Source: Butyrivibrio sp.
GTDB taxonomy: Bacteria > Bacillota > Clostridia > Lachnospirales > Lachnospiraceae
Direction of reading: 5' to 3'
Length of the DNA: 64,000 nt
Assembly (NCBI GenBank): GCA_016291375.1
Contig: JAEEXE010000007.1
Coordinates: 39,546 to 103,545, forward strand
Shown here: one piece after another, positions 1 to 64,000 of the stretch
Layout: every line of letters begins with the position of its first letter
Position numbering within the stretch: position 1 is the stretch's first letter
Program-made: the position numbers and the translations under genes
Notes under the pieces: generated by a model
Databases searched by the model: none
Seen by the model: only the letters and a program-made list of their open reading frames with translations
What the model was told of the DNA's origin: nothing

Positions 1-1
1 A

Positions 2-76
2 GCTTATGAACTCATGTACAAGCTCATGGATGCAGATAAAGTTAATATAGTAAAAGAAGGAATGGGATTCTGCTGA
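2..76 (+). CDS. C-terminal end of a truncated CDS (…AYELMYKLMDADKVNIVKEGMGFC*)
   Basis: Open frame from window start to TGA, followed directly by a terminator hairpin. Confidence 0.55.
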   Translation, partial: AYELMYKLMDADKVNIVKEGMGFC

Positions 77-91
77 TAGCAGGCCATTATT

Positions 92-126
92 CAAAAAGGA
101 TCAGTTCTTTTGAGCTGATCCTTTTT
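92..126 (+). terminator. intrinsic terminator
   Basis: aaaaaggatcagttcttttgagctgatccttttt hairpin with T tract. Confidence 0.8.
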
Positions 127-188
127 CTTATTTATGCTTTTTCACTTCATTTATACTTTTACTGCGGCAATCATATATATTTGATATT

Positions 189-956
189 TTATTTTTGCGC
201 AACAACAAGATAGCGATGAATAGTCCCCTCTACCACACCGTTGTCATCAATTTCTTTTTGCATTTTTAAAAGACCATCAAAACATCTATCCACAGAAAAT
301 CCCGAAAATTCCCATTCTATAATGTGCGCAAACCATACAAATGCACCTACATCATAGAAACGAATAGGCCTAAAGGCTTCCTCAGCTCTAAGGATTTTAA
401 ATCCCGCATCTTCAAACTTCTTTTGCTGAATTGATAATTCCAGCTCCGGAAAAGGCTTAGGCACGTCCGGAAGTACCATTTTTACAAGATCTCTGTCATT
501 CTCCGCGCCGACCTGTTCTGTTATAAACAATCCTCCGGATCGAAGCAGTCTATAGCTTTCCGCAGGGTCAAAGCTCCCATGTCTGTTTATTATCATGTCA
601 AATGATTCGTCTGCAAAAGGAACTTTTGAAGCATCGTCACAAGCCTTGAAATCAATACCGAGTGGCAACAGCTCTTTCTTGCACAGCTCAATATTTGGAG
701 GATACCCTTCAGTAGCCGCCGTATTACTATAAGGATGTCCAAGTGATAACAGAAACTCGCCACCGCCTGTATCAAAATCCAATAGCTTCATACTGTCTAC
801 GCGCTTTTCATCAATAACCTTCCTGTAATCCCAAGGAAGATCATCCTCCTCTTCGTATCGACTATTGATATGAGAAAAATCCCAACCATGTATATGAGCT
901 ATCTTCTCTTCCGCTTCCCACTCTTTTCTAAGCTCATTTATTCTGTCTGTATTCAT
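189..956 (-). CDS. class I SAM-dependent methyltransferase
   Basis: LLDFDTGGGEFLLSLG SAM-binding motif; methyltransferase-like fold. Confidence 0.8.
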   Translation of the reverse strand: MNTDRINELRKEWEAEEKIAHIHGWDFSHINSRYEEEDDLPWDYRKVIDEKRVDSMKLLDFDTGGGEFLLSLGHPYSNTAATEGYPPNIELCKKELLPLGIDFKACDDASKVPFADESFDMIINRHGSFDPAESYRLLRSGGLFITEQVGAENDRDLVKMVLPDVPKPFPELELSIQQKKFEDAGFKILRAEEAFRPIRFYDVGAFVWFAHIIEWEFSGFSVDRCFDGLLKMQKEIDDNGVVEGTIHRYLVVAQK

Positions 957-985
957 ATCTGCATTCCTTCTACAAGCTTATTTTT

Positions 986-1471
986 TTAGCATTCTTTATA
1001 ATATCTTGGCCCTTCTTCTCCAATGATACCAGAAGGAATAAAACCACATTTTTCAAGAACTCTTTGTGACTTCTTGTTATCAGGATCTGTCTCCGCATCA
1101 ACACGGCAAACTCCGGGTTGTTCCAAAGCCCAGGCAGCTGCGGCTTCTACTGCTTCAGTCGCATACCCATTCCCCTGGTAATCTTCTGTAATTCCATACC
1201 CAACTTCAACGGAGCCATCTTTCTCAAGCCCTTTGAAACACAAATCACCGATATGCGTTCCATCTTTTAACTCAATCATCCATGTTGCATACCAGTTCCA
1301 ATCTTCCGGATGATCAAGGCATTCCTGCAGCATTTCTCCATATGCTTTAATTAGTTCTTTATCTGTCTGCTTTGCAAGCATACTCCGCATCTCATCCTCC
1401 GATGCGGTATGTATCACTAAGCGCTTTGTTTCTATAGTCATTTCATTATTACCTTCAATGTTATTTTTCAT
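986..1471 (-). CDS. GNAT family N-acetyltransferase
   Basis: IETKRL…GYGITEDYQGNGYATEAVEAAAAWA…NKKSQRVLEKCGF motifs; start may be the internal MTIETKRL. Confidence 0.85.
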   Translation of the reverse strand: MKNNIEGNNEMTIETKRLVIHTASEDEMRSMLAKQTDKELIKAYGEMLQECLDHPEDWNWYATWMIELKDGTHIGDLCFKGLEKDGSVEVGYGITEDYQGNGYATEAVEAAAAWALEQPGVCRVDAETDPDNKKSQRVLEKCGFIPSGIIGEEGPRYYKEC

Positions 1472-1691
1472 TTTTACCAGCGTTTATATTGTAATTTATT
1501 ACAATTTTTCTATCCAGTCAAAATTGATAGTGAACGCTCAGTATTTTATTTATGTAATATAAAAAAGAGACGGCAAAGTCTCCTTTTTCGTGAATATATG
1601 TCGTTAAGTTGAACGATGTTCACATTTGTGACCATCGTATTTGTGAAATGCAGGATTTTTTAGCACTCTATGACCCTTAAAACACTATTAT

Positions 1692-2000
1692 ATCTGCCTA
1701 TAAATGGCAAAATGCAGATTGTAGGCAGGTAAAAATGGCGGTCTCAACCTACCTATAAATGCCAAAATTCGGAATATAGGCAGGTAAAAATGGCGGTCCC
1801 AGCCTACCTATAAATGCCAAAATTCGGAATATAGGCAGGTAAAAATGGCGGCCCCAGCCCACCTATAAATGCCAAAATGCAGAAAATAGGTAGAAAAAGT
1901 TGGCTGTTCCGACCTACCTATAAATGCCAAAATGCAGAAAATAGGTAGAAAAGTTAGCTGTTCCGACCCACCTATAAATGCCGAAATGCAGAAAATAGGA
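1692..2000. repeat. ~55-bp tandem repeat array, about six copies, each with an internal inverted repeat
   Basis: Repeated cctacctataaatgccaaaa(ttcgg/tgcag)aatataggcaggtaaaaatggcgg(t/c)cccag units. Confidence 0.9.
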
Positions 2001-2001
2001 C

Positions 2002-2260
2002 TTTGAGCAGAGCACTTGGCGAGCACGAGCCGCAGGCGAAGTGAAAGCCTAGTGCGAGCCATGGGTGAACACTTAACGAGCTATGGAAGTAGCGAGTTTA
2101 GTGTGAATCCCTTGAGCAGAGCACTTGGCGAGCACAAGCCGCAGGCGAAGTGAGAGCCTAGTGCGAGCCATGGGTGAACACTTAACGAGCTTTTTTGAAG
2201 CGAGTTTAGTGAGAATCCCAGAACCCACGCAGCGAAGCTGCTGGGTGAGAGTCCCCTTCT
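2002..2260. repeat. ~110-bp tandem duplication plus tail, related in inverted orientation to 10605-10775
   Basis: ttgagcagagcacttggcgagcac(g/a)agccgcaggcgaagtg… occurs twice with period ~110 bp. Confidence 0.85.
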
Positions 2261-2312
2261 GCGCAAAAACAAAAAGGATTAACTCGTTTTGAGTTAATCC
2301 TTTTTATTTTCG

Positions 2313-2397
2313 TGCGGAAGATGGGACTTGAACCCACACGACATAAACAGTCACAAGATCCTTAGTCTTGCTCGTCTGCCAATTCCGACACTTCCGC
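2313..2397 (-). tRNA. tRNA-Leu(AAG)
   Basis: Reverse complement gcggaagtgtcggaattggcagacgagcaagactaaggatcttg…ggttcaagtcccatcttccgca; long variable arm; anticodon AAG. Confidence 0.93.
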
Positions 2398-2628
2398 AAA
2401 CCGTCGCCGTTTCTCTCGTGGCGACTTGTTTATAATAGCAAAGTCTGTGCCTTTCGTCAACAACAATTTTCAAACTTTTTTACGAAAATTTTGGATCAAC
2501 TTTTTCGTGATCATTTCCAATTGCAAAAGCGGATTTTCCACTTCGCTTTGCTCGCCAAAAACACTATTAAGCAGCCAACTCCGCAGATACTCCAAACACT
2601 AATAAATCCGCCAGTCCCAACAGGCGAC

Positions 2629-2683
2629 CTAAAAAAAATAATAGATGCCCAAGGGCTCGCAGTTCCCAAGGGCATCTATTCCG
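2629..2683 (-). terminator. intrinsic terminator downstream of sugar ABC operon
   Basis: aatagatgcccttggga…cccttgggcatctatt followed by attttttttagg on minus strand. Confidence 0.7.
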
Positions 2684-2853
2684 TAATATATGTTAGAAGG
2701 AAGATTATAGCAATATCTCACAGTCGCCGATTCGAGGCCACTAATCAATTTCGATTGATCAACAGCCGTCAATCCATGACCCTCAATTCACATACATTGG
2801 CCGCCGACCATCAAATCACAATCACGAGTCCATCTACCCTCTTCAAATTCACA

Positions 2854-3753
2854 TCACTCCTTAACACCACCAAGTGTAAGTCCGCTTACAAAGTACTGCT
2901 GCAAGAAAGGATAAATGCAGATAATAGGAAGCATTGTGATAATCGTAGCTGCCGCACGCACTGAAACAGGTGTGATGGAGCTTGTTGAGTTCTTCATTGA
3001 CTGAGCTGATGTACTCTGGCTTGTTACAGAAGCAAGGAGCTTCATAAGCTCATACTGAAGTGTAGTAAGGTTTGGTTTCATCCTGTTATAGAGATATACG
3101 TCAAACCATGAGTTCCACTGGTATACAGCAACGAAAAGAGCTACAGTAGCATAAACAGGCTTACAAAGAGGTGATATAATCCTGAGGAATATGGTTGTGT
3201 AACCTGCTCCATCAAGCTGTGCTGACTCTTCAAAGCTGTCAGGGATTCCGTTCATATATGTTCTGATAACGAGCATATTGAAGGCAGATACCATTCCGGG
3301 TATAACATATACCCAGAAAGAATTGGTAAGGTGAAGACCCTTGTACAAAAGGAAAATAGGGATCATTCCACCGTTAACATACATTGTGATAACCCAGAAC
3401 AGTGAAAGGGGTCTTGCAAAAAGAAAGTTCTTACGGCTGACAATAAATGCAAGGATCGCACATGTAATAAGTGAAAGAAGTGTTCCCACTAATGTTCTTG
3501 CTACAGAAATAAATGCAGCAACCATAAGTTTATCTCTCTGTAATACGGTTATATAGCTCTTTACACTGAATTTTCTGGGCCAAAGGTAGATTCCGCCTTT
3601 AAGAGCATCAAGTCCATCGTTAAAAGAAATAGCCAGTGTGTTTAAAACAGGATATAGCGTTACGATAACAAATACCGCCATGAATATTGTATTAAATGTA
3701 TAGAAAGCAATATCTGCGCCTGAGAGCTTTCTTTTGAAAGTCAAATTACTCAT
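2854..3753 (-). CDS. carbohydrate ABC transporter permease (LplC-like, CUT1 family)
   Basis: Binding-protein-dependent permease; EESAQLDGAGYTTIFLRIISPLCKP EAA motif. Confidence 0.9.
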   Translation of the reverse strand: MSNLTFKRKLSGADIAFYTFNTIFMAVFVIVTLYPVLNTLAISFNDGLDALKGGIYLWPRKFSVKSYITVLQRDKLMVAAFISVARTLVGTLLSLITCAILAFIVSRKNFLFARPLSLFWVITMYVNGGMIPIFLLYKGLHLTNSFWVYVIPGMVSAFNMLVIRTYMNGIPDSFEESAQLDGAGYTTIFLRIISPLCKPVYATVALFVAVYQWNSWFDVYLYNRMKPNLTTLQYELMKLLASVTSQSTSAQSMKNSTSSITPVSVRAAATIITMLPIICIYPFLQQYFVSGLTLGGVKE

Positions 3754-3765
3754 TGTGGTTCCTCC

Positions 3766-4713
3766 TTAGAACAATCTTTCTTCGCCGTGACGTTTGGCGA
3801 TCTCATTACAGATAAGTATCAATATGATACTAACTGCACTCTTAAAAATACCTGCAGCTGTTCCAAGTGAGTAATTCATCTGGCTGATACCCCAATCAAG
3901 AACATAGATATCAATTGTTCGTGATACACGCTGTACAAGTCCGTTACCAAGGAGGTACTGAATCTCAAATCCGGCATTAAGTACATTACCTACATTCATG
4001 ATCAAAAGAATGATGATGGTTGACTTAATTCCGGGAATCGTGACATATCTGATCTTATCTAATCTTCCGGCGCCGTCGATAGCAGCTGCCTCATAGAGTG
4101 AAGGGTCAATAGCTGTGATAGCTGCCAAATATATGATTGCATTCCAACCTGTTTCCTTCCATACATTTGCAAAGGCTACTATAGGCCAGAAATAAACTTC
4201 GTGCGCAAAAAAGTTAACGGCCTGAGGAACTAAATGGAATTTCAACAAAAGCTCGTTAACAATACCTGAACCTGAAAGGGCATCGTGAAGGATACCTGTA
4301 ACAATGATCCATGATAAAAAGTGAGGCAGATAAGAAATAGTCTGAATAACCTTTTTCTTCTTTTGTCCCACGATCTCATTAAGCAAAATAGCAAATAAAA
4401 TAGCCATAATAGTTGTAGCAATAAGATTGATAACACCCATAGCGAGAGTGTTTCTTATTACTCCAAGATAATCCGGATTAGAGAAAAGATTTTTAAAAGT
4501 AGATAAACCGACCCATTTGGAATGAAGAATTCCATCTTTAGGCTTGTAATCCTGAAATCCCATGAGCCATCCAACAAGAGGTGCATAGTAAAATACAAGG
4601 CCGTATATCACAAAGAATACTGACCATGCCACAAGCACCCACTGTTTTTTCAGTTGTTTAGAAAATTCAACCTTCTTAATTTCAGAAAGCTGTTCATTTT
4701 TCTGTCGAGACAT
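3766..4713 (-). CDS. sugar ABC transporter permease (LplB-like)
   Basis: EAAAIDGAGRLDKIRYVTIPGI EAA motif, multiple TM segments. Confidence 0.9.
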   Translation of the reverse strand: MSRQKNEQLSEIKKVEFSKQLKKQWVLVAWSVFFVIYGLVFYYAPLVGWLMGFQDYKPKDGILHSKWVGLSTFKNLFSNPDYLGVIRNTLAMGVINLIATTIMAILFAILLNEIVGQKKKKVIQTISYLPHFLSWIIVTGILHDALSGSGIVNELLLKFHLVPQAVNFFAHEVYFWPIVAFANVWKETGWNAIIYLAAITAIDPSLYEAAAIDGAGRLDKIRYVTIPGIKSTIIILLIMNVGNVLNAGFEIQYLLGNGLVQRVSRTIDIYVLDWGISQMNYSLGTAAGIFKSAVSIILILICNEIAKRHGEERLF

Positions 4714-4812
4714 AAAACTACTACTCCTTCAATATTATTACTTGGCAAGATTTCAAAAAGATAGCGGGCATTCTTTTTGAATACCAAGAAAGCCCGCTAT
4801 ATATTATTTTAA

Positions 4813-6510
4813 TTAGTTCTCGTACTTAGCTGCTTCTGCAACTCTTCTATCCAACTCTGCCTGCATCTCTGAAAGGAAGTCTTCAGGCTTGCATGCATTG
4901 TATGCATCCATGTATTCTTTCCATGCTGCATCAAAATCATCAGCCATAACAACCTTAGGAAGATACATGTGCTTACAATCATCCATGTTCTTGTTAGCAA
5001 GTCCACCGGGGGTAGCTGTTGTCATAGTCTGTGAGAATGTGTACATAGGATACCAAGGTCCGGGAGGAGGTGTTGTGCCAAGCATCTCTACGTATGTCTT
5101 AGCACCGTATGCTTCGAAGCACTTCTTGAGATCTTCAGAAAGTCCATCAAAGAACTCTGTCTCCTGCTGCTCAGGCTTCATAGCATTCTTACCATCTCTG
5201 CTGGTTCCTTCCCACTGAGGGAAATAAGCATACTCACACTTGTGAGAAGCCTTATAAGCTGTATCAGCGTCGTTATCTCTCATCTCCTGAGTCTTGGAGA
5301 ACATTCCATCCTCACCAACGTTGTAGTCAACGCCCTCAACGCCCCAGAATCTGAGGTTCATGATATCCTGGCTAAGAAGGTCATCTACGAACTGAAGAGC
5401 ACCTTCAACATCCTTACAGCTTGTTGTAATAGCAAGACCTGAACTTGTGTGAACAATTCCGCCTGAATTGTGCCACTGGTTCTTCATGCCTTCCTCGATT
5501 GTGATAGGAAGCGGAACATACTGGCAACCCTTCTTATCAAGGCCTGCTGCCTTAAGAGCATCACCTGCTGTGTATGCGAAATCCCACCACTGATCGATCA
5601 TACCAAGTACGCAACCTGTAGAAAGCTTAGCGATGTACTCATCGTATGTCTGTGTGAATGACTCTTTATCAACGATACCCTTCTTGTACTCCTCGTTGAG
5701 CTTCTTGAAGTACTTAACAGCTGTATCTGTTGTGTTATAGTCAACAATCTTCATTGTATCTGTATCTACGATAACAGAACCATCATTCGGATATCCATCA
5801 AGGAACTGAGGTGCATTCTCAAGACAGAAATATCTCCAGTCCTCACAAAGGATTGTGTAAGGAATGATAGGCGTTCCATCTTCCATTGTAGGATGCTTCT
5901 CATAGTAGCTCTCAATCAGATCAAAGTACTGATCCATTGTGTGAACTTCAGGATATCCTGCTTCCTCAAGTACTCTTGTCTGGATCCAGAAAGCCTCGTC
6001 ATTGTGTGCGCAGACTCTCTCTTCACCATAGATGTTTGAGAACTGAGGAATCCAATAAATCTTTCCGTCGCTCTGACGAAGTGAATCCCATTCCTGCTCT
6101 GTAAAGAATTCTTTGATGTTGGGATACTTGTCAAGGTAATCATCAAGAGCTACAAGCGCTCCTGCTTCATACATCTGTACAGATCCGTCTCCTGCATCTA
6201 CGAAGTCAGGATACTCACCGCCAGCGATAAGAGTTCCAACTGCCTCCTCCGCTTGCTGACCTGTAAGCCATGTCTCTGTAACCTTAACCCCTGTCTTTTC
6301 TGCAATGATCTGCTGAATCTCGTTGTCAGCATTGATCTCTGCGTGAGGAACTGCAAAGAATGCTGTAAACTCTTTTACGCTTCCGTCACCTTCAGCTGCA
6401 GATCCGTCTTCGGATGTGCCTGCGCCCCCACCGGCGTTGTTTGCACATCCTGCAAGCGCTCCACCAACCATGAGCGTTGCCAGCAACATGCTAATCACTC
6501 TCTTTTTCAT
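4813..6510 (-). CDS. extracellular solute-binding lipoprotein (LipO-like)
   Basis: Lipobox LAGC after MKKRVISMLLATLMVGGALAGC; adjacent to LplB/LplC permeases; start moved to MKKRV. Confidence 0.88.
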   Translation of the reverse strand: MKKRVISMLLATLMVGGALAGCANNAGGGAGTSEDGSAAEGDGSVKEFTAFFAVPHAEINADNEIQQIIAEKTGVKVTETWLTGQQAEEAVGTLIAGGEYPDFVDAGDGSVQMYEAGALVALDDYLDKYPNIKEFFTEQEWDSLRQSDGKIYWIPQFSNIYGEERVCAHNDEAFWIQTRVLEEAGYPEVHTMDQYFDLIESYYEKHPTMEDGTPIIPYTILCEDWRYFCLENAPQFLDGYPNDGSVIVDTDTMKIVDYNTTDTAVKYFKKLNEEYKKGIVDKESFTQTYDEYIAKLSTGCVLGMIDQWWDFAYTAGDALKAAGLDKKGCQYVPLPITIEEGMKNQWHNSGGIVHTSSGLAITTSCKDVEGALQFVDDLLSQDIMNLRFWGVEGVDYNVGEDGMFSKTQEMRDNDADTAYKASHKCEYAYFPQWEGTSRDGKNAMKPEQQETEFFDGLSEDLKKCFEAYGAKTYVEMLGTTPPPGPWYPMYTFSQTMTTATPGGLANKNMDDCKHMYLPKVVMADDFDAAWKEYMDAYNACKPEDFLSEMQAELDRRVAEAAKYEN

Positions 6511-6640
6511 AAAAAAGAATCCTCCTTGTTTTGATAGAAACATTTTATAAAAAAACGTCTTTCAAAACATGGGAGGAAATATATAAAAAGGTGGGTCAAA
6601 TTATAGAATCCCGAAAAAGTATATTTTTATAAATAAATCA

Positions 6641-8221
6641 TCAGTTTTCCTGCTTTCTGTACTTGGCAGGAGTGCAGCCTTTGGCTTCAATAAACTTATT
6701 AACAAAGTAATCAACGTCCTTGTAGCCTACTTTTTCTGCTATGATATATATCTTTTCATCAGTCTTTCTAAGAAGCATAGCTGCCTCATCAAGCCTGCGT
6801 CCGTTGAGATAATCTTTAAATGTACATCCGTGTTTTTTTCTAAAGAGCTGTCCCAGATATGCGCTGTTAACATAGTATCTCTCGCTGAGTTCTTTGAGAG
6901 TTATATTGCCGGCGTAATTCTTTTTTACCTCTTCTTCTATCTTGGCAAGAATTCCCTTGGACTCCTTCTTGCGAAGCTGCGCAAGATACTCGCCGTACTC
7001 ACAAGCCATCCTGTAAAGATGGGTCTTGGAGCCTCTCTTTATTCCCTGCTCATAGGTATTCTCGGAAATGAGCCTTAATATCTCTTCCTGGTTAACTTCG
7101 CTGTCCTGCTCCGTTGCAATGTGAATAAGCTGGAACAAAAGATAATTGATGTTGAGGTTCATTGTCTTACCGGTTATTCCGGTTTTTTTCATCTCATTGT
7201 GAAACTCATCAACCTTCTGCTTGATCTTGACCTGTTCATTAAGCTCTATTGCAGCAATAAGCTCATCAAGCTTGTTTTTGCATAGAAGAATACCGTTATC
7301 TGTAATCTGATACTCTTCCTCATAAAAATAGATATCTTTTTTCTCCCTAAATCCATGAAGGGAATGAAGCATGCTCACACTGGTAAAAGACTTTGATATA
7401 GCTTCTATACCGTTTACCGTCCTTCCAACAAGCATAACTATCGGAAGTCCGCTGACTCTTTTTAAATGCTCAAGCATCTCGGATAAAAAAGCTTCATCAG
7501 TCTTTTGATGTGCTTTGGCCAGATAACTTAAGAACAAAAAGCCTATATCATAGACATTCTCATCTCCAAAGCCATCTCGCACAAGAAGATACGCATCATC
7601 ATCAAGATACTCCGATGCAATGTCATAGAGCTTTGTGATGTAATTGTTCTTTTCCTCGCCAAAATAATCGCCGTTATCATCACTAAAATCGAGCTCAATT
7701 CCCACATAACGCATAGTTCCATTATCCGGCAAACGCTCAATAAGATACTCGATATTATCTTCGCTCTGCTTGCCTCTGAATGCCGCTCTTAAGTTATGCT
7801 CGAAATAGGCTTTAACAAGTTTCTTGTTCCTGCTGTCCTCAATCTCTTTGTCCTTGTTCTGCTCGATAACCTTCTTAAGGATCCCTTCAAGACTATCTTT
7901 TTCTACAGGCTTAAGTATGTAAGCGCTGCAGTGATATCTAAGAGCCTCCTGAGCATAGGAGAACTCAGCGTAGCCGCTCAGTATGACAAAAAATACATCG
8001 TTACCGCTCTCTCTTACTTTTTTGAGCAGTTCTATTCCATTCATCCCCGGCATCTTGATGTCAGCAATAATAAGATCGATATTCTCCTTATCAAGCACCT
8101 CTAGCGCGCTTGCGCCATCCAGAGCAGTATGTACTTCAAAGCCTTCCTCTTCCCAGTTAACAAGGACCTGCAATCCCTGAAGGATAAAAGGCTCATCATC
8201 CACCAGTAAAACTTTCAGCAT
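6641..8221 (-). CDS. response regulator with AraC-type DNA-binding domain (YesN-like)
   Basis: N-terminal REC (LLVDDEPFILQGL, IIADIKMPGMNGIELL), C-terminal HTH AraC. Confidence 0.92.
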   Translation of the reverse strand: MLKVLLVDDEPFILQGLQVLVNWEEEGFEVHTALDGASALEVLDKENIDLIIADIKMPGMNGIELLKKVRESGNDVFFVILSGYAEFSYAQEALRYHCSAYILKPVEKDSLEGILKKVIEQNKDKEIEDSRNKKLVKAYFEHNLRAAFRGKQSEDNIEYLIERLPDNGTMRYVGIELDFSDDNGDYFGEEKNNYITKLYDIASEYLDDDAYLLVRDGFGDENVYDIGFLFLSYLAKAHQKTDEAFLSEMLEHLKRVSGLPIVMLVGRTVNGIEAISKSFTSVSMLHSLHGFREKKDIYFYEEEYQITDNGILLCKNKLDELIAAIELNEQVKIKQKVDEFHNEMKKTGITGKTMNLNINYLLFQLIHIATEQDSEVNQEEILRLISENTYEQGIKRGSKTHLYRMACEYGEYLAQLRKKESKGILAKIEEEVKKNYAGNITLKELSERYYVNSAYLGQLFRKKHGCTFKDYLNGRRLDEAAMLLRKTDEKIYIIAEKVGYKDVDYFVNKFIEAKGCTPAKYRKQEN

Positions 8222-8224
8222 TAT

Positions 8225-9793
8225 TTAAAAAATTCCTTTCAAGCTCTCAATCGGTATTTTGATGGTAACTATGGTTCCGATGCCCTCTTCCGAATCAACA
8301 TCGAATATTGTCTTATCTTCAGTAACCATCTTAAGTCGAAGCGATGCGTTTATAACACCGACTCTTCCTTTTTCCTGAAGCATATTGATGTTGGCATTTC
8401 TCATGGATTCAAGAAGTTTGGTGGTTTCCTCCGCGGACATACCGTTTCCGGTATCCTCAACTTCGATGTAAAGCATATCCTCTTTTTCATATATTCTAAG
8501 GAATATCCAGCCATTGGAAATCTTGCTCTCAATGCCATGAACACAGGCATTCTCAACAAAAGTAACTATAGTAAGCTTGGGCACCTTGAATTCCAGACAC
8601 TCATCACCAACATCTATGGAATAGGATAATCTGTCTCCAAACCTATACTTCTGAAGCTCAAGATAATTTTCCACAAAGCCAATCTCCTGCTCTATAGTAA
8701 CATTATCCTGGTTCCACTCAGTATACTGGCGCTGGAGCTTGGCCAATTTCTCAACCATATACGCTGTCTCTGACTCTTTTTTTATAATGCTGTGCATACG
8801 TATGCTCTCAAGAGCGTTAAAAAGAAAATGCGGGTTGATCTGACTGTGGAGCGCATGGAGCTCAGCGTGTTGCCTCGTCAGCACCATCTCCTGTTCTCTT
8901 AGCTTATAGCTGTAAGCAATTCGATTGATCCAGGTTATGAGCGCAGCGGGAAGAAAGATATTCAGTATTCCCAAAAGAACAAGCTGCCATCCCCAGTTCT
9001 TAAACCATCCTTTCATGTTATGCCCGTTATTGATAACATGAATCTGAAAGTCCCGGTCATATATCTTCATATCAGCGGTATAGCCTATATTATTAAGCTC
9101 CGAAACCTTGTTGAAAGGACGGGCAATATTGGAATCCTTATTATTGGATAAAAGAATCCTGTCACTATCGCAGACGTAAGCCGGCATACCGGAGTTCATA
9201 TTGGAAAGGATCGTATTAAGTCTCGTATAATCAAGCTCAACCAAAAGAATGTTTTTGGACTCATGGTCGAAGTAATCAAGAGTTTTAAAGAAATAAACTC
9301 TTCGCTCATTACCTATGGTTCCTGCAGTATTTCTACCATAGTAAAAGAACAATCCGGCAGGAAGTCCTGATCTTCTGGCATATGCATACCATGGCTGCCC
9401 CTTCGCCTTGTCAATACTCTGAAACTGAGATCCATTGATCATCGAGGTGTTATTCGCATAGATAACATACTTAACATCACTTTGTCCCGAAACAAAACTG
9501 ATCAAGGTGTCGTCAAAAAAAGCCAGATATGCTTCATAATATTCAAGCGCCGAGGAATAATCCCTGTTCATGTAATTATATATATATCTGCTTGTATACA
9601 CGCTTCGTGCAAATCTTGCAGCTGTCTCAACCTCGCCCTGACAGGTATACTTGATCGCCTCGGCAACACTTTCCATCTCATGCAAAGTCTTGGTCTCTTC
9701 GGTACGTATAATACCCCCGACAACAACTGCATCCATGATCATAAGTGGAATTATTGCAAAAAACATGTATAGTATAATTAGTTTCTTTTTCAT
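8225..9793 (-). CDS. sensor histidine kinase (YesM-like)
   Basis: LHALHSQINPHFLFNALESIRMHS His-kinase motif; HATPase; N-terminal TM/cache-like region. Confidence 0.92.
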   Translation of the reverse strand: MKKKLIILYMFFAIIPLMIMDAVVVGGIIRTEETKTLHEMESVAEAIKYTCQGEVETAARFARSVYTSRYIYNYMNRDYSSALEYYEAYLAFFDDTLISFVSGQSDVKYVIYANNTSMINGSQFQSIDKAKGQPWYAYARRSGLPAGLFFYYGRNTAGTIGNERRVYFFKTLDYFDHESKNILLVELDYTRLNTILSNMNSGMPAYVCDSDRILLSNNKDSNIARPFNKVSELNNIGYTADMKIYDRDFQIHVINNGHNMKGWFKNWGWQLVLLGILNIFLPAALITWINRIAYSYKLREQEMVLTRQHAELHALHSQINPHFLFNALESIRMHSIIKKESETAYMVEKLAKLQRQYTEWNQDNVTIEQEIGFVENYLELQKYRFGDRLSYSIDVGDECLEFKVPKLTIVTFVENACVHGIESKISNGWIFLRIYEKEDMLYIEVEDTGNGMSAEETTKLLESMRNANINMLQEKGRVGVINASLRLKMVTEDKTIFDVDSEEGIGTIVTIKIPIESLKGIF

Positions 9794-9897
9794 AGAGACT
9801 ATTTTATCACATGGAAAAAGATATCGCGTAATTTATGGTATTATTATTTCATGATGATTCGTACATCTATGAACAAAACACCAAGGAGGCGTACAAC

Positions 9898-10230
9898 ATG
9901 GAAAAAAGATTCAGAGATTACATCAGACACTTTGAAAAGCTTGATTTTGACGTTCTTTCCGAGGAAGAGGTTGAACAGGAAAAAGAAGAGATCGGGCTTC
10001 ATGTAGATATACTTCAGCATGAGATGCTTAGAAAACTCGTTGTCACAATGGGAATATTTATCTGTGCATGTATCATTTTCTCAGCAGGCATTATCGCTAA
10101 TGTTCTTGTAGTTGACATCATTGGAATAGCTATATTTATCTGCGGTATTGTAATGGCATTTAGCTTCAAAGAGAGCAAAGATGCCATGACCAAACTTTGC
10201 GTATTTGTGGACAAGCTGACAATGCTATAA
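9898..10230 (+). CDS. small membrane protein of unknown function
   Basis: AAGGAGG Shine-Dalgarno before ATG at 9898; two predicted TM segments. Confidence 0.7.
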   Translation: MEKRFRDYIRHFEKLDFDVLSEEEVEQEKEEIGLHVDILQHEMLRKLVVTMGIFICACIIFSAGIIANVLVVDIIGIAIFICGIVMAFSFKESKDAMTKLCVFVDKLTML

Positions 10231-10336
10231 AAACATCTGTTGCACCGGGTAGTAAATATACTGCAAATGGTAATGTTTATGGGGATATACCTCTTGACAT
10301 CACCCACAAAAATGAGTATCATTAACTACGTTGCTT

Positions 10337-10419
10337 GCAGGAGTGGCGGAATGGCAGACGCGCATGGTTCAGGTCCATGTGTTGGCAACAACATGAGGGT
10401 TCAAGTCCCTTCTCCTGCA
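10337..10419 (+). tRNA. tRNA-Leu(CAG)
   Basis: gcaggagtggcggaatggcagacgcgcatggttcaggtccatg…ggttcaagtcccttctcctgca; anticodon CAG. Confidence 0.93.
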
Positions 10420-10473
10420 CTGGATTTTTTCCGGTGCAATGGTGAAGTTCATAGCCCTTAGGGGCACATATAT

Positions 10474-10558
10474 GCGGAAGTGTCGGAATTGGCAGACGAG
10501 CAAGACTAAGGATCTTGTGACTGTTTATGTCGTGTGGGTTCAAGTCCCATCTTCCGCA
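10474..10558 (+). tRNA. tRNA-Leu(AAG), same sequence as the minus-strand copy at 2313-2397
   Basis: gcggaagtgtcggaattggcagacgag…cttccgca; anticodon AAG. Confidence 0.93.
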
Positions 10559-10567
10559 CTAAACAAA

Positions 10568-10601
10568 AGGAATCGGTTCATTGAACCGGTTCCTTTTTGG
10601 T
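10568..10601 (+). terminator. intrinsic terminator after tRNA-Leu
   Basis: aaaggaatcggttcattgaaccggttcctttttgg hairpin and T tract. Confidence 0.75.
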
Positions 10602-10604
10602 TTA

Positions 10605-10775
10605 GTGCGGAAGGGGACTCTCTCCCAGCAGCTTCGCTGCGTGGGTTCTGGGATTCACACTAGGCTCGTCAATACCTCGCCAAGTGTTCACCCATGGCTC
10701 GCACTAAGCTCATGTTTCGCGTTCCGCTCACACTCGCTAAGTGCTCTGCTCAAGGGATTCACACTAGACTAAGCC
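10605..10775. repeat. inverted relative of the 2002-2260 repeat, 3' of tRNA-Leu(AAG)
   Basis: ggggactctctcccagcagcttcgctgcgtgggttctgggattcacact…ccatggctcgcacta…gctctgctcaaggg matches reverse complement of 2002-2260. Confidence 0.85.
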
Positions 10776-10916
10776 GTTTAGCAATCCAGCGTCTTTTGTT
10801 AACACTTTGTTTCAGCGATTTGCATTTACATACGCTTATTTAGTATAATGATGTGGGGATAAACATAATTATAAAAGGAGAATAATTAACGCTTACGTAA
10901 TAATAGGAGGGAAGAA

Positions 10917-11519
10917 ATGTTTAACTACATCAAATACAAGAGGTATGTAAGGTACCTAATGCAGTACTTCGGGGAACGGGTAAGAGGTATTGACTTTACT
11001 ATGAGGGACTTATCTCTCATTGAGGAAACAGGTGGAGTTCTGCACGGCTATTCCAAGACTGATGAAAAGCACGCGGAAGAAATTCTGGACTGCTTGGATG
11101 TTGACTGCAACAAGAAGCTACTGGACATAGGATGCGGAAAAGGCTCTTTTCTAAGAGATGCCAGCTATTTTCCCTTTGGAGAGATTGCAGGTCTTGAATA
11201 TTCTTCAGATCTTGCCAGCATAGCGATCCGCAATATGAAAAAGCTCAATCTTCAGCGAAGAGTTAAGATCATCCGCGGTGATGCCTGCAGATTCAATGGA
11301 TATGATAATTTTAATGTGTTCTATTTCTTTAATCCTTTCAACAAAGAAATTATGAACAGAGTGCTTAGAAAGATTCTCTACAAGCGCTCAGATCCATTCT
11401 GGCTTATCCTACACAATCCCGTATGCGCCGATGAAGTTCTCGAGCACGGATTAGTAGAAAAGCAAAGGCTTTTTGACAATGTAAAGCAGTACGAAACCGT
11501 AATTTATAAATGGGAGTAG
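10917..11519 (+). CDS. class I SAM-dependent methyltransferase
   Basis: LLDIGCGKGSFLRDA motif; FFNPF motif. Confidence 0.8.
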   Translation: MFNYIKYKRYVRYLMQYFGERVRGIDFTMRDLSLIEETGGVLHGYSKTDEKHAEEILDCLDVDCNKKLLDIGCGKGSFLRDASYFPFGEIAGLEYSSDLASIAIRNMKKLNLQRRVKIIRGDACRFNGYDNFNVFYFFNPFNKEIMNRVLRKILYKRSDPFWLILHNPVCADEVLEHGLVEKQRLFDNVKQYETVIYKWE

Positions 11520-11569
11520 TTTTTACAAACATAAGCTTCTCATATTACAAAACAGATCAATAAAGCTCA

Positions 11570-11610
11570 GGGCGTGAAAAGTCGCATCAGACTCTTCACG
11601 CCCTTTTTAT
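11570..11610 (+). terminator. intrinsic terminator
   Basis: gggcgtgaaaagtcgcatcagactcttcacgccctttttatc. Confidence 0.85.
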
Positions 11611-12395
11611 CACTTCCAGGCTAAGCTCATCACCCTCAAATTAAACTCATCATTCCCGGCGATCGCAGCGCCGACATCGATTCCTTCCTGATCAAGGGCA
11701 CATTCACCGCAGATATCGACACCAATAAGCTTCCTATCAGGATCAGTCATGAGGCTATGAATATGGTCAAGCAGTTCTTCTTTTCCCATCTCTCCCTGAT
11801 CCCAGTTGGTTATAAGTTCATCTCTTTGTACTACATCCTTATCCACAGACAGATACAGCGGATATTCGGTCTTTGGAAGGCCGCTTTTAATATCATCAAG
11901 ATTATAAAAAGATACTTTGCTTCTGTCTTTTTCATCAAGCTGCGAAATAAGCTTAGAATCTGCCCCGATTATGTGAACATCCCTTACAAATGGATTATCC
12001 TGCAGAACCTTAAGGACCCAGCCCCCGCAGGATAAGATGTCTCCAAACATTGGCGGCTGCATGTCAGGATGATGATCAAAGACAATAAGAGAAAAAGGCT
12101 CTTTTACCATGGACAAAAGAATGTAAGACATATAATGATAGTTACCCGAATCTATGAAATGAAGCCCGTATAAACAATCTGTCAAAATCTTCTCTTTTAT
12201 CTCTAAGACAGCTCTATCATCGCACATGCAATTCGTGCCCGGTATATCTTTCATATCAAGCACCTTAACAGCTCTTTTTATCGTCAGTTCATCGCCCGTA
12301 ACCGCATCACAAAAACAAGAGCTTTTATCACTGCGATAAAAGCTCTCTTCTTCATAAACACCTGAAAAATTAAATACAGTAATATTGCCGTTCAT
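11610..12395 (-). CDS. arginase/ureohydrolase-fold protein
   Basis: VFDHHPDMQPP and LSVDKDVVQRDE metal-binding motifs. Confidence 0.75.
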   Translation of the reverse strand: MNGNITVFNFSGVYEEESFYRSDKSSCFCDAVTGDELTIKRAVKVLDMKDIPGTNCMCDDRAVLEIKEKILTDCLYGLHFIDSGNYHYMSYILLSMVKEPFSLIVFDHHPDMQPPMFGDILSCGGWVLKVLQDNPFVRDVHIIGADSKLISQLDEKDRSKVSFYNLDDIKSGLPKTEYPLYLSVDKDVVQRDELITNWDQGEMGKEELLDHIHSLMTDPDRKLIGVDICGECALDQEGIDVGAAIAGNDEFNLRVMSLAWK

Positions 12396-12402
12396 CTTGT
12401 CC

Positions 12403-13173
12403 TTATCTGGTCAGATCCGCTAAATGTACAATAGCATCGCTCTCTATGATCTTCTCGCCCTGTTCCTCGATAAACATTGCCTCAGGGGCATTTACAAGGA
12501 GGATCTCGGAATACTCAACTCCGGCCCTTCTCATATCATAGATTATCTCTTCCTTGGCAGACATAAGTCCTGCCATAAGGTAATACAGTCCGCCGTACTT
12601 ATACAAAACAGAATCAACAATCGGAAGCTTCTGAACAACCTTGGAAAATCTCTCCGCGTCTTCCAGATTGGTAAATTCCATCATATATTTTGCATATTCT
12701 GTAAGAGGCTGATAGCTTGCCTCGGGTTCCGGTAATTCAGCCTTATCTTCACCCTTGCCGTAAACCTTACTAATGGTATCCGAAACCTTGGTAATAACCT
12801 CGTTAAAAGCAACTCCTTTATCTCGTCCGGTCTTGGCCAGAATCTCCTCTATCTTCTCTTGTGTGAGAGTGTTGAGAACTGTCATCGCTGCTCCGCGAAT
12901 TCTCTCGGAAGCCTTCTTGATGTCTTCATTGGTCATCTTCACTGCAAAAATGCGCACACTTCCATCCATCATGATATTCTTACTCATCATCATAACTTCC
13001 GTCTCAGGGTTGTAGTCAAGCTGCTGACCAACCTCTTTACCCAGTTGAGCAAAGAAAGATGAAGTGTTCTCCGCACCGTTAATAACCGCCTCAGGAGTAA
13101 GTCCTATCTCATGAAGTTCTGATGCGGCAATACTGCATTCAACTGTTGTGTCATTCATTTTTACTATAATCAC
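12403..13173 (-). CDS. mecA: MecA-family Clp adaptor protein
   Basis: N-terminal MIIVKMNDTTVECSIAASELHEIGL and C-terminal aromatic-rich MecA-like domain. Confidence 0.75.
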   Translation of the reverse strand: MIIVKMNDTTVECSIAASELHEIGLTPEAVINGAENTSSFFAQLGKEVGQQLDYNPETEVMMMSKNIMMDGSVRIFAVKMTNEDIKKASERIRGAAMTVLNTLTQEKIEEILAKTGRDKGVAFNEVITKVSDTISKVYGKGEDKAELPEPEASYQPLTEYAKYMMEFTNLEDAERFSKVVQKLPIVDSVLYKYGGLYYLMAGLMSAKEEIIYDMRRAGVEYSEILLVNAPEAMFIEEQGEKIIESDAIVHLADLTR

Positions 13174-13227
13174 TACGCATCATCTCCTTTCATGATTCTT
13201 TCTGTACTGTAATTATAGTTTATAACG

Positions 13228-13254
13228 TTAGCACTGTCCACATTAGAGTGCTAA
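13228..13254. promoter_or_regulatory. CIRCE-like operator (HrcA box) upstream of mecA
   Basis: TTAGCACTG-TCCACATTA-GAGTGCTAA: TTAGCACTC-N9-GAGTGCTAA with one mismatch. Confidence 0.8.
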
Positions 13255-13414
13255 TTATTCTATAAAAAAACAATAAATACTTTTTACATCTATTGGCTTA
13301 CCCATAACAAATACGAAATCCGATCGAATTTCCTATATGTATATAAAATATATCGGCTTTTCCAAGATTCGTAATAACTTACATAACCTCAAAAAAGCCG
13401 ATTTAATAACTTCT

Positions 13415-14062
13415 TTATTTTTTTCTTATATGTTTACTCTTCTCAGCAGCATCAAGCACATCGGGAACGCTTCCTACTTCTGAAGCTTTTCCTTTAAACT
13501 CACACCTTACGGTAACGCGGTTTGCACCGCCTATAGTGCAGGTAAAAAGAGTAAGATCCCATTCACCGGCATCCATCTCTTCGATATCATAAGATCCAAG
13601 AGTCTCTATATTGGTAACTTCATAGTAAAAACTCTTGCCGTTCATATCGGTCACAACCACTTCATCGCCGGTTGCAAGCTTATTAAGATTTCCAAAATGC
13701 TCCACATAGTTATGTCCTGCAATTATAAGGTTATTCTCATAAACTGAGCCCTTGTACCTGCATACGGAAACCTTGGCATTATCACTTGCCCATTCGCTCT
13801 GGATAGGAAGAAGTAATCCCAGGCTTGGAATTTCCACAGTTCCTATAAAACTCCTACCACCCACATCAACAACAGGCATATCCCCGGTCTCGTCATATTC
13901 AAGGACCATATCGGGCATCTGTTCCACAACTCCCACAAGAAGTTCACCCGAAGCCTCACCGGCCTGAGCACTCTCATTAAAGTTATGTCGCAAAAGAAAT
14001 GCCGCTGCACATATGCAGATAGCTCCTATCGCTATGTAAATGTATCCGGAAATTTTTTTCAC
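13415..14062 (-). CDS. sortase (second sortase of pilus locus)
   Basis: GTVEIPSLGLLLPI, NLIIAGHNYVEHF, LTLFTCTIGGANRVTVRCEF (catalytic H, C, R). Confidence 0.88.
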   Translation of the reverse strand: MKKISGYIYIAIGAICICAAAFLLRHNFNESAQAGEASGELLVGVVEQMPDMVLEYDETGDMPVVDVGGRSFIGTVEIPSLGLLLPIQSEWASDNAKVSVCRYKGSVYENNLIIAGHNYVEHFGNLNKLATGDEVVVTDMNGKSFYYEVTNIETLGSYDIEEMDAGEWDLTLFTCTIGGANRVTVRCEFKGKASEVGSVPDVLDAAEKSKHIRKK

Positions 14063-14122
14063 TTATTTCACCTCTGAGAATTGTAGCATACCCCATGAGC
14101 ACACAAACTCATGGGGTAAGTA

Positions 14123-15229
14123 TCAAGCTTTTTTATGGTTTTTCCTTATTCCTTTGACAATGAAGAATATACCTACTATCAAAAGGATTGGAAGCGGCCA
14201 CCAGAGCTGTCCTGTCTGAGGAAGTCTCCTTGCACCAAGTACTGCAGGGAGATTTCTTATAGCTCCCAATACTTCGGGAAGTGAAGGTATTCCCGGAGGA
14301 CTACTGGGTGGACTTCCGGGTGGACTTCCCGGAGGTGTTCCCGGTGGTGGTGGCGGCGGTGGCGGCGGACTGTTAAACGTATTTGTCATCGTGTAAACGA
14401 CTATAAGTCCGTCTGCATTCTCCATCCTACTAATAGAAACCGAATAGGACGCATCACCCTCTATAGTTTCTTCAAACTCCCATATGTGACCCGGAGTATC
14501 TTTCCATCTGTAAGACCAGCCGTTATCACTGTTTAGCGTAACTCTGGTATATCTTTCACCATCTTTTCTGATGAGAACGGAAATAGATGTAGGTCTAACA
14601 TTCTCATTTCCGGAATCATTCCATCTCTTATGAAGTTCAAATTCAATCTCTTTATTTATATCAAACTTCTCGCACTTAGCTGTAGCCTCAGCAATATATT
14701 GTGCGCCGTCATATATCCACTCGTCATCGTCATCAAGCTGCGGAACAGATATAAGGAATGGTGCAAATACATATCTGCAATCATCCTGTATTACGTCATC
14801 CGTATTTATCAAATAAAATCCGAGCTCAACATTTGAAAATACTGCCTTTCCACCAACAGATACTGCGCTGTATGAAGGATTGTGCTGTAATACCGCATAT
14901 GGTCTTACTGCATCCAGTATCTCCTTCCACTGGCTCTGTGCCTTAGCCGGATCGGTTATGCTATTTATAGACACAGATGTGAGATTTGCATAATCAGGAT
15001 CTAGCGTAAATTCCCCATTATTTTTTACGCTGCCTATCTTATAAATATGAGATTGTGCGCCGTCAAACAGCATGTCATCGCCGAATTTATAGGTAACAGT
15101 AAGCGAACCTTTCTTGGAAAGGTCTATTTCGGATCTGGCATGAGACGTAACGGATAACGATCCGAAAACGGTCATAAATACCATCACCGCAACCAATATT
15201 CGGCTTAAGATATTCTTTCCTTTGTTCAT
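14123..15229 (-). CDS. minor pilin / LPXTG-anchored surface protein with polyproline spacer
   Basis: Signal peptide; PPPPPPPPPGTPPGSPPGSPPSSPPG; LPQTG sorting signal, TM, positive tail. Confidence 0.88.
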   Translation of the reverse strand: MNKGKNILSRILVAVMVFMTVFGSLSVTSHARSEIDLSKKGSLTVTYKFGDDMLFDGAQSHIYKIGSVKNNGEFTLDPDYANLTSVSINSITDPAKAQSQWKEILDAVRPYAVLQHNPSYSAVSVGGKAVFSNVELGFYLINTDDVIQDDCRYVFAPFLISVPQLDDDDEWIYDGAQYIAEATAKCEKFDINKEIEFELHKRWNDSGNENVRPTSISVLIRKDGERYTRVTLNSDNGWSYRWKDTPGHIWEFEETIEGDASYSVSISRMENADGLIVVYTMTNTFNSPPPPPPPPPGTPPGSPPGSPPSSPPGIPSLPEVLGAIRNLPAVLGARRLPQTGQLWWPLPILLIVGIFFIVKGIRKNHKKA

Positions 15230-15252
15230 AAAAACAATCCCTCTGGAAGCAA

Positions 15253-16104
15253 TTATTTCTCAATTACTCCTTTTGCCTTTTTAGGTTTCCTAGTTCTGAT
15301 CAAAAAGACTATAAATGCTATTACCAAAATCGGTGCACCAAGGAAAGGTGCAACTATCAAATTACTGTATCTCGTAGCGTCCGCAGGCACGATAAGCCTC
15401 GATTCTTCGCTATAATCAACACGTCTTGCCCTTACAAGCAGCCTGTGAGTATTGATACCATAGGGTGTGCAGGTTACAAGCGTGACGTATTCTTTTCCAT
15501 CGACAATTGCCAGGTCATTGGTCTCCTCAGGAAGAACAATGTTGATTTTATCAACCTGATATGCAAATGTCTGATCTAATATATGCAAAAGAAATGTATC
15601 ACCCACGATCATCTGATCGAGGTCTGAAAAAAGTTTTGAAGACGGAAGTCCTCTGTGCCCCGAAAGAACCACATGTGTGTTCTTAGTCCCCGTAGGAAAT
15701 GATGTACCTTCAAGATGTCCTATACCAACCTGCAATACCGACTCTTCGGTTCCATGATATATAGGAAGATTAACCCCAATATTCTCAATCTCTATATATC
15801 CCATTATACCTGTTCCGGTGACATTCATGATACTTTTGTATTTAGCAAGCTCATCATCGTCCAGGTTAAAATTCAGTGGTTTCTTGGCTAGCTCCTCGTT
15901 ATACTCACGAGCTTCTGACCACATCTTCGTGTAATCCTCCTGAGGAATATTATTTACAATTTCCTCGTAGTTGGATATAGCACGGCTCTGGTTCCTTGAA
16001 TTGATATAATTACTGACAGATGGATAGAGAAAAATACCTAGTCCCGCAACAAAGATCAGTCCAAATATTAAGTTAGGTATAATTTTGCGAAAGCCCTTCT
16101 TCAT
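15253..16104 (-). CDS. class C (pilus-type) sortase
   Basis: GYIEIENIGVNLPIYHGTEESVLQVGIGHLEGTSFPTGTKNTHVVLSGHRG…VTLVTCTPYGINTHRLLVRARR. Confidence 0.95.
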   Translation of the reverse strand: MKKGFRKIIPNLIFGLIFVAGLGIFLYPSVSNYINSRNQSRAISNYEEIVNNIPQEDYTKMWSEAREYNEELAKKPLNFNLDDDELAKYKSIMNVTGTGIMGYIEIENIGVNLPIYHGTEESVLQVGIGHLEGTSFPTGTKNTHVVLSGHRGLPSSKLFSDLDQMIVGDTFLLHILDQTFAYQVDKINIVLPEETNDLAIVDGKEYVTLVTCTPYGINTHRLLVRARRVDYSEESRLIVPADATRYSNLIVAPFLGAPILVIAFIVFLIRTRKPKKAKGVIEK

Positions 16105-16233
16105 CTGACAGTCTTTACTTCTTCACCTTTTTTATTCTATGAATCTCATTTTATTCTCCGGGGGAAAGCCTTCCCCCGAAGAATACTATTATTCAACAAG
16201 ATTCAAATATAATACTTTCTTTCATACCGGGTA

Positions 16234-17709
16234 TTATTCTGCGTCAGCTTTTCTTCTAACAATAAAGTATGCAATACCAGCAACTATAAGGATACCACCA
16301 ACAATATAGAAAATAGTTGTTCCGATTCCACCTGTTGAAGGAAGTGTAAGACCTGTTCCATCTTCTACCTTCTCAACCTGTATATTTTCAACGGTAGAAT
16401 TCTTGGTTACTATCATCTCCTGAGCGTGCTCATAAGTTGTGCCGTCAACAGTAACTTTGCCCTCAAGAAGGTTGTATCCCTTAGGAGCCTGTGTCTCTAC
16501 AAGAACATACTTCTCGGGAGCGAAACCTTTGATAATAATGTTATCAGCCTCAACAGTTGTGAACTCTGTTACTGTTCCGTCAGGATCAACCTTGTACTCA
16601 GTATCTGAGACCTTTGTAAGCTTAACAAGTGACTTATCAAGTTCTCTGTAAATCTCAAACTTTGCATCCTTAAGGAGCTTATCAGTTCCCTTTGCAACCT
16701 TTCTGATTGCTACAGGATATGTCTTATGCTCTGTCTCCTTAGGAACGCCCTTTCCATTATGTCCATATATAAGCTGAGCTTTATTGACATTTGCACTGGG
16801 AGAAATAACTGCATCCGCATTTAAAACAGCAGTATATTTAATAGTAATCTTTATATCCTTGCTGGGTTCACCTTTAAAAGTAACCTCAAAACCTTTAGTT
16901 TCATCATCGGGATCAACATATGAATTATCGATCGACCATGTAAGTCCCGCATTATCAGTATCAAATGAAATATTTGCATCTGTGATCGGATTAAGAGTAA
17001 GTCCACCCGTTACAGAGTCATGAATCTTATATCCAAGTCCGCCTTTTTTAAAGACACCTTCTACAGAATATTCAATGGTATCGCCTATCTGATGATGGCC
17101 ACCTGTAAGGTCCTCATATATAAGATTCTTATTTGTAGCATCTGTAACAATCTTGATAATATCTGTTCCTTCATTCTTCTCTGCAAGTTGTGCATCGGGA
17201 GTTGTTGTATTTACAGCAACAGCACTACCAAGCGAAGAATTAAGAACATAATATCCAAATTCAGAAACGTCTATTTTAATATCTCCATCTTCTGTTGTTT
17301 CTTTTGTTGCTACAGGAGAAATGCTGTTCTCTTCTGCATACGCAAGAGCTGCCTTACCAAAAATCTTGGCATCAGCTTCAGATGTAAGTCCTGATGTATC
17401 AAGAATATCATTATCGCCTACTGTGAAAAGATCACTCATTTTAACGCTAAAAGTGCCGGTTTCATCTGTGTAGGTGTAAGTATAATTCTGGAATCCATCG
17501 AAAATCGGATTAAGTTTGTAAACGCCGCCCGCGTCAGGCTTAGCTTCATCAGCAGGAACATAATCAAATACACGATATGCTTTATATTCCTGACCTTTTA
17601 ATGCGCCGGTTATTGTAATAGATCCGGCAGCTGCAAAAGCAGTGATCCCCATCCCCAGTACCATGACTGCCACTAGGAGACCCATAATGAGTTTCTTGAA
17701 TGTTTTCAT
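16234..17709 (-). CDS. major pilin, isopeptide-forming (SpaA/FimA-type) with LPSTG
   Basis: Signal peptide MKTFKKLIMGLLVAVMVLGMGITAFA; E-box YVLVETQAPKGYNLL; LPSTGGIGTTIFY; start set at MKTFKK with SD gaaggagagg. Confidence 0.92.
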   Translation of the reverse strand: MKTFKKLIMGLLVAVMVLGMGITAFAAAGSITITGALKGQEYKAYRVFDYVPADEAKPDAGGVYKLNPIFDGFQNYTYTYTDETGTFSVKMSDLFTVGDNDILDTSGLTSEADAKIFGKAALAYAEENSISPVATKETTEDGDIKIDVSEFGYYVLNSSLGSAVAVNTTTPDAQLAEKNEGTDIIKIVTDATNKNLIYEDLTGGHHQIGDTIEYSVEGVFKKGGLGYKIHDSVTGGLTLNPITDANISFDTDNAGLTWSIDNSYVDPDDETKGFEVTFKGEPSKDIKITIKYTAVLNADAVISPSANVNKAQLIYGHNGKGVPKETEHKTYPVAIRKVAKGTDKLLKDAKFEIYRELDKSLVKLTKVSDTEYKVDPDGTVTEFTTVEADNIIIKGFAPEKYVLVETQAPKGYNLLEGKVTVDGTTYEHAQEMIVTKNSTVENIQVEKVEDGTGLTLPSTGGIGTTIFYIVGGILIVAGIAYFIVRRKADAE

Positions 17710-17822
17710 ATTCCTCTCCTTCTTTGAACCTTGTAAAAAATGTAAGTTTACGTTGTATCCGGTGCAAATGAGCACCTGTTTTAAAGCTTTGTGGCTTTAA
17801 ATCCTTCTCTTTAGACTAAAGA

Positions 17823-20800
17823 TCATTCATTCTCTTCGTCTTTTTTTCTGCGTCTCTTTCCAATAAAGCACGCACCTGCTCCTGTAAGAGACATCACTGC
17901 CGCTCCGGCTCCTGCAACTATATAAGGAAGCTCACCTATTCCTCCGGAATTTGGAAGTGTATTTCCGCTTCTCTCATTAGCTACCTCAAGCATAGCGTTA
18001 TTGCCCTGAACATAGACATTTTCCCAATTGATGTCCGATGCAACCTGCTGATCCTTAAAGAACGCATAATATGTGATCTTAGGTGCATTTCTATATTCAT
18101 TCTGACCTGTTGAATCACACTCAACTATGTGATATCTTGTGCGGTCAGGCACAGCCACTTCTGAAGTCCAATCATTTCCGGGACTTAACTCTATAGGTCC
18201 CTTAAAGAATTCAAAAGTACTATCATCATATGACTTGTACAGGTTTACAAATACCGTTCCAAAGCTCTCTGTTTCCGCTCCGGATACCACATTGCCATCC
18301 ACGGTCCATATCTTCTTAAGTCTGATATAAGGTGTATTGGTAAGTGTGATTGTAGTATTTCCGTCAGCTCCGATATCCGTTCTGTTCTCGGTATTCTTGT
18401 ATCCGTTAACTATTCCAACAGAATCTTCACTTACGGATGTATCAGTAATCGCATTTCCTGATGCGTCATATACAACATATCTTATAGGATTGAGAGGTAC
18501 CAGTTCACTTCCGTTGTTATAATACTCGTCAGCAGCATATTCATATTGATTACCATTTTCATCAAAGGCTTCAAGATCATCAAAAGTATATGCCTTTGAT
18601 GTTGCAATTCCGCCGCTCATGTAGTAATCGGAAGCTGGTATTGTAAATGTCTCTACCTCTTCGTATTCGCCACCTGAAACTCTTCTCTTAAGAACTACTG
18701 TGATATCCCAGATATCTGCTGTGCTGCTCTGATTCCAATTCTTGATAACGGATATCTTTGTAGGTGTCTTGTTATAGAAACCTGCATTGACAGGATCAAT
18801 GTAATTGGCATCTGTACAGTAGTCTATTACGCTGGTGTGATTAGCAAGAATCGCTTCTATAGAAGCATCATCTGCAATCCTATAATATGTACGAACCACA
18901 TTCTGCTGATCTACATAATAGTCAACCTTGACAGCCATAATAGCTTTATCAATGGTTGTCTGTGTGTGGTTACTACCATCTGCATTACCCTCTACAAACA
19001 TGAAGTAATATGTCTTACCAACTTCCATATTCCATGCGTTTGTTCTGGTATCAACAGTGTATTTGATGCTGCTACCCTGGTTGGTAATGAAATTCGGCAC
19101 CCTACCATTTCCGGTTCCAAATATCCTTCTATCCGTTCCAACCTCTGTTCTTGTCCCGTTATCTTCTGTCTTGATCATTCTGATCCAGAAGTTAAACTTA
19201 AGAGTGTTGTCATCAAGAAGACTACCGTTCAGGTACTTAAACATCTCAATATCAAAAGGTTTGCGGCTCTTGTTATAGAATCCAACATCCTGTCTGAGCC
19301 TATGCGCATCGTTATAGTAATCTTTACTGAAGCTTCTAAGTATATCTGAAACTTCCTGTTCATTTATCCTATAATATTCGGGCTCGTTTATAGCCTTGTC
19401 GCCATCGCCGGGATAATACTTAACCTTTGCAAGAAGTCCGCTCTTATCCTTTAAGTAATCACCTGTAGTATCGTTCTCAGTCATCATGAAGTAGTAGGTG
19501 TTCTCACCGCCGTACTCCATTCCGATATCTGCCGGATTGTTAACACTATACTTGATCTCCCACCAATCATTGGTCAGGTTATCATCAAGCGTCTTCCATT
19601 TGCCACTCTTCTCATCGAACATGCGAAGGGTAAACCTAAACTTACCGCTATCTGCTGCTCTCGCATAATCATTATCAATGTATTTCTCAAACACCAGATC
19701 AAAGGGAATAACTGTATCATCTATGTTTGAAATTGTTGTTGATGCAGACTCTTCAAGGAATCTTCTGACAACAATCTTATGGATCTCACAATCCTTTACC
19801 AGCGTCTTGGCTATTACAGTTCCGCAGTATGATCCGGTAGTCGTAACATGTGCTCTGGGAGCAACAAGTGTGCCCGACATAATATCGGCTTCTATTTTTC
19901 CGGTATACGGAACAAAATCACCATTATCATCTCTCTGAACGGGATTGATTATGATCTGATTAGCAATCTCGTTCCAATCACCGGTTCCTTTACCATTAAT
20001 CTTAATCTTATCGAGCCTGTATTTATCTATTCCTGTCAGATCAAGATTGAGAAGCAGGAATCTATTGCCTATATCAATTCCGGTATTGATCGCATAATTA
20101 TCATTAATGCTCTGCGGGAATCCAAAATAGCGTCTTGTCAGGTCATTTTGAAGAGTGGGTACGTTATCATATGTAGGAGCACCTCCAACAAGATTGATGA
20201 CCATTAAATCACTATTATTTTTGCTAGCATAAGCCATTTTGCTTGATGCTGTAGCTGCATCCGAAAGAAGCTCACTTATGCTAATAGGGAACTTCCCTTG
20301 ATACTTCTCTGTATGATAAGGCTTTCCATCATGTCCGGCCATGTGTGCAAACGCCTCGTCATAAGTTACACCTTCATAACCTGTCTCAGTCTTGTAATAT
20401 ACTGTCGCGCCATTTACTTTCTGAAGGACATACTCACCTGTATATCCGTTCATGTCTTCAACAAAGCTGTCTGTAAATAAACTGATAGCATCATGTGCTC
20501 CGTTAATACCATCCTGCTCATACTCAACTGTATAGCGGCCGTTCTTTTCGCCATTCATAAGTGGTTTTCCATAAGGATCCAACTCGAGCACATAAAACTT
20601 TGAATATATTACGCCATTTCCAAGCTTAGCAAAATCAAACGAATACGAACCGTTTCCTGTAGCATCTGTAGTGATGCTAAATCGGCTGTTTGGAATCTCC
20701 TGCTTACCCTGAGGATCGGCATACACAGCAAAATCAAACTTTCCAATCTTATTGGGGCCCTTGACTACTTTATTCACCTTGACCATGTATTTGACAAGAT

Positions 20801-22592
20801 GCTCATATACCTTTGCAGAGTTACCTATTGTAAAGTTCTGAATCTTATCGATCTTATGTACAGCTATGTTAGCTTCACTGTGCTGACCATCTGAATAATG
20901 AGTGCCTCCGCCGTAATAATCATCAGCAACCGCTCCGAAAAATGTGGATTTACCTAGCCATTCTATAATCTGAGCAGGTGTATATGCTTCGGAACCATCC
21001 CATGTATACTCATTTCTACTGGTTACAGCACCATATATTGAGAAAGATGTTGCTGTAAAGCTGATAACATCTGCTTCTTCTCCAAGACTTACGTTACTGT
21101 CTGTAAGGATATCAACATTGATATCATCTGCGCTGATGTCCGTTGCTTCGCTTGTGGAAGCATATCCTTCCTTAACCTCTTCTTTAATAGGAAGATGAAG
21201 TACAGATACATCTTCTTCCTTCTCTGTTTCCATGTCAGATGAAAGCTTGTTGTCATCAAATGAAACAGATACTGAAACTGTTCCTTCCTTGGGTTCGTAC
21301 TCAACATTATCAAGCACAAAAGCTATATCAAAAAGTACAGTGTTGCTATCATCATATTCTGTAGGCTCTTCTTTACCTGCTGCCTCTGCAATAGCCTGTG
21401 CATTGGCATTAAGAGCATCCATGTATGCGTTGTAATTGTATCCGCTTGTAAACTGATCAAGAGGAGTTACGTTAAGTTCGATTCCCTTAGGGAACTCTTC
21501 AGGCTTAGACAGAACAACTGTTACTGTCATGCCATCAACTGTACATACAAATCTCTCCTGAGTATTAACGGCATCGTATACGAGCTTAAGATCTGTATCT
21601 TCCTTAATCTCAATTTCCTGACCGTCTTCTGTTACAGCTTCATAATAAACATACTGCGCACTTTCTTCTTCATCCTCTGCAAGAAGTGCAGCACTGTCTT
21701 CATTTTCTTCTTTTTCTACAGCTACTTCCTGAGTCTTCTTTATGATCTTTACGATTTCAGTTTCTTCTTCTCCAAGAAGTGCCTTCTTATATATATATCC
21801 ATCGAACTTCTTAGCTTCTTCTTTGATCTCAAAAGAATCTGCCATAGAAAGCTCTTTTGCCTCAGAAATTTCAACTTCATCGGCGTCAACATAATAAACT
21901 GTTATAACAACATCCTTGAGCTCTTCAAGTTCTTCTTCATCAACTGAAGACAATTCACTCGATGCCTCTATTGATGTTTCGCTTGATTCCATGCTTGAAG
22001 CATCATCAGCAGCTGTTGTAGCTTCACTTGATGAATCGGATGCTTCCTCTCCAGAACCATCTTCTTTAGAGATTTCCTCAGTTGCTCCATCACCAAGTGT
22101 AGCCTTGTCCCCTGCTTCATCACCGGTCTTCGGAGTTCCCTCGCCTTCTTTAATCTCTTCTTTTACTTCTTCTTTTACTTCTTCTTTTGTCTCATCTTTC
22201 TTCTCTTCTGACTCTTTTCCTTCCGCGCCCTGATCGTCTTCCCCATCTGCATTATCATCGTCGCCTTCAAGGCTCTGCTCTCCTGAATGATCCCCATCAT
22301 CATTTTGAGCCGGTGTTTCTTCTTCGAAACCACCTTCATCCCCGCCTTCTTCATTGTTCTTGTTCTCAATAGTCTCATCAATGAGTTCCTGCTCATATTC
22401 TGAATCCGCTATGTCCTGAATGCCTATCTTTTCAAAAGCATCCTCTGTCATAGCAGTTGCAGGCTTATTGAGTACGTACAATGTCACCGTTCCTGTAAGC
22501 ATTGCAACGCAAAGTGCAAATGCCAACCATCTACGGTAGCTACGATGTCTCTTAATGAAGTTTTCTGCGCGATTCTCAACACTTTTGCGCAT
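17823..22592 (-). CDS. large pilus tip adhesin-like surface protein (1589 aa) with LPNSG sorting signal
   Basis: Signal/TM region, acidic Glu/Lys-rich segment, pilin-like FxxY/GxY repeats, LPNSGGIGELPYIVAGAGAAVM…KRRRKKD. Confidence 0.88.
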   Translation of the reverse strand: MRKSVENRAENFIKRHRSYRRWLAFALCVAMLTGTVTLYVLNKPATAMTEDAFEKIGIQDIADSEYEQELIDETIENKNNEEGGDEGGFEEETPAQNDDGDHSGEQSLEGDDDNADGEDDQGAEGKESEEKKDETKEEVKEEVKEEIKEGEGTPKTGDEAGDKATLGDGATEEISKEDGSGEEASDSSSEATTAADDASSMESSETSIEASSELSSVDEEELEELKDVVITVYYVDADEVEISEAKELSMADSFEIKEEAKKFDGYIYKKALLGEEETEIVKIIKKTQEVAVEKEENEDSAALLAEDEEESAQYVYYEAVTEDGQEIEIKEDTDLKLVYDAVNTQERFVCTVDGMTVTVVLSKPEEFPKGIELNVTPLDQFTSGYNYNAYMDALNANAQAIAEAAGKEEPTEYDDSNTVLFDIAFVLDNVEYEPKEGTVSVSVSFDDNKLSSDMETEKEEDVSVLHLPIKEEVKEGYASTSEATDISADDINVDILTDSNVSLGEEADVISFTATSFSIYGAVTSRNEYTWDGSEAYTPAQIIEWLGKSTFFGAVADDYYGGGTHYSDGQHSEANIAVHKIDKIQNFTIGNSAKVYEHLVKYMVKVNKVVKGPNKIGKFDFAVYADPQGKQEIPNSRFSITTDATGNGSYSFDFAKLGNGVIYSKFYVLELDPYGKPLMNGEKNGRYTVEYEQDGINGAHDAISLFTDSFVEDMNGYTGEYVLQKVNGATVYYKTETGYEGVTYDEAFAHMAGHDGKPYHTEKYQGKFPISISELLSDAATASSKMAYASKNNSDLMVINLVGGAPTYDNVPTLQNDLTRRYFGFPQSINDNYAINTGIDIGNRFLLLNLDLTGIDKYRLDKIKINGKGTGDWNEIANQIIINPVQRDDNGDFVPYTGKIEADIMSGTLVAPRAHVTTTGSYCGTVIAKTLVKDCEIHKIVVRRFLEESASTTISNIDDTVIPFDLVFEKYIDNDYARAADSGKFRFTLRMFDEKSGKWKTLDDNLTNDWWEIKYSVNNPADIGMEYGGENTYYFMMTENDTTGDYLKDKSGLLAKVKYYPGDGDKAINEPEYYRINEQEVSDILRSFSKDYYNDAHRLRQDVGFYNKSRKPFDIEMFKYLNGSLLDDNTLKFNFWIRMIKTEDNGTRTEVGTDRRIFGTGNGRVPNFITNQGSSIKYTVDTRTNAWNMEVGKTYYFMFVEGNADGSNHTQTTIDKAIMAVKVDYYVDQQNVVRTYYRIADDASIEAILANHTSVIDYCTDANYIDPVNAGFYNKTPTKISVIKNWNQSSTADIWDITVVLKRRVSGGEYEEVETFTIPASDYYMSGGIATSKAYTFDDLEAFDENGNQYEYAADEYYNNGSELVPLNPIRYVVYDASGNAITDTSVSEDSVGIVNGYKNTENRTDIGADGNTTITLTNTPYIRLKKIWTVDGNVVSGAETESFGTVFVNLYKSYDDSTFEFFKGPIELSPGNDWTSEVAVPDRTRYHIVECDSTGQNEYRNAPKITYYAFFKDQQVASDINWENVYVQGNNAMLEVANERSGNTLPNSGGIGELPYIVAGAGAAVMSLTGAGACFIGKRRRKKDEENE

Positions 22593-22652
22593 ACCGCTAA
22601 CCTCTTTACCTGTAAAAAACGTTCTCAGTTACATTTATGACTGACTATGATG

Positions 22653-23228
22653 TTAAAGGCTTCCTGATACATTAAACGGGAAGACCCTAAATACAACCTT
22701 GCCGATAAGCTGTTCTTTGGTGACGCAGCCAACCACGCTACTCCTTGAATCTATAGAAGCACTGCGGTGGTCTCCTAAAACAAAATATCTGTTTTCCGGC
22801 ACTTGATATGGAAATGTAATATCTGTTGGATCAAAACTTTTTTCAGCGTACGGCTCTTCAAGTAGCTCCCCATTAACTGAGACATTGCCGTCTTTATCGA
22901 TGTTTATCCAATCACCGGGCGATCCTACCACTCTTTTTACAAGGACTTTATTGTTGTAGTAAAAAGCGATAAGTTCTCCGGGTTCAAACGTTGAACTATT
23001 CTGTGCTACCACTATCTGCCCTGTTTCCAGTGTAGGTGTCATGCTGTCACCTGTAACTCTGAGAACTGTGATAAAAAAACTGGATACCAGAACAGCCAGG
23101 GCTGCCACTATAACTACCACATACAATGTATTTCTAAGTACTTTTTTGTATTCTTTTTTGCTGTTTTCTCTTTTAAGTTCCTTCTTAAGATCACTTAGAG
23201 AAGGTTTTAACACTTTTTCATCACTCAT
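22653..23228 (-). CDS. lepB: signal peptidase I
   Basis: VTGDSMTPTLETGQIV, VLVKRVVGSPGDWI, YFVLGDHRSASIDSR motifs. Confidence 0.93.
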   Translation of the reverse strand: MSDEKVLKPSLSDLKKELKRENSKKEYKKVLRNTLYVVVIVAALAVLVSSFFITVLRVTGDSMTPTLETGQIVVAQNSSTFEPGELIAFYYNNKVLVKRVVGSPGDWINIDKDGNVSVNGELLEEPYAEKSFDPTDITFPYQVPENRYFVLGDHRSASIDSRSSVVGCVTKEQLIGKVVFRVFPFNVSGSL

Positions 23229-23850
23229 CTACGTTGTCACTTTTTTTCTTTCTGCTCTGCGCAGAAGTTTTCTTCTTGGTTGTCTTGGTCCCGGTCTCTG
23301 TATTTAAAGCGTTATCTGCCCGATGTAAATCACCTGAAGTACTTACATTCAAGCCCATCTGACTTCTTGCTTCCGCAAGCTCTTTCTTGAAATCTTCGTA
23401 CTCAGCTTCTGCTCTCTTCTGAAGTGTTGTGACATAGAGATCAGCTGACTTCTGAGCTGCTTCCATGATGCCTCCGAGCTGGATTGACGCTTCTGCAAGA
23501 GATTGTGAATTCTCTATTTTGAAAAGTGCATCATCTACTTGTTTCTGAAGCTCATCCTTTTCTCTTGTGAGTCTGGCCTTAAGTCCGTTGATGTCCTTGT
23601 CGAACTTAGCCTGCATCTCAGCCTTCTGCTCATTGAACTTGGCTCTCATCTGGTTCTTCTCTTCATCAAAGCCTTTGAGCATCCTGGCTCTTTCATCTGC
23701 CATCTCTTTGAGCAACTGCTGTTTCTCTTTTTCAAGTTCTTCTTTCAGTTCTTCTTCATGTTTCTTAGCTGCTTCAGCTTCTTCCGAAAAAGTGATCATC
23801 ATTTCCAGAAGTTCTGCTCTGCTAAGCTTTTTGAGATTAACTTCTGCCAT
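23221..23850 (-). CDS. coiled-coil protein of unknown function, first gene of pilus operon
   Basis: Heptad-rich Glu/Lys sequence; start placed at MAEVNLKK with upstream aaggatgggct, because the longer ORF start lies inside a terminator. Confidence 0.75.
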   Translation of the reverse strand: MAEVNLKKLSRAELLEMMITFSEEAEAAKKHEEELKEELEKEKQQLLKEMADERARMLKGFDEEKNQMRAKFNEQKAEMQAKFDKDINGLKARLTREKDELQKQVDDALFKIENSQSLAEASIQLGGIMEAAQKSADLYVTTLQKRAEAEYEDFKKELAEARSQMGLNVSTSGDLHRADNALNTETGTKTTKKKTSAQSRKKKSDNVDE

Positions 23851-23883
23851 AGCCCATCCTTGTAAGTAATATTCGAATAATGT

Positions 23884-23925
23884 AAAAAGGTACACGCAAC
23901 GACCATTCGGTCTTTGCATGTACCT
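23884..23925 (-). terminator. leader terminator T2, immediately upstream of pilus operon CDS
   Basis: Minus strand GGTACATGCAAAGACC-gaat-GGTCGTTGCGTGTACC-TTTTT: 16-bp stem with one mismatch. Confidence 0.85.
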
Positions 23926-24051
23926 TAATTGTAATCAATTAACAATGGTATCGCAAAGTATCTATGGCCAGTTGCCTAATGTAATTACTTTCCCTGTACT
24001 TGCCGGAGTTCACCCGGCTGTTCGTCCATGAACTTAATTTGTACCGTAATT

Positions 24052-24086
24052 AAAAAAATAAGACCGTCTGCTCGCACAGTCCGGTC
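24052..24086 (-). terminator. leader terminator T1, just 3' of the aptamer
   Basis: Minus strand GACCG-gaCTGtgcgagCAGa-CGGTC-TTATTTTTTT. Confidence 0.6.
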
Positions 24087-24109
24087 ACCATCATGGTGCC
24101 AACGAACTA

Positions 24110-24190
24110 GCACCAGCAACTGGCTGTCTTTCACATGTGTGATTAAGACCCTTTAGCTTTGCGTCACCATCTTTCAATGGCTTTGCCTTT
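24110..24190 (-). promoter_or_regulatory. cyclic di-GMP-I (GEMM-I) riboswitch aptamer
   Basis: Minus strand GGCAAAGCCATTGAAAGATGGTGACGCAAAGCTAAAGGGTCTTAATCACACATGTGAAAGACAGCCAGTTGCTGG: GAAA-capped P1 hairpin, GACGCAAAGC, second stem, CAGCCAGTTGC. Confidence 0.92.
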
Positions 24191-24493
24191 TAAACGCTTA
24201 GTTTACTCTGGAACAACAACGCTTCATTCAAGTAATTTATTTGTGTGATTACCAATATAAACTACTGGACACAAAAAAACAACTACTTTTTCACAAAAAG
24301 TTCACAGTTTCCATACAAAAATAGTATTTTCTTAGATTTCATCTGCATTTTGCGTATATAGGATTTTTTTAACTTTTTGCTTGGTTTCCAGTTTTTTCGA
24401 ATCAAAACTGATCCGTGCGAAAGGATTTTATATATTCTGTTTGAAATCATTATAACAGACCGCTCCGTTCTTTCGTTTACTTAAATTACGAAA

Positions 24494-24530
24494 AAACGCC
24501 ACTTTGGAAACTAAGTTTCAAAGTGGCGTG
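24494..24530 (-). terminator. intrinsic terminator after flgE
   Basis: acgccactttgaaacttagtttccaaagtggcgttttttcg on minus strand. Confidence 0.85.
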
Positions 24531-24584
24531 TCAATTTTAAATTAATATTTCTAAATTTAGGTACCCTTAGGTTTACCTGTGTTA

Positions 24585-25913
24585 TTATCTCTTCAATCCC
24601 TTAAGGATCTGAAGCATCTCATCAGATGTAGTGATCACGCGGCTGTTAGCCTGGAAGCCTCTCTGTGTTGTGATCATATCAGTGAACTCTTTAGCAAGAT
24701 CTACGTTACTTGACTCAAGGACTCCGGCAGTCATATATCCACCGTCATAGGTGATATCCATGATCTGCGCTGCTCCTGAATTAAGTGATTCTGCATAGAG
24801 GTTATCTCCAACCTTCTCAAGTCCCATAGCATTGTTGAACTCAGCTACCGCGATCTGTGCGATCTTCACTGTCTGTCCGTTAGAATACTTGGCATGTATC
24901 GAACCGTTGTCAGATACAGTAAGCCCTGTCATAGTGCCGTTTGTATAACCCTGATTAAGTCCGTACACATCTCCTCTGTATCCATATATTGATGAAGAGT
25001 GGTTGCCGTTTAAGCTGGCGTAATTGGAAGTGTTGGACAGATCTACATTGAGCGGTCCGATATTGGCCGCCTGTCCTCCAAACTCTAAGCGTACCATGCC
25101 GTTTGTCGCGCCATTGGCACTTTGGAGTCTTCCGTTTCTCTTATCATAAACAAGATCAATACTTGGATTGGTATTGCTTGTTATAATATCTCCGTTTGAG
25201 TTCTGTATTGACTTAAGTGAAAGATTGAAAGTATTGTCTTCATCATCACCGCCGTCAGTAAGTCCAAACTTAAGTGTATAGAAATCTCCGTCGCTTCCGA
25301 TAACTTCGATTCTCATGGTCTTGCCTTCATCGCTGCTAAGATCAGGATCGATGCTGTCAATATTTCCTCTGAAATATGATTCCGAAGTAGCTGTTCCTGC
25401 GATGGTCTTGGTATCATCTGAAATGAGTCTTAAGTTGGAAAGATTAACATTTCCACCTCTTGGAATATTACCATCTCCCATTGTTCCAAGAACATAGAAA
25501 CCATTGTTCTGAGTAACAAGATTTCCATCAGAATCTATTGTGAAAGCACCGTCTCTGCTGAAATTGCGGACAGGCGGATTTGTGCTTGCATCAGATGAAA
25601 CCACAAAGAACGAATCTCCTGTGATCATAAGGTCAAATGCATTTCCGGTTGTCTGCATTGAACCTGACTTGGATATATTTGTATAAATGGAAGCAACCTT
25701 GGATCCGAGACCAACCTGTGATGCATTTGTGGTCGCAACGGTATCTCCCGCTCCTGTGCCATTCCTTACCGTCTGGTAAAGAATATCAGCAAAGCCGGTT
25801 GCCTGTGATTTATAAGCAGTTGTATTAACGTTAGCGATATTGTTACCGATAACATCCATTTCAAGCTGGTGAGTTGTAAGACCGGCTACACCGGACCAAA
25901 GCGATCTCATCAT
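24585..25913 (-). CDS. flgE: flagellar hook protein FlgE-like
   Basis: MRSLWSGVAGLTTHQLEMDVIGNNIANVNTTAYKSQ N-terminus and C-terminal MITTQRGFQANSRVITTSDEMLQ motif. Confidence 0.9.
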   Translation of the reverse strand: MMRSLWSGVAGLTTHQLEMDVIGNNIANVNTTAYKSQATGFADILYQTVRNGTGAGDTVATTNASQVGLGSKVASIYTNISKSGSMQTTGNAFDLMITGDSFFVVSSDASTNPPVRNFSRDGAFTIDSDGNLVTQNNGFYVLGTMGDGNIPRGGNVNLSNLRLISDDTKTIAGTATSESYFRGNIDSIDPDLSSDEGKTMRIEVIGSDGDFYTLKFGLTDGGDDEDNTFNLSLKSIQNSNGDIITSNTNPSIDLVYDKRNGRLQSANGATNGMVRLEFGGQAANIGPLNVDLSNTSNYASLNGNHSSSIYGYRGDVYGLNQGYTNGTMTGLTVSDNGSIHAKYSNGQTVKIAQIAVAEFNNAMGLEKVGDNLYAESLNSGAAQIMDITYDGGYMTAGVLESSNVDLAKEFTDMITTQRGFQANSRVITTSDEMLQILKGLKR

Positions 25914-26054
25914 AACGCACGTACCTCCAAATCCAAAAGCCCTTATAAGCTTCGGTTCGTTTTCTCTATCTGTGTACGTCCGTGTACTTCTAAAATCGGC
26001 ATGTCCTTTGCCGGAAAAGAGAAAAAGAAATAGCTACACTACTTGCTATTTCCT

Positions 26055-26082
26055 TTATCGGACAATTTCTTATTTTTCTTTA
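26055..26082 (-). promoter_or_regulatory. sigma-D (FliA/sigma-28)-like promoter for flgE
   Basis: Minus strand TAAA-N15/16-(G)TCCGATAA, close to TAAA-N15-GCCGATAA. Confidence 0.7.
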
Positions 26083-26111
26083 GCTCATTTCGAAAAAAAA
26101 TTTCAAAAAAT

Positions 26112-26146
26112 AAGCCACGCCTCGGTAAGCCTTTACCAAAGCGTGG
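26112..26146 (-). terminator. intrinsic terminator after cysE
   Basis: ccacgctttggtaaaggcttaccgaggcgtggcttattttttg on minus strand. Confidence 0.8.
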
Positions 26147-26165
26147 TGTGTTGCAGTAACTGATT

Positions 26166-27068
26166 TTAATTTTTACTCTTCATACTAACTCTGCTACCGG
26201 CGGGAACAGAAGATGTGATAAAGGCGTTAGCTCCGATAACGGAACCTTTTCCGATAATCGTCTCTCCTCCAAGAATTGAAGCTCCGGAATATATGGTTAC
26301 ATCATCCTCGATTGTAGGATGTCTCTTGCTACCCTTAAGAGCCTGTCCGCCTCTTGTAGAAAGACCACCGATGGTAACACCCTGATAGATCTTGACGTGC
26401 TCACCGATAATTGAAGTCTCACCAATAACAATGCCTGTACCGTGATCTATCATGAGATACTTGCCCATTGTGGCACCGGGATGAATATCAATACCTGTCT
26501 TGGAATGAGCATACTCAGTCATCATCCTTGGGATAAGCGGCACCTTAAGAAGATAGAGCTCATGTGCTATTCTGTTGATGGTAGTAGCAAGAAGCCCCGG
26601 ATATGAAAGAATGATTTCTTCCTTACTGTAAGCCGCAGGATCTCCGTCATAGCAAGCCTGAAGATCAGTGTCGGCATATTCTCTAATCTTTGGAATCTGT
26701 TTAAAAAACTCATTGGTAATGCGCCTTGCACCGCAGTCCAGAGTTTCATCACTGGCATCAGCATACTCATCACTGTGCCTGAAAGCAATAGCGATCTGCT
26801 TCTGAAGATTGTATATAACATCCTCAACAACAATGGCTATCCTATTGTTGTCGTTGTAGCTCTTATACACCTTGTCCCTGTAGTATCCCGGATAAATGAT
26901 GCGGATAAGCTTGATAACGATATCCTTTACAGCATCTCTGTCAGGCTGGTTAAAGATGTCCATCTTATCAACATCTCTGCCTTTCTCATAATCCGCAAGT
27001 ATGATATCAACGATATCTTTTATCTCATTCTTGATAGTATTTTTTTCATCATTGCATTTGTAATCCAT
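26166..27068 (-). CDS. cysE: serine O-acetyltransferase
   Basis: Hexapeptide repeats; GIDIHPGATMGKYLMIDHGTGIVIGETSIIGEHVKIYQGVTIGG. Confidence 0.93.
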   Translation of the reverse strand: MDYKCNDEKNTIKNEIKDIVDIILADYEKGRDVDKMDIFNQPDRDAVKDIVIKLIRIIYPGYYRDKVYKSYNDNNRIAIVVEDVIYNLQKQIAIAFRHSDEYADASDETLDCGARRITNEFFKQIPKIREYADTDLQACYDGDPAAYSKEEIILSYPGLLATTINRIAHELYLLKVPLIPRMMTEYAHSKTGIDIHPGATMGKYLMIDHGTGIVIGETSIIGEHVKIYQGVTIGGLSTRGGQALKGSKRHPTIEDDVTIYSGASILGGETIIGKGSVIGANAFITSSVPAGSRVSMKSKN

Positions 27069-27224
27069 TTACAATCTCCCCATTATGCGTTTTGTCTGAT
27101 TATATATGAGCTCAAAGCCCATGACAAGCATAAAAAGTATGTTTATATTATTCTTTTGACATCTACATCATATGATACCATAATAACCGTGGAGAAATAC
27201 AAGAAATAAGGAGATTTTTGCCTG

Positions 27225-28256
27225 ATGGCTTCTATGAAATACTATTTTGCCCCTATGGAGGGCATTACACAATACACATTGAGAAATACCCACCGCGCCA
27301 TGTTTGGTGAGTATTTGAGCAAATATTACACTCCTTTTCTCTCCGCTCCCAAGACCCGCAAGTTTAAAAAGAGAGAAAAGAACGATATACTTCCCGTAAA
27401 TAACGATATTTTTCCTGATTATACAGACAAGATAATCCCGCAGATACTGGCAAACAGCGCAGATAATTTTCTCTGGGCTGCAAAAGAGATTGCGGATATG
27501 GGCTACAAAGAGATTAACCTAAACCTCGGATGCCCCGTAGCCACAGTCGTTACCAAACACAAGGGCTCCGGTCTTCTATCTGACCCCGATTACCTCGATA
27601 ATATGTTAAAAGAGATCACTGCAAGCGATCTTTTCACCAGGGAGGATCATCCAAAATTCTCAATAAAGACAAGGCTTGGAATAACCGACGATTCTGAAGC
27701 AGACAAGCTGATGGAAATTTTTGCCCGATATCCCATAAGCGAACTCACTATACACGCAAGAGTCCAGAAGGATTTCTACCGCGGACTCCCCAGAATAGAA
27801 GCCTTCAAAAGAGCTGTAGAAGTCTACAGAGAAAATGGCGGAACCGCCGATATATGCTACAACGGAGATATCAATTCCATAGATGACCAGAACAGACTCA
27901 TGGATGAACTAAAAGATCTTTCCTCAGCAAGCGAAGACGCTCCCGGTATAAGCGCAATAATGCTTGGCAGAGGTCTTCTAAGTAACCCTGCTCTTGCAAG
28001 GGACCTTGCCACAGGCTCTTCCACTCTTACAGAAACGGAACTGAAAGAATATCTCAATATGCTATACAGTGGATATGAAACTTTTATTCAGGAAGACAGA
28101 AATGTCATCTTTAAGATGCTGGAGCACTGGGCCTTCATAAATTGCCATTTTGATAACAGTGACAAGTGTTTAAAGGCAATCAGAAAGGCTCGTAGCAAAG
28201 GCGAGTACCTGGCCGCTGTCAGAAACATTTTTTCAACCTGCAATTTTATTTCGTAA
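27225..28256 (+). CDS. dus: tRNA-dihydrouridine synthase
   Basis: YFAPMEGITQYTLR; EINLNLGCPVATVVTKHKGSGLL; Dus family. Confidence 0.93.
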   Translation: MASMKYYFAPMEGITQYTLRNTHRAMFGEYLSKYYTPFLSAPKTRKFKKREKNDILPVNNDIFPDYTDKIIPQILANSADNFLWAAKEIADMGYKEINLNLGCPVATVVTKHKGSGLLSDPDYLDNMLKEITASDLFTREDHPKFSIKTRLGITDDSEADKLMEIFARYPISELTIHARVQKDFYRGLPRIEAFKRAVEVYRENGGTADICYNGDINSIDDQNRLMDELKDLSSASEDAPGISAIMLGRGLLSNPALARDLATGSSTLTETELKEYLNMLYSGYETFIQEDRNVIFKMLEHWAFINCHFDNSDKCLKAIRKARSKGEYLAAVRNIFSTCNFIS

Positions 28257-28264
28257 TTCTTTTT

Positions 28265-29092
28265 CTATATAAACGGATTATAGAATCTGCTTCCATCCAT
28301 GTATGTGATGAACATGGTAAGAACAAAGAATCCTACAGAAAAAGCTATCACTGCTATATCCGCCGCTTTTAATGGCTTTTTGGAATACCATGTTCTCTTT
28401 TTCTTTTTACCAAATCCTCTAAGCTCCATGGCATTACTCACTACGCCAATCCTCTCCATAGTTGAGAATAGAAGCGGAAATATGATAATCGCCGTGTTCT
28501 TGATCCTATCAAAGAGCTTTCCTTTAGAGCTCATCTCTATTCCCCTGGCTTCCTGAGCATTCTTGATCTTATGAAACTCATCCTGAATATCCGGGATGTA
28601 TCTGAGCGTAATCTCCAGTGCATAAGCTATGGTATACGGTACACCTATGCCATTAATAGATGATGCAAGCTCGCTGGGGTCCGTTGTTACCAGGAAGATA
28701 AACACCGAAGGAAGTACAGCAAAGTATTTGACAAACACGTTGAGTTCGTAGAAAAGCTGCTGCTTAGTAAGTGTGTAATCTCCGAAAAGATGGACTATAT
28801 CTGTTCTGCTTCCGTATATTTTGCAGCCCTCGTATGGTGAAAAGAAAAAGATACACACTAGGTTGATCACCATAAAGATCATAACCGCAATGAATATACC
28901 TCCAACCTGCTGCCATTTAACATCAGCAATAATATAAATGACAACGCCTATAGCGATCATCGTAAAAAGAACTCTGGTATCAAAAGTAAGGGCGCTGGTA
29001 AGGCACCACAAAATAAAAAATATGAGCTTGGTAAATCCACTAAGCTTGTGAACAGGCGTATTCTTTTTTTCGTATGAAATCATTTTACTCAT
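28265..29092 (-). CDS. ECF transporter transmembrane (T) component
   Basis: NAQEARGIEMSSKG and AMELRGFGKKKKRT EcfT motifs. Confidence 0.9.
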   Translation of the reverse strand: MSKMISYEKKNTPVHKLSGFTKLIFFILWCLTSALTFDTRVLFTMIAIGVVIYIIADVKWQQVGGIFIAVMIFMVINLVCIFFFSPYEGCKIYGSRTDIVHLFGDYTLTKQQLFYELNVFVKYFAVLPSVFIFLVTTDPSELASSINGIGVPYTIAYALEITLRYIPDIQDEFHKIKNAQEARGIEMSSKGKLFDRIKNTAIIIFPLLFSTMERIGVVSNAMELRGFGKKKKRTWYSKKPLKAADIAVIAFSVGFFVLTMFITYMDGSRFYNPFI

Positions 29093-30801
29093 TATCTGCG
29101 CCTTCTTTCATCCTCTATAAATCTTGCAGCAAATTCTCCTGCGTTATCTATTTCGCATTTAAGGGATAGATCATAAAGAGACGTCCTCTTAAGATAAGCC
29201 CTGTCACAGACATCATTATTGGTAAGAACCTCTGCAGGAGCTGCATTCATAAGGAGTTTGCCGTCAGTAAGGACCAAAGTCCTGTCAGTATATTCAAGCA
29301 TCAGATGCATATCATGGGTGATCATCAAGATAGTTATAGGCATCTTCTGCCTCACTTCATGAACAAACTCCATAATCTCGGTATAGTGCTTATAATCCTG
29401 ACCTGCCGTAGGTTCGTCAAGTATAATAAGTTCCGGATTCATAACCAGTATGGAAGCTATAGATACTCTCTTTTTCTGTCCAAAAGAAAGAGCCGAAACC
29501 GGCCAGTTTCTATAGGGATATAGGCCACATATCCTAAGGATCTCATTAACTCTTTCCTTGATCTCATCCTCAGGGACACCTCTTGATACCAAGCCCAGAC
29601 TCACTTCTTCAAAAATCATGGGCTTACTGATCATCTGATTTGGACTCTGCATCACGTAGCCAATTCGCTCTCCGCGTTCCTTAATGGAAAGGTTCGCCAT
29701 GTCCTCACCGTTAAACTTTATAACGCCCTCATCAGGCTTATTAAATCCGCAGATAAGTGAAGCTAACGTTGATTTACCGGCGCCGTTCTTACCTACAAGA
29801 GATATCATCTCTCCCTTTTTTATTTCAAAAGAGACATCATCAATAACCTGCCTCGATTCGTCATAGCAATACTTAAGATGCGACACCTCAAGCAGTGTCT
29901 CGCTACTGTTCTCGGACGCAGGGAACTTGGCAGAATGATACCACTTTTTGACCTCGTCCTTGTATGGCTCAATGTCCATGGTCTCTATGTGCTGCGGATG
30001 AGTCTGCGGTGTAAGTTCACATCCGGCAGCTTTAAGTGCGGATATATAGAGCGGTTCTCTTATTCCGTTCTCTATAAGAAGATTGGAACAAAGAATCTCA
30101 TCAGGGTGCATATCAGCAACTATCTTTCCTTCGTCCATAAGAATGACTCTATCAACGTCCTTGTATAGAACATCCTCCAGACGATGCTCAATGATAACCA
30201 CCGTCATATCCTCATTGTGCAATATATCATCAATAAGTGAGATAGTTCTTTTGCCCGTAGCAGGGTCAAGATTGGCAAGCGGCTCGTCAAATAGAAGTAC
30301 TTTGACATCACATGCCATAACTCCGCCAAGAGATACTCTCTGCTTCTGCCCGCCGGAAAGAGCTCCGGGCGCATTGGAAAGAAAAGGCATAAGCTCAAGC
30401 TTTTGTGCCACTTCATCAACTTTTTGGAACATCTGATCCTGCGGAATATTGTCGTTTTCAAGGGCAAACGCAAGATCCTCTGCAACTGTAAGAGCTATAA
30501 ACTGACCGTCTGTATCCTGCAGAACGGTCCCAACAATCCGGGACATGCCAAAAACTCCGAGTTTGCTTGGTTCTTCGCCGCAAACTCGGAGTGTTCCGCT
30601 CATATCCCCCGTATATGAACAGGGGATAAGAGCATTAAGGCAATGTGCCAATGTTGATTTACCGGATCCTGACTGACCTGCGATCAGTATCTTCTCTCCG
30701 GGATATATTTTTAGATTAATGTTTTTCAGCGTAGGTTCCTGTTGCGCGCGATACTTAAAGGAAACATCTGAAAATTCTATAATTGGCGCATTTTCAACCA
30801 A
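29092..30801 (-). CDS. ECF transporter ATPase with two fused ABC domains
   Basis: Two Walker A (GQSGSGKST; GKNGAGKST), two signature and Walker B motifs. Confidence 0.93.
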   Translation of the reverse strand: MVENAPIIEFSDVSFKYRAQQEPTLKNINLKIYPGEKILIAGQSGSGKSTLAHCLNALIPCSYTGDMSGTLRVCGEEPSKLGVFGMSRIVGTVLQDTDGQFIALTVAEDLAFALENDNIPQDQMFQKVDEVAQKLELMPFLSNAPGALSGGQKQRVSLGGVMACDVKVLLFDEPLANLDPATGKRTISLIDDILHNEDMTVVIIEHRLEDVLYKDVDRVILMDEGKIVADMHPDEILCSNLLIENGIREPLYISALKAAGCELTPQTHPQHIETMDIEPYKDEVKKWYHSAKFPASENSSETLLEVSHLKYCYDESRQVIDDVSFEIKKGEMISLVGKNGAGKSTLASLICGFNKPDEGVIKFNGEDMANLSIKERGERIGYVMQSPNQMISKPMIFEEVSLGLVSRGVPEDEIKERVNEILRICGLYPYRNWPVSALSFGQKKRVSIASILVMNPELIILDEPTAGQDYKHYTEIMEFVHEVRQKMPITILMITHDMHLMLEYTDRTLVLTDGKLLMNAAPAEVLTNNDVCDRAYLKRTSLYDLSLKCEIDNAGEFAARFIEDERRRR

Positions 30802-30805
30802 AGAA

Positions 30806-31363
30806 TCAGTCCTCCGCCTTTAGATTTGATGAAGTTCCAACGATTTTGGAATAAACGATCAGAAGAACTGTTCCAAGTACTCCAATGATAATAGCATTAC
30901 CAAGGAATGCAAAAAGTCCCTGAACAAATACCTTATTAACAGGCTCTTTAAAGATGATAATATCAAGAACGGGTGCAAGAAGTATCCAAGCGATGGCATT
31001 GGAAACTATCTCTGTAAGAAGGAAAAGAACAATGCTCTTGCCCTTGTTAAATCCACCTTCCTCAACTGCATACTTCTTGAAAAAAGCGCCAATTCCGGCA
31101 CCTACGATAATCTCAGGAAATACCCAGCTCCACCATACAGAGCCATAAAAGATTGCATCACCAAGCCAATGGCCGATGAATCCGATACCTGCTCCTACAA
31201 GAGGGCCAAATACTGCTGAGAAAAATGCAAGTATCGCCATTCTAGGCTGAAGTGCGGTGTTAGGTACGATCACAAGCGGTATCTGCACAGTTGTAAGAAC
31301 TACGAAAAGAGCTGTTCCGATACCCAAAGCAACTACTTCTTTAATCCCAAATTTAAATTTCAT
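30806..31363 (-). CDS. ECF transporter S component (UPF0397-like)
   Basis: TVQIPLVIVPNTALQPRMAILAFFSAVFGPLVGAGIGFIGHWLGD…YGSVWWSW; start set at MKFKFG. Confidence 0.83.
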   Translation of the reverse strand: MKFKFGIKEVVALGIGTALFVVLTTVQIPLVIVPNTALQPRMAILAFFSAVFGPLVGAGIGFIGHWLGDAIFYGSVWWSWVFPEIIVGAGIGAFFKKYAVEEGGFNKGKSIVLFLLTEIVSNAIAWILLAPVLDIIIFKEPVNKVFVQGLFAFLGNAIIIGVLGTVLLIVYSKIVGTSSNLKAED

Positions 31364-31372
31364 ACACGTATC

Positions 31373-31401
31373 CTCCATGAAAAAATATATTTTTCATGGA
31401 T
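31373..31401 (-). promoter_or_regulatory. AT-rich 11-bp hairpin overlapping the Shine-Dalgarno of the ECF S-component gene
   Basis: Minus strand TCCATGAAAAA-TATAT-TTTTTCATGGA, contiguous with GGAGGAT. Confidence 0.65.
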
Positions 31402-31477
31402 ATTATAGACAAAAGATATTATGCAGTAAACACATCAGCCTTCGCTATTTATGATAGCTAATCATAACATTTTCTTA

Positions 31478-33154
31478 TCATTCTCCCGCCACGTATTTGC
31501 TCTCAAAATCTGCAACAGGCATAGGCATATCAAAATAGTATCCCTGGAACATCTCACAGCCTATTTCTTCCAGGAATTCCAGTTGTTCCTTGGTCTCAAC
31601 GCCTTCAGTAATAACGCCCATTCCAAGCTCATGAGCCATGTCGATCGTATAATTGAGAATAACCCTTGCCCTCTTGTGGTCTTCTGTTTTCTTAAGAAAG
31701 CCCATATCAATCTTGAGGACATCAGCCTTGATATCTTTTAACATATTAAGGGATGAGTATCCGCTTCCAAAGTCGTCAATCTCAACCAAAAAGCCGCTGT
31801 TTCTAAGATCAAGGATAAGCTTGGCACACTTATTTACGTCCGTAGTGACAGCAGTCTCCGTGATCTCGATATTGAGCCTTGCGGGATTGATATCATATTT
31901 TTTTACCAGCTTGTCAAATTCCTCTTTGATATCCAGATAATAAATATCTTTGGGAGAAACGTTAACTGAAAGCGACAGTTTGTCCCACTTGGTACCCTTC
32001 CACTTGGAAAGCTGCGCTGCAGCAAGTTCCCAGATATATTTATCGAGCTTATATATAAGATCTGCCCTCTCAAGAACGCTTATAAAGACTTCCGGCTCGA
32101 TTACTCCGTTCTCCGGGTGAAGCCATCTTGCCAGAGCCTCAGCTCCGAAAATCCTGCCATCTGCGTAGTGTTGGGGCTGCAGATAGATGCCAAACTGCTT
32201 GTTGATAATGGCAAAATCAAAGCTTGAAAGAATCTCTTTTTCCAAAAGAGCGTTTATGAGCATGTCATCGTTGTACCATGCCACTTCGCACACATTGTCC
32301 CTCTTAATGGTCTTGCAAGCCATGTATGCTCTGTCGCACATAAAAGAGACGTCCATTCTCCTGTCATGAATCTCATACACCCCAAGCTGAACATGGATTG
32401 AATAGGTTCTGCTGGTAAGACGCCCTGCCCTGTCCTTTATAGATGAGATAAACATATTCTCATCAAAGCGGTCTTTTGGCATGCACAGCGCAAACTGATC
32501 TCCGTTGATCCTGCCATATACATCTTCTTCTCTCACCATCTGAGACAACATATCCGCCACATTTATGAGAATATCGTTACCCTTATTGAGTCCAAAGAGC
32601 TGATTGATCAGCTTAAAATCTTTAATATTGGAATAAACAATGATGTATCTGCGATCGGGGTCAGCTTCCTCTAAAAGCTTTTTAACAGCACTGACAAATC
32701 CCTCTTTGTTATAGAGCTTGGTTAGCTCATCATGAGTAAGTCTGTACTGTTCTCCAAGATCGTTGTCCATAGATTCGGAAACATTCTGTATGACATACAT
32801 GCCTCCGAGAACTTTGCCATTATCATTGAGAACCTTGTATCTGACGTGATAGAGTCTCTCCTTGTCTGATGACTTGTAAACCTTGCACCAGGAAGTAGTC
32901 CCTTCCTCAACTCCAAGGCTTCTCCTCCAAGCATCAAACGTATCGTAGAGGATAGTAAGATTATCTATTACACGAAACATGGTAAACGCCCGTTTATTGG
33001 CGTAAATACATCTTCCGTTATCATTAAGAAAAATAACGCCCTTCTCATCCTGCTGTATCCCGCAAGAGATTATCTGGGCCAGTTCCTCCCAGGAACTGTC
33101 TTTGTCATAGTATGCTGCTGCACCAAATAAGTTTTCAAGTTTCATGTTAGCCAT
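31478..33154 (-). CDS. c-di-GMP phosphodiesterase: PAS, degenerate GGDEF, intact EAL
   Basis: GGDEF degenerate (INGDQF); EALARW, NVSP, IEITET, IDDFGSGYSSL, LKID, ITEGVET present. Confidence 0.92.
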   Translation of the reverse strand: MANMKLENLFGAAAYYDKDSSWEELAQIISCGIQQDEKGVIFLNDNGRCIYANKRAFTMFRVIDNLTILYDTFDAWRRSLGVEEGTTSWCKVYKSSDKERLYHVRYKVLNDNGKVLGGMYVIQNVSESMDNDLGEQYRLTHDELTKLYNKEGFVSAVKKLLEEADPDRRYIIVYSNIKDFKLINQLFGLNKGNDILINVADMLSQMVREEDVYGRINGDQFALCMPKDRFDENMFISSIKDRAGRLTSRTYSIHVQLGVYEIHDRRMDVSFMCDRAYMACKTIKRDNVCEVAWYNDDMLINALLEKEILSSFDFAIINKQFGIYLQPQHYADGRIFGAEALARWLHPENGVIEPEVFISVLERADLIYKLDKYIWELAAAQLSKWKGTKWDKLSLSVNVSPKDIYYLDIKEEFDKLVKKYDINPARLNIEITETAVTTDVNKCAKLILDLRNSGFLVEIDDFGSGYSSLNMLKDIKADVLKIDMGFLKKTEDHKRARVILNYTIDMAHELGMGVITEGVETKEQLEFLEEIGCEMFQGYYFDMPMPVADFESKYVAGE

Positions 33155-33370
33155 TGTACAGTAATTCAGTTTCCTGTCCCATCATATTTTTTGAACAAAA
33201 ACACGTATATCTTGATACTACACCAAACTACTGTAAGTATACCATCTGCGGACCGTTTCCAATAGCGTTTTTTAGGGAAATTTAGACAAAGAATGTTCCC
33301 AATATATAGTCAGTAATGTCCATATAAGTTAATACAATGCAAAAGCCAATAAACACAAGCTAACAAATAA

Positions 33371-33396
33371 AAAAGCTCGCTGTAAGCGAGCTTTTA
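33371..33396 (-). terminator. terminator after tRNA-Pro
   Basis: aaaagctcgcttacagcgagcttttt on minus strand. Confidence 0.8.
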
Positions 33397-33401
33397 AAAA
33401 G

Positions 33402-33474
33402 TCGGAGTGACGTGATTCGAACACGCGGCCCCTACCTCCCTAAGATAGTGCTCTACCAACTGAGCCACACCCCG
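33402..33474 (-). tRNA. tRNA-Pro(AGG)
   Basis: Reverse complement cggggtgtggctcagttggtagagcactatcttagggaggtaggggccgcgtgttcgaatcacgtcactccga; loop TTAGGGA. Confidence 0.88.
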
Positions 33475-33611
33475 ACGACGTTCTCAATTATATCTCGTCC
33501 CAAATAGAAAAGCAACAACTTTTTCGATAAATTTTTCTATTTTTTGTAAAAATCGTTTTTACGTCCAACAAATGCCTGTTTTAACGCATCTAAGCCTTGT
33601 TGATACCTTAT

Positions 33612-33690
33612 ACCTTTAACTCATGTAATCTCTCTGCCTTTTAACTCACGTGATCTCTCTGCCTTTTAACTTATGTAATCTCCCTGCCTT
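33612..33690. repeat. 25-bp tandem repeat, three copies, at the 3' end of the 33671-34354 ORF
   Basis: cttttaactcatgtaatctctctgc-type unit repeated three times. Confidence 0.85.
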
Positions 33691-34354
33691 TTATCCTGCC
33701 CTTGTATATTCCCATGACATAATGCCACAAAGCAAGCAGCAACACTATGATAAACACAAACACATACTGGGGCTTAATGCAAAAACCAGTATCTTCTTCA
33801 GTAGCCGTGCCTTGTATCGCATCTTGGTACAGAAGCATACTTGTTCCTACTGAACTGGTATTTATTGACAAAGTATCTGCTTCGGCATCCTGATCTTTAT
33901 AAAGCCTGCACGCCCCGAGGGAATCCGTAATCCAATAATACTCTCTGTTGTCTTTTATTAAATAGAGCGGTATCTCCACCTGCAGATCCACATCTTCAGA
34001 TAAGTTATCAAGAGAAATCTCCTCACCGGTCCCAACGCTCTTAATAGCGCTCATCTTCACGACAACGCCCTCGCTTAGCTTTCCAAGTTCCTTGGCCGAA
34101 TCGGTTACAGCCGTTGAAAGAGTGTCATATTCACTTATTTCACGGGGATTATCGGACATAGTAAAAGAAAAGGTGAGATTTGCATGATCACCCTCATAGA
34201 TTTCCTGGAGCTCTTTTTGAGTAAAACAGGATTCAAGCACCTGCTCATAGTCTCCAAATCTGACAGCCGGAGCCGGTATCTCGCTCATGCTCTCAGAAAT
34301 AAGCTCTACGCTCACGATGCCGTCTCCATAGGTAATCTGTGTTGACTCCCGCAT
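33671..34354 (-). CDS. hypothetical protein with C-terminal TM segment
   Basis: ORF ends YVFVFIIVLLLALWHYVMGIYKGRIKGREIT; no family recognised. Confidence 0.6.
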   Translation of the reverse strand: MRESTQITYGDGIVSVELISESMSEIPAPAVRFGDYEQVLESCFTQKELQEIYEGDHANLTFSFTMSDNPREISEYDTLSTAVTDSAKELGKLSEGVVVKMSAIKSVGTGEEISLDNLSEDVDLQVEIPLYLIKDNREYYWITDSLGACRLYKDQDAEADTLSINTSSVGTSMLLYQDAIQGTATEEDTGFCIKPQYVFVFIIVLLLALWHYVMGIYKGRIKGREIT

Positions 34355-34478
34355 GTTACCTCCGGTTTAAAAAGAATCGCCAACGTGGTCCAAACATTGC
34401 TTATTAGGTGTATTAATATTTTACTATAAAGCCAAATCTCATATTCTTAAAATACTATAAAAAGAAAAGATGGACTGT

Positions 34479-35624
34479 TTATGCTCTAACAGCCCATCTA
34501 AGCTTCGTTGACCTGCTTCTGGGATTAAGTCTGCATTCCTCAGCAGAAGGTCTTGTAACCTCTTCCGATATATCACTGTAAAGTCCCGATTTCTTGCCCT
34601 CTTTAAAAGCCTTCTTTACAAGCCTGTCCTCTCCTGAGTGGAAAGTAAGGATTGCAACTCTTGCTCCGGGTTTAAGTATCCCCGGAAGCTTTTCAAGAAA
34701 AGTATAAAGAACTTCAAACTCACTGTTTACGTCAATCCTAAGAGCCTGAAATACTCTGGCACAGCTCTTTTTGACAGCATCATTTCTCTCTTCCTTGGGC
34801 ACCTTCCAAAGTGCAGACTCTATAGCTTGCCTAAGAGCCGTTGTAGTATCCATGGGCTCTCCCTTTTTCATCAGATTAAAGACTTTATCCGCAATCTCTT
34901 CTGCATAGGGTTCATCTGAATTTTCTAACATCATGCCCACAAATTCATCCCTGCTGATGCTGTGCAGTCTTTCTGCAGCGGATTCACCGTGTTCAGGATC
35001 AAGCCTAAGATCCAAGGGACCGTCAATCTTGTACGAAAAGCCGCGGCTTGGATCATCAATCTGCATAGAGGATACGCCAAGATCCGCCAGCACAAAGTCA
35101 AACATTCCAGCCTCAGCGGCAACCTGATCTATATTCGCAAAATTAGTAAGTCTGAATTTAAAAACATCCTCGCCAAAGCCGGCGTTTCTTAATCTCTCAA
35201 CTGTCTTGGCAGACTCTATCGGATCCACATCCAGACCATAAACGCAGCCGGACTTTGCGCCGCCGGAGGAAATGCATGTCGCGTTCTGTCTTACACTGTC
35301 TTCAATGGAACCAATCGTACTGCCACCTGATCCACCACACAACTTCTCGAGCATCTTTCTTGTATGTCCGCCATAACCTAGCGTACAGTCAAGTCCCTGC
35401 TCTCCGGGCTGAATCTTGAGCACATCCAGAATCTCTTTTACCATAATAGAGATATGCATTCCTGCAGGCGTAGAACCCTTAGAGATTACATGCGCCACCG
35501 TATCGGCGTACTTCTCAGGATTTTGCTCTTTGTATTTTTCTTCAAATTTTCTGGGATATTTCCCGGAATAATGAACTCTTCGCTTATGCTGCTTCTCTTC
35601 CATATTATCTTGCAAGGCTCTCAA
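34479..35624 (-). CDS. rsmH: RsmH/MraW-family 16S rRNA (cytosine1402-N4)-methyltransferase
   Basis: GLDCTLGYGGHTRKMLEK, DFVLADLGVSSMQIDDPSRGFSYKIDGPLDLRLDP, CRVFQALRIDVN-like and LTFHSGEDRLVK motifs. Confidence 0.9.
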   Translation of the reverse strand: MRALQDNMEEKQHKRRVHYSGKYPRKFEEKYKEQNPEKYADTVAHVISKGSTPAGMHISIMVKEILDVLKIQPGEQGLDCTLGYGGHTRKMLEKLCGGSGGSTIGSIEDSVRQNATCISSGGAKSGCVYGLDVDPIESAKTVERLRNAGFGEDVFKFRLTNFANIDQVAAEAGMFDFVLADLGVSSMQIDDPSRGFSYKIDGPLDLRLDPEHGESAAERLHSISRDEFVGMMLENSDEPYAEEIADKVFNLMKKGEPMDTTTALRQAIESALWKVPKEERNDAVKKSCARVFQALRIDVNSEFEVLYTFLEKLPGILKPGARVAILTFHSGEDRLVKKAFKEGKKSGLYSDISEEVTRPSAEECRLNPRSRSTKLRWAVRA

Positions 35625-36690
35625 TTATTGTCTGCACATTGCTCGGAGTGACAGCTACATAATCACATCCGATATAGTGAGGGTTAGTTTCGTTACTAAG
35701 ATATGTGATCAAGGCATCAACTGCTGAGTGTGACTGCTGAATGTAATTATTAAAAACAGTTCCCGCGATCTGCCCTTCCTGAACAGCAATAAGTACATCT
35801 GTAAGAGCATCTACTCCAACAATCTGAATGTCTTTGCCGGCTCTCATGCCTGCTTTTTCTATAGCGGAAAGTGTTCCAAGTGCCATGGCGTCATTGTTAC
35901 AGAAAATAACCTCTGCTTCTACGCCGCCTTTAAGCGCTTCCGACACAAGTTCTTCAGCTTTTTCTCTCTCCCAGTCGGCGTAGCCCTTAAAGACGCATTC
36001 ACTCTGAAGTCCGGCGTCGTCAAGCGCCTTGATGCAATACTCCGATCTATACAGAGTATCCGCATTACCGGGATCGCCCTCAACAATAATATACTGAATA
36101 ACACCATCGCCGTTTAGATCGATATTCTCAATGCCAAGATCAGCGATGATCTTGCCCTGAATGGTACCGGATTGTCTGGCGTCACACCCTACATAGGAGA
36201 CATCCCATTTATTGTCTTCCCATCTGACTTCCTCTTCCGCCTCAGGCTCTCTGTTTATATATATGAGCGGAATATCTGCTTCAACAGCCAGATTGGTTAT
36301 ATCACTTACATCTGACGGATCTACAGGATTAATAATAAGAGCATCCACTCCCTGATCGATAAAAGCTCTGACCTGCCTGTCCTGAACAACCTCGCTGTCT
36401 GCGGAATCAACTATCATAATGTTCTCTTTGGTAAATCCAAGTCCCACCAAATATGACTCTATTTCTCTCCTAAAGAGCGTCATATAATTATCCGAAAAGC
36501 GATATATGCATACACCAACCTTCGCCTTAGACAGATCAGCCCATATATCTTCCCCAACTTCTTCTATTCTATCTTCCGTGAATTTGTGCTTTTCCTCTTT
36601 TCCAATACGACAGCCTGTAACTGCAAAAGCTATCAGCAGAGTTATCACCCCTATAGCCAATAACATCTTTTTCATTATCAAACTCTCCAA
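35605..36690 (-). CDS. sugar-binding lipoprotein (galactose/ribose periplasmic binding family)
   Basis: Lipobox AVTGC; VGVCIYRFSDNYMTLFRREIE; VDALIINPVDPS. Confidence 0.88.
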   Translation of the reverse strand: MESLIMKKMLLAIGVITLLIAFAVTGCRIGKEEKHKFTEDRIEEVGEDIWADLSKAKVGVCIYRFSDNYMTLFRREIESYLVGLGFTKENIMIVDSADSEVVQDRQVRAFIDQGVDALIINPVDPSDVSDITNLAVEADIPLIYINREPEAEEEVRWEDNKWDVSYVGCDARQSGTIQGKIIADLGIENIDLNGDGVIQYIIVEGDPGNADTLYRSEYCIKALDDAGLQSECVFKGYADWEREKAEELVSEALKGGVEAEVIFCNNDAMALGTLSAIEKAGMRAGKDIQIVGVDALTDVLIAVQEGQIAGTVFNNYIQQSHSAVDALITYLSNETNPHYIGCDYVAVTPSNVQTIIESLAR

Positions 36691-36766
36691 AAAGCTCCAA
36701 ATAATTATTTTGAAATTTTATTACAACTCATTTAGTTTATCATCAAACACTTTTCACAGCAAATAA

Positions 36767-36802
36767 AAATCCCAAGCTCTCATGTTTTCTGAGCTTGGGA
36801 TT
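36767..36802 (-). terminator. intrinsic terminator
   Basis: ataatcccaagctcagaaaacatgagagcttgggatttttat on minus strand. Confidence 0.85.
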
Positions 36803-36823
36803 ATATTCAAAAATAAGCACTGA

Positions 36824-37285
36824 TCATTCCACTTTTTTGCTTCCGTCCGAGTAGGTCAAAACCCAGTAGCCTTCACCGGTTCCGCAGTCTTCGTAGTAGG
36901 TTCTGTCTACGACTACAAGCTCCTTGTCAAAAGAGCTGTCTCCTTCATCATAGCTATCTTCTGCAGCTTTCTTTTTGGCCAGATTATCAAAATACTCATC
37001 AGCAGCCTTTCTTGAAGTTGTAGCCGCATCATCATTATCCTCTTTTGCAACTACCGACTCTTTTTTACTTCCGGCATTCTTTCCGATAAGCTTAAAATCG
37101 GAATTGTCTTTTACCACGGTCACGCCCTCACTGACTTCTACAGTGGGAAACGCTGAATCACTTGCAACTGCTGAAGATATAATGTTTCTGTAACCGGGAA
37201 CAGTTGTGCAAAGCAGGAAACTAAAAGTCAGAACACATACCAAAGCTCCCAAAAATACAACTGCTATTCCTAATACTCTTCTCAT
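36824..37285 (-). CDS. secreted/membrane-anchored hypothetical protein
   Basis: N-terminal hydrophobic segment; low-complexity charged middle. Confidence 0.65.
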   Translation of the reverse strand: MRRVLGIAVVFLGALVCVLTFSFLLCTTVPGYRNIISSAVASDSAFPTVEVSEGVTVVKDNSDFKLIGKNAGSKKESVVAKEDNDDAATTSRKAADEYFDNLAKKKAAEDSYDEGDSSFDKELVVVDRTYYEDCGTGEGYWVLTYSDGSKKVE

Positions 37286-37338
37286 AATATGGCTCCTTCC
37301 ATGGCCAATAAGGTCGACTGTTTAAAACGTCCTTACCT

Positions 37339-38328
37339 TTAATAGTTTACCGAAAGCGCAGCTTCCTTCTCAAGCGGCTTAGCTGGATAACTTGAGTAAG
37401 TCTGCTTATAATATCCGCTGCCTTTAGCATCCTGCATCTCGGCATCAAAAATGTACCAGGTTTCATTTACCTTTACTTCAGTCCAGGAATGAGGTGTTTT
37501 ACCGCCAAGGGATGATAAAACAGTTCCCGTACATACCTTGGCGTCATAGCCAAGTCCCTTTGCTATATAGGCAAACGCCGCTGCATACTTATAGCAGTTT
37601 CCCTTGCCCTCCAGCAACATATCTTTTGCATAAGCACCTGTCCAGTTTCCTACAGGCACTTCGTTATCTCTTTCATAGGAAGATAAGCCCACAAGATAAT
37701 TAAAACAATTCTCAAGCTGAATACTCTGAGTCATATTTTCACTGGTACAAGCCTCTATTACAGATGCCACCAGCTTTTTTAACTCAGTATCAGGTTCCGT
37801 ATACGTTCCATCGGCTTCTCTCCACTTAACACCGTACTTGGTATGAATGAAATGAGCGCCGGGAACATCTTCCAATTTAAGATTAGCATCTGCCTGATTC
37901 TTGATAACGGCTCTTATATCGTCCTTAAGCTTGCCTCCAACGCCTGTTAACGCATATTCTCCGATCGAAGTTACGGAAGAAGGGATCATAGCCCCGTCAA
38001 GTCCGGGAGGAAAACATAAAAGCTCGGTCATATCCTTGTTGTACAGGCAATTACTGTAAGATGCATAAAACGGATTGTTCTCGCTAACAGTTATGGACTT
38101 AAGTTTCATAAGGCACTTAAATGCGCCGGGAGTTATATCCGTAACATCGCTCCCTATATGAACAGTCGTTACGTCCGGAGTCTTTCTGAAAGTTGAAGCA
38201 TCTATTTGGGTAAGCCCGGCTGCCATTGCACTTACAGAATATGTCCCTGTCAAAAGAGCTATCGCAAGAACTGCAGTGATAACCCTTACCATTATTCTTT
38301 TTTTACTGTCAAAAAATCTAACTGTCAT
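37339..38328 (-). CDS. secreted protein with BspA-type LRR and transglutaminase-like domain
   Basis: Signal peptide; LRR_5-like IPSSVTSIGEYAL; GNCYKYAAAFAYIAKGLG…PHSWTEVKVNETWYIFDAEM (Cys-His-Asp). Confidence 0.85.
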   Translation of the reverse strand: MTVRFFDSKKRIMVRVITAVLAIALLTGTYSVSAMAAGLTQIDASTFRKTPDVTTVHIGSDVTDITPGAFKCLMKLKSITVSENNPFYASYSNCLYNKDMTELLCFPPGLDGAMIPSSVTSIGEYALTGVGGKLKDDIRAVIKNQADANLKLEDVPGAHFIHTKYGVKWREADGTYTEPDTELKKLVASVIEACTSENMTQSIQLENCFNYLVGLSSYERDNEVPVGNWTGAYAKDMLLEGKGNCYKYAAAFAYIAKGLGYDAKVCTGTVLSSLGGKTPHSWTEVKVNETWYIFDAEMQDAKGSGYYKQTYSSYPAKPLEKEAALSVNY

Positions 38329-38336
38329 AGCTTCCT

Positions 38337-39251
38337 TTACTGTGTAACCTTAGGTCTTTGTGTTGCCACTTCAAATTTATATCTTATCTTTGCATATGAA
38401 ACCGCATCCTTTGGATTGCCGCCCTCATTGGGGTGCTTGCCGTATCCCGCTGCAGATATCATCGGATCTCCGTAGCCTTCTTTGCCATCAACTATAACCT
38501 GACACCACTGGTCATCCCAGCTGTTGATATTGATGTGAACCCAATTGATTCCAAGATAATCAAGTATAAGTCCCAAGGCTCTTGTTGAGCCTGCGCAGGA
38601 GTATTCTCCTCCTATAAACACGCCGTATGCAGTTCTGTAAATCTTACCGTTTGTTGTATATGTTCCGCGGTCGCAGTACGCTTTAACGATTCCTGCAGCG
38701 TATGCAACCTTCTCAATTTCTTTTATCTCCTTAGTCTTGGACTTGGTAGATTTGGATGATTTGGATGAAGAACTACTGCTCTTGGATGTATCAGATTCTT
38801 CAGCCGCCTTGTTAATAGCGTCCGCAATCTGCTTGGCAATACTTCTTGCCTGTATCTCCTGAGCGTAGGTCATTCCTCCGTTATCATGCTTGGTCTTGGG
38901 AATTATCACAACTCCCTCATCTCCCGTAGGAACAACGAATTCCGAGCTGTCTCCAATGAGTCTGTTGGCAACTCTCTTCTCTTTTTTACCAAAAAGAACC
39001 CAGTGCTCAACAAGTTTGTTGGCATCAGTACCAAAAGCCTGCCTTAGGTCGGAATAATTAAGATAATAAAAAAGTGGATTGTATTCAGATTTGTAGTCCA
39101 CTCCGTTATAAACGGTAGTGCCCTTAGATAAAGCTGTATAAGGATCATCCGCAGCATGAACCTCCAAAGAACACACCTCGGAAAATAAAACAAAGAATAT
39201 AAATGCTACTACCGAAAATACGGCCATTGCAGATCTGATAATTTTCTTCAT
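38337..39251 (-). CDS. secreted transglutaminase-like protein
   Basis: MKKIIRSAMAVFSVVAFIFFVLFSEVCSLEVHAA signal peptide; YSCAGSTRALGLILDYLGINWVHIN…DDQWCQVIVDGKEGYGDPM; start corrected from 39854. Confidence 0.78.
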   Translation of the reverse strand: MKKIIRSAMAVFSVVAFIFFVLFSEVCSLEVHAADDPYTALSKGTTVYNGVDYKSEYNPLFYYLNYSDLRQAFGTDANKLVEHWVLFGKKEKRVANRLIGDSSEFVVPTGDEGVVIIPKTKHDNGGMTYAQEIQARSIAKQIADAINKAAEESDTSKSSSSSSKSSKSTKSKTKEIKEIEKVAYAAGIVKAYCDRGTYTTNGKIYRTAYGVFIGGEYSCAGSTRALGLILDYLGINWVHININSWDDQWCQVIVDGKEGYGDPMISAAGYGKHPNEGGNPKDAVSYAKIRYKFEVATQRPKVTQ

Positions 39252-39369
39252 ACGCACAGATTTACCCCTCTTTAGAATTTCTACATACTTTTTATCGACA
39301 TTATTTACAAAAAGTTTAGTTTTTGTGTTATTATAACTAAGTGTGTGCGAATTATTGATTTTTTGATTA

Positions 39370-41244
39370 TTGTTTTGGAGTAGTTTTATGATACAAAGAA
39401 AGTGCAAAACCCTCGCGCTGCTGATGGCTTTCACCTTGTTTTTTAGCTTATCGACAGTTCTTTTTATGCCTATCACAGCATACGCAGAGGTTCCAGTCAT
39501 AGATGAGGAATTGGAACAAGATGATTTAGATTCCGATGACCTTTCTGATCCTACAGTCACAAATCCCACAACAGAAAAGGATACACCAAAACCAAATACA
39601 GATATCGAAGAGGAAGATTCCGCCGGTAAAGGTGATACTTCAGTAAATAGCGATAACACCAATGCCGATCCTTCTACTACTCCGGGTAATGAACCCGTTC
39701 CCGGTACTGATCCTGTTCCTGCCGGTAATCCGGTCATTGAACCCAAGGAAGAAGTTGTAAAGCCGGAAGTTCCATCAAATTCGGAGACTGTAACGGCAAT
39801 TCCAAATGAGAGCGTCGCCGCAGAGCCGATAACTCCTGCTTCGGACATTCCCATAACAGAAGATAAAACTTCCGTACCTTACAAGATGCCTTATCCCGGT
39901 TACTGGAACGGTTTTTGGACCATATATTATCCCGCCAACTTCTATATAATTAACGGCGTGGATGCCGATATCCCGGAAGAGCCAAATGGTCATCCTACCG
40001 AGGGGTACAGCAGTGGTATCACTATAGAAAGAGCGATCGCTTCTTATGATACGGTTGTTGACAGCACCGGATCGGATAAAGACCTTGCAGGTGATAATTT
40101 TACTGCCAACAACGCAGTGCTTAATTCTCTTCACCACTATCCAAGTGCAGAAGACATTAAAGAAGTTGTTCCGACATTTGACCCCGAAACACAGTACGTA
40201 GTTTGGTACGTCAAAAAGTTTGTTTCTACAAATTCCGGCGTACATGTAGACGGCGTTATAAGAAACAAAGAAGTCATTGAAGAAATTCAGGAACCGGTTG
40301 GCGATTATCCCAACGTTTCCATCGAGATATATACAACATGTGAGGACACCGAGATAGAATATGACGGCAAAGAGCATATCATTGGCGGTTTCCATATTGA
40401 AGTAAAAGACCTTGATAACAAAGCTCCTACATTCCGCAATATATTCAATGCTCTCGGAGAGCTGGTTACTGTAGAAGCAAGCGCTGCCGCCAATGGCGAG
40501 GGAACATTCTTTTCCAACAATGGCGTCAGATACTGGGTAAATATTGACGCAGCTTATGTTGTTGCATCCGAGATAAAGACTTACACGATTCCTTTTATCT
40601 TTAACGGTAAAGAAATCGCACCGGAAGATATCGTAGTTAAATACGAAAAAGACGGACAATTCGTCTCTCTTCCTTCCGGAGTTATAATGCAGCAGAAGCC
40701 TACTACTGCAAAGCTTAACGTCAAACAGAGAAACATCACTCTTGAAGCCGGTACTACTGTAAAGAACTACGATGGCTCCACTATCACAAATGATAAAGTT
40801 GAGATTACATCCGGTTCCCTTATGGAAGGCCATAAGCTCAAGAATGTCGTTATAAACGGAAGCCAGAGCGTTATAGGTTCATCCAAAAATGAAATCACTT
40901 CTTTTATGATCGTTGATGAGAACGGCAAAGATGTGACGCACCTCTACAACGTTAAATGCGTAGACGGTAAGCTTGAACTTGTAAATGACGGAACTTACAC
41001 TCCGGAGAGCGATCACTCAGATAAAACAGCAAACGCAACCGCTTCTATCTCCGGTATAGGCCACACCATAGTTATCAACAACATGGAAGAGACTGATGCT
41101 CAGGTAACCGTTCTCGGAGCAACTAAGCAGCTCCCCAGAATGGGACAGACAGGCGATGAAACAGACATAGCCAAAAGAGTTATCATCATAGCAGCGGCTT
41201 TGGCAGCAATAGCCGTACTAACCCGCAAAAAATATGCTAAATAA
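39370..41244 (+). CDS. large secreted cell-surface protein with noncanonical LPRMG C-terminal anchor
   Basis: Signal peptide; Pro/Thr/Glu-rich linker; C-terminus QLPRMGQTGDE-TM-RKKYAK. Confidence 0.8.
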   Translation: MFWSSFMIQRKCKTLALLMAFTLFFSLSTVLFMPITAYAEVPVIDEELEQDDLDSDDLSDPTVTNPTTEKDTPKPNTDIEEEDSAGKGDTSVNSDNTNADPSTTPGNEPVPGTDPVPAGNPVIEPKEEVVKPEVPSNSETVTAIPNESVAAEPITPASDIPITEDKTSVPYKMPYPGYWNGFWTIYYPANFYIINGVDADIPEEPNGHPTEGYSSGITIERAIASYDTVVDSTGSDKDLAGDNFTANNAVLNSLHHYPSAEDIKEVVPTFDPETQYVVWYVKKFVSTNSGVHVDGVIRNKEVIEEIQEPVGDYPNVSIEIYTTCEDTEIEYDGKEHIIGGFHIEVKDLDNKAPTFRNIFNALGELVTVEASAAANGEGTFFSNNGVRYWVNIDAAYVVASEIKTYTIPFIFNGKEIAPEDIVVKYEKDGQFVSLPSGVIMQQKPTTAKLNVKQRNITLEAGTTVKNYDGSTITNDKVEITSGSLMEGHKLKNVVINGSQSVIGSSKNEITSFMIVDENGKDVTHLYNVKCVDGKLELVNDGTYTPESDHSDKTANATASISGIGHTIVINNMEETDAQVTVLGATKQLPRMGQTGDETDIAKRVIIIAAALAAIAVLTRKKYAK

Positions 41245-41247
41245 TTA

Positions 41248-41281
41248 AACCTCCCCGCGGCGCGCGCGCCGCGGGGAGGTT
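41248..41281. terminator. perfect 34-bp GC-rich palindrome between convergent genes, probable bidirectional terminator
   Basis: aacctccccgcggcgcg|cgcgccgcggggaggtt. Confidence 0.8.
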
Positions 41282-41288
41282 ATGTTAT

Positions 41289-42671
41289 TTAAATATAGTT
41301 CATGGCATCGGCTACTGAAGCCACTCCTATTATGTTTATATCGGGGTGGCTTTTTCTTAGCTTTTCGCTAAGAGCTTTGGGAACTATACAGGTCTTAAAG
41401 CCGAGCTTTTGGGCTTCCTGTACTCTTTGATCTGCCATGTTCACAGCTCTTACTTCTCCGGAAAGTCCCACTTCTCCGAAGGCTATCATGTCATCACTTA
41501 TGGGTTTGTTCTTGAAACTTGAGATAATTGCCATGCAGATTCCAAGATCAAGGGAAGGCTCTGCTATCTTCATTCCACCTGCAAGATTGATGTAAGCATC
41601 ATAATCCCCCATCTGCAAGCCTATCCTCTTCTCAAGGACTGCCATAAGGAGGTTTACTCTGTTATAATCCGTACCGTTGGCCTGACGCCTTGGAAATCCA
41701 AAATTACTCCTACATACCAGCGCCTGAAGCTCGATCAGTATCGGTCTCGTACCTTCAACAGAACAGGTCACTATAGAGCCGCTGGAATTCTCAGGTCTTC
41801 CTTCAAGCATAAACTCAGAAGGATTCTTGACCTCCATAAGCCCTTTCTCTGCCATCTCAAAAACGCCTATCTCATTAGTTGAACCAAAACGATTCTTGAC
41901 CGCTCTTAAAATCCTGTAGGATGCATGTCTGTCACCCTCAAAATAAAGCACCGTATCAACCATATGCTCAAGAACTCTGGGACCTGCCACCTGACCTTCC
42001 TTGGTCACGTGACCCACTATAAACACAGTGATATTAAGGCTCTTGGCAATCCGCAGAAGCACTGCCGTTGATTCCCTGACCTGCGAGACGCTTCCAGGTG
42101 CAGAAGATACCGCTTCATTGAACATCGTCTGTATTGAATCAATTATGATGATCTCCGGCTTTACTGAGGTGATGGTATCCTCTATCACAGAAAGATTGGT
42201 CTCGCACATAAACTTAAGAGTTTCTGAAAACTCTCCTATTCTGTTGGCGCGAAGCTTGATCTGCTTAAGTGATTCCTCACCTGAAATATATAATATATTC
42301 TTTTTATCTCCTGAAAGATTGCCGGCAACCTGCAAAAGAAGTGTGGATTTACCTATACCGGGATCTCCGCCTACAAGTATCATGGAGCCCCTTACAAGGC
42401 CTCCTCCAAGAACTCTGTTGAGCTCACCGATATGAGTATCTGCTCTCTCTTCCTCATCTATCACTATCTCAGAAAGTGATTTGGGCGCTTCCAAAGCTCC
42501 CGAGATCATTCTTCCTGAAGATGAAACCGCTCCCCTGCTCTTAGCCGCAGGTTTAACCGTCTCCTCAACAAAAGTATTCCATTCTTTGCACCCCGGACAC
42601 TGCCCCATCCACTTAGATGACTCGTATCCGCAGCTCTGGCAATAAAATATGGTCTTTATCTTAGTTGCCAT
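41289..42671 (-). CDS. radA: DNA repair protein RadA
   Basis: Zinc motif CQSCGYESSKWMGQCPGC; GGDPGIGKSTLLLQ; KNRFGSTNEIGVFEM. Confidence 0.96.
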   Translation of the reverse strand: MATKIKTIFYCQSCGYESSKWMGQCPGCKEWNTFVEETVKPAAKSRGAVSSSGRMISGALEAPKSLSEIVIDEEERADTHIGELNRVLGGGLVRGSMILVGGDPGIGKSTLLLQVAGNLSGDKKNILYISGEESLKQIKLRANRIGEFSETLKFMCETNLSVIEDTITSVKPEIIIIDSIQTMFNEAVSSAPGSVSQVRESTAVLLRIAKSLNITVFIVGHVTKEGQVAGPRVLEHMVDTVLYFEGDRHASYRILRAVKNRFGSTNEIGVFEMAEKGLMEVKNPSEFMLEGRPENSSGSIVTCSVEGTRPILIELQALVCRSNFGFPRRQANGTDYNRVNLLMAVLEKRIGLQMGDYDAYINLAGGMKIAEPSLDLGICMAIISSFKNKPISDDMIAFGEVGLSGEVRAVNMADQRVQEAQKLGFKTCIVPKALSEKLRKSHPDINIIGVASVADAMNYI

Positions 42672-42690
42672 ATATATCCTCCCATAAACG

Positions 42691-42724
42691 TCGAGGGCTT
42701 TTCCGGTATCCCGAAAAGCCCTCG
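42691..42724 (-). terminator. strong intergenic hairpin upstream of radA
   Basis: gagggcttttcgggataccggaaaagccctc on minus strand; no clear T tract. Confidence 0.5.
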
Positions 42725-42740
42725 GCCATTTGACTTTATT

Positions 42741-43151
42741 TTATTTTTCAACCTTAACTTTGATAGAACTTCCTTCGGACAATTCAACACTAAAGTTGAG
42801 CTTACCACCCACGTTAGTGCTCATCTTGCCAATGGCGGCTCCGTTTACCAACACGCTGTACTCCGTACTCTCAAGAAGTCCCAAGGTAATCTGGGCATCA
42901 TTAACGCCCTCAACGGTGAATTCTACACCTCCGTCGGACTCCTTAAAGCCTGTGACTGCTGTGCCCGGAACAGATTCATAAACAAAGTTCTCGTTGCACT
43001 CGAGCTTAGTAATATCCTTAAATGTCTTAACCTTGAGGATATCTCCGTTGTGCTCGAAGTTCTCAAGCTTCTTTTTCTCGGGAAGCTCATAGTTACCAAA
43101 ACTGATGCTTCCGTCGCTCTCAGCGCGAATTAACTGCTCTACGACAGCCAT
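42741..43151 (-). CDS. hypothetical protein
   Basis: ORF with plausible start; beta-rich; no recognised family. Confidence 0.65.
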   Translation of the reverse strand: MAVVEQLIRAESDGSISFGNYELPEKKKLENFEHNGDILKVKTFKDITKLECNENFVYESVPGTAVTGFKESDGGVEFTVEGVNDAQITLGLLESTEYSVLVNGAAIGKMSTNVGGKLNFSVELSEGSSIKVKVEK

Positions 43152-43230
43152 ATTAACCCTCCTGAAAAAAACATGTATTTAGTTACTTACATTATAATTC
43201 AAGTCAACCTATCTTCAAATGAATTTTTTA

Positions 43231-45828
43231 TTACTTTTTCTTATTTTTGGAAGTTTTTGTAGTTTTACGGGTTGTTGAAGCCTTCTTTGCAGGCTTCTTG
43301 GTTGTCACAGCGCTCTTGGTCCTGGAAGCACTCTTTGGCTTAGTGGTCTTAACATTTACCTTCTTAACGGAAGTCTTTTTACCATCCGCTGTGGTAAATA
43401 CAATCTTCTTATCCTTAAGACCTACAGTAACCTGATCTCCAGCCTTAATGTTGCCCCTTAGAAGTTCCTCAGCCATAGCATCCTCAATATCGGACTGTAT
43501 TGCTCTCTTAAGAGGTCTTGCACCCATCTTGGCATCGGAATGCTTCTCGATAAGATACTTCTTAACTGAAGGTGAAACCGTAAGGCTGATATCCATCTGA
43601 GCCTTGCATCTCTTAGCAAGATTACCTGAAAGGAGAGTAACAATATCCATCATCTCCTTCTCATTTAGAGTATGGAATACCATGATCTCGTCAATACGGT
43701 TGATAAACTCCGGCTTAAAGAGCTTCTTAACTTCCTCCATAACTCCGGACTTCATATCCTCGTAATCCTTCTTGGCATCATCTCCTGCGCCGAATCCAAG
43801 CTTCTTGGGATCTACAATCTTCTGTGCTCCAACGTTGGAAGTCATGATAAGGATCGTATTCTTGAAGCTGACTTTTCTGCCCTTGGCATCTGTGATATGT
43901 CCGTCATCAAGTACCTGCAAGAGCACGTTAAATATGTCCGGATGAGCCTTCTCAATCTCGTCAAAAAGAATAACAGAATAGGGATGTCTTCTGACTTTCT
44001 CACTAAGCTGTCCACCCTCATCATATCCTACATATCCCGGAGGTGAACCTATCATCTTGGAAACGGAATGACCTTCCATGTACTCCGACATATCAACTCT
44101 GATAAGAGCATTCTCATCTCCGAACATAGCCTCAGCAAGTGCCTTGGAAAGCTCTGTCTTACCTACACCGGTAGGTCCAAGGAACAGGAATGAACCAATA
44201 GGTCTGTTTGGATCCTGAAGTCCCACTCTTCCTCTTCTGATTGCCTTGGAAACAGCCTTAACCGCATCATCCTGTCCGATAACTCTCTTATGAAGAACTG
44301 ACTCAAGCTTAAGAAGTTTCTCTGATTCCTTCTCAGCGATCTTCTTAACGGGAATCCTTGTCCACTCTGCAACTACTTCCGCTATATCATTTTCATTTAC
44401 AATGAAGCCTGAAGAAAGTTCTTTTCTCCTCTCAGCTGCCTTTACTCTTGAAAGCTTGGAAATAAGAGCTTTCTGTCTCTTATTAAGTTCTCCGGCAAGT
44501 ACATAGTCTGAGTTCTTAAGCGCTGACTCAATCTCAAGATCCAGGCTCTTGATGCTGTCATCGATATCCTTAACCTTAGAGGAAACGCCCATAGTACGAA
44601 GTCTTACAGCTGAAGCTGCCTCATCAATAAGGTCAATGGCTTTATCCGGAAGATTTCTGTCATTGATATATCTCTCTGAGAGCTCAACTGCAGCCTTTAT
44701 GGCTTCAGGTGTTATGGTAACCTTGTGGTGCTCCTCATATTTGCTCACGATTCCCTTAAGAATCTCTGTAGCCTCTTCCTTGTCGGGTTCGTCAACGTTA
44801 ACAGGTTGAAAACGTCTCTCAAGAGCCGCATCCTTCTCAACATACTTGCGGTACTCAGTGATGGTTGTTGCACCGATCATCTGAATCTCACCTCTTGCAA
44901 GAGAAGGCTTTAAAATATTGGAAGCATCAATTGCTCCCTCGGCACCGCCGGCACCGATAAGAGTATGCATCTCATCTACAAAAAGAATAATATTGCCATC
45001 TTCCGAAACCTCTTTGATGACCTTCTTGATCCTCTCCTCAAACTCTCCTCTGTACTTGGAACCTGCGATCATACCTGAAAGATCAAGGGTAACAAGTCTC
45101 TTGTTCTGAACTGTAAGAGGAACATTTCCGGAAGCTATACGCTGCGCAAGTCCCTCTACAACCGCAGTCTTACCTACACCGGGCTCACCGATAAGGCAAG
45201 GATTGTTCTTGGTCCTACGGCTAAGAATCTGTATAACACGCTTTATCTCTCTCTCACGGCCTATAACGGGATCAAGCTTATTTTCTTTGGCAAGAGCCGT
45301 CATATCGCGGCTATACTGTGCAAGAATAGAAGCCTTTTTGCCAGCCTTGGGATTGTTCTTCCTGCCAAGATCCTCCTTGACCAGATTGGGATCCTCACCC
45401 ATTGCTGCAAGTGTCTCCGCATATATCTTCTGTGCAGGGACATTGAGAGTGCTGATAAGTCTAACCGCAACATTCTCTCCCTCTTTGATAAGGGCTAAAA
45501 GAATATGCTCAGTTCCGGTCTTGTCAGCATGAAAACGCTCTGCAAGTCTGTGTGATTCCTCCAAAACCTTTTCAGCTCTGGGAGAAAAACCATCCTTATC
45601 CAACGTGCGCACGTTGCTGTCGGGCACAATAAGATCCTTGATCATATCCATCATGCGGTTCTCATCAATTCCGTTATCGATAAGTATTCTGGAAGCAACG
45701 CTTCCGTCCTCTAAGATGAGCCCCATAAGTATATGCTCTGTACCGACATAATTAAGTTTTAAGGATCTGGCTGTCTTCTTGGCAAGCTTAAGTGCATCAG
45801 CTGCCATTATGGTAAATTTAGAATCCAT
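43231..45828 (-). CDS. clpC: ATP-dependent Clp protease ATP-binding subunit ClpC
   Basis: Two Clp-N repeats, two AAA+ domains (GEPGVGKT, GPTGVGKT), UVR-like middle; unusual Lys/Thr-rich C-terminal tail. Confidence 0.95.
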   Translation of the reverse strand: MDSKFTIMAADALKLAKKTARSLKLNYVGTEHILMGLILEDGSVASRILIDNGIDENRMMDMIKDLIVPDSNVRTLDKDGFSPRAEKVLEESHRLAERFHADKTGTEHILLALIKEGENVAVRLISTLNVPAQKIYAETLAAMGEDPNLVKEDLGRKNNPKAGKKASILAQYSRDMTALAKENKLDPVIGREREIKRVIQILSRRTKNNPCLIGEPGVGKTAVVEGLAQRIASGNVPLTVQNKRLVTLDLSGMIAGSKYRGEFEERIKKVIKEVSEDGNIILFVDEMHTLIGAGGAEGAIDASNILKPSLARGEIQMIGATTITEYRKYVEKDAALERRFQPVNVDEPDKEEATEILKGIVSKYEEHHKVTITPEAIKAAVELSERYINDRNLPDKAIDLIDEAASAVRLRTMGVSSKVKDIDDSIKSLDLEIESALKNSDYVLAGELNKRQKALISKLSRVKAAERRKELSSGFIVNENDIAEVVAEWTRIPVKKIAEKESEKLLKLESVLHKRVIGQDDAVKAVSKAIRRGRVGLQDPNRPIGSFLFLGPTGVGKTELSKALAEAMFGDENALIRVDMSEYMEGHSVSKMIGSPPGYVGYDEGGQLSEKVRRHPYSVILFDEIEKAHPDIFNVLLQVLDDGHITDAKGRKVSFKNTILIMTSNVGAQKIVDPKKLGFGAGDDAKKDYEDMKSGVMEEVKKLFKPEFINRIDEIMVFHTLNEKEMMDIVTLLSGNLAKRCKAQMDISLTVSPSVKKYLIEKHSDAKMGARPLKRAIQSDIEDAMAEELLRGNIKAGDQVTVGLKDKKIVFTTADGKKTSVKKVNVKTTKPKSASRTKSAVTTKKPAKKASTTRKTTKTSKNKKK

Positions 45829-45847
45829 ATCTCATCATCCTTTCATG

Positions 45848-46228
45848 TTATCTGCTGTTAAATTCATAATTGTCATACAGTTTATCAACAAGTGCATGTA
45901 TCTCATCACGATCAATCCCCTTACAAATGGCTCTTGCAAGAACCACCGCCAGCTCGTCCTGAGCTTCATTAAGGGCCTTGAGCTTGTTGATATCAATAGC
46001 AATTATGGCTCCTCGCCTCCTGTCAATCTTGACAAATCCGTCCTGCTGCAATATAGAATACGCCTTATTGACGGTATGCATATTGATGCCTATGGTGTCG
46101 GCAAGCTGTCTGACACTGGGAAGCTGCTCACCCTCACGAAATTGAGACGTAGCAATGCCCAGTATGATCTGATTGCATAGCTGCAAATATATGGCTTCAT
46201 CACTATTAAAATCAATCTCTATGATCAT
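45848..46228 (-). CDS. GntR-family transcriptional regulator (YtrA-like, short)
   Basis: IYLQLCNQIILGIATSQFREGEQLPSVRQLADTIGINMHTVNKAYSILQQDGFV wHTH; start set at MIIEID. Confidence 0.88.
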   Translation of the reverse strand: MIIEIDFNSDEAIYLQLCNQIILGIATSQFREGEQLPSVRQLADTIGINMHTVNKAYSILQQDGFVKIDRRRGAIIAIDINKLKALNEAQDELAVVLARAICKGIDRDEIHALVDKLYDNYEFNSR

Positions 46229-46296
46229 ATCCGCCTCCATGAGTTTCTTTGTGATATATTTAGTATAACACACATAACAAAAAAGCTAAAGAAAAA

Positions 46297-46319
46297 CGGG
46301 CAGGTATTTACCTGCCCGC
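46297..46319 (-). terminator. intrinsic terminator
   Basis: cgggcaggtaaatacctgcccgtttttctt on minus strand. Confidence 0.88.
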
Positions 46320-46328
46320 AGTAATTCT

Positions 46329-47807
46329 TTATTTATCATCATCAAGATCAAGGAACTCGAATTCGAAATCATCATCATCTCCGATGAAGTTCTTTGCTCT
46401 TCTTCTGGGTGCCTCAGCCTCGGCATCCCTATATGAATCTCTTGAAGGTCTGGAAGGACGATCCTCTGCAGATCTTCTTGAAGGACGATCGTATTCATCA
46501 TCACTTCTTCTTGGACGAGAAGGTCTATCTTCAGATGGTCTTGAAGGTCTTACCTGCCTGTCGTCAGTCTCGGGACGAACAGTTCTCTCATCATCAGATC
46601 TTCTTGAAGTCTCAGGTCTTGCCTGTCTTCTTGAAGCTCTGTCGTCATCTCTTGAAGCACGGTCTCTTCTGGAAGAGAAGCGCTCTTCTTCATCTTCTTC
46701 ATCATCTCTTGCTCTTCTGCGTCTGCTATCGGCGAAGCGATCATACTCATCTTCGTCCTCGTCATCCTCATAGTACATAGCTTCTCTGAGCTTAAGTGCA
46801 AGAATAATAACTGCGATCAAAAGAATTCCTGCCAATGCTCCAAGTCCTATAGCTATAAGCTTGAAGTTCTTAGCTTTCTTGTCAAGCTTGGGAGCAGTAT
46901 TAGCAACATCAATAAGCTCCTTAACTTTTACTCTCTGTCCTGCGCCGTAGTCATTTAAGTACCAAACGTCGTCAATATAATCAAGTGCATACGCACCGTC
47001 ACCAACAACTGCAGGAGCGGCCTGCTCTTCCTCCTGAGGCTCCTCTGCCTCAGCATCCTCAGACTCTTCTCCCTCAGATTCGCCTTCCTCAGCACCGTCT
47101 TCTGCAGGTGCTTCAGTTGCTTCGGGAGCATCAGTTGATTCTGCAGGTGCAGGTGCGGGTTCAGTTGCAGCCTCGGCTGTTCCGCCTATTTCTATAAGAT
47201 CGCTTCTGACAAATCCTTCTTTGCCATCACCGAATTGAATTCTGTACCAGGTCTTTCCGTCTGTACCCTTTGCCTCACCTGTAACGGTAACGGAATTGTT
47301 CTTTACCACCTTGCCTACAGCATCAAAATCTTTACCTGCGGCTTTTCTGACATTTACGCTTTCCTGTGTGACGATCGCGCTCTTGCTCTCTGTGTCCGTA
47401 ACCTCCGGTGCAGTTGCAGCGGGCTTGGTTTCTGTCTTGGTCTCTGTCTTAGTCTCCTCTGTAGCAGCAGGCTTATTGTTTGATGAGCTTGATGAGCCAC
47501 CTGCCTTGTTTACAAGATCGCTTCTGACATATCCCTGCTCACTCTTATTAACTCTGATCTTATACCAAACATATCCTGAAGAATCTGTCTCTTCATCGAT
47601 AATGTCGATAACGTCTCCTTTTTTAAGACTCGCAACCTGAGATGCTGTTGTACTTGCTGACTGTCTGACCTTAACGTTCTCGTTTGTAACTGTACCGGTT
47701 GTCTCAGTATACGCAAACGCGTCGATCATAGATGCCAAAAACATCGTTACTATCATCGCTATCGCGATGATCAAAGCAAATATTCTCTTTCCTGTCGCTT
47801 TCTTCAT
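46329..47807 (-). CDS. SH3 (SH3b)-domain cell-surface protein with TM and long Arg/Ser/Asp-rich tail
   Basis: Two SH3b domains (VTNENVKVRQSASTTASQVASLKKGD; VTQESVNVRKAAGKDFDAVGKV); start set at MKKATGKR. Confidence 0.85.
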   Translation of the reverse strand: MKKATGKRIFALIIAIAMIVTMFLASMIDAFAYTETTGTVTNENVKVRQSASTTASQVASLKKGDVIDIIDEETDSSGYVWYKIRVNKSEQGYVRSDLVNKAGGSSSSSNNKPAATEETKTETKTETKPAATAPEVTDTESKSAIVTQESVNVRKAAGKDFDAVGKVVKNNSVTVTGEAKGTDGKTWYRIQFGDGKEGFVRSDLIEIGGTAEAATEPAPAPAESTDAPEATEAPAEDGAEEGESEGEESEDAEAEEPQEEEQAAPAVVGDGAYALDYIDDVWYLNDYGAGQRVKVKELIDVANTAPKLDKKAKNFKLIAIGLGALAGILLIAVIILALKLREAMYYEDDEDEDEYDRFADSRRRRARDDEEDEEERFSSRRDRASRDDDRASRRQARPETSRRSDDERTVRPETDDRQVRPSRPSEDRPSRPRRSDDEYDRPSRRSAEDRPSRPSRDSYRDAEAEAPRRRAKNFIGDDDDFEFEFLDLDDDK

Positions 47808-47823
47808 CTTAGCTTTCCTCCTC

Positions 47824-49098
47824 TTATCTTGCGTCATCAATTGCCTTACCTATGTCATGACGCATGTATTTGTTTTCAAAGCTAACCCACTCTGTAGCCT
47901 CATACGCTTTAGCACGTGCTTCCTTGAGAGTATCCCCTTTGGCGGTAATTCCAAGGACACGTCCGCCATTTGTAACTATTCCCTCAGGAGTTGCCTTGGT
48001 TCCTGCGTGGAAGCAATAGTACCCGTCCTTGCCCTTGAAGTTCTCAAGCCCTGTTATGAGCTTGCCCTTCTCGTAGCTTACGGGATATCCGTCACTTGCA
48101 AGAACAACACAAACTGCAGCTTTATCTTCAAATTCAAGGTCTATATCCGCAAGTGTACCGTCTATGCAGGCATTAAATACATCAATGATGTCTGTCTTAA
48201 GTCTGGGCAAAACAACCTGCGCTTCAGGATCTCCGAATCTGGCATTGTACTCAAGAACCTTGGGACCGTCCTGTGTAAGCATAAGTCCAAAGAAGATAAC
48301 TCCCTTAAACTCTCTGCCCTCGGCAGCCATCGCTTCAACAGTTCTGCCGTAGATATTCTCTTTGCAGAACTTATCAACTTCTTCGGTATAGAAAGGGCTG
48401 GGTGAAAAGTTACCCATTCCGCCCGTATTAAGACCTGTATCACCGTCTCCCGCTCTCTTGTGATCCTGCGCGGATGACATTATCTTTACTGTCTTTCCGT
48501 CTACAAAAGAAAGAACGGAAACCTCGCGACCTGTCATGAACTCCTCGATGACCATGTGATTGCCGGCATCGCCGAACTTCTTATCCTCCATGATCTCCTT
48601 AACTCCTGCCTTAGCTTCCTCAAGAGTGTTGCAGATAAGAACACCCTTACCAAGAGCAAGTCCGTCAGCCTTAAGGACGATGGGGAATTTGGATGTCTCA
48701 AGGTACTTAAGAGCAGCTTCTGCATTATCAAATGTCTCATAAGCCGCTGTGGGAATGTTGTATTTCTTCATAAGGTCTTTTGAAAAAGCCTTACTTCCTT
48801 CAAGGATGGCCGCGTTCTTTCTGGGTCCGAATACCCTAAGTCCCGCCTCCTCAAACTTATCTACAACTCCGCCTACAAGAGGATCGTCCATACCGATAAC
48901 GGTAAGATCAATCTCTTTTTCTTTTGCAAAAGAAACGAGTTTATCAAACTCCATGGGAGTTATCGGAACACACTCGGCAAGCTCTGCGATACCGCCGTTA
49001 CCGGGTGCGCAATAAATCTTATCAACCTTGCTGCTTCTTGATATAGCCTCGCAGATGGCGTGTTCTCTTCCGCCTCCGCCTACAACCAAAACTTTCAT
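47824..49098 (-). CDS. purD: phosphoribosylamine--glycine ligase
   Basis: MKVLVVGGGGREHAI; KADGLALGKGV; EYNARFGDPEAQ. Confidence 0.97.
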   Translation of the reverse strand: MKVLVVGGGGREHAICEAISRSSKVDKIYCAPGNGGIAELAECVPITPMEFDKLVSFAKEKEIDLTVIGMDDPLVGGVVDKFEEAGLRVFGPRKNAAILEGSKAFSKDLMKKYNIPTAAYETFDNAEAALKYLETSKFPIVLKADGLALGKGVLICNTLEEAKAGVKEIMEDKKFGDAGNHMVIEEFMTGREVSVLSFVDGKTVKIMSSAQDHKRAGDGDTGLNTGGMGNFSPSPFYTEEVDKFCKENIYGRTVEAMAAEGREFKGVIFFGLMLTQDGPKVLEYNARFGDPEAQVVLPRLKTDIIDVFNACIDGTLADIDLEFEDKAAVCVVLASDGYPVSYEKGKLITGLENFKGKDGYYCFHAGTKATPEGIVTNGGRVLGITAKGDTLKEARAKAYEATEWVSFENKYMRHDIGKAIDDAR

Positions 49099-49742
49099 CA
49101 GAAAATCTTCTCCTCTTCATATCCTTCGATGATGACTTTACGGTCAACCACCTTAACCTTGCCGTTGGCAATGAGATCTATGGCCATCGGCATTATCTTC
49201 CACTCCGCCTGCTCCATAATACGTCTCTGAAGAACTTCGGGAGTATCATCCTGTCTTATCATAACGGGCTTCTGTAAGATAATGGGACCTGTATCTGTTC
49301 CCTCATCAACAAAATGAACTGTCGCTCCGGACACTCTTACGCCCCTCTCAAGTACCTTCTCATGAACTTTAAGTCCATAATATCCCGTTCCGCAAAAAGA
49401 AGGGATAAGCGAAGGATGAATGTTGATGATCTTGTTGGGGAATGCCTTTACAACGCACTCCGGAATAACAACAAGACATCCCGCAAGTACTATAAGATCG
49501 GGGTTTGCGTCCTGTAATATCTTAAGCAGTGCCTCATTAAAATCCGCTCTGCTGTCAAACTCCTTGGGGCTCTTTGCAACATACGGTATGCCTGCCTTCT
49601 TTGCTCTCTCAAGAGCATATGCATCCGGATTGTTGCTGTAAACCAGCGATATCTTGGTATTGGTAATAACACCGCTGTCTATTCCGTCTATAATTGCCTG
49701 TAAATTGGTACCGCCTCCGGATACCATTACCGCTATATTCAT
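49098..49742 (-). CDS. purN: phosphoribosylglycinamide formyltransferase
   Basis: VSGGGTNLQAIID; INIHPSLIPSFCG. Confidence 0.96.
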   Translation of the reverse strand: MNIAVMVSGGGTNLQAIIDGIDSGVITNTKISLVYSNNPDAYALERAKKAGIPYVAKSPKEFDSRADFNEALLKILQDANPDLIVLAGCLVVIPECVVKAFPNKIINIHPSLIPSFCGTGYYGLKVHEKVLERGVRVSGATVHFVDEGTDTGPIILQKPVMIRQDDTPEVLQRRIMEQAEWKIMPMAIDLIANGKVKVVDRKVIIEGYEEEKIF

Positions 49743-50770
49743 ACGAGCTCTACACCCTTCTCACCGTTCTCGGCACTTCCTACTATCCAAGCCTTGTCGC
49801 CTGAAGCCTCAATAGCCTTCATGGTAGCATCTACATCGGCCGGATCAACTGCAAGGACCATTCCAAGTCCCATGTTGTAGGTGTTGTACATCATCTCTTC
49901 CTCAATGCCGCCCTTCTTCTGCATAAGGCTGAAAATAGGAGGAATATCATAGCTGTTCTTCTTGATGACAGCCTTTATTCCATCGGGAAGCATTCTGGGA
50001 ATATTCTCATAGAAACCGCCGCCTGTAATATGGCTGCAGCCCTTAACCTTAACGCCTGCATTTTTGATAGACTTCATCATCTTCACATATATTCTTGTAG
50101 GAGTTAAAAGAGTCTCACCAAGAGTAGCACCAAGCTCATCATAATATGTATCAAGACTCTCTTTGGTCATATCAAAGACCTTACGAACAAGTGAAAAGCC
50201 GTTGCTGTGTACTCCGCTTGAAGCAACTCCAATAAGCACATCTCCTGCCTTAATGGAGCTTCCGTCTATCATATCTTTGCGGTCAACCACGCCAACAGCA
50301 AATCCTGCAACATCATACTCGTCCTCAGGCATAAGTCCGGGATGCTCAGCTGTCTCTCCACCGATAAGTGCTGCGTCTGACTGCTTACAGCCCTCTGCAA
50401 CTCCCTTAACGATAGCTGCAATTTTCTCAGGAATATTCTTGCCGCATGCAATGTAATCAAGGAAGAACAAAGGCTCTCCGCCTGCACATGCAACGTCGTT
50501 AACGCACATAGCTACAGCATCGATACCGATAGTGTCATGTTTATCAAGAAGGAATGCAAGCTTAATCTTGGTTCCTACTCCGTCTGTTCCTGACAAAAGA
50601 ACCGGATCTTCCATTTCCTTTATCTTGCTAAGTGAAAATGCTCCGGAGAATCCTCCGAGTCCGCCAAGTACCTCAGGTCTGTTAGTCTCTTTAACATAAC
50701 CCTTGATAAGTTCTACAGATTTGTAACCGGCTTCAATGTCAACTCCGGCCTTCTTGTAATCCAGTGCCAT
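49739..50770 (-). CDS. purM: phosphoribosylformylglycinamidine cyclo-ligase
   Basis: SGTDGVGTKIKLA; GGETAEHPGLM; HITGGGFYENIPRMLP. Confidence 0.97.
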   Translation of the reverse strand: MALDYKKAGVDIEAGYKSVELIKGYVKETNRPEVLGGLGGFSGAFSLSKIKEMEDPVLLSGTDGVGTKIKLAFLLDKHDTIGIDAVAMCVNDVACAGGEPLFFLDYIACGKNIPEKIAAIVKGVAEGCKQSDAALIGGETAEHPGLMPEDEYDVAGFAVGVVDRKDMIDGSSIKAGDVLIGVASSGVHSNGFSLVRKVFDMTKESLDTYYDELGATLGETLLTPTRIYVKMMKSIKNAGVKVKGCSHITGGGFYENIPRMLPDGIKAVIKKNSYDIPPIFSLMQKKGGIEEEMMYNTYNMGLGMVLAVDPADVDATMKAIEASGDKAWIVGSAENGEKGVELV

Positions 50771-50830
50771 AATATTTACTCCTCATTCTAAAAAAATATA
50801 TATTGGTGTCTATTCTGTGACACCGGGTTA

Positions 50831-51349
50831 TCAATAGTTCTTGTAGCCTACTTCCTGAAGTTTCTGATCCTTGGCTACAACCGCATCCTTAAGTGAAGCT
50901 GTATAAGCCTTGAGTTTACCCAAAATCTCATCATCGCTTGTTGCCAGGATCTTGGCTGCAAGAATTCCGGCGTTGGCACCACCATTGATAGCAACGGTCG
51001 CAACAGGAATTCCTGAAGGCATCTGTACGATACTGTATAAAGAATCACGGCCTCCCAGTGAAGTTGTATGCATGGGTATTCCGATTACGGGCATGGGGAA
51101 GATCGCTGCGCACATTCCGGGAAGATGTGCTGCCATTCCTGCTCCCGCGATAATAACCTTAAATCCTTTTTCTTCTGCAGTCTTAGCATACTCAAAAAAT
51201 TCATCAGGCTCCCTATGCGCTGATATAATGCGCATCTCATAAGAAATACCAAGCTGATCGAGAATATCAGCTGCTTTTGACATAACAGGCATGTCTGAGT
51301 CACTACCCATTACAATTCCAACTTTTGCCATGTTTTCCTCCATTTGCAT
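50831..51349 (-). CDS. purE: 5-(carboxyamino)imidazole ribonucleotide mutase
   Basis: VGIVMGSDSDMPVM; ISAHREPD; GAGMAAHLPGM; GIPMHTTSLGG. Confidence 0.97.
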   Translation of the reverse strand: MQMEENMAKVGIVMGSDSDMPVMSKAADILDQLGISYEMRIISAHREPDEFFEYAKTAEEKGFKVIIAGAGMAAHLPGMCAAIFPMPVIGIPMHTTSLGGRDSLYSIVQMPSGIPVATVAINGGANAGILAAKILATSDDEILGKLKAYTASLKDAVVAKDQKLQEVGYKNY

Positions 51350-51402
51350 TGCAATATTTAGTCCCTTGTATCATAGCACAATACAATATATTGTGCCAGT
51401 CT

Positions 51403-53505
51403 TTACTCATCTAAAGCTTTGTTTAGTTCCTCCGTACCCGGAAGCACGAAACGTCCTTCCTTCATGATGGTTACTCCGCTTCCGTCCTCTCTTACCGCGG
51501 TTATCTCACCGAGTTCGTCGTACGGAATGGTTATATCGGTATGGCAGTTAAAATAAGCCTTATCGGGAACTGTTTTTCTTTCCGCGGAAATCTCATTTTC
51601 TTTTGCGATATGTCTTTTTCCGTCGGGATTAAATGTATCGTTATCCTCATCAAATGAGTAGCAGGTGTCACCTACGGCAAAATGCGGTCCGGTCTTCTCT
51701 GCAATGAGAATATCCAGCTTGTCGGCAACATCATACTTTCTTGCAAATGTATACGCCGTGGTATTGGTACCAATGGCAAACTCTCCTATGGGAAGAGTTT
51801 TGTGATTATACAGAATATTGTCGTTTATGTATTTGCGATTTTCTTCTTCGGATTCAAAATTGGAACAGTTGTAATCAGTTATGCAGCCGTCCTTAAACCT
51901 TATCTCAAGATCCTTGAAATAAAGTCCCAAAAGATATACGCCAGTCACATGAAGAGTTCCCTCAGTTCCCTTTAACACAGGTGAAGTAAACACCTCTCCC
52001 ACGGGAATGTTGACGTCAGCGACGCAGTTTTCAAAGTTGGTCTCGGAGGACTTATCCTTAAGCTCATGGAGCATAACCTTCATATCCGTGCGATTATCTC
52101 CCATGCCCTTAACTACCACATACTTGGCTTCATCAAGAGCATCTATGAGCTTTTGCTGAATTGTCTGGTAGAGCTTGTAGTCCAATGTGTTGATCTTGAC
52201 AACTTCCTCAAAAATCTCTTCGAATCTGTCGCTGATCTCCGAAACAGGGAAAGAAATTATGGTAAAGCTTCTCTCCTTCTGGATAATATATTCGTTCTGC
52301 AAAAGTCCCGCCTGGATCTTGTACTCACCCAGCATCTTCTGCTGCTTCTCATCAAGGTGAACCGCTTCCTTTTTGGGCTCAGGTGAAAAAGGCTTTTCTC
52401 CGAATGCCTCAAGTATCGCAGGACCTCCGTATAACTTTGCTTCCTTCTTGTATCTCTCTCCGGCAGCCTTTATTGCTTCAAGCTTTCTGTTCATAAGAGC
52501 TGAGTCAAAAAAGAGTCCGAAATCATCTTTGTGGTCATAGTCAAACTGCTTATTGGGAATAGCTCCGCAATACGCCGTCCTTCTGGCGCTTCCATCCACA
52601 TAGAATATACTTGTAAGAGATCTGTATATGCTTGACTTCATTCCGATCTTTTCCAGATTGGAAACGGCCTTTTTGATTATTCTTTCAAATCCAAGAACAT
52701 ATATCACGGAAGCAGTACTCTTTATGGAAATATCTTTTCCCGTAGCTGCAAAGCCGATCCTATAGCCTTCAGTAAAAGTATCCGCAAGCTTGGTGATCTC
52801 TTCCTCAGGCAAAGACTGGAGGTGACGGGCTATTGTAAGTTCGTTATCCGTTATGTACTCACCAAATTTGTAAAGATATCTCACATCGGAAAGATCACTT
52901 TCCATAATTATCTCTCTGGCAAAATCCTTAACGGGATCAACGATCTGAGCGAATCTGAGCATTCTCTCTTCTTCTGCGTAATCACTGTAGAACCAGTACA
53001 TGATCTGTCTGACGCTCTCATAAGAAGGAAGTTTACCTTCGGAATCAGCAAAAGAAAATACTCCGTACACCTCAAGAAACAGCTCCATACGGATCACCAT
53101 ATCAAACTTTTGCTGCTCAAAAGCTGACACGATAAGGTATCTCATCTCATAATAAAGAGCTGAAAGAAGCTTACCAAAGTCATCTCCTAGCTTAGCGCAG
53201 GCGTATGTCGGATTACCGTAACTCACATCATAGTTCTCGGGAAGAATATCCGCATAAAGATCGTGATTTCTCTTTTGCAGAAGTTCAAGAGAGTCCTTAT
53301 CTGGTCCATTGGCACTTGCCCAGGAATAAGTCTCTTTTATCATTTCAAGGAAAGATCTGACAGACTGAAAATATAGATCAAATTCTTTATTATCAAGATG
53401 CTCTGCAGCCATTTCTGAAATCCTCTCAGCTGCAAGCTCATATCTTTCATTTATTACACCGTCTCCGGATTCAAATTCAAATATAAGTTCATTTTCATTA
53501 CTCAT
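51403..53505 (-). CDS. aminopeptidase (M29-like C-terminal region)
   Basis: EFAIGTNTTAYTFARKYDVADKLDILIAEKTGPHFAVGDTC; large N-terminal extension. Confidence 0.75.
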   Translation of the reverse strand: MSNENELIFEFESGDGVINERYELAAERISEMAAEHLDNKEFDLYFQSVRSFLEMIKETYSWASANGPDKDSLELLQKRNHDLYADILPENYDVSYGNPTYACAKLGDDFGKLLSALYYEMRYLIVSAFEQQKFDMVIRMELFLEVYGVFSFADSEGKLPSYESVRQIMYWFYSDYAEEERMLRFAQIVDPVKDFAREIIMESDLSDVRYLYKFGEYITDNELTIARHLQSLPEEEITKLADTFTEGYRIGFAATGKDISIKSTASVIYVLGFERIIKKAVSNLEKIGMKSSIYRSLTSIFYVDGSARRTAYCGAIPNKQFDYDHKDDFGLFFDSALMNRKLEAIKAAGERYKKEAKLYGGPAILEAFGEKPFSPEPKKEAVHLDEKQQKMLGEYKIQAGLLQNEYIIQKERSFTIISFPVSEISDRFEEIFEEVVKINTLDYKLYQTIQQKLIDALDEAKYVVVKGMGDNRTDMKVMLHELKDKSSETNFENCVADVNIPVGEVFTSPVLKGTEGTLHVTGVYLLGLYFKDLEIRFKDGCITDYNCSNFESEEENRKYINDNILYNHKTLPIGEFAIGTNTTAYTFARKYDVADKLDILIAEKTGPHFAVGDTCYSFDEDNDTFNPDGKRHIAKENEISAERKTVPDKAYFNCHTDITIPYDELGEITAVREDGSGVTIMKEGRFVLPGTEELNKALDE

Positions 53506-53513
53506 AAAACTAA

Positions 53514-53888
53514 TTACCTCAAACCTAAGATCAGCAAAAATACAATAAATGCGACGGACAGGAAATTAAGTACTATGCCGATATTGGGAAAAAACTTGAA
53601 TATATCTTTTTCCATTCTGGACATGATTCCTATAACTAACCCTATACATGAAAATATCGCCGCAACAAAAGCCGCTGCGGCGTATTGTACAAGAGCCTGT
53701 CCTCCATTTTGGTATGAAAAGAGCACAGCCAGTGAAAGTGTGATCACTGACAGTGCGCCAAGTACAGCAGACATTATACCCTTCTCGGGATGTCTGTTAT
53801 CTGTAAACATATATCTTTCCCTAATGGGATCTATTTTTTTGATGTAGGAATTAATTATCTTCCTAAGTCTAAACACTAAATTTTTCAT
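53514..53888 (-). CDS. small multi-TM membrane protein of unknown function
   Basis: Three hydrophobic segments. Confidence 0.7.
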   Translation of the reverse strand: MKNLVFRLRKIINSYIKKIDPIRERYMFTDNRHPEKGIMSAVLGALSVITLSLAVLFSYQNGGQALVQYAAAAFVAAIFSCIGLVIGIMSRMEKDIFKFFPNIGIVLNFLSVAFIVFLLILGLR

Positions 53889-53889
53889 A

Positions 53890-54042
53890 TCAGATTATAA
53901 TCTTCTTGCGGCTTCCAAGAAGCTTAGCGCCGCTAATTATCAAAAGTACTCCTGCTGCAATCCCCGCTACAATGGAAATAACTCCAAATGCAATATTTAA
54001 AGCTCCTGTTGTACCAAGTACTTTATATGTATGCTCATCCAT
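53890..54042 (-). CDS. 50-aa single-TM small protein (MDEHTYKVLGTTGALNIAFGVISIVAGIAAGVLLIISGAKLLGSRKKIII), absent from ORF track
   Basis: ATG preceded by GAGG Shine-Dalgarno (gaggtatcaca), clean stop TGA, fills gap between neighbours. Confidence 0.7.
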   Translation of the reverse strand: MDEHTYKVLGTTGALNIAFGVISIVAGIAAGVLLIISGAKLLGSRKKIII

Positions 54043-54069
54043 TGTGATACCTCCTCAATAAGAAAAAAA

Positions 54070-54753
54070 TCAATCCTTCTTGGCTCCGTACTCTGCATAG
54101 TACTCATCGATAGACTTCTTGATATCCTTGGTAAGGATAACTTCGCCGTCGATAGGTCTGTTGTAGAGATAAGTTACAACATCATCCATTGTTACGATTG
54201 AATGTGCGCTGAAGCCGTATCTCTCTTTAATCTCATCAAGAGCGCTCATATCAGAATCCTGGCCCTTCTCCTGTCTGTTGAGAGAAACCATAAGTCCAAC
54301 TATATCGCAATCAGCCTGTTCTCTGATGATCGGAACTGTCTCTTCAATGGACTTACCTGATGTGGTAACATCCTCGATAATAAGAACTCTGTCTCCATCG
54401 CGAAGCTTGGTTCCGAGAAGGATACCCTTATCTCCGTGATCCTTGATCTCTTTTCTGTTGGAACAGTATCTGATCTCTCTTCCGTATAACTCACTTATTG
54501 CCATGCTGGTTGCTACTGCAAGGGGAATTCCCTTATATGCAGGTCCGAAAAGGACATCGAATTCAAGACCAAATGTATCATGAATCGCTCTGGCATAGTA
54601 ATTACCAAGTTTCTTGAGCTGTGAGCCTGTGACATAAGCTCCTGCGTTCATAAAGAAAGGAGATTTACGTCCGCTCTTGAGAGTGAACTCCCCAAACTTA
54701 AGGACATTACTGTCCACCATAAATTCAATAAATTCTTCCTTGTATCTTTCCAT
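54070..54753 (-). CDS. pyrE: orotate phosphoribosyltransferase
   Basis: VLFGPAYKGIPLA; VLIIEDVTTSGKSIEETV PRPP motif. Confidence 0.95.
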   Translation of the reverse strand: MERYKEEFIEFMVDSNVLKFGEFTLKSGRKSPFFMNAGAYVTGSQLKKLGNYYARAIHDTFGLEFDVLFGPAYKGIPLAVATSMAISELYGREIRYCSNRKEIKDHGDKGILLGTKLRDGDRVLIIEDVTTSGKSIEETVPIIREQADCDIVGLMVSLNRQEKGQDSDMSALDEIKERYGFSAHSIVTMDDVVTYLYNRPIDGEVILTKDIKKSIDEYYAEYGAKKD

Positions 54754-54891
54754 CTCCCTCAGCTCCTTTTTATCATATTATATGATATACAGATCACTCC
54801 ATGACCTATGTCATCATAGCAATTATACAAACATAACACGCGGATATTATAGCACCTTGAAACTATATACACAATCAACATAAAACAATTC

Positions 54892-54922
54892 GCGAGTGAA
54901 TTTTTTTCACCCGCGAAATTTA
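54892..54922 (-). terminator. intrinsic terminator after pyrF
   Basis: tttcgcgggtgaaaaaaattcactcgcgaattgtttta on minus strand. Confidence 0.75.
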
Positions 54923-55846
54923 TTATCTGGAAGAAAGTGCGCCGGCAATATCCTCTTTCATATCAAACACGGCTGCTCTTGCTGCTGCGCCAACATTTCC
55001 GTCGTATTTCTTATAATCTTCATTTTTCCATGCTGCTATTATTCCTCTTGAGGAATTAACAATAGCTCCAAGTCCGTCTTTATTAAAGAAGTTGACAAGG
55101 TCTTTGCCCTTGCCGCCCTGTGCACCGTATCCGGGAACAAGAATATAAGCATGAGGCATGATGTCTCTTAGAACTTTGCCCATCTCAGGATATGTGGCAC
55201 CGACAACCGCTCCAACATTGCTGTATGAGCCGTCCATAGACTCAAGTCCCCACTGTTCAACCTGCGCGCCAACAAGCTCATAGAGAGGCTTGCCGTCTAT
55301 CAGTCTGTCCTGGAACTCTCCGCTTGAAGGATTGGAAGTCTTTACAAGTACGAAGATACCCTTATCCTCCTTGTTGCAGACATTAATAAAAGGCTTAACA
55401 CCGTCAGAACCAAGATAAGGATTAACTGTTGCGAAGTCCTCATCAAAACCGCTAAATGAGTTGCCTTCAATGGTGATCTGTCCAAGATGTCCCACAGCGT
55501 AAGACTCTGAAGTTGATCCAATATCACCTCTCTTGATATCTCCTATAACGATAAGCCCTTTTTCCTTACAATATTCAACTGTCTTTTTGAATGTGATAAG
55601 TCCGGGAATACCAAGTTCCTCATACATAGCGATCTGAGGTTTAACCGCAGGTACCACATCATATATATTATCAATGATTTCTTTGTTGAACTGCCAGAAT
55701 GCCTCTGCTGCCCCTTCCGGATTAGCTCCTTTTTCCTCAAAGCATTTTTTCTTAAGATCATCGGGAATAAATCCGAGCTTGGGATCAAGTCCCACAACAA
55801 TAGGTGCTCCGGTCTTCTCAATTCTGTCAATAAGCTTAGAAATCAT
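54923..55846 (-). CDS. pyrF: orotidine-5'-phosphate decarboxylase
   Basis: VVGLDPKLGFIP; VIGDIKRGDIGSTSESYA; type 2 OMPDC. Confidence 0.95.
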   Translation of the reverse strand: MISKLIDRIEKTGAPIVVGLDPKLGFIPDDLKKKCFEEKGANPEGAAEAFWQFNKEIIDNIYDVVPAVKPQIAMYEELGIPGLITFKKTVEYCKEKGLIVIGDIKRGDIGSTSESYAVGHLGQITIEGNSFSGFDEDFATVNPYLGSDGVKPFINVCNKEDKGIFVLVKTSNPSSGEFQDRLIDGKPLYELVGAQVEQWGLESMDGSYSNVGAVVGATYPEMGKVLRDIMPHAYILVPGYGAQGGKGKDLVNFFNKDGLGAIVNSSRGIIAAWKNEDYKKYDGNVGAAARAAVFDMKEDIAGALSSR

Positions 55847-55861
55847 TATATTATACCTTCC

Positions 55862-56641
55862 TTAGTTTATGGATTTGCCGTCAAAAAACTCATCTATAGA
55901 AGCTATAAGTTTTTCTTTTGGCATGGATTTTAATAAATATTTGTCCGGCTTAAATTGTAATACCTTCATGACACTTTCCTTGTCATCTTTTGCCGTCAGG
56001 AATATAACAGGAATATTGCTAAGAAGCGTATTATCACGTATCTCTCGCATTACAGCGGGACCGTCAAGTACAGGCATCTCATAGTCAAGAAGTATGAGAT
56101 CGATCGGATTCTCTGCAAGAAAAGAAAGCGCGATCTTGCCGGAACTTGCCATATAGACATGATACTTAACAGACAGCCAGGTCTTCATCATACGAAGCAT
56201 GGCTCCGTCATCGTCTACAATAAGGATCTTCTTTTTTAATCTGTCATCCACCTCACTGTAGTCTATAACAGTATCCAGATCTCTTGCAAGAAGTTTAACG
56301 TCAAGGGGTCTTAGATACATTTCCTGAATCTTGTTCTTGGGAATATACTCATTAGCCAGATCAAATTCTTCCTGTTTTCCTATAAGATACAGCATAAATC
56401 GCTCTCTATCAATAGCCTCATCGAGATATTCAAAAAAGTCCGCATAATTCCTATTAAGATCTCCCATATACAAAATGTATATGCCAGGTCTATCTTCAAG
56501 ATCCTTTATTTTCTGCACATCCGGTCGTATGCAGATTACTTCGTACCCCTCTTTTTCCAGTCCTTTTTCAATGGCATTTACCATAAAGCTTTTTTCAAGA
56601 CCAATTAACAAAACACTTTTTTCCATCTTCACATCTCCCAT
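55862..56641 (-). CDS. response regulator with C-terminal REC domain
   Basis: KILIVDDDGAMLRMM…LILLDYEMPVLDGPAVM…VIFLTAKDD. Confidence 0.9.
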   Translation of the reverse strand: MGDVKMEKSVLLIGLEKSFMVNAIEKGLEKEGYEVICIRPDVQKIKDLEDRPGIYILYMGDLNRNYADFFEYLDEAIDRERFMLYLIGKQEEFDLANEYIPKNKIQEMYLRPLDVKLLARDLDTVIDYSEVDDRLKKKILIVDDDGAMLRMMKTWLSVKYHVYMASSGKIALSFLAENPIDLILLDYEMPVLDGPAVMREIRDNTLLSNIPVIFLTAKDDKESVMKVLQFKPDKYLLKSMPKEKLIASIDEFFDGKSIN

Positions 56642-56650
56642 TTATCTGCA

Positions 56651-59600
56651 TCACAACAATTCCATAATTCCGTCTCTGTCTACCGCCGCAAGAAGTCTCT
56701 TTGTTTCCTCATATTTTTCTTTATACTCATCGGGAATGTTATACTCACTTAGCATGTTCATAATGTCATCCGCACTGTCAAAATATGATCCCGAAACGAA
56801 TTCCTTTATTGAACGGAAGGCCCCCTCAAGCTCTTCCTTATCAATCTGCGGTTTGTCTGTAATCTCCTCATCTTCCCCAAAGGAAAGCTTGGAATAAAAG
56901 CTTCGATATTCTTCTACAAGTTCCTTATATTTTTCTTTTATCTTTTCTATATCCTTGTTAAGACCGCATTTTTCCATATACTCAGCCATTTCAGAAAGAG
57001 AAAAGGCTCCGATGGCTTTAGCTGAACTCTTAAGGCCATGAACATATATAGTAAAGTTCTTGATATCGCCTTTTTGGGCACTCTCTTCTATAAGATCGGC
57101 CCTCTCTTTTATGGTGAGTCTGAAGTCTTTCATAACATCCCTTGCAACCGTAGGTGATCCGCAGCGTGCTATGGCAGCGTTTATGTCAACGCACCTTGCC
57201 TTAAGAAGTTCTGCCATTGCCTCCTTCTCATTGTCGTCAAGTTCATCTTTTTGTTCTGACTCATAATCGGGGTCTCCGGGCTTTGATACCTTGTACTCAG
57301 GAAGGTAACTTAGTATCATTTCCTCAAGTTTTGGCGGATTAACAGGCTTTGAAAGGTAGTTTACAAAACCCTCCTTAAGATACATCTCTCTGGAACCCGA
57401 GATGGCATTAGCTGTAAGTGCCACTACCGGCGCGCCTTTACTTAAATTATCCTCCATTTTTTCCATGGTATGAAATGCCTGAATACCGTCAATGTCCGGC
57501 ATTCTGTGATCAAGAAAAATAAGGTCGTATTTATTTTTTTTGACCAATTCAAATGCTGCCTTGGCGCTTATAGCAGTGTCAACCTTGACCATTGTGTTCT
57601 TAAGAAGTCCTTCGATAACCGTAAGGTTGGTCTTAATATCATCAACTACCAGTATTGCTGCTGTTGGAGCGTGGAAGCTTTCCTTGTAGCTAAGCACACT
57701 TATGGCGTTGTCCTTATAGGTCTGTGTCAGCTTGCCTATCGGCTCTCTGCTCACCACTGTCTGCTCAAGATTAAAATAAAACTCCGATCCCACGCCGTAC
57801 TGGCTTTTTACTTCCAGACGCGATCCCATCATAAGAAGAAGGCTGCTTACAATAGTTATTCCAAGTCCTGTTCCTTCTATGGTCCTGTTTCTCTTTTCAT
57901 CAAGTCTTTCAAAGGCATCCGTGAGTCTCTCAATATCTTCAGCTTTAATTCCTATTCCGGTGTCTTTTATTCTCACCTTGAGAATTATCTTTTCATCAAA
58001 CTGCTCCTCAGGATATTCCGGAATGTAATCCTCATAGCCAACTTCAAAGGTAACGCTGCCTTTTTCCGTGTACTTTACGGCATTGGTCATGATGTTCATT
58101 ATGCACTGTTTTATGCGAATCTCATCGCCAAAAAGAATGTGCGGAATATTCTCATCAACATCCAAAATAAACTCAAGTCCCTTATCCTCTGCCCTTAGAA
58201 GTGCCATATTGGCAACGTCGTTAATAAGAGATCCAAGCTCATATTCCACGGGGATTATCTCCATTCTTCCCGCTTCTATCTTGGAAAAATCCAGGATATC
58301 ATTTATAAGAGCCAAAAGAGTCTTTCCTGAATTTTTAATATCCAGGGCATAGCCCAGAACTTCTTTGTCCTTACTCTCTCTTAGGATCATCTCATCAAAA
58401 CCAAGAACCGCATTTATAGGGGTTCTTATCTCATGAGAAATATTGGATAGAAACCTGGATTTTGCTTCATTGGCAAGCTTTTCTGTCTGTAGCTGATCCT
58501 CTATGACCTGTCTCGACTTAACAAGCTCGACGTATTCGATCAGCCTATACAAAGTTAGATCCACTGCGTGATACAGCTCTTCGATCTCATCGTCGGTTTT
58601 TATGGAAAGCTTATGGATTTCGCTGACTTTTTTGGCAATATCAATTTCTTCCGAATTGTAGATATCGGAAACTCCCTTAGAAAGATTCCTTATAGGCTCA
58701 GCAATCCTTCGCTGGGCAAATCTGTTTACGAATATGGCAAGGGGTATGACTATGATAGAGATAAGCATCGCAAGCTTGACGCTGTACTGGGATTTATTAA
58801 ACTCTCTTGCAGGCGCCACTGAACTTAGCATTCCGTGTTCTGAGATCAGGGTATTACTGACTATTCCCTCCAGCATTTCTGCATTCTGAGCGCTCACCCA
58901 TTCTCCGGATGCTTCATCCATGTAGGAGTCCTCTGACACAACACTCATGGTCGGTATCAGGGTATTGGCTGAAAGCTCCGCCGATATTCCAAGTACCAGA
59001 GCTTCAAACACAATGATCCCCATCACAACTCTACCGATCCTGGATTTTCCCTCTACGATGTATCTGTCGTCATCATCCAGAATATTGATATCCACGTAGT
59101 ATTTGCCGCTTCCAAACAAGAGCTTTTTGCTATCGGGAACAAATCTGAAAAAGAAATATACAAAAAGGCATCCTATCAGACACCCCGGCGCTTCGGCAAA
59201 AAAGAACTTCCAGAAATTGCCGACATTTATGCTCTGTGCAGGTCTTCCGCCCAAAAGGACCAGGATGGTTCCCCACAAATCTCCAACAAAAAGCTGCAGT
59301 ATAACTGAAGCAGCAAGGCACTTATACCATTTCTTAAAGAAGCCGTTTATGGTGAGTATATTAACAGTGCAGGCAACAACCAGATATATGAATGTAAGGT
59401 ATGAGAATCCACTGGACATAAAGCATCTGTATATGAATACTATGAGGACCATTCCCATTGCGGGAACTATGCCGCATATTGCAGATACGATTATGGTGGG
59501 AACGTATTTAAAGATATAGAAAAGATATGACAATGCGGCGTTGGAATTATCTAAGTAGTAGACGTTTCGGCTATAGATGATGGTAAAAAGGGATGCGATG

Positions 59601-59671
59601 AGAACAAGAACAAAATCCACCCGGTTTTTTTTGGATAAATTTGTAAGTAGTCTGCTATTCATGACGATCAC
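56651..59671 (-). CDS. hybrid sensor histidine kinase with REC and Hpt domains
   Basis: SNISHEIRTPINAVLGFDEM; HATPase; LIFLDHRMPDIDGIQAF; Hpt VHGLKSSAKAIGA. Confidence 0.94.
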   Translation of the reverse strand: MIVMNSRLLTNLSKKNRVDFVLVLIASLFTIIYSRNVYYLDNSNAALSYLFYIFKYVPTIIVSAICGIVPAMGMVLIVFIYRCFMSSGFSYLTFIYLVVACTVNILTINGFFKKWYKCLAASVILQLFVGDLWGTILVLLGGRPAQSINVGNFWKFFFAEAPGCLIGCLFVYFFFRFVPDSKKLLFGSGKYYVDINILDDDDRYIVEGKSRIGRVVMGIIVFEALVLGISAELSANTLIPTMSVVSEDSYMDEASGEWVSAQNAEMLEGIVSNTLISEHGMLSSVAPAREFNKSQYSVKLAMLISIIVIPLAIFVNRFAQRRIAEPIRNLSKGVSDIYNSEEIDIAKKVSEIHKLSIKTDDEIEELYHAVDLTLYRLIEYVELVKSRQVIEDQLQTEKLANEAKSRFLSNISHEIRTPINAVLGFDEMILRESKDKEVLGYALDIKNSGKTLLALINDILDFSKIEAGRMEIIPVEYELGSLINDVANMALLRAEDKGLEFILDVDENIPHILFGDEIRIKQCIMNIMTNAVKYTEKGSVTFEVGYEDYIPEYPEEQFDEKIILKVRIKDTGIGIKAEDIERLTDAFERLDEKRNRTIEGTGLGITIVSSLLLMMGSRLEVKSQYGVGSEFYFNLEQTVVSREPIGKLTQTYKDNAISVLSYKESFHAPTAAILVVDDIKTNLTVIEGLLKNTMVKVDTAISAKAAFELVKKNKYDLIFLDHRMPDIDGIQAFHTMEKMEDNLSKGAPVVALTANAISGSREMYLKEGFVNYLSKPVNPPKLEEMILSYLPEYKVSKPGDPDYESEQKDELDDNEKEAMAELLKARCVDINAAIARCGSPTVARDVMKDFRLTIKERADLIEESAQKGDIKNFTIYVHGLKSSAKAIGAFSLSEMAEYMEKCGLNKDIEKIKEKYKELVEEYRSFYSKLSFGEDEEITDKPQIDKEELEGAFRSIKEFVSGSYFDSADDIMNMLSEYNIPDEYKEKYEETKRLLAAVDRDGIMELL

Positions 59672-59739
59672 CCCACATGATAACCACGAAACTTTAACTA
59701 TCTACCGCACCACTATTTTACCACAATTAAGTGTGTGCA

Positions 59740-60101
59740 TAAACTATATAAAGTACTTTGACGATGAATATTTCCTGATACTTGCTCCTATTTTATGTAA
59801 TGGCTGTAGGTTTTTACAAAAAAGATAATTTGAACGCCGGCTTCGCCGTGATTCATGGTGCCAAAAATCAAACAGAGAATCTGTTGGTCCTAAACTCCTA
59901 TCGAACCCTGCGGGATTCGATAGTCAAACAACGGACCAAAAGCCAGATTCTCTGCTTTATTTTTATCACTCATGAATCTATCGGCTCTTCCAAAATGTTC
60001 AAATTATCTTTTTAGTAAAACTTACAGCCATAGCACATAAGTAATTATGAGAAGCAAGTATCAGAAAATATTCTTCCGGCAAAGTTCTTAATAGAGTTTA
60101 C
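59740..60101. repeat. giant imperfect hairpin element, copy A
   Basis: Arms pair over ~165 bp, e.g. ctgatacttgct…/agcaagtatcag, ggctgtaggttttta…/…aaaacttacagcc, aaaaagataatttgaac/gttcaaattatcttttt; core ttggtcctaaactcct-N22-agtcaaacaacggaccaaaagc. Confidence 0.88.
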
Positions 60102-60133
60102 TATAGCTAACTGATAGGCTGGCGACGGGTTAT

Positions 60134-60410
60134 TATTAATGCGGGGGTAGATGCGGAATTTGAGGGAATACTCTGAAAAACCGATTTTGAGCATTTTGCG
60201 CAAGCTGATAATCCATGAGCGTGAAAAATAATAAGCCAAGAATCTGCTTTTGGTCCGTTGTCTGACTGTAGCTTCCGTCAGGAAGCTGCAGGAGTTTAGG
60301 ACCAATAGATTCTTGGCTTGTTTTTTGAATGCTATGGATTACAGCTGGGGCAAAGCGAAAAATCGGTTTTTCAGAGTACACCCTACAAATCCGCAGTCCC
60401 CAATCTCTCA
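60134..60410. repeat. giant imperfect hairpin element, copy B (core inverted relative to copy A)
   Basis: Arms pair: tgcggaatttgaggg…tactctgaaaaaccgatttt / aaaatcggtttttcagagtacaccctacaaatccgca; core on minus strand attggtcctaaactcct-N22-agtcagacaacggaccaaaagc. Confidence 0.88.
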
Positions 60411-60605
60411 TTATTCGTAGTGGAGTGCCCAGTAGTTGTTTTTGTAATTGATGAGGCATGGCGCTGATGCAAAGGCTTCATCGCCGATGTAGCAGCGATC
60501 CTTCTCTTTATCGAAGGTATACTTCCTGCCCTCTTTGTCATGCTCATTGATATAAGCAAGAGCCTGCTCAAGGGTTTCATCTCCCTTGCAAAGATGTATA
60601 TTCAT
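60411..60605 (-). CDS. small hypothetical protein (64 aa)
   Basis: ORF with SD-like aaggagaaat before ATG. Confidence 0.55.
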   Translation of the reverse strand: MNIHLCKGDETLEQALAYINEHDKEGRKYTFDKEKDRCYIGDEAFASAPCLINYKNNYWALHYE

Positions 60606-60656
60606 GGATTTCTCCTTTGATCTTATAAAATATTGCTATAAGCTGTTCTGCCGGTA

Positions 60657-62039
60657 TTACAGCCCTCCGGAAGCCTTCTCCATAAACCTCTCTATGAGTT
60701 CGGGGCAAGATGGATAGTACAGATGAGGGAATCCCGCAAACAGGTTGTTGGTTGAATGGATACCCTTCCAGTAGCGATTTCTTGTGCCCTTAGATACAAT
60801 GCAAGCATCACCGTTATCAGAAGTATCGTAGTAATGGAACTCATGTCCGCTTACAGATTCAAAAGGTCTTAAATAGTCATTGTTTCTGGCGGCCGTAATG
60901 GTAACATAGCCAAAGTGTTTGAGTTTCTCTGTCATGTGAGATTCACCGGGAATTACACCAACCATTGGAAACTCGTTGTCTTCTTTGTCCTTCATATTTT
61001 CCTGAAGGTACATAAAGCCGCCGCACTCTGCAAATATAGGAACTCTTCTAAGAAACGCTCCTCTAATGCTGTTTATCATGTCAGTGTTATCCGACAGCTC
61101 TTTTGCATAAAGTTCGGGATAACCTCCGCCTATGATATAGCCCTGCGCCTTGGGAAGCTGCTTATCATGGAGCGGTGAAAAAAATGATATCCTGGCTCCC
61201 ATATCCCTTAGCATATCCAGGTTGTCTTCATAGTAGAAGCAGAACGCCTCGTCCATAGCTACAGCAATATTGGGGCTTTCCAGAATCCTTTTCTTTTTAT
61301 ATATAGGAGCAAAGCTCTCTTCCACATCGGGAATTGTCTCTGCCTCCGCTGCTATTTCAAGGAATTTCTCAAAGTTCAGATTTTCTTCAAGCTTATTTGC
61401 TACGGCATCTATCTTATCTATAAGCTCCGGAACCTCATCAGGAAGCACAAGTCCAAGATGTCTACTTGTAATGTCGGCCTCCTCTATCCTTGGAAGATAA
61501 CCGATAACCGGAATGTGTACCTCTTCCTCTATAAGTTTAACTATATCGGGTGCAATAGATGGAGAAATGTTGTTGAGTATGATCGCTTTGATCTGATTGT
61601 GATCATAGTCCATATATTCGCAAAAGCCCTTGACCATCGCAGCTACGGACCTGCTCATGCCCCTTGCATTGACAACAAGGATAGCCGGAGTTCCCGTAAT
61701 CCTGCTGATATCGTAGCTTGAGCCCTCGATTGAAGATGCTCCCAAGCCATCATAAAAGCCCATAACGCCTTCAATAATACCTATATTTCTGTCTTTGATA
61801 CCTCTTTTAAGAGAGCGCATGATCCCGCTCTTGCCTGCAAGGAAAAAGTCCAGATTTCTGGAAGGAATGCCCAGCACTTTTCTGTGGAAAAGAGGATCGA
61901 TATAATCCGGTCCACATTTAAATGATGCGGGTAAAAGACCTTTTTTGATCAAAATACGAAGAAGCGCACAGGTAATAACCGTCTTACCACTTCCGCTTCC
62001 GGGTGCACATATAAGTACTCTTGGAAAAATATGTTCCAT
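60657..62039 (-). CDS. cbiA: cobyrinate a,c-diamide synthase (CobB/CbiA)
   Basis: CAPGSGSGKTVITCALLR; GVMGFYDGLG; GGGYPELYA; ECGGFMYL amidotransferase motif. Confidence 0.93.
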   Translation of the reverse strand: MEHIFPRVLICAPGSGSGKTVITCALLRILIKKGLLPASFKCGPDYIDPLFHRKVLGIPSRNLDFFLAGKSGIMRSLKRGIKDRNIGIIEGVMGFYDGLGASSIEGSSYDISRITGTPAILVVNARGMSRSVAAMVKGFCEYMDYDHNQIKAIILNNISPSIAPDIVKLIEEEVHIPVIGYLPRIEEADITSRHLGLVLPDEVPELIDKIDAVANKLEENLNFEKFLEIAAEAETIPDVEESFAPIYKKKRILESPNIAVAMDEAFCFYYEDNLDMLRDMGARISFFSPLHDKQLPKAQGYIIGGGYPELYAKELSDNTDMINSIRGAFLRRVPIFAECGGFMYLQENMKDKEDNEFPMVGVIPGESHMTEKLKHFGYVTITAARNNDYLRPFESVSGHEFHYYDTSDNGDACIVSKGTRNRYWKGIHSTNNLFAGFPHLYYPSCPELIERFMEKASGGL

Positions 62040-62136
62040 CTATCGGTCCGTCCTTTGAAGTAATAAACACACTGTTCCTATAATTATAACCAAAGAGCAG
62101 GCGGTGTACAATTACTTTTAAGGTGGTGGACACACT

Positions 62137-62421
62137 CTACACGGAGAGCTTCCAGTCGCAGGTGGCTGTATTGAAATACAGGCGGACCGTACGGTAAATA
62201 TCGAGGATGAGAACGCGGCATTCGAAGATCTTGTCTCTGCTGCTGACCGTGACGCCGTCCGGTGTTGTGTAGCAGCCCTTCTTAAGGATCTCGCGGTATC
62301 CCTTTATCGTGTAAGCCTCGTAGGCGCCATCCTCATTTACAAGCCTAAAACGTAGCGGAATAACGGTCCCGTCACTCTTGTGTTCACAGATTACATCTAC
62401 TTTATCAATTATTCTTCCCAT
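62137..62421 (-). CDS. hypothetical protein (94 aa)
   Basis: ORF MGRIIDKVDVICEHKSDGTVIPLRFRLVNEDG…. Confidence 0.65.
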   Translation of the reverse strand: MGRIIDKVDVICEHKSDGTVIPLRFRLVNEDGAYEAYTIKGYREILKKGCYTTPDGVTVSSRDKIFECRVLILDIYRTVRLYFNTATCDWKLSV

Positions 62422-62439
62422 GGTTCATATAACACATCC

Positions 62440-62772
62440 TTACTGCTTAATCGCATACTCCACAGCGGCGTCGGTGCAACCGACTGCCCTGTCGTCTATG
62501 TACAGATCGCAACTTATCTTCCTGCTGTTGTTGCCGTACTTCTCTGTAATCTCGGGAAGATTGTCATTGATAGCGTCAAACTCAAGCCCGTTGCTGCTGC
62601 AAAAATCAACCGCATCGTCGAGCGCCTCTCCCGCTCTGCACGTCCACAATATGAGCTTATCTCCAAGGTTCTGTCTCTCTTTAAGATATGTGATAAGTGT
62701 CCCGTTGGCAGGCCCTACTTCCGGCCACTCTCCAAGACTTAATGTTCCGTCAAAATCAACTGCCAATATCAT
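62440..62772 (-). CDS. HAD-like hydrolase
   Basis: MILAVDFDGTLSLGEWPEVG; LILWTCRAGEALDDAVDFC; DLYIDDRAVG; start set at MILAV. Confidence 0.85.
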   Translation of the reverse strand: MILAVDFDGTLSLGEWPEVGPANGTLITYLKERQNLGDKLILWTCRAGEALDDAVDFCSSNGLEFDAINDNLPEITEKYGNNSRKISCDLYIDDRAVGCTDAAVEYAIKQ

Positions 62773-62838
62773 ATCAAAACCCTCTCTTTCACCTGACTTG
62801 TACTGATCTGTTATCCGATTGGTTCTCTTATTTGTTTG

Positions 62839-62894
62839 CAAACATTTGTTCGTTTCTTCATTTTTATTATACGAACATTTGTTTGCTTTTTCAA
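62839..62894 (-). promoter_or_regulatory. sigma-A promoter with two LexA/DinR-like boxes
   Basis: Minus strand TTGAAA-N17-TATAAT (62889-62894, 62866-62871); boxes CAAACAAATGTTCG (62872-62885) and CGAACAAATGTTTG (62839-62852). Confidence 0.75.
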
Positions 62895-62912
62895 CCGCAA
62901 GATATGGGATAA

Positions 62913-62953
62913 AAAAGGTCTCATCTCCACAAGATTGGGAGATGAGACCCTAT
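62913..62953 (-). terminator. intrinsic terminator
   Basis: ggtctcatctcccaatcttgtggagatgagaccttttttat on minus strand, 12-bp perfect stem. Confidence 0.9.
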
Positions 62954-62965
62954 GATGTCATACAA

Positions 62966-63505
62966 TTATACTTGTCTCTTTTGATCTCTAAAGATTAAGT
63001 CATTTCCAAAAATTCTGATATATACTATTGCATCTCCGATGGCTACATGCTGCCGGCGTTCCCTTACAAAAGCAATGCCATGCTCCCCAAACTCAGTTGT
63101 ACAGTGGTATGCATAATATACACCGTTTTTTGTAGAGGTACGGATCACGTTGTCACATGTTCCGCGTATCCCTTTAAACCCGCTTCTGTATCTCGCATTC
63201 AACAATGCCACTATCTCGCATACAGAATACAGGAATATTACAACGAACATTATCGTCAACAATGCTCCTCTGACATTAAGTCTCGTACTAGTGAAAAGAA
63301 CATTCCAAAATTTTATCATACACACCGGAACGACTACAGAAAGCAGAGAAAGGCCCACGTACTTGCAAAGGAGCTTTTTACATTCTTTCTCAAATTCAAA
63401 GGACACATCTGAAATATCCATATCTTTTCCATCAAGGAGCCTCAACTTTTCAAGTCTACCAGAATAAATCACATTATTACTATTCATACATTCCTCCATA
63501 ATCAA
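62966..63505 (-). CDS. membrane protein of unknown function
   Basis: Two TM segments; soluble C-terminal domain. Confidence 0.65.
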   Translation of the reverse strand: MIMEECMNSNNVIYSGRLEKLRLLDGKDMDISDVSFEFEKECKKLLCKYVGLSLLSVVVPVCMIKFWNVLFTSTRLNVRGALLTIMFVVIFLYSVCEIVALLNARYRSGFKGIRGTCDNVIRTSTKNGVYYAYHCTTEFGEHGIAFVRERRQHVAIGDAIVYIRIFGNDLIFRDQKRQV

Positions 63506-63846
63506 ATAACAAAGTAAGTCAAAAACATTGCAATCCCCACAACGCTCATGATAATTCCCCAGATAAACATGATCTTATATTCGGTGCCATATGTAATGCA
63601 TCTCTGAACATAAGCCATCTTAGGCTTATCGGGATTGTAATAAACAGAAGCACGACTTCCTATAGGATAAAGCTCGAAGATCGGATCTTTGTGCTTATTC
63701 ATCAGCTTATGATCGTAATATGTAACCTTCAATACATCAGGAAGATCTTCTCTTGTAGTAAGATTGGACTCTTCAGAGACAGCATGTTTATTGAATGGAT
63801 CCGGTATTTCTTTGAATTTTATTTCCCTTTTCCAAAGCATATACAA
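63502..63846 (-). CDS. DUF3592-like membrane protein
   Basis: YPIGSRASVYYNPDKPKMAYVQ plus C-terminal TM. Confidence 0.6.
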   Translation of the reverse strand: MYMLWKREIKFKEIPDPFNKHAVSEESNLTTREDLPDVLKVTYYDHKLMNKHKDPIFELYPIGSRASVYYNPDKPKMAYVQRCITYGTEYKIMFIWGIIMSVVGIAMFLTYFVI

Positions 63847-64000
63847 CTCAGCACGCCCTCAATACCGTAGAATATTGCCACTACTATCAACTTATTTATC
63901 TTTTTTCGTCCGGAGAAAAAATAATAGCTAACTGCCAACGCACTGCCTAAGCACAGAACATTCTGTACACCATACCATGCACCGGTCACTATATCAGGTA
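63819..64000 (-). CDS. C-terminal part of a membrane protein truncated by window edge
   Basis: Open frame …PDIVTGAWYGVQNVLCLGSALAVSYYFFSGRKKINKLIVVAIFYGIEGVLSCICFGKGK*. Confidence 0.6.
   Translation of the reverse strand, partial: PDIVTGAWYGVQNVLCLGSALAVSYYFFSGRKKINKLIVVAIFYGIEGVLSCICFGKGK

Follow-up and report, generated by a model that had tools for sequence, protein, structure and literature searches.

What are the two long hairpins that fill the space between a hybrid histidine kinase gene and a small ORF in this Butyrivibrio genome? The window, by which we mean the whole 64,000-nucleotide stretch of DNA analysed here, contains the kinase at 56651..59671 (minus strand; an ORF whose N-terminal part is matched in 69 of 79 congeners) and the 64-aa ORF at 60411..60605 (minus strand), orthologues of which, 87-95% identical, lie beside the kinase in relatives. 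The initial annotation offered several readings for the hairpins: a structured RNA, a MITE-like or REP-like mobile element, and a retron-like substrate. Our answer, which we hold with a probability of about 60%, is that they are two neighbouring inverted copies from one family of giant palindromic DNA elements, dispersed and non-autonomous, that occurs in Butyrivibrio and some relatives. Elsewhere in the window there is a c-di-GMP-I riboswitch (24112-24197, minus strand, 71 bits).

The two elements stand side by side in inverted orientation (59746..60410 as a whole, no strand assigned) between the stop codon of the small ORF and the promoter side of the kinase, and both are missing from three relatives of the same genus with identical gene order. 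Alignment to one empty locus (L056) places the limits of the insertion at 59746-60409, i.e., 664 nt, with the right end at 60409 or 60410. Element A (59746..60101, plus strand, type 1) is defined by its fold and by the complementarity of its arms, which ranges from 75 to 96% by segment; the arms extend for approximately 95 bp outside the lower loop and include the pairs 59763-59789/60050-60076 and 59812-59835/59997-60020. Element B (60138..60410, minus strand, also type 1) is defined by its fold, with the arm pair 60152-60195/60352-60395, and its outer arm starts directly beside the stop codon of the 64-aa ORF. Both folds are far beyond chance: -150.8 kcal/mol for copy A (59731-60110, plus strand; z -18.0, none of 100 shuffles as low) and -127.4 kcal/mol for copy B (60125-60420, minus strand; z -14.2, none of 200 shuffles as low). 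The inverted repeats described initially, namely the arms of A and B and the repeat common to their tips (59862-59943 versus 60246-60327, 78%), were all recovered where they had been described.

The tips of both elements share a core, GGTCC-TA-AACTC-(apical helix)-TCARACA-AC-GGACC, that is read on the plus strand in A and on the minus strand in B. In A, core 1 (59886..59937, plus strand) consists of a P2 helix, AACTC (59893-59897), the apical helix, TCAAACA (59924-59930) and P2'; in B (60252..60303, minus strand), the same order is found with AACTC at 60292-60296 and TCAGACA at 60259-60265. Our covariance model R3 scores these cores at 67.3 and 67.9 bits, respectively, values that are not independent since both cores are among its training sequences. 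The common tip proposed initially, TTGGTCC-TAAACTC...TCARACAAC-GGACCAA, is correct, and its apical and lower stems have indeed changed while still pairing. The conserved internal loop is present as well, although narrower than first written (AACTC/TCARACA), and it is accompanied by a second conserved, asymmetric loop lower in the stem. In A (59835..59996, plus strand), this lower loop is formed by 59835-59849 and 59978-59996, with a bulge CTCATG on the 3' side; it was recognised by eye from the arm alignment and from segments common to copies C24 and C11, and it is weaker than core 1.

The covariation extends past the two copies from which it had been proposed. Among nine distinct core-1 sequences with the layout P2-(1-2 nt)-AACTC-(apical helix)-TCARACA-P2', both loop motifs are invariant, whereas the helices differ on both sides and still pair in 83.6% of cells, versus 55% in shuffles. 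The covariation score is 0.67; shuffled alignments score 0.20, with none out of 500 reaching the observed value, and sliding the pairing gives no more than 0.19. A strict core pattern found no match outside the own genome among 60 relatives, and covariance models were needed: model R1, built from A and B as the initial annotation had suggested, detected the core at two loci of G264, which belongs to a second genus within the family, and, among congeners, in G016 and G033, upstream of apt, where G370 has it too. One more copy is found in LB2008 (L342). Two further, larger loci in the own genome (C24:31973-32331 and C11:51454-51832) form hairpins of up to 600 nt, with DNA fold z values of -37 and -25, and an additional core of opposite strand is nested at their tips. 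The 600-nt hairpins at L022 7860-8495 and L023 7880-8470 have such a nested opposite-strand core 1, which gives the impression of an element inserted into another.

Core-1 loci are few (three places in the portion of the own genome that was read), and dispersal is best shown for a second type. When 1.78 Mb of the 3.0-Mb own genome (approximately 59%) were scanned for palindromes, about 13 giant foldback loci of 200-700 bp emerged, 7 of which carry a different tip, TTC-TNTGA-(RY-AAC-RY)-GAA, that defines type 2. The RY pairs change jointly around the AAC triloop, lower loops lie near GGACGAGCAG / CTGCGCAGACGA, and the covariation score is 0.635 versus 0.17 in shuffled alignments. Model R2, built for this type, has matches in 46 of the 79 Butyrivibrio congeners, with 0 to at least 44 copies per genome. 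When the exact tip pattern was searched in one genome per species (84,980 genomes), 70 matches were obtained, 54 in Butyrivibrio and 16 elsewhere; all 54 of the former lie on foldbacks, and none of the latter do. Type-2 candidates from a family-wide search that lie outside the genus (G072, G075, G086, G210, G226 and G267) were rejected: they score only 27-38 bits, and their folds look like simple terminator-like hairpins. Among viral contigs, neither the core-1 pattern nor a degenerate type-2 tip had any match, and a 16-base tip pattern gave 30, approximately the chance level by our estimate. The own genome also contains three related palindromes of 600-780 bp (L143 3006-3700, L168 4577-5216 and L120 15036-15818) with two small side hairpins near the tip, resembling a cruciform-like junction; by eye they have core-1-like loops in both orientations, and R3 gave no match to them. 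A dispersed, non-autonomous family of giant palindromic elements is well supported, and types 1 and 2 are likely of one kind, given their common size, build and empty sites.

Evidence for movement comes from orthologous sites. In three congeners (G036, G024 and G397), the order cbiA, 64-aa ORF and kinase is kept and the ORF is 94-95% identical, yet there is no hairpin. The best junction is 59746-60409, two other alignments placing the gap differently owing to short chance matches, and none of the four arms of A and B matches the empty loci above the shuffled level. In LB2008, the locus orthologous to the window holds a different giant hairpin (L078 1220-1450), and two insertions elsewhere in that genome are missing from sister species, where the orthologous sites consist of approximately 40-90 nt that contain ordinary terminators and, by eye, nothing resembling the arms. 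Near apt, other species have a plain terminator that separates a tRNA gene from the gene before it; in its place, type-2 hairpins are seen at L035 2266-2472 and L043 2491-2664. The same 259-bp element, arms included, is present at unrelated sites in G370 (LB2008) and G033 (M55), and there is a second set of four copies. Two features expected of a MITE, copies dispersed over non-homologous sites and orthologous sites that lack the element, are both found, in support of the initial suggestion of a hairpin mobile element; for type 1, they amount to an empty site and several loci, with no whole-element match between unrelated sites. End tags are specific to type-2 subfamilies, and the target-site duplications that had been suggested as a further sign were not clear at any of the sites compared. 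Part of this picture can also be produced by slow vertical inheritance accompanied by gains and losses.

Over longer times, orthologous arms change in concert. Between the apt orthologues of G033 and G370, the arms differ by 17 double changes, 10 of them from one Watson-Crick pair to another, against an expectation, by our own estimate, of about 2 if the arms changed independently. Isolated mismatches over the whole arms of 39 type-2 palindromes, read on the tip strand, show no G-U preference (22.5 G-T versus 27.5 A-C, p 0.48), and thus there is no sign that the arms are held by pairing of a one-strand RNA; the same null result would, however, arise if convergent neighbours caused both strands to be transcribed. 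In the type-2 core (inner 120 nt), the tip strand has a borderline excess of G-T over A-C (13.5 versus 4, p about 0.05); on the model-fitted alignment, which leans towards standard pairs, the counts are 30 versus 6. Wobble pairs are few (1.4%) in 80 type-2 cores, which counts in favour of the mobile-element reading. The initial proposal of a structured RNA under selection therefore stands as far as structure is concerned, the covariation being real, whereas the wobble preference is absent from whole arms on either strand and borderline on one strand of the type-2 core. Strong covariation alone is no proof of a functional RNA. Template switching is a published route to arm homogenisation (PMC8794818), and such correction probably keeps the arms complementary here. 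It explains the concerted arms without RNA selection, in which case the loops, which the same correction would erase, must be held by selection. The system is thus a natural test of template-switch correction, with arms that change in concert and mismatched loops that are protected. With arms of 100-300 bp, palindromes should be unstable in bacteria, and one genus nonetheless keeps and spreads dozens of them.

The alternative that the elements are structured RNAs, i.e., 3'-UTR or terminator/stabiliser hairpins, possibly protein-bound via the conserved loops and dispersed as a by-product, draws on their placement. At 29 of 32 resolvable type-2 loci, there is a sense gene upstream with its stop codon a median of 11 nt before the element, and 22 of the 32 lie between convergent genes, a placement that counts in favour of the mobile-element reading as well; moreover, the inner type-2 stem with its A-run and T-run resembles a bidirectional terminator. 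Copy C24, between divergent genes and not after a stop codon, departs from this placement and goes against the mobile-element picture. The strong covariation of core 1 and type 2 and the borderline G-T excess on the tip strand of the type-2 core also agree with an RNA. On the other hand, the whole arms have no wobble preference, cores on opposite strands are nested in single hairpins (C24 and C11), copy number varies from none to dozens among congeners, and Rfam has no match. Taken together, we consider the RNA explanation unlikely.

Two other origins appear far less probable. On the one hand, the elements could be retro-elements, folded RNAs copied in by an RT supplied in trans, for example that of a group IIC intron, as a bacterial analogue of SINEs. 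Group IIC introns are known to choose targets by inserting behind terminators; two LB2008 copies directly follow the T-tract of an intrinsic terminator, and the corresponding gene end in G016 (L376 8810-9138) holds a group II intron (RF02001, 138.5 bits) directly behind a terminator. RT-driven spread merits a test on these grounds, and the evidence goes no further: the majority of copies start about 11 nt past the stop codon with no separate terminator ahead of them, neither poly-A nor a 5' truncation series is seen, and a regular-expression test of 1.66 Mb of the own genome, window included, found no RT motif, a result that also leaves the retron-like substrate proposed initially without support. 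On the other hand, the arms could be snap-back copies of the local host sequence beside a small core, an origin that we rate slightly lower still. Arms do run into gene 3' ends in some copies (L291, L294, L267, L268 and L280), and L284 has ten extra arm bases relative to its orthologue L278 that match the unchanged right flank, although a deletion beside the hairpin in L278 explains this difference equally well. As a general origin of the arms, local inverted duplication is contradicted by arms that move with the element to unrelated sites and by the lack of arm sequence at the empty sites of A and B; it may be a source of edge growth.

If the elements are mobile DNA, as we favour, their mechanism can be proposed by analogy with REP/attC-type hairpins. 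One strand, exposed during replication or by supercoil extrusion, would fold, and from the asymmetric loops an enzyme provided in trans would recognise the strand and the end at which to cut, a role that bulges play in REP, IS608 and attC hairpins; the element would then be copied or pasted. By this analogy, an enzyme acting on the folded single strand probably recognises the strand-specific internal loops. Template switching between the arms during replication would keep them complementary, so that the arms would drift jointly while selection held the loops, and copies would persist mainly behind stop codons, where they might do least harm and could act as terminators. As for the engine, Y1_Tnp (PF01797) occurs in 60 of the 79 congeners; it was not found in the type-2 carriers G000, G033, G024, G021, G026, G384 and G036, some of which are incomplete genomes, although G033 (100%, 15 copies) and G024 (99%) are nearly complete, and type 2 is missing from Y1-rich genomes, for example G358. 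We therefore rejected Y1/RAYT as the engine, as it does not correlate with the presence of type 2. Whether the family amounts to a new class of mobile element, in which the substrate of transposition is a giant single strand in folded form, either DNA or an RNA that an RT copies in trans, and is read via conserved strand-specific loops, with arms free to change in concert and a spread to dozens of copies per genome where no known transposase is resident, is a more tentative matter; we regard it as possible rather than probable. The conserved loops offer a concrete handle for finding the enzyme.

How do these elements compare with known systems? Covariance models of the current Rfam release gave no match to the hairpins at gathering score (best sub-threshold MIR2646, 33 bits versus 245), and Rfam long-hairpin matches for the window hairpins were spurious. 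In the literature searched, no paper paired Butyrivibrio with palindromic repeat elements, and the genus goes unmentioned in an ncRNA survey of 50 genomes. Within Rfam and this literature, the kind of element is previously undescribed, in agreement with the initial view that it is novel.

Like REP/REPIN sequences (GTAG- and CGTC-tagged; PMC3733652), the elements are dispersed extragenic palindromes, often behind genes, between convergent genes or in inverted pairs such as A and B; one type-2 subfamily has GGACG/CGTCC at one edge, and CGTC repeats, too, occur without a known transposase (PMC3733652). However, REPs are 20-40 bp long with short stems, of 8-9 bp in CGTC families (PMC3733652), whereas the Butyrivibrio elements have 200-700 bp, several conserved internal loops and freely varying arms, and several carriers lack Y1/RAYT. 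They do not have the short (20-40 bp) palindrome with a GTAG or CGTC foot that marks REP/RAYT elements, the CGTCC edge being confined to some type-2 copies, and membership in REP/RAYT is not supported. Bacterial MITEs (reviewed in PMC10969869) are likewise non-autonomous, palindromic, intergenic and multicopy. Here, unlike in MITEs, the hairpin interior is conserved rather than terminal repeats, and the ends differ by subfamily; no parent insertion sequence was recognised, and no clear target duplication was seen at the sites compared. Integron attC sites are imperfect hairpins in which unpaired bases mark the strand, a feature shared with our elements; the arms of the latter are far longer, and the conserved attC boxes (R/L) are not evident in them by eye. 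With group IIC introns they have in common one site, where a group II intron lies directly behind the terminator, but they are without ribozyme domains or RT, and Rfam group II models match neither the window nor L366, L367 or L371, L376 alone having such a match. Finally, in their location and in the A/T-runs around the type-2 inner stem, the elements resemble intrinsic terminators and 3'-UTR RNA hairpins, from which they differ in being many times longer, dispersed with conserved loops and missing at orthologous sites.
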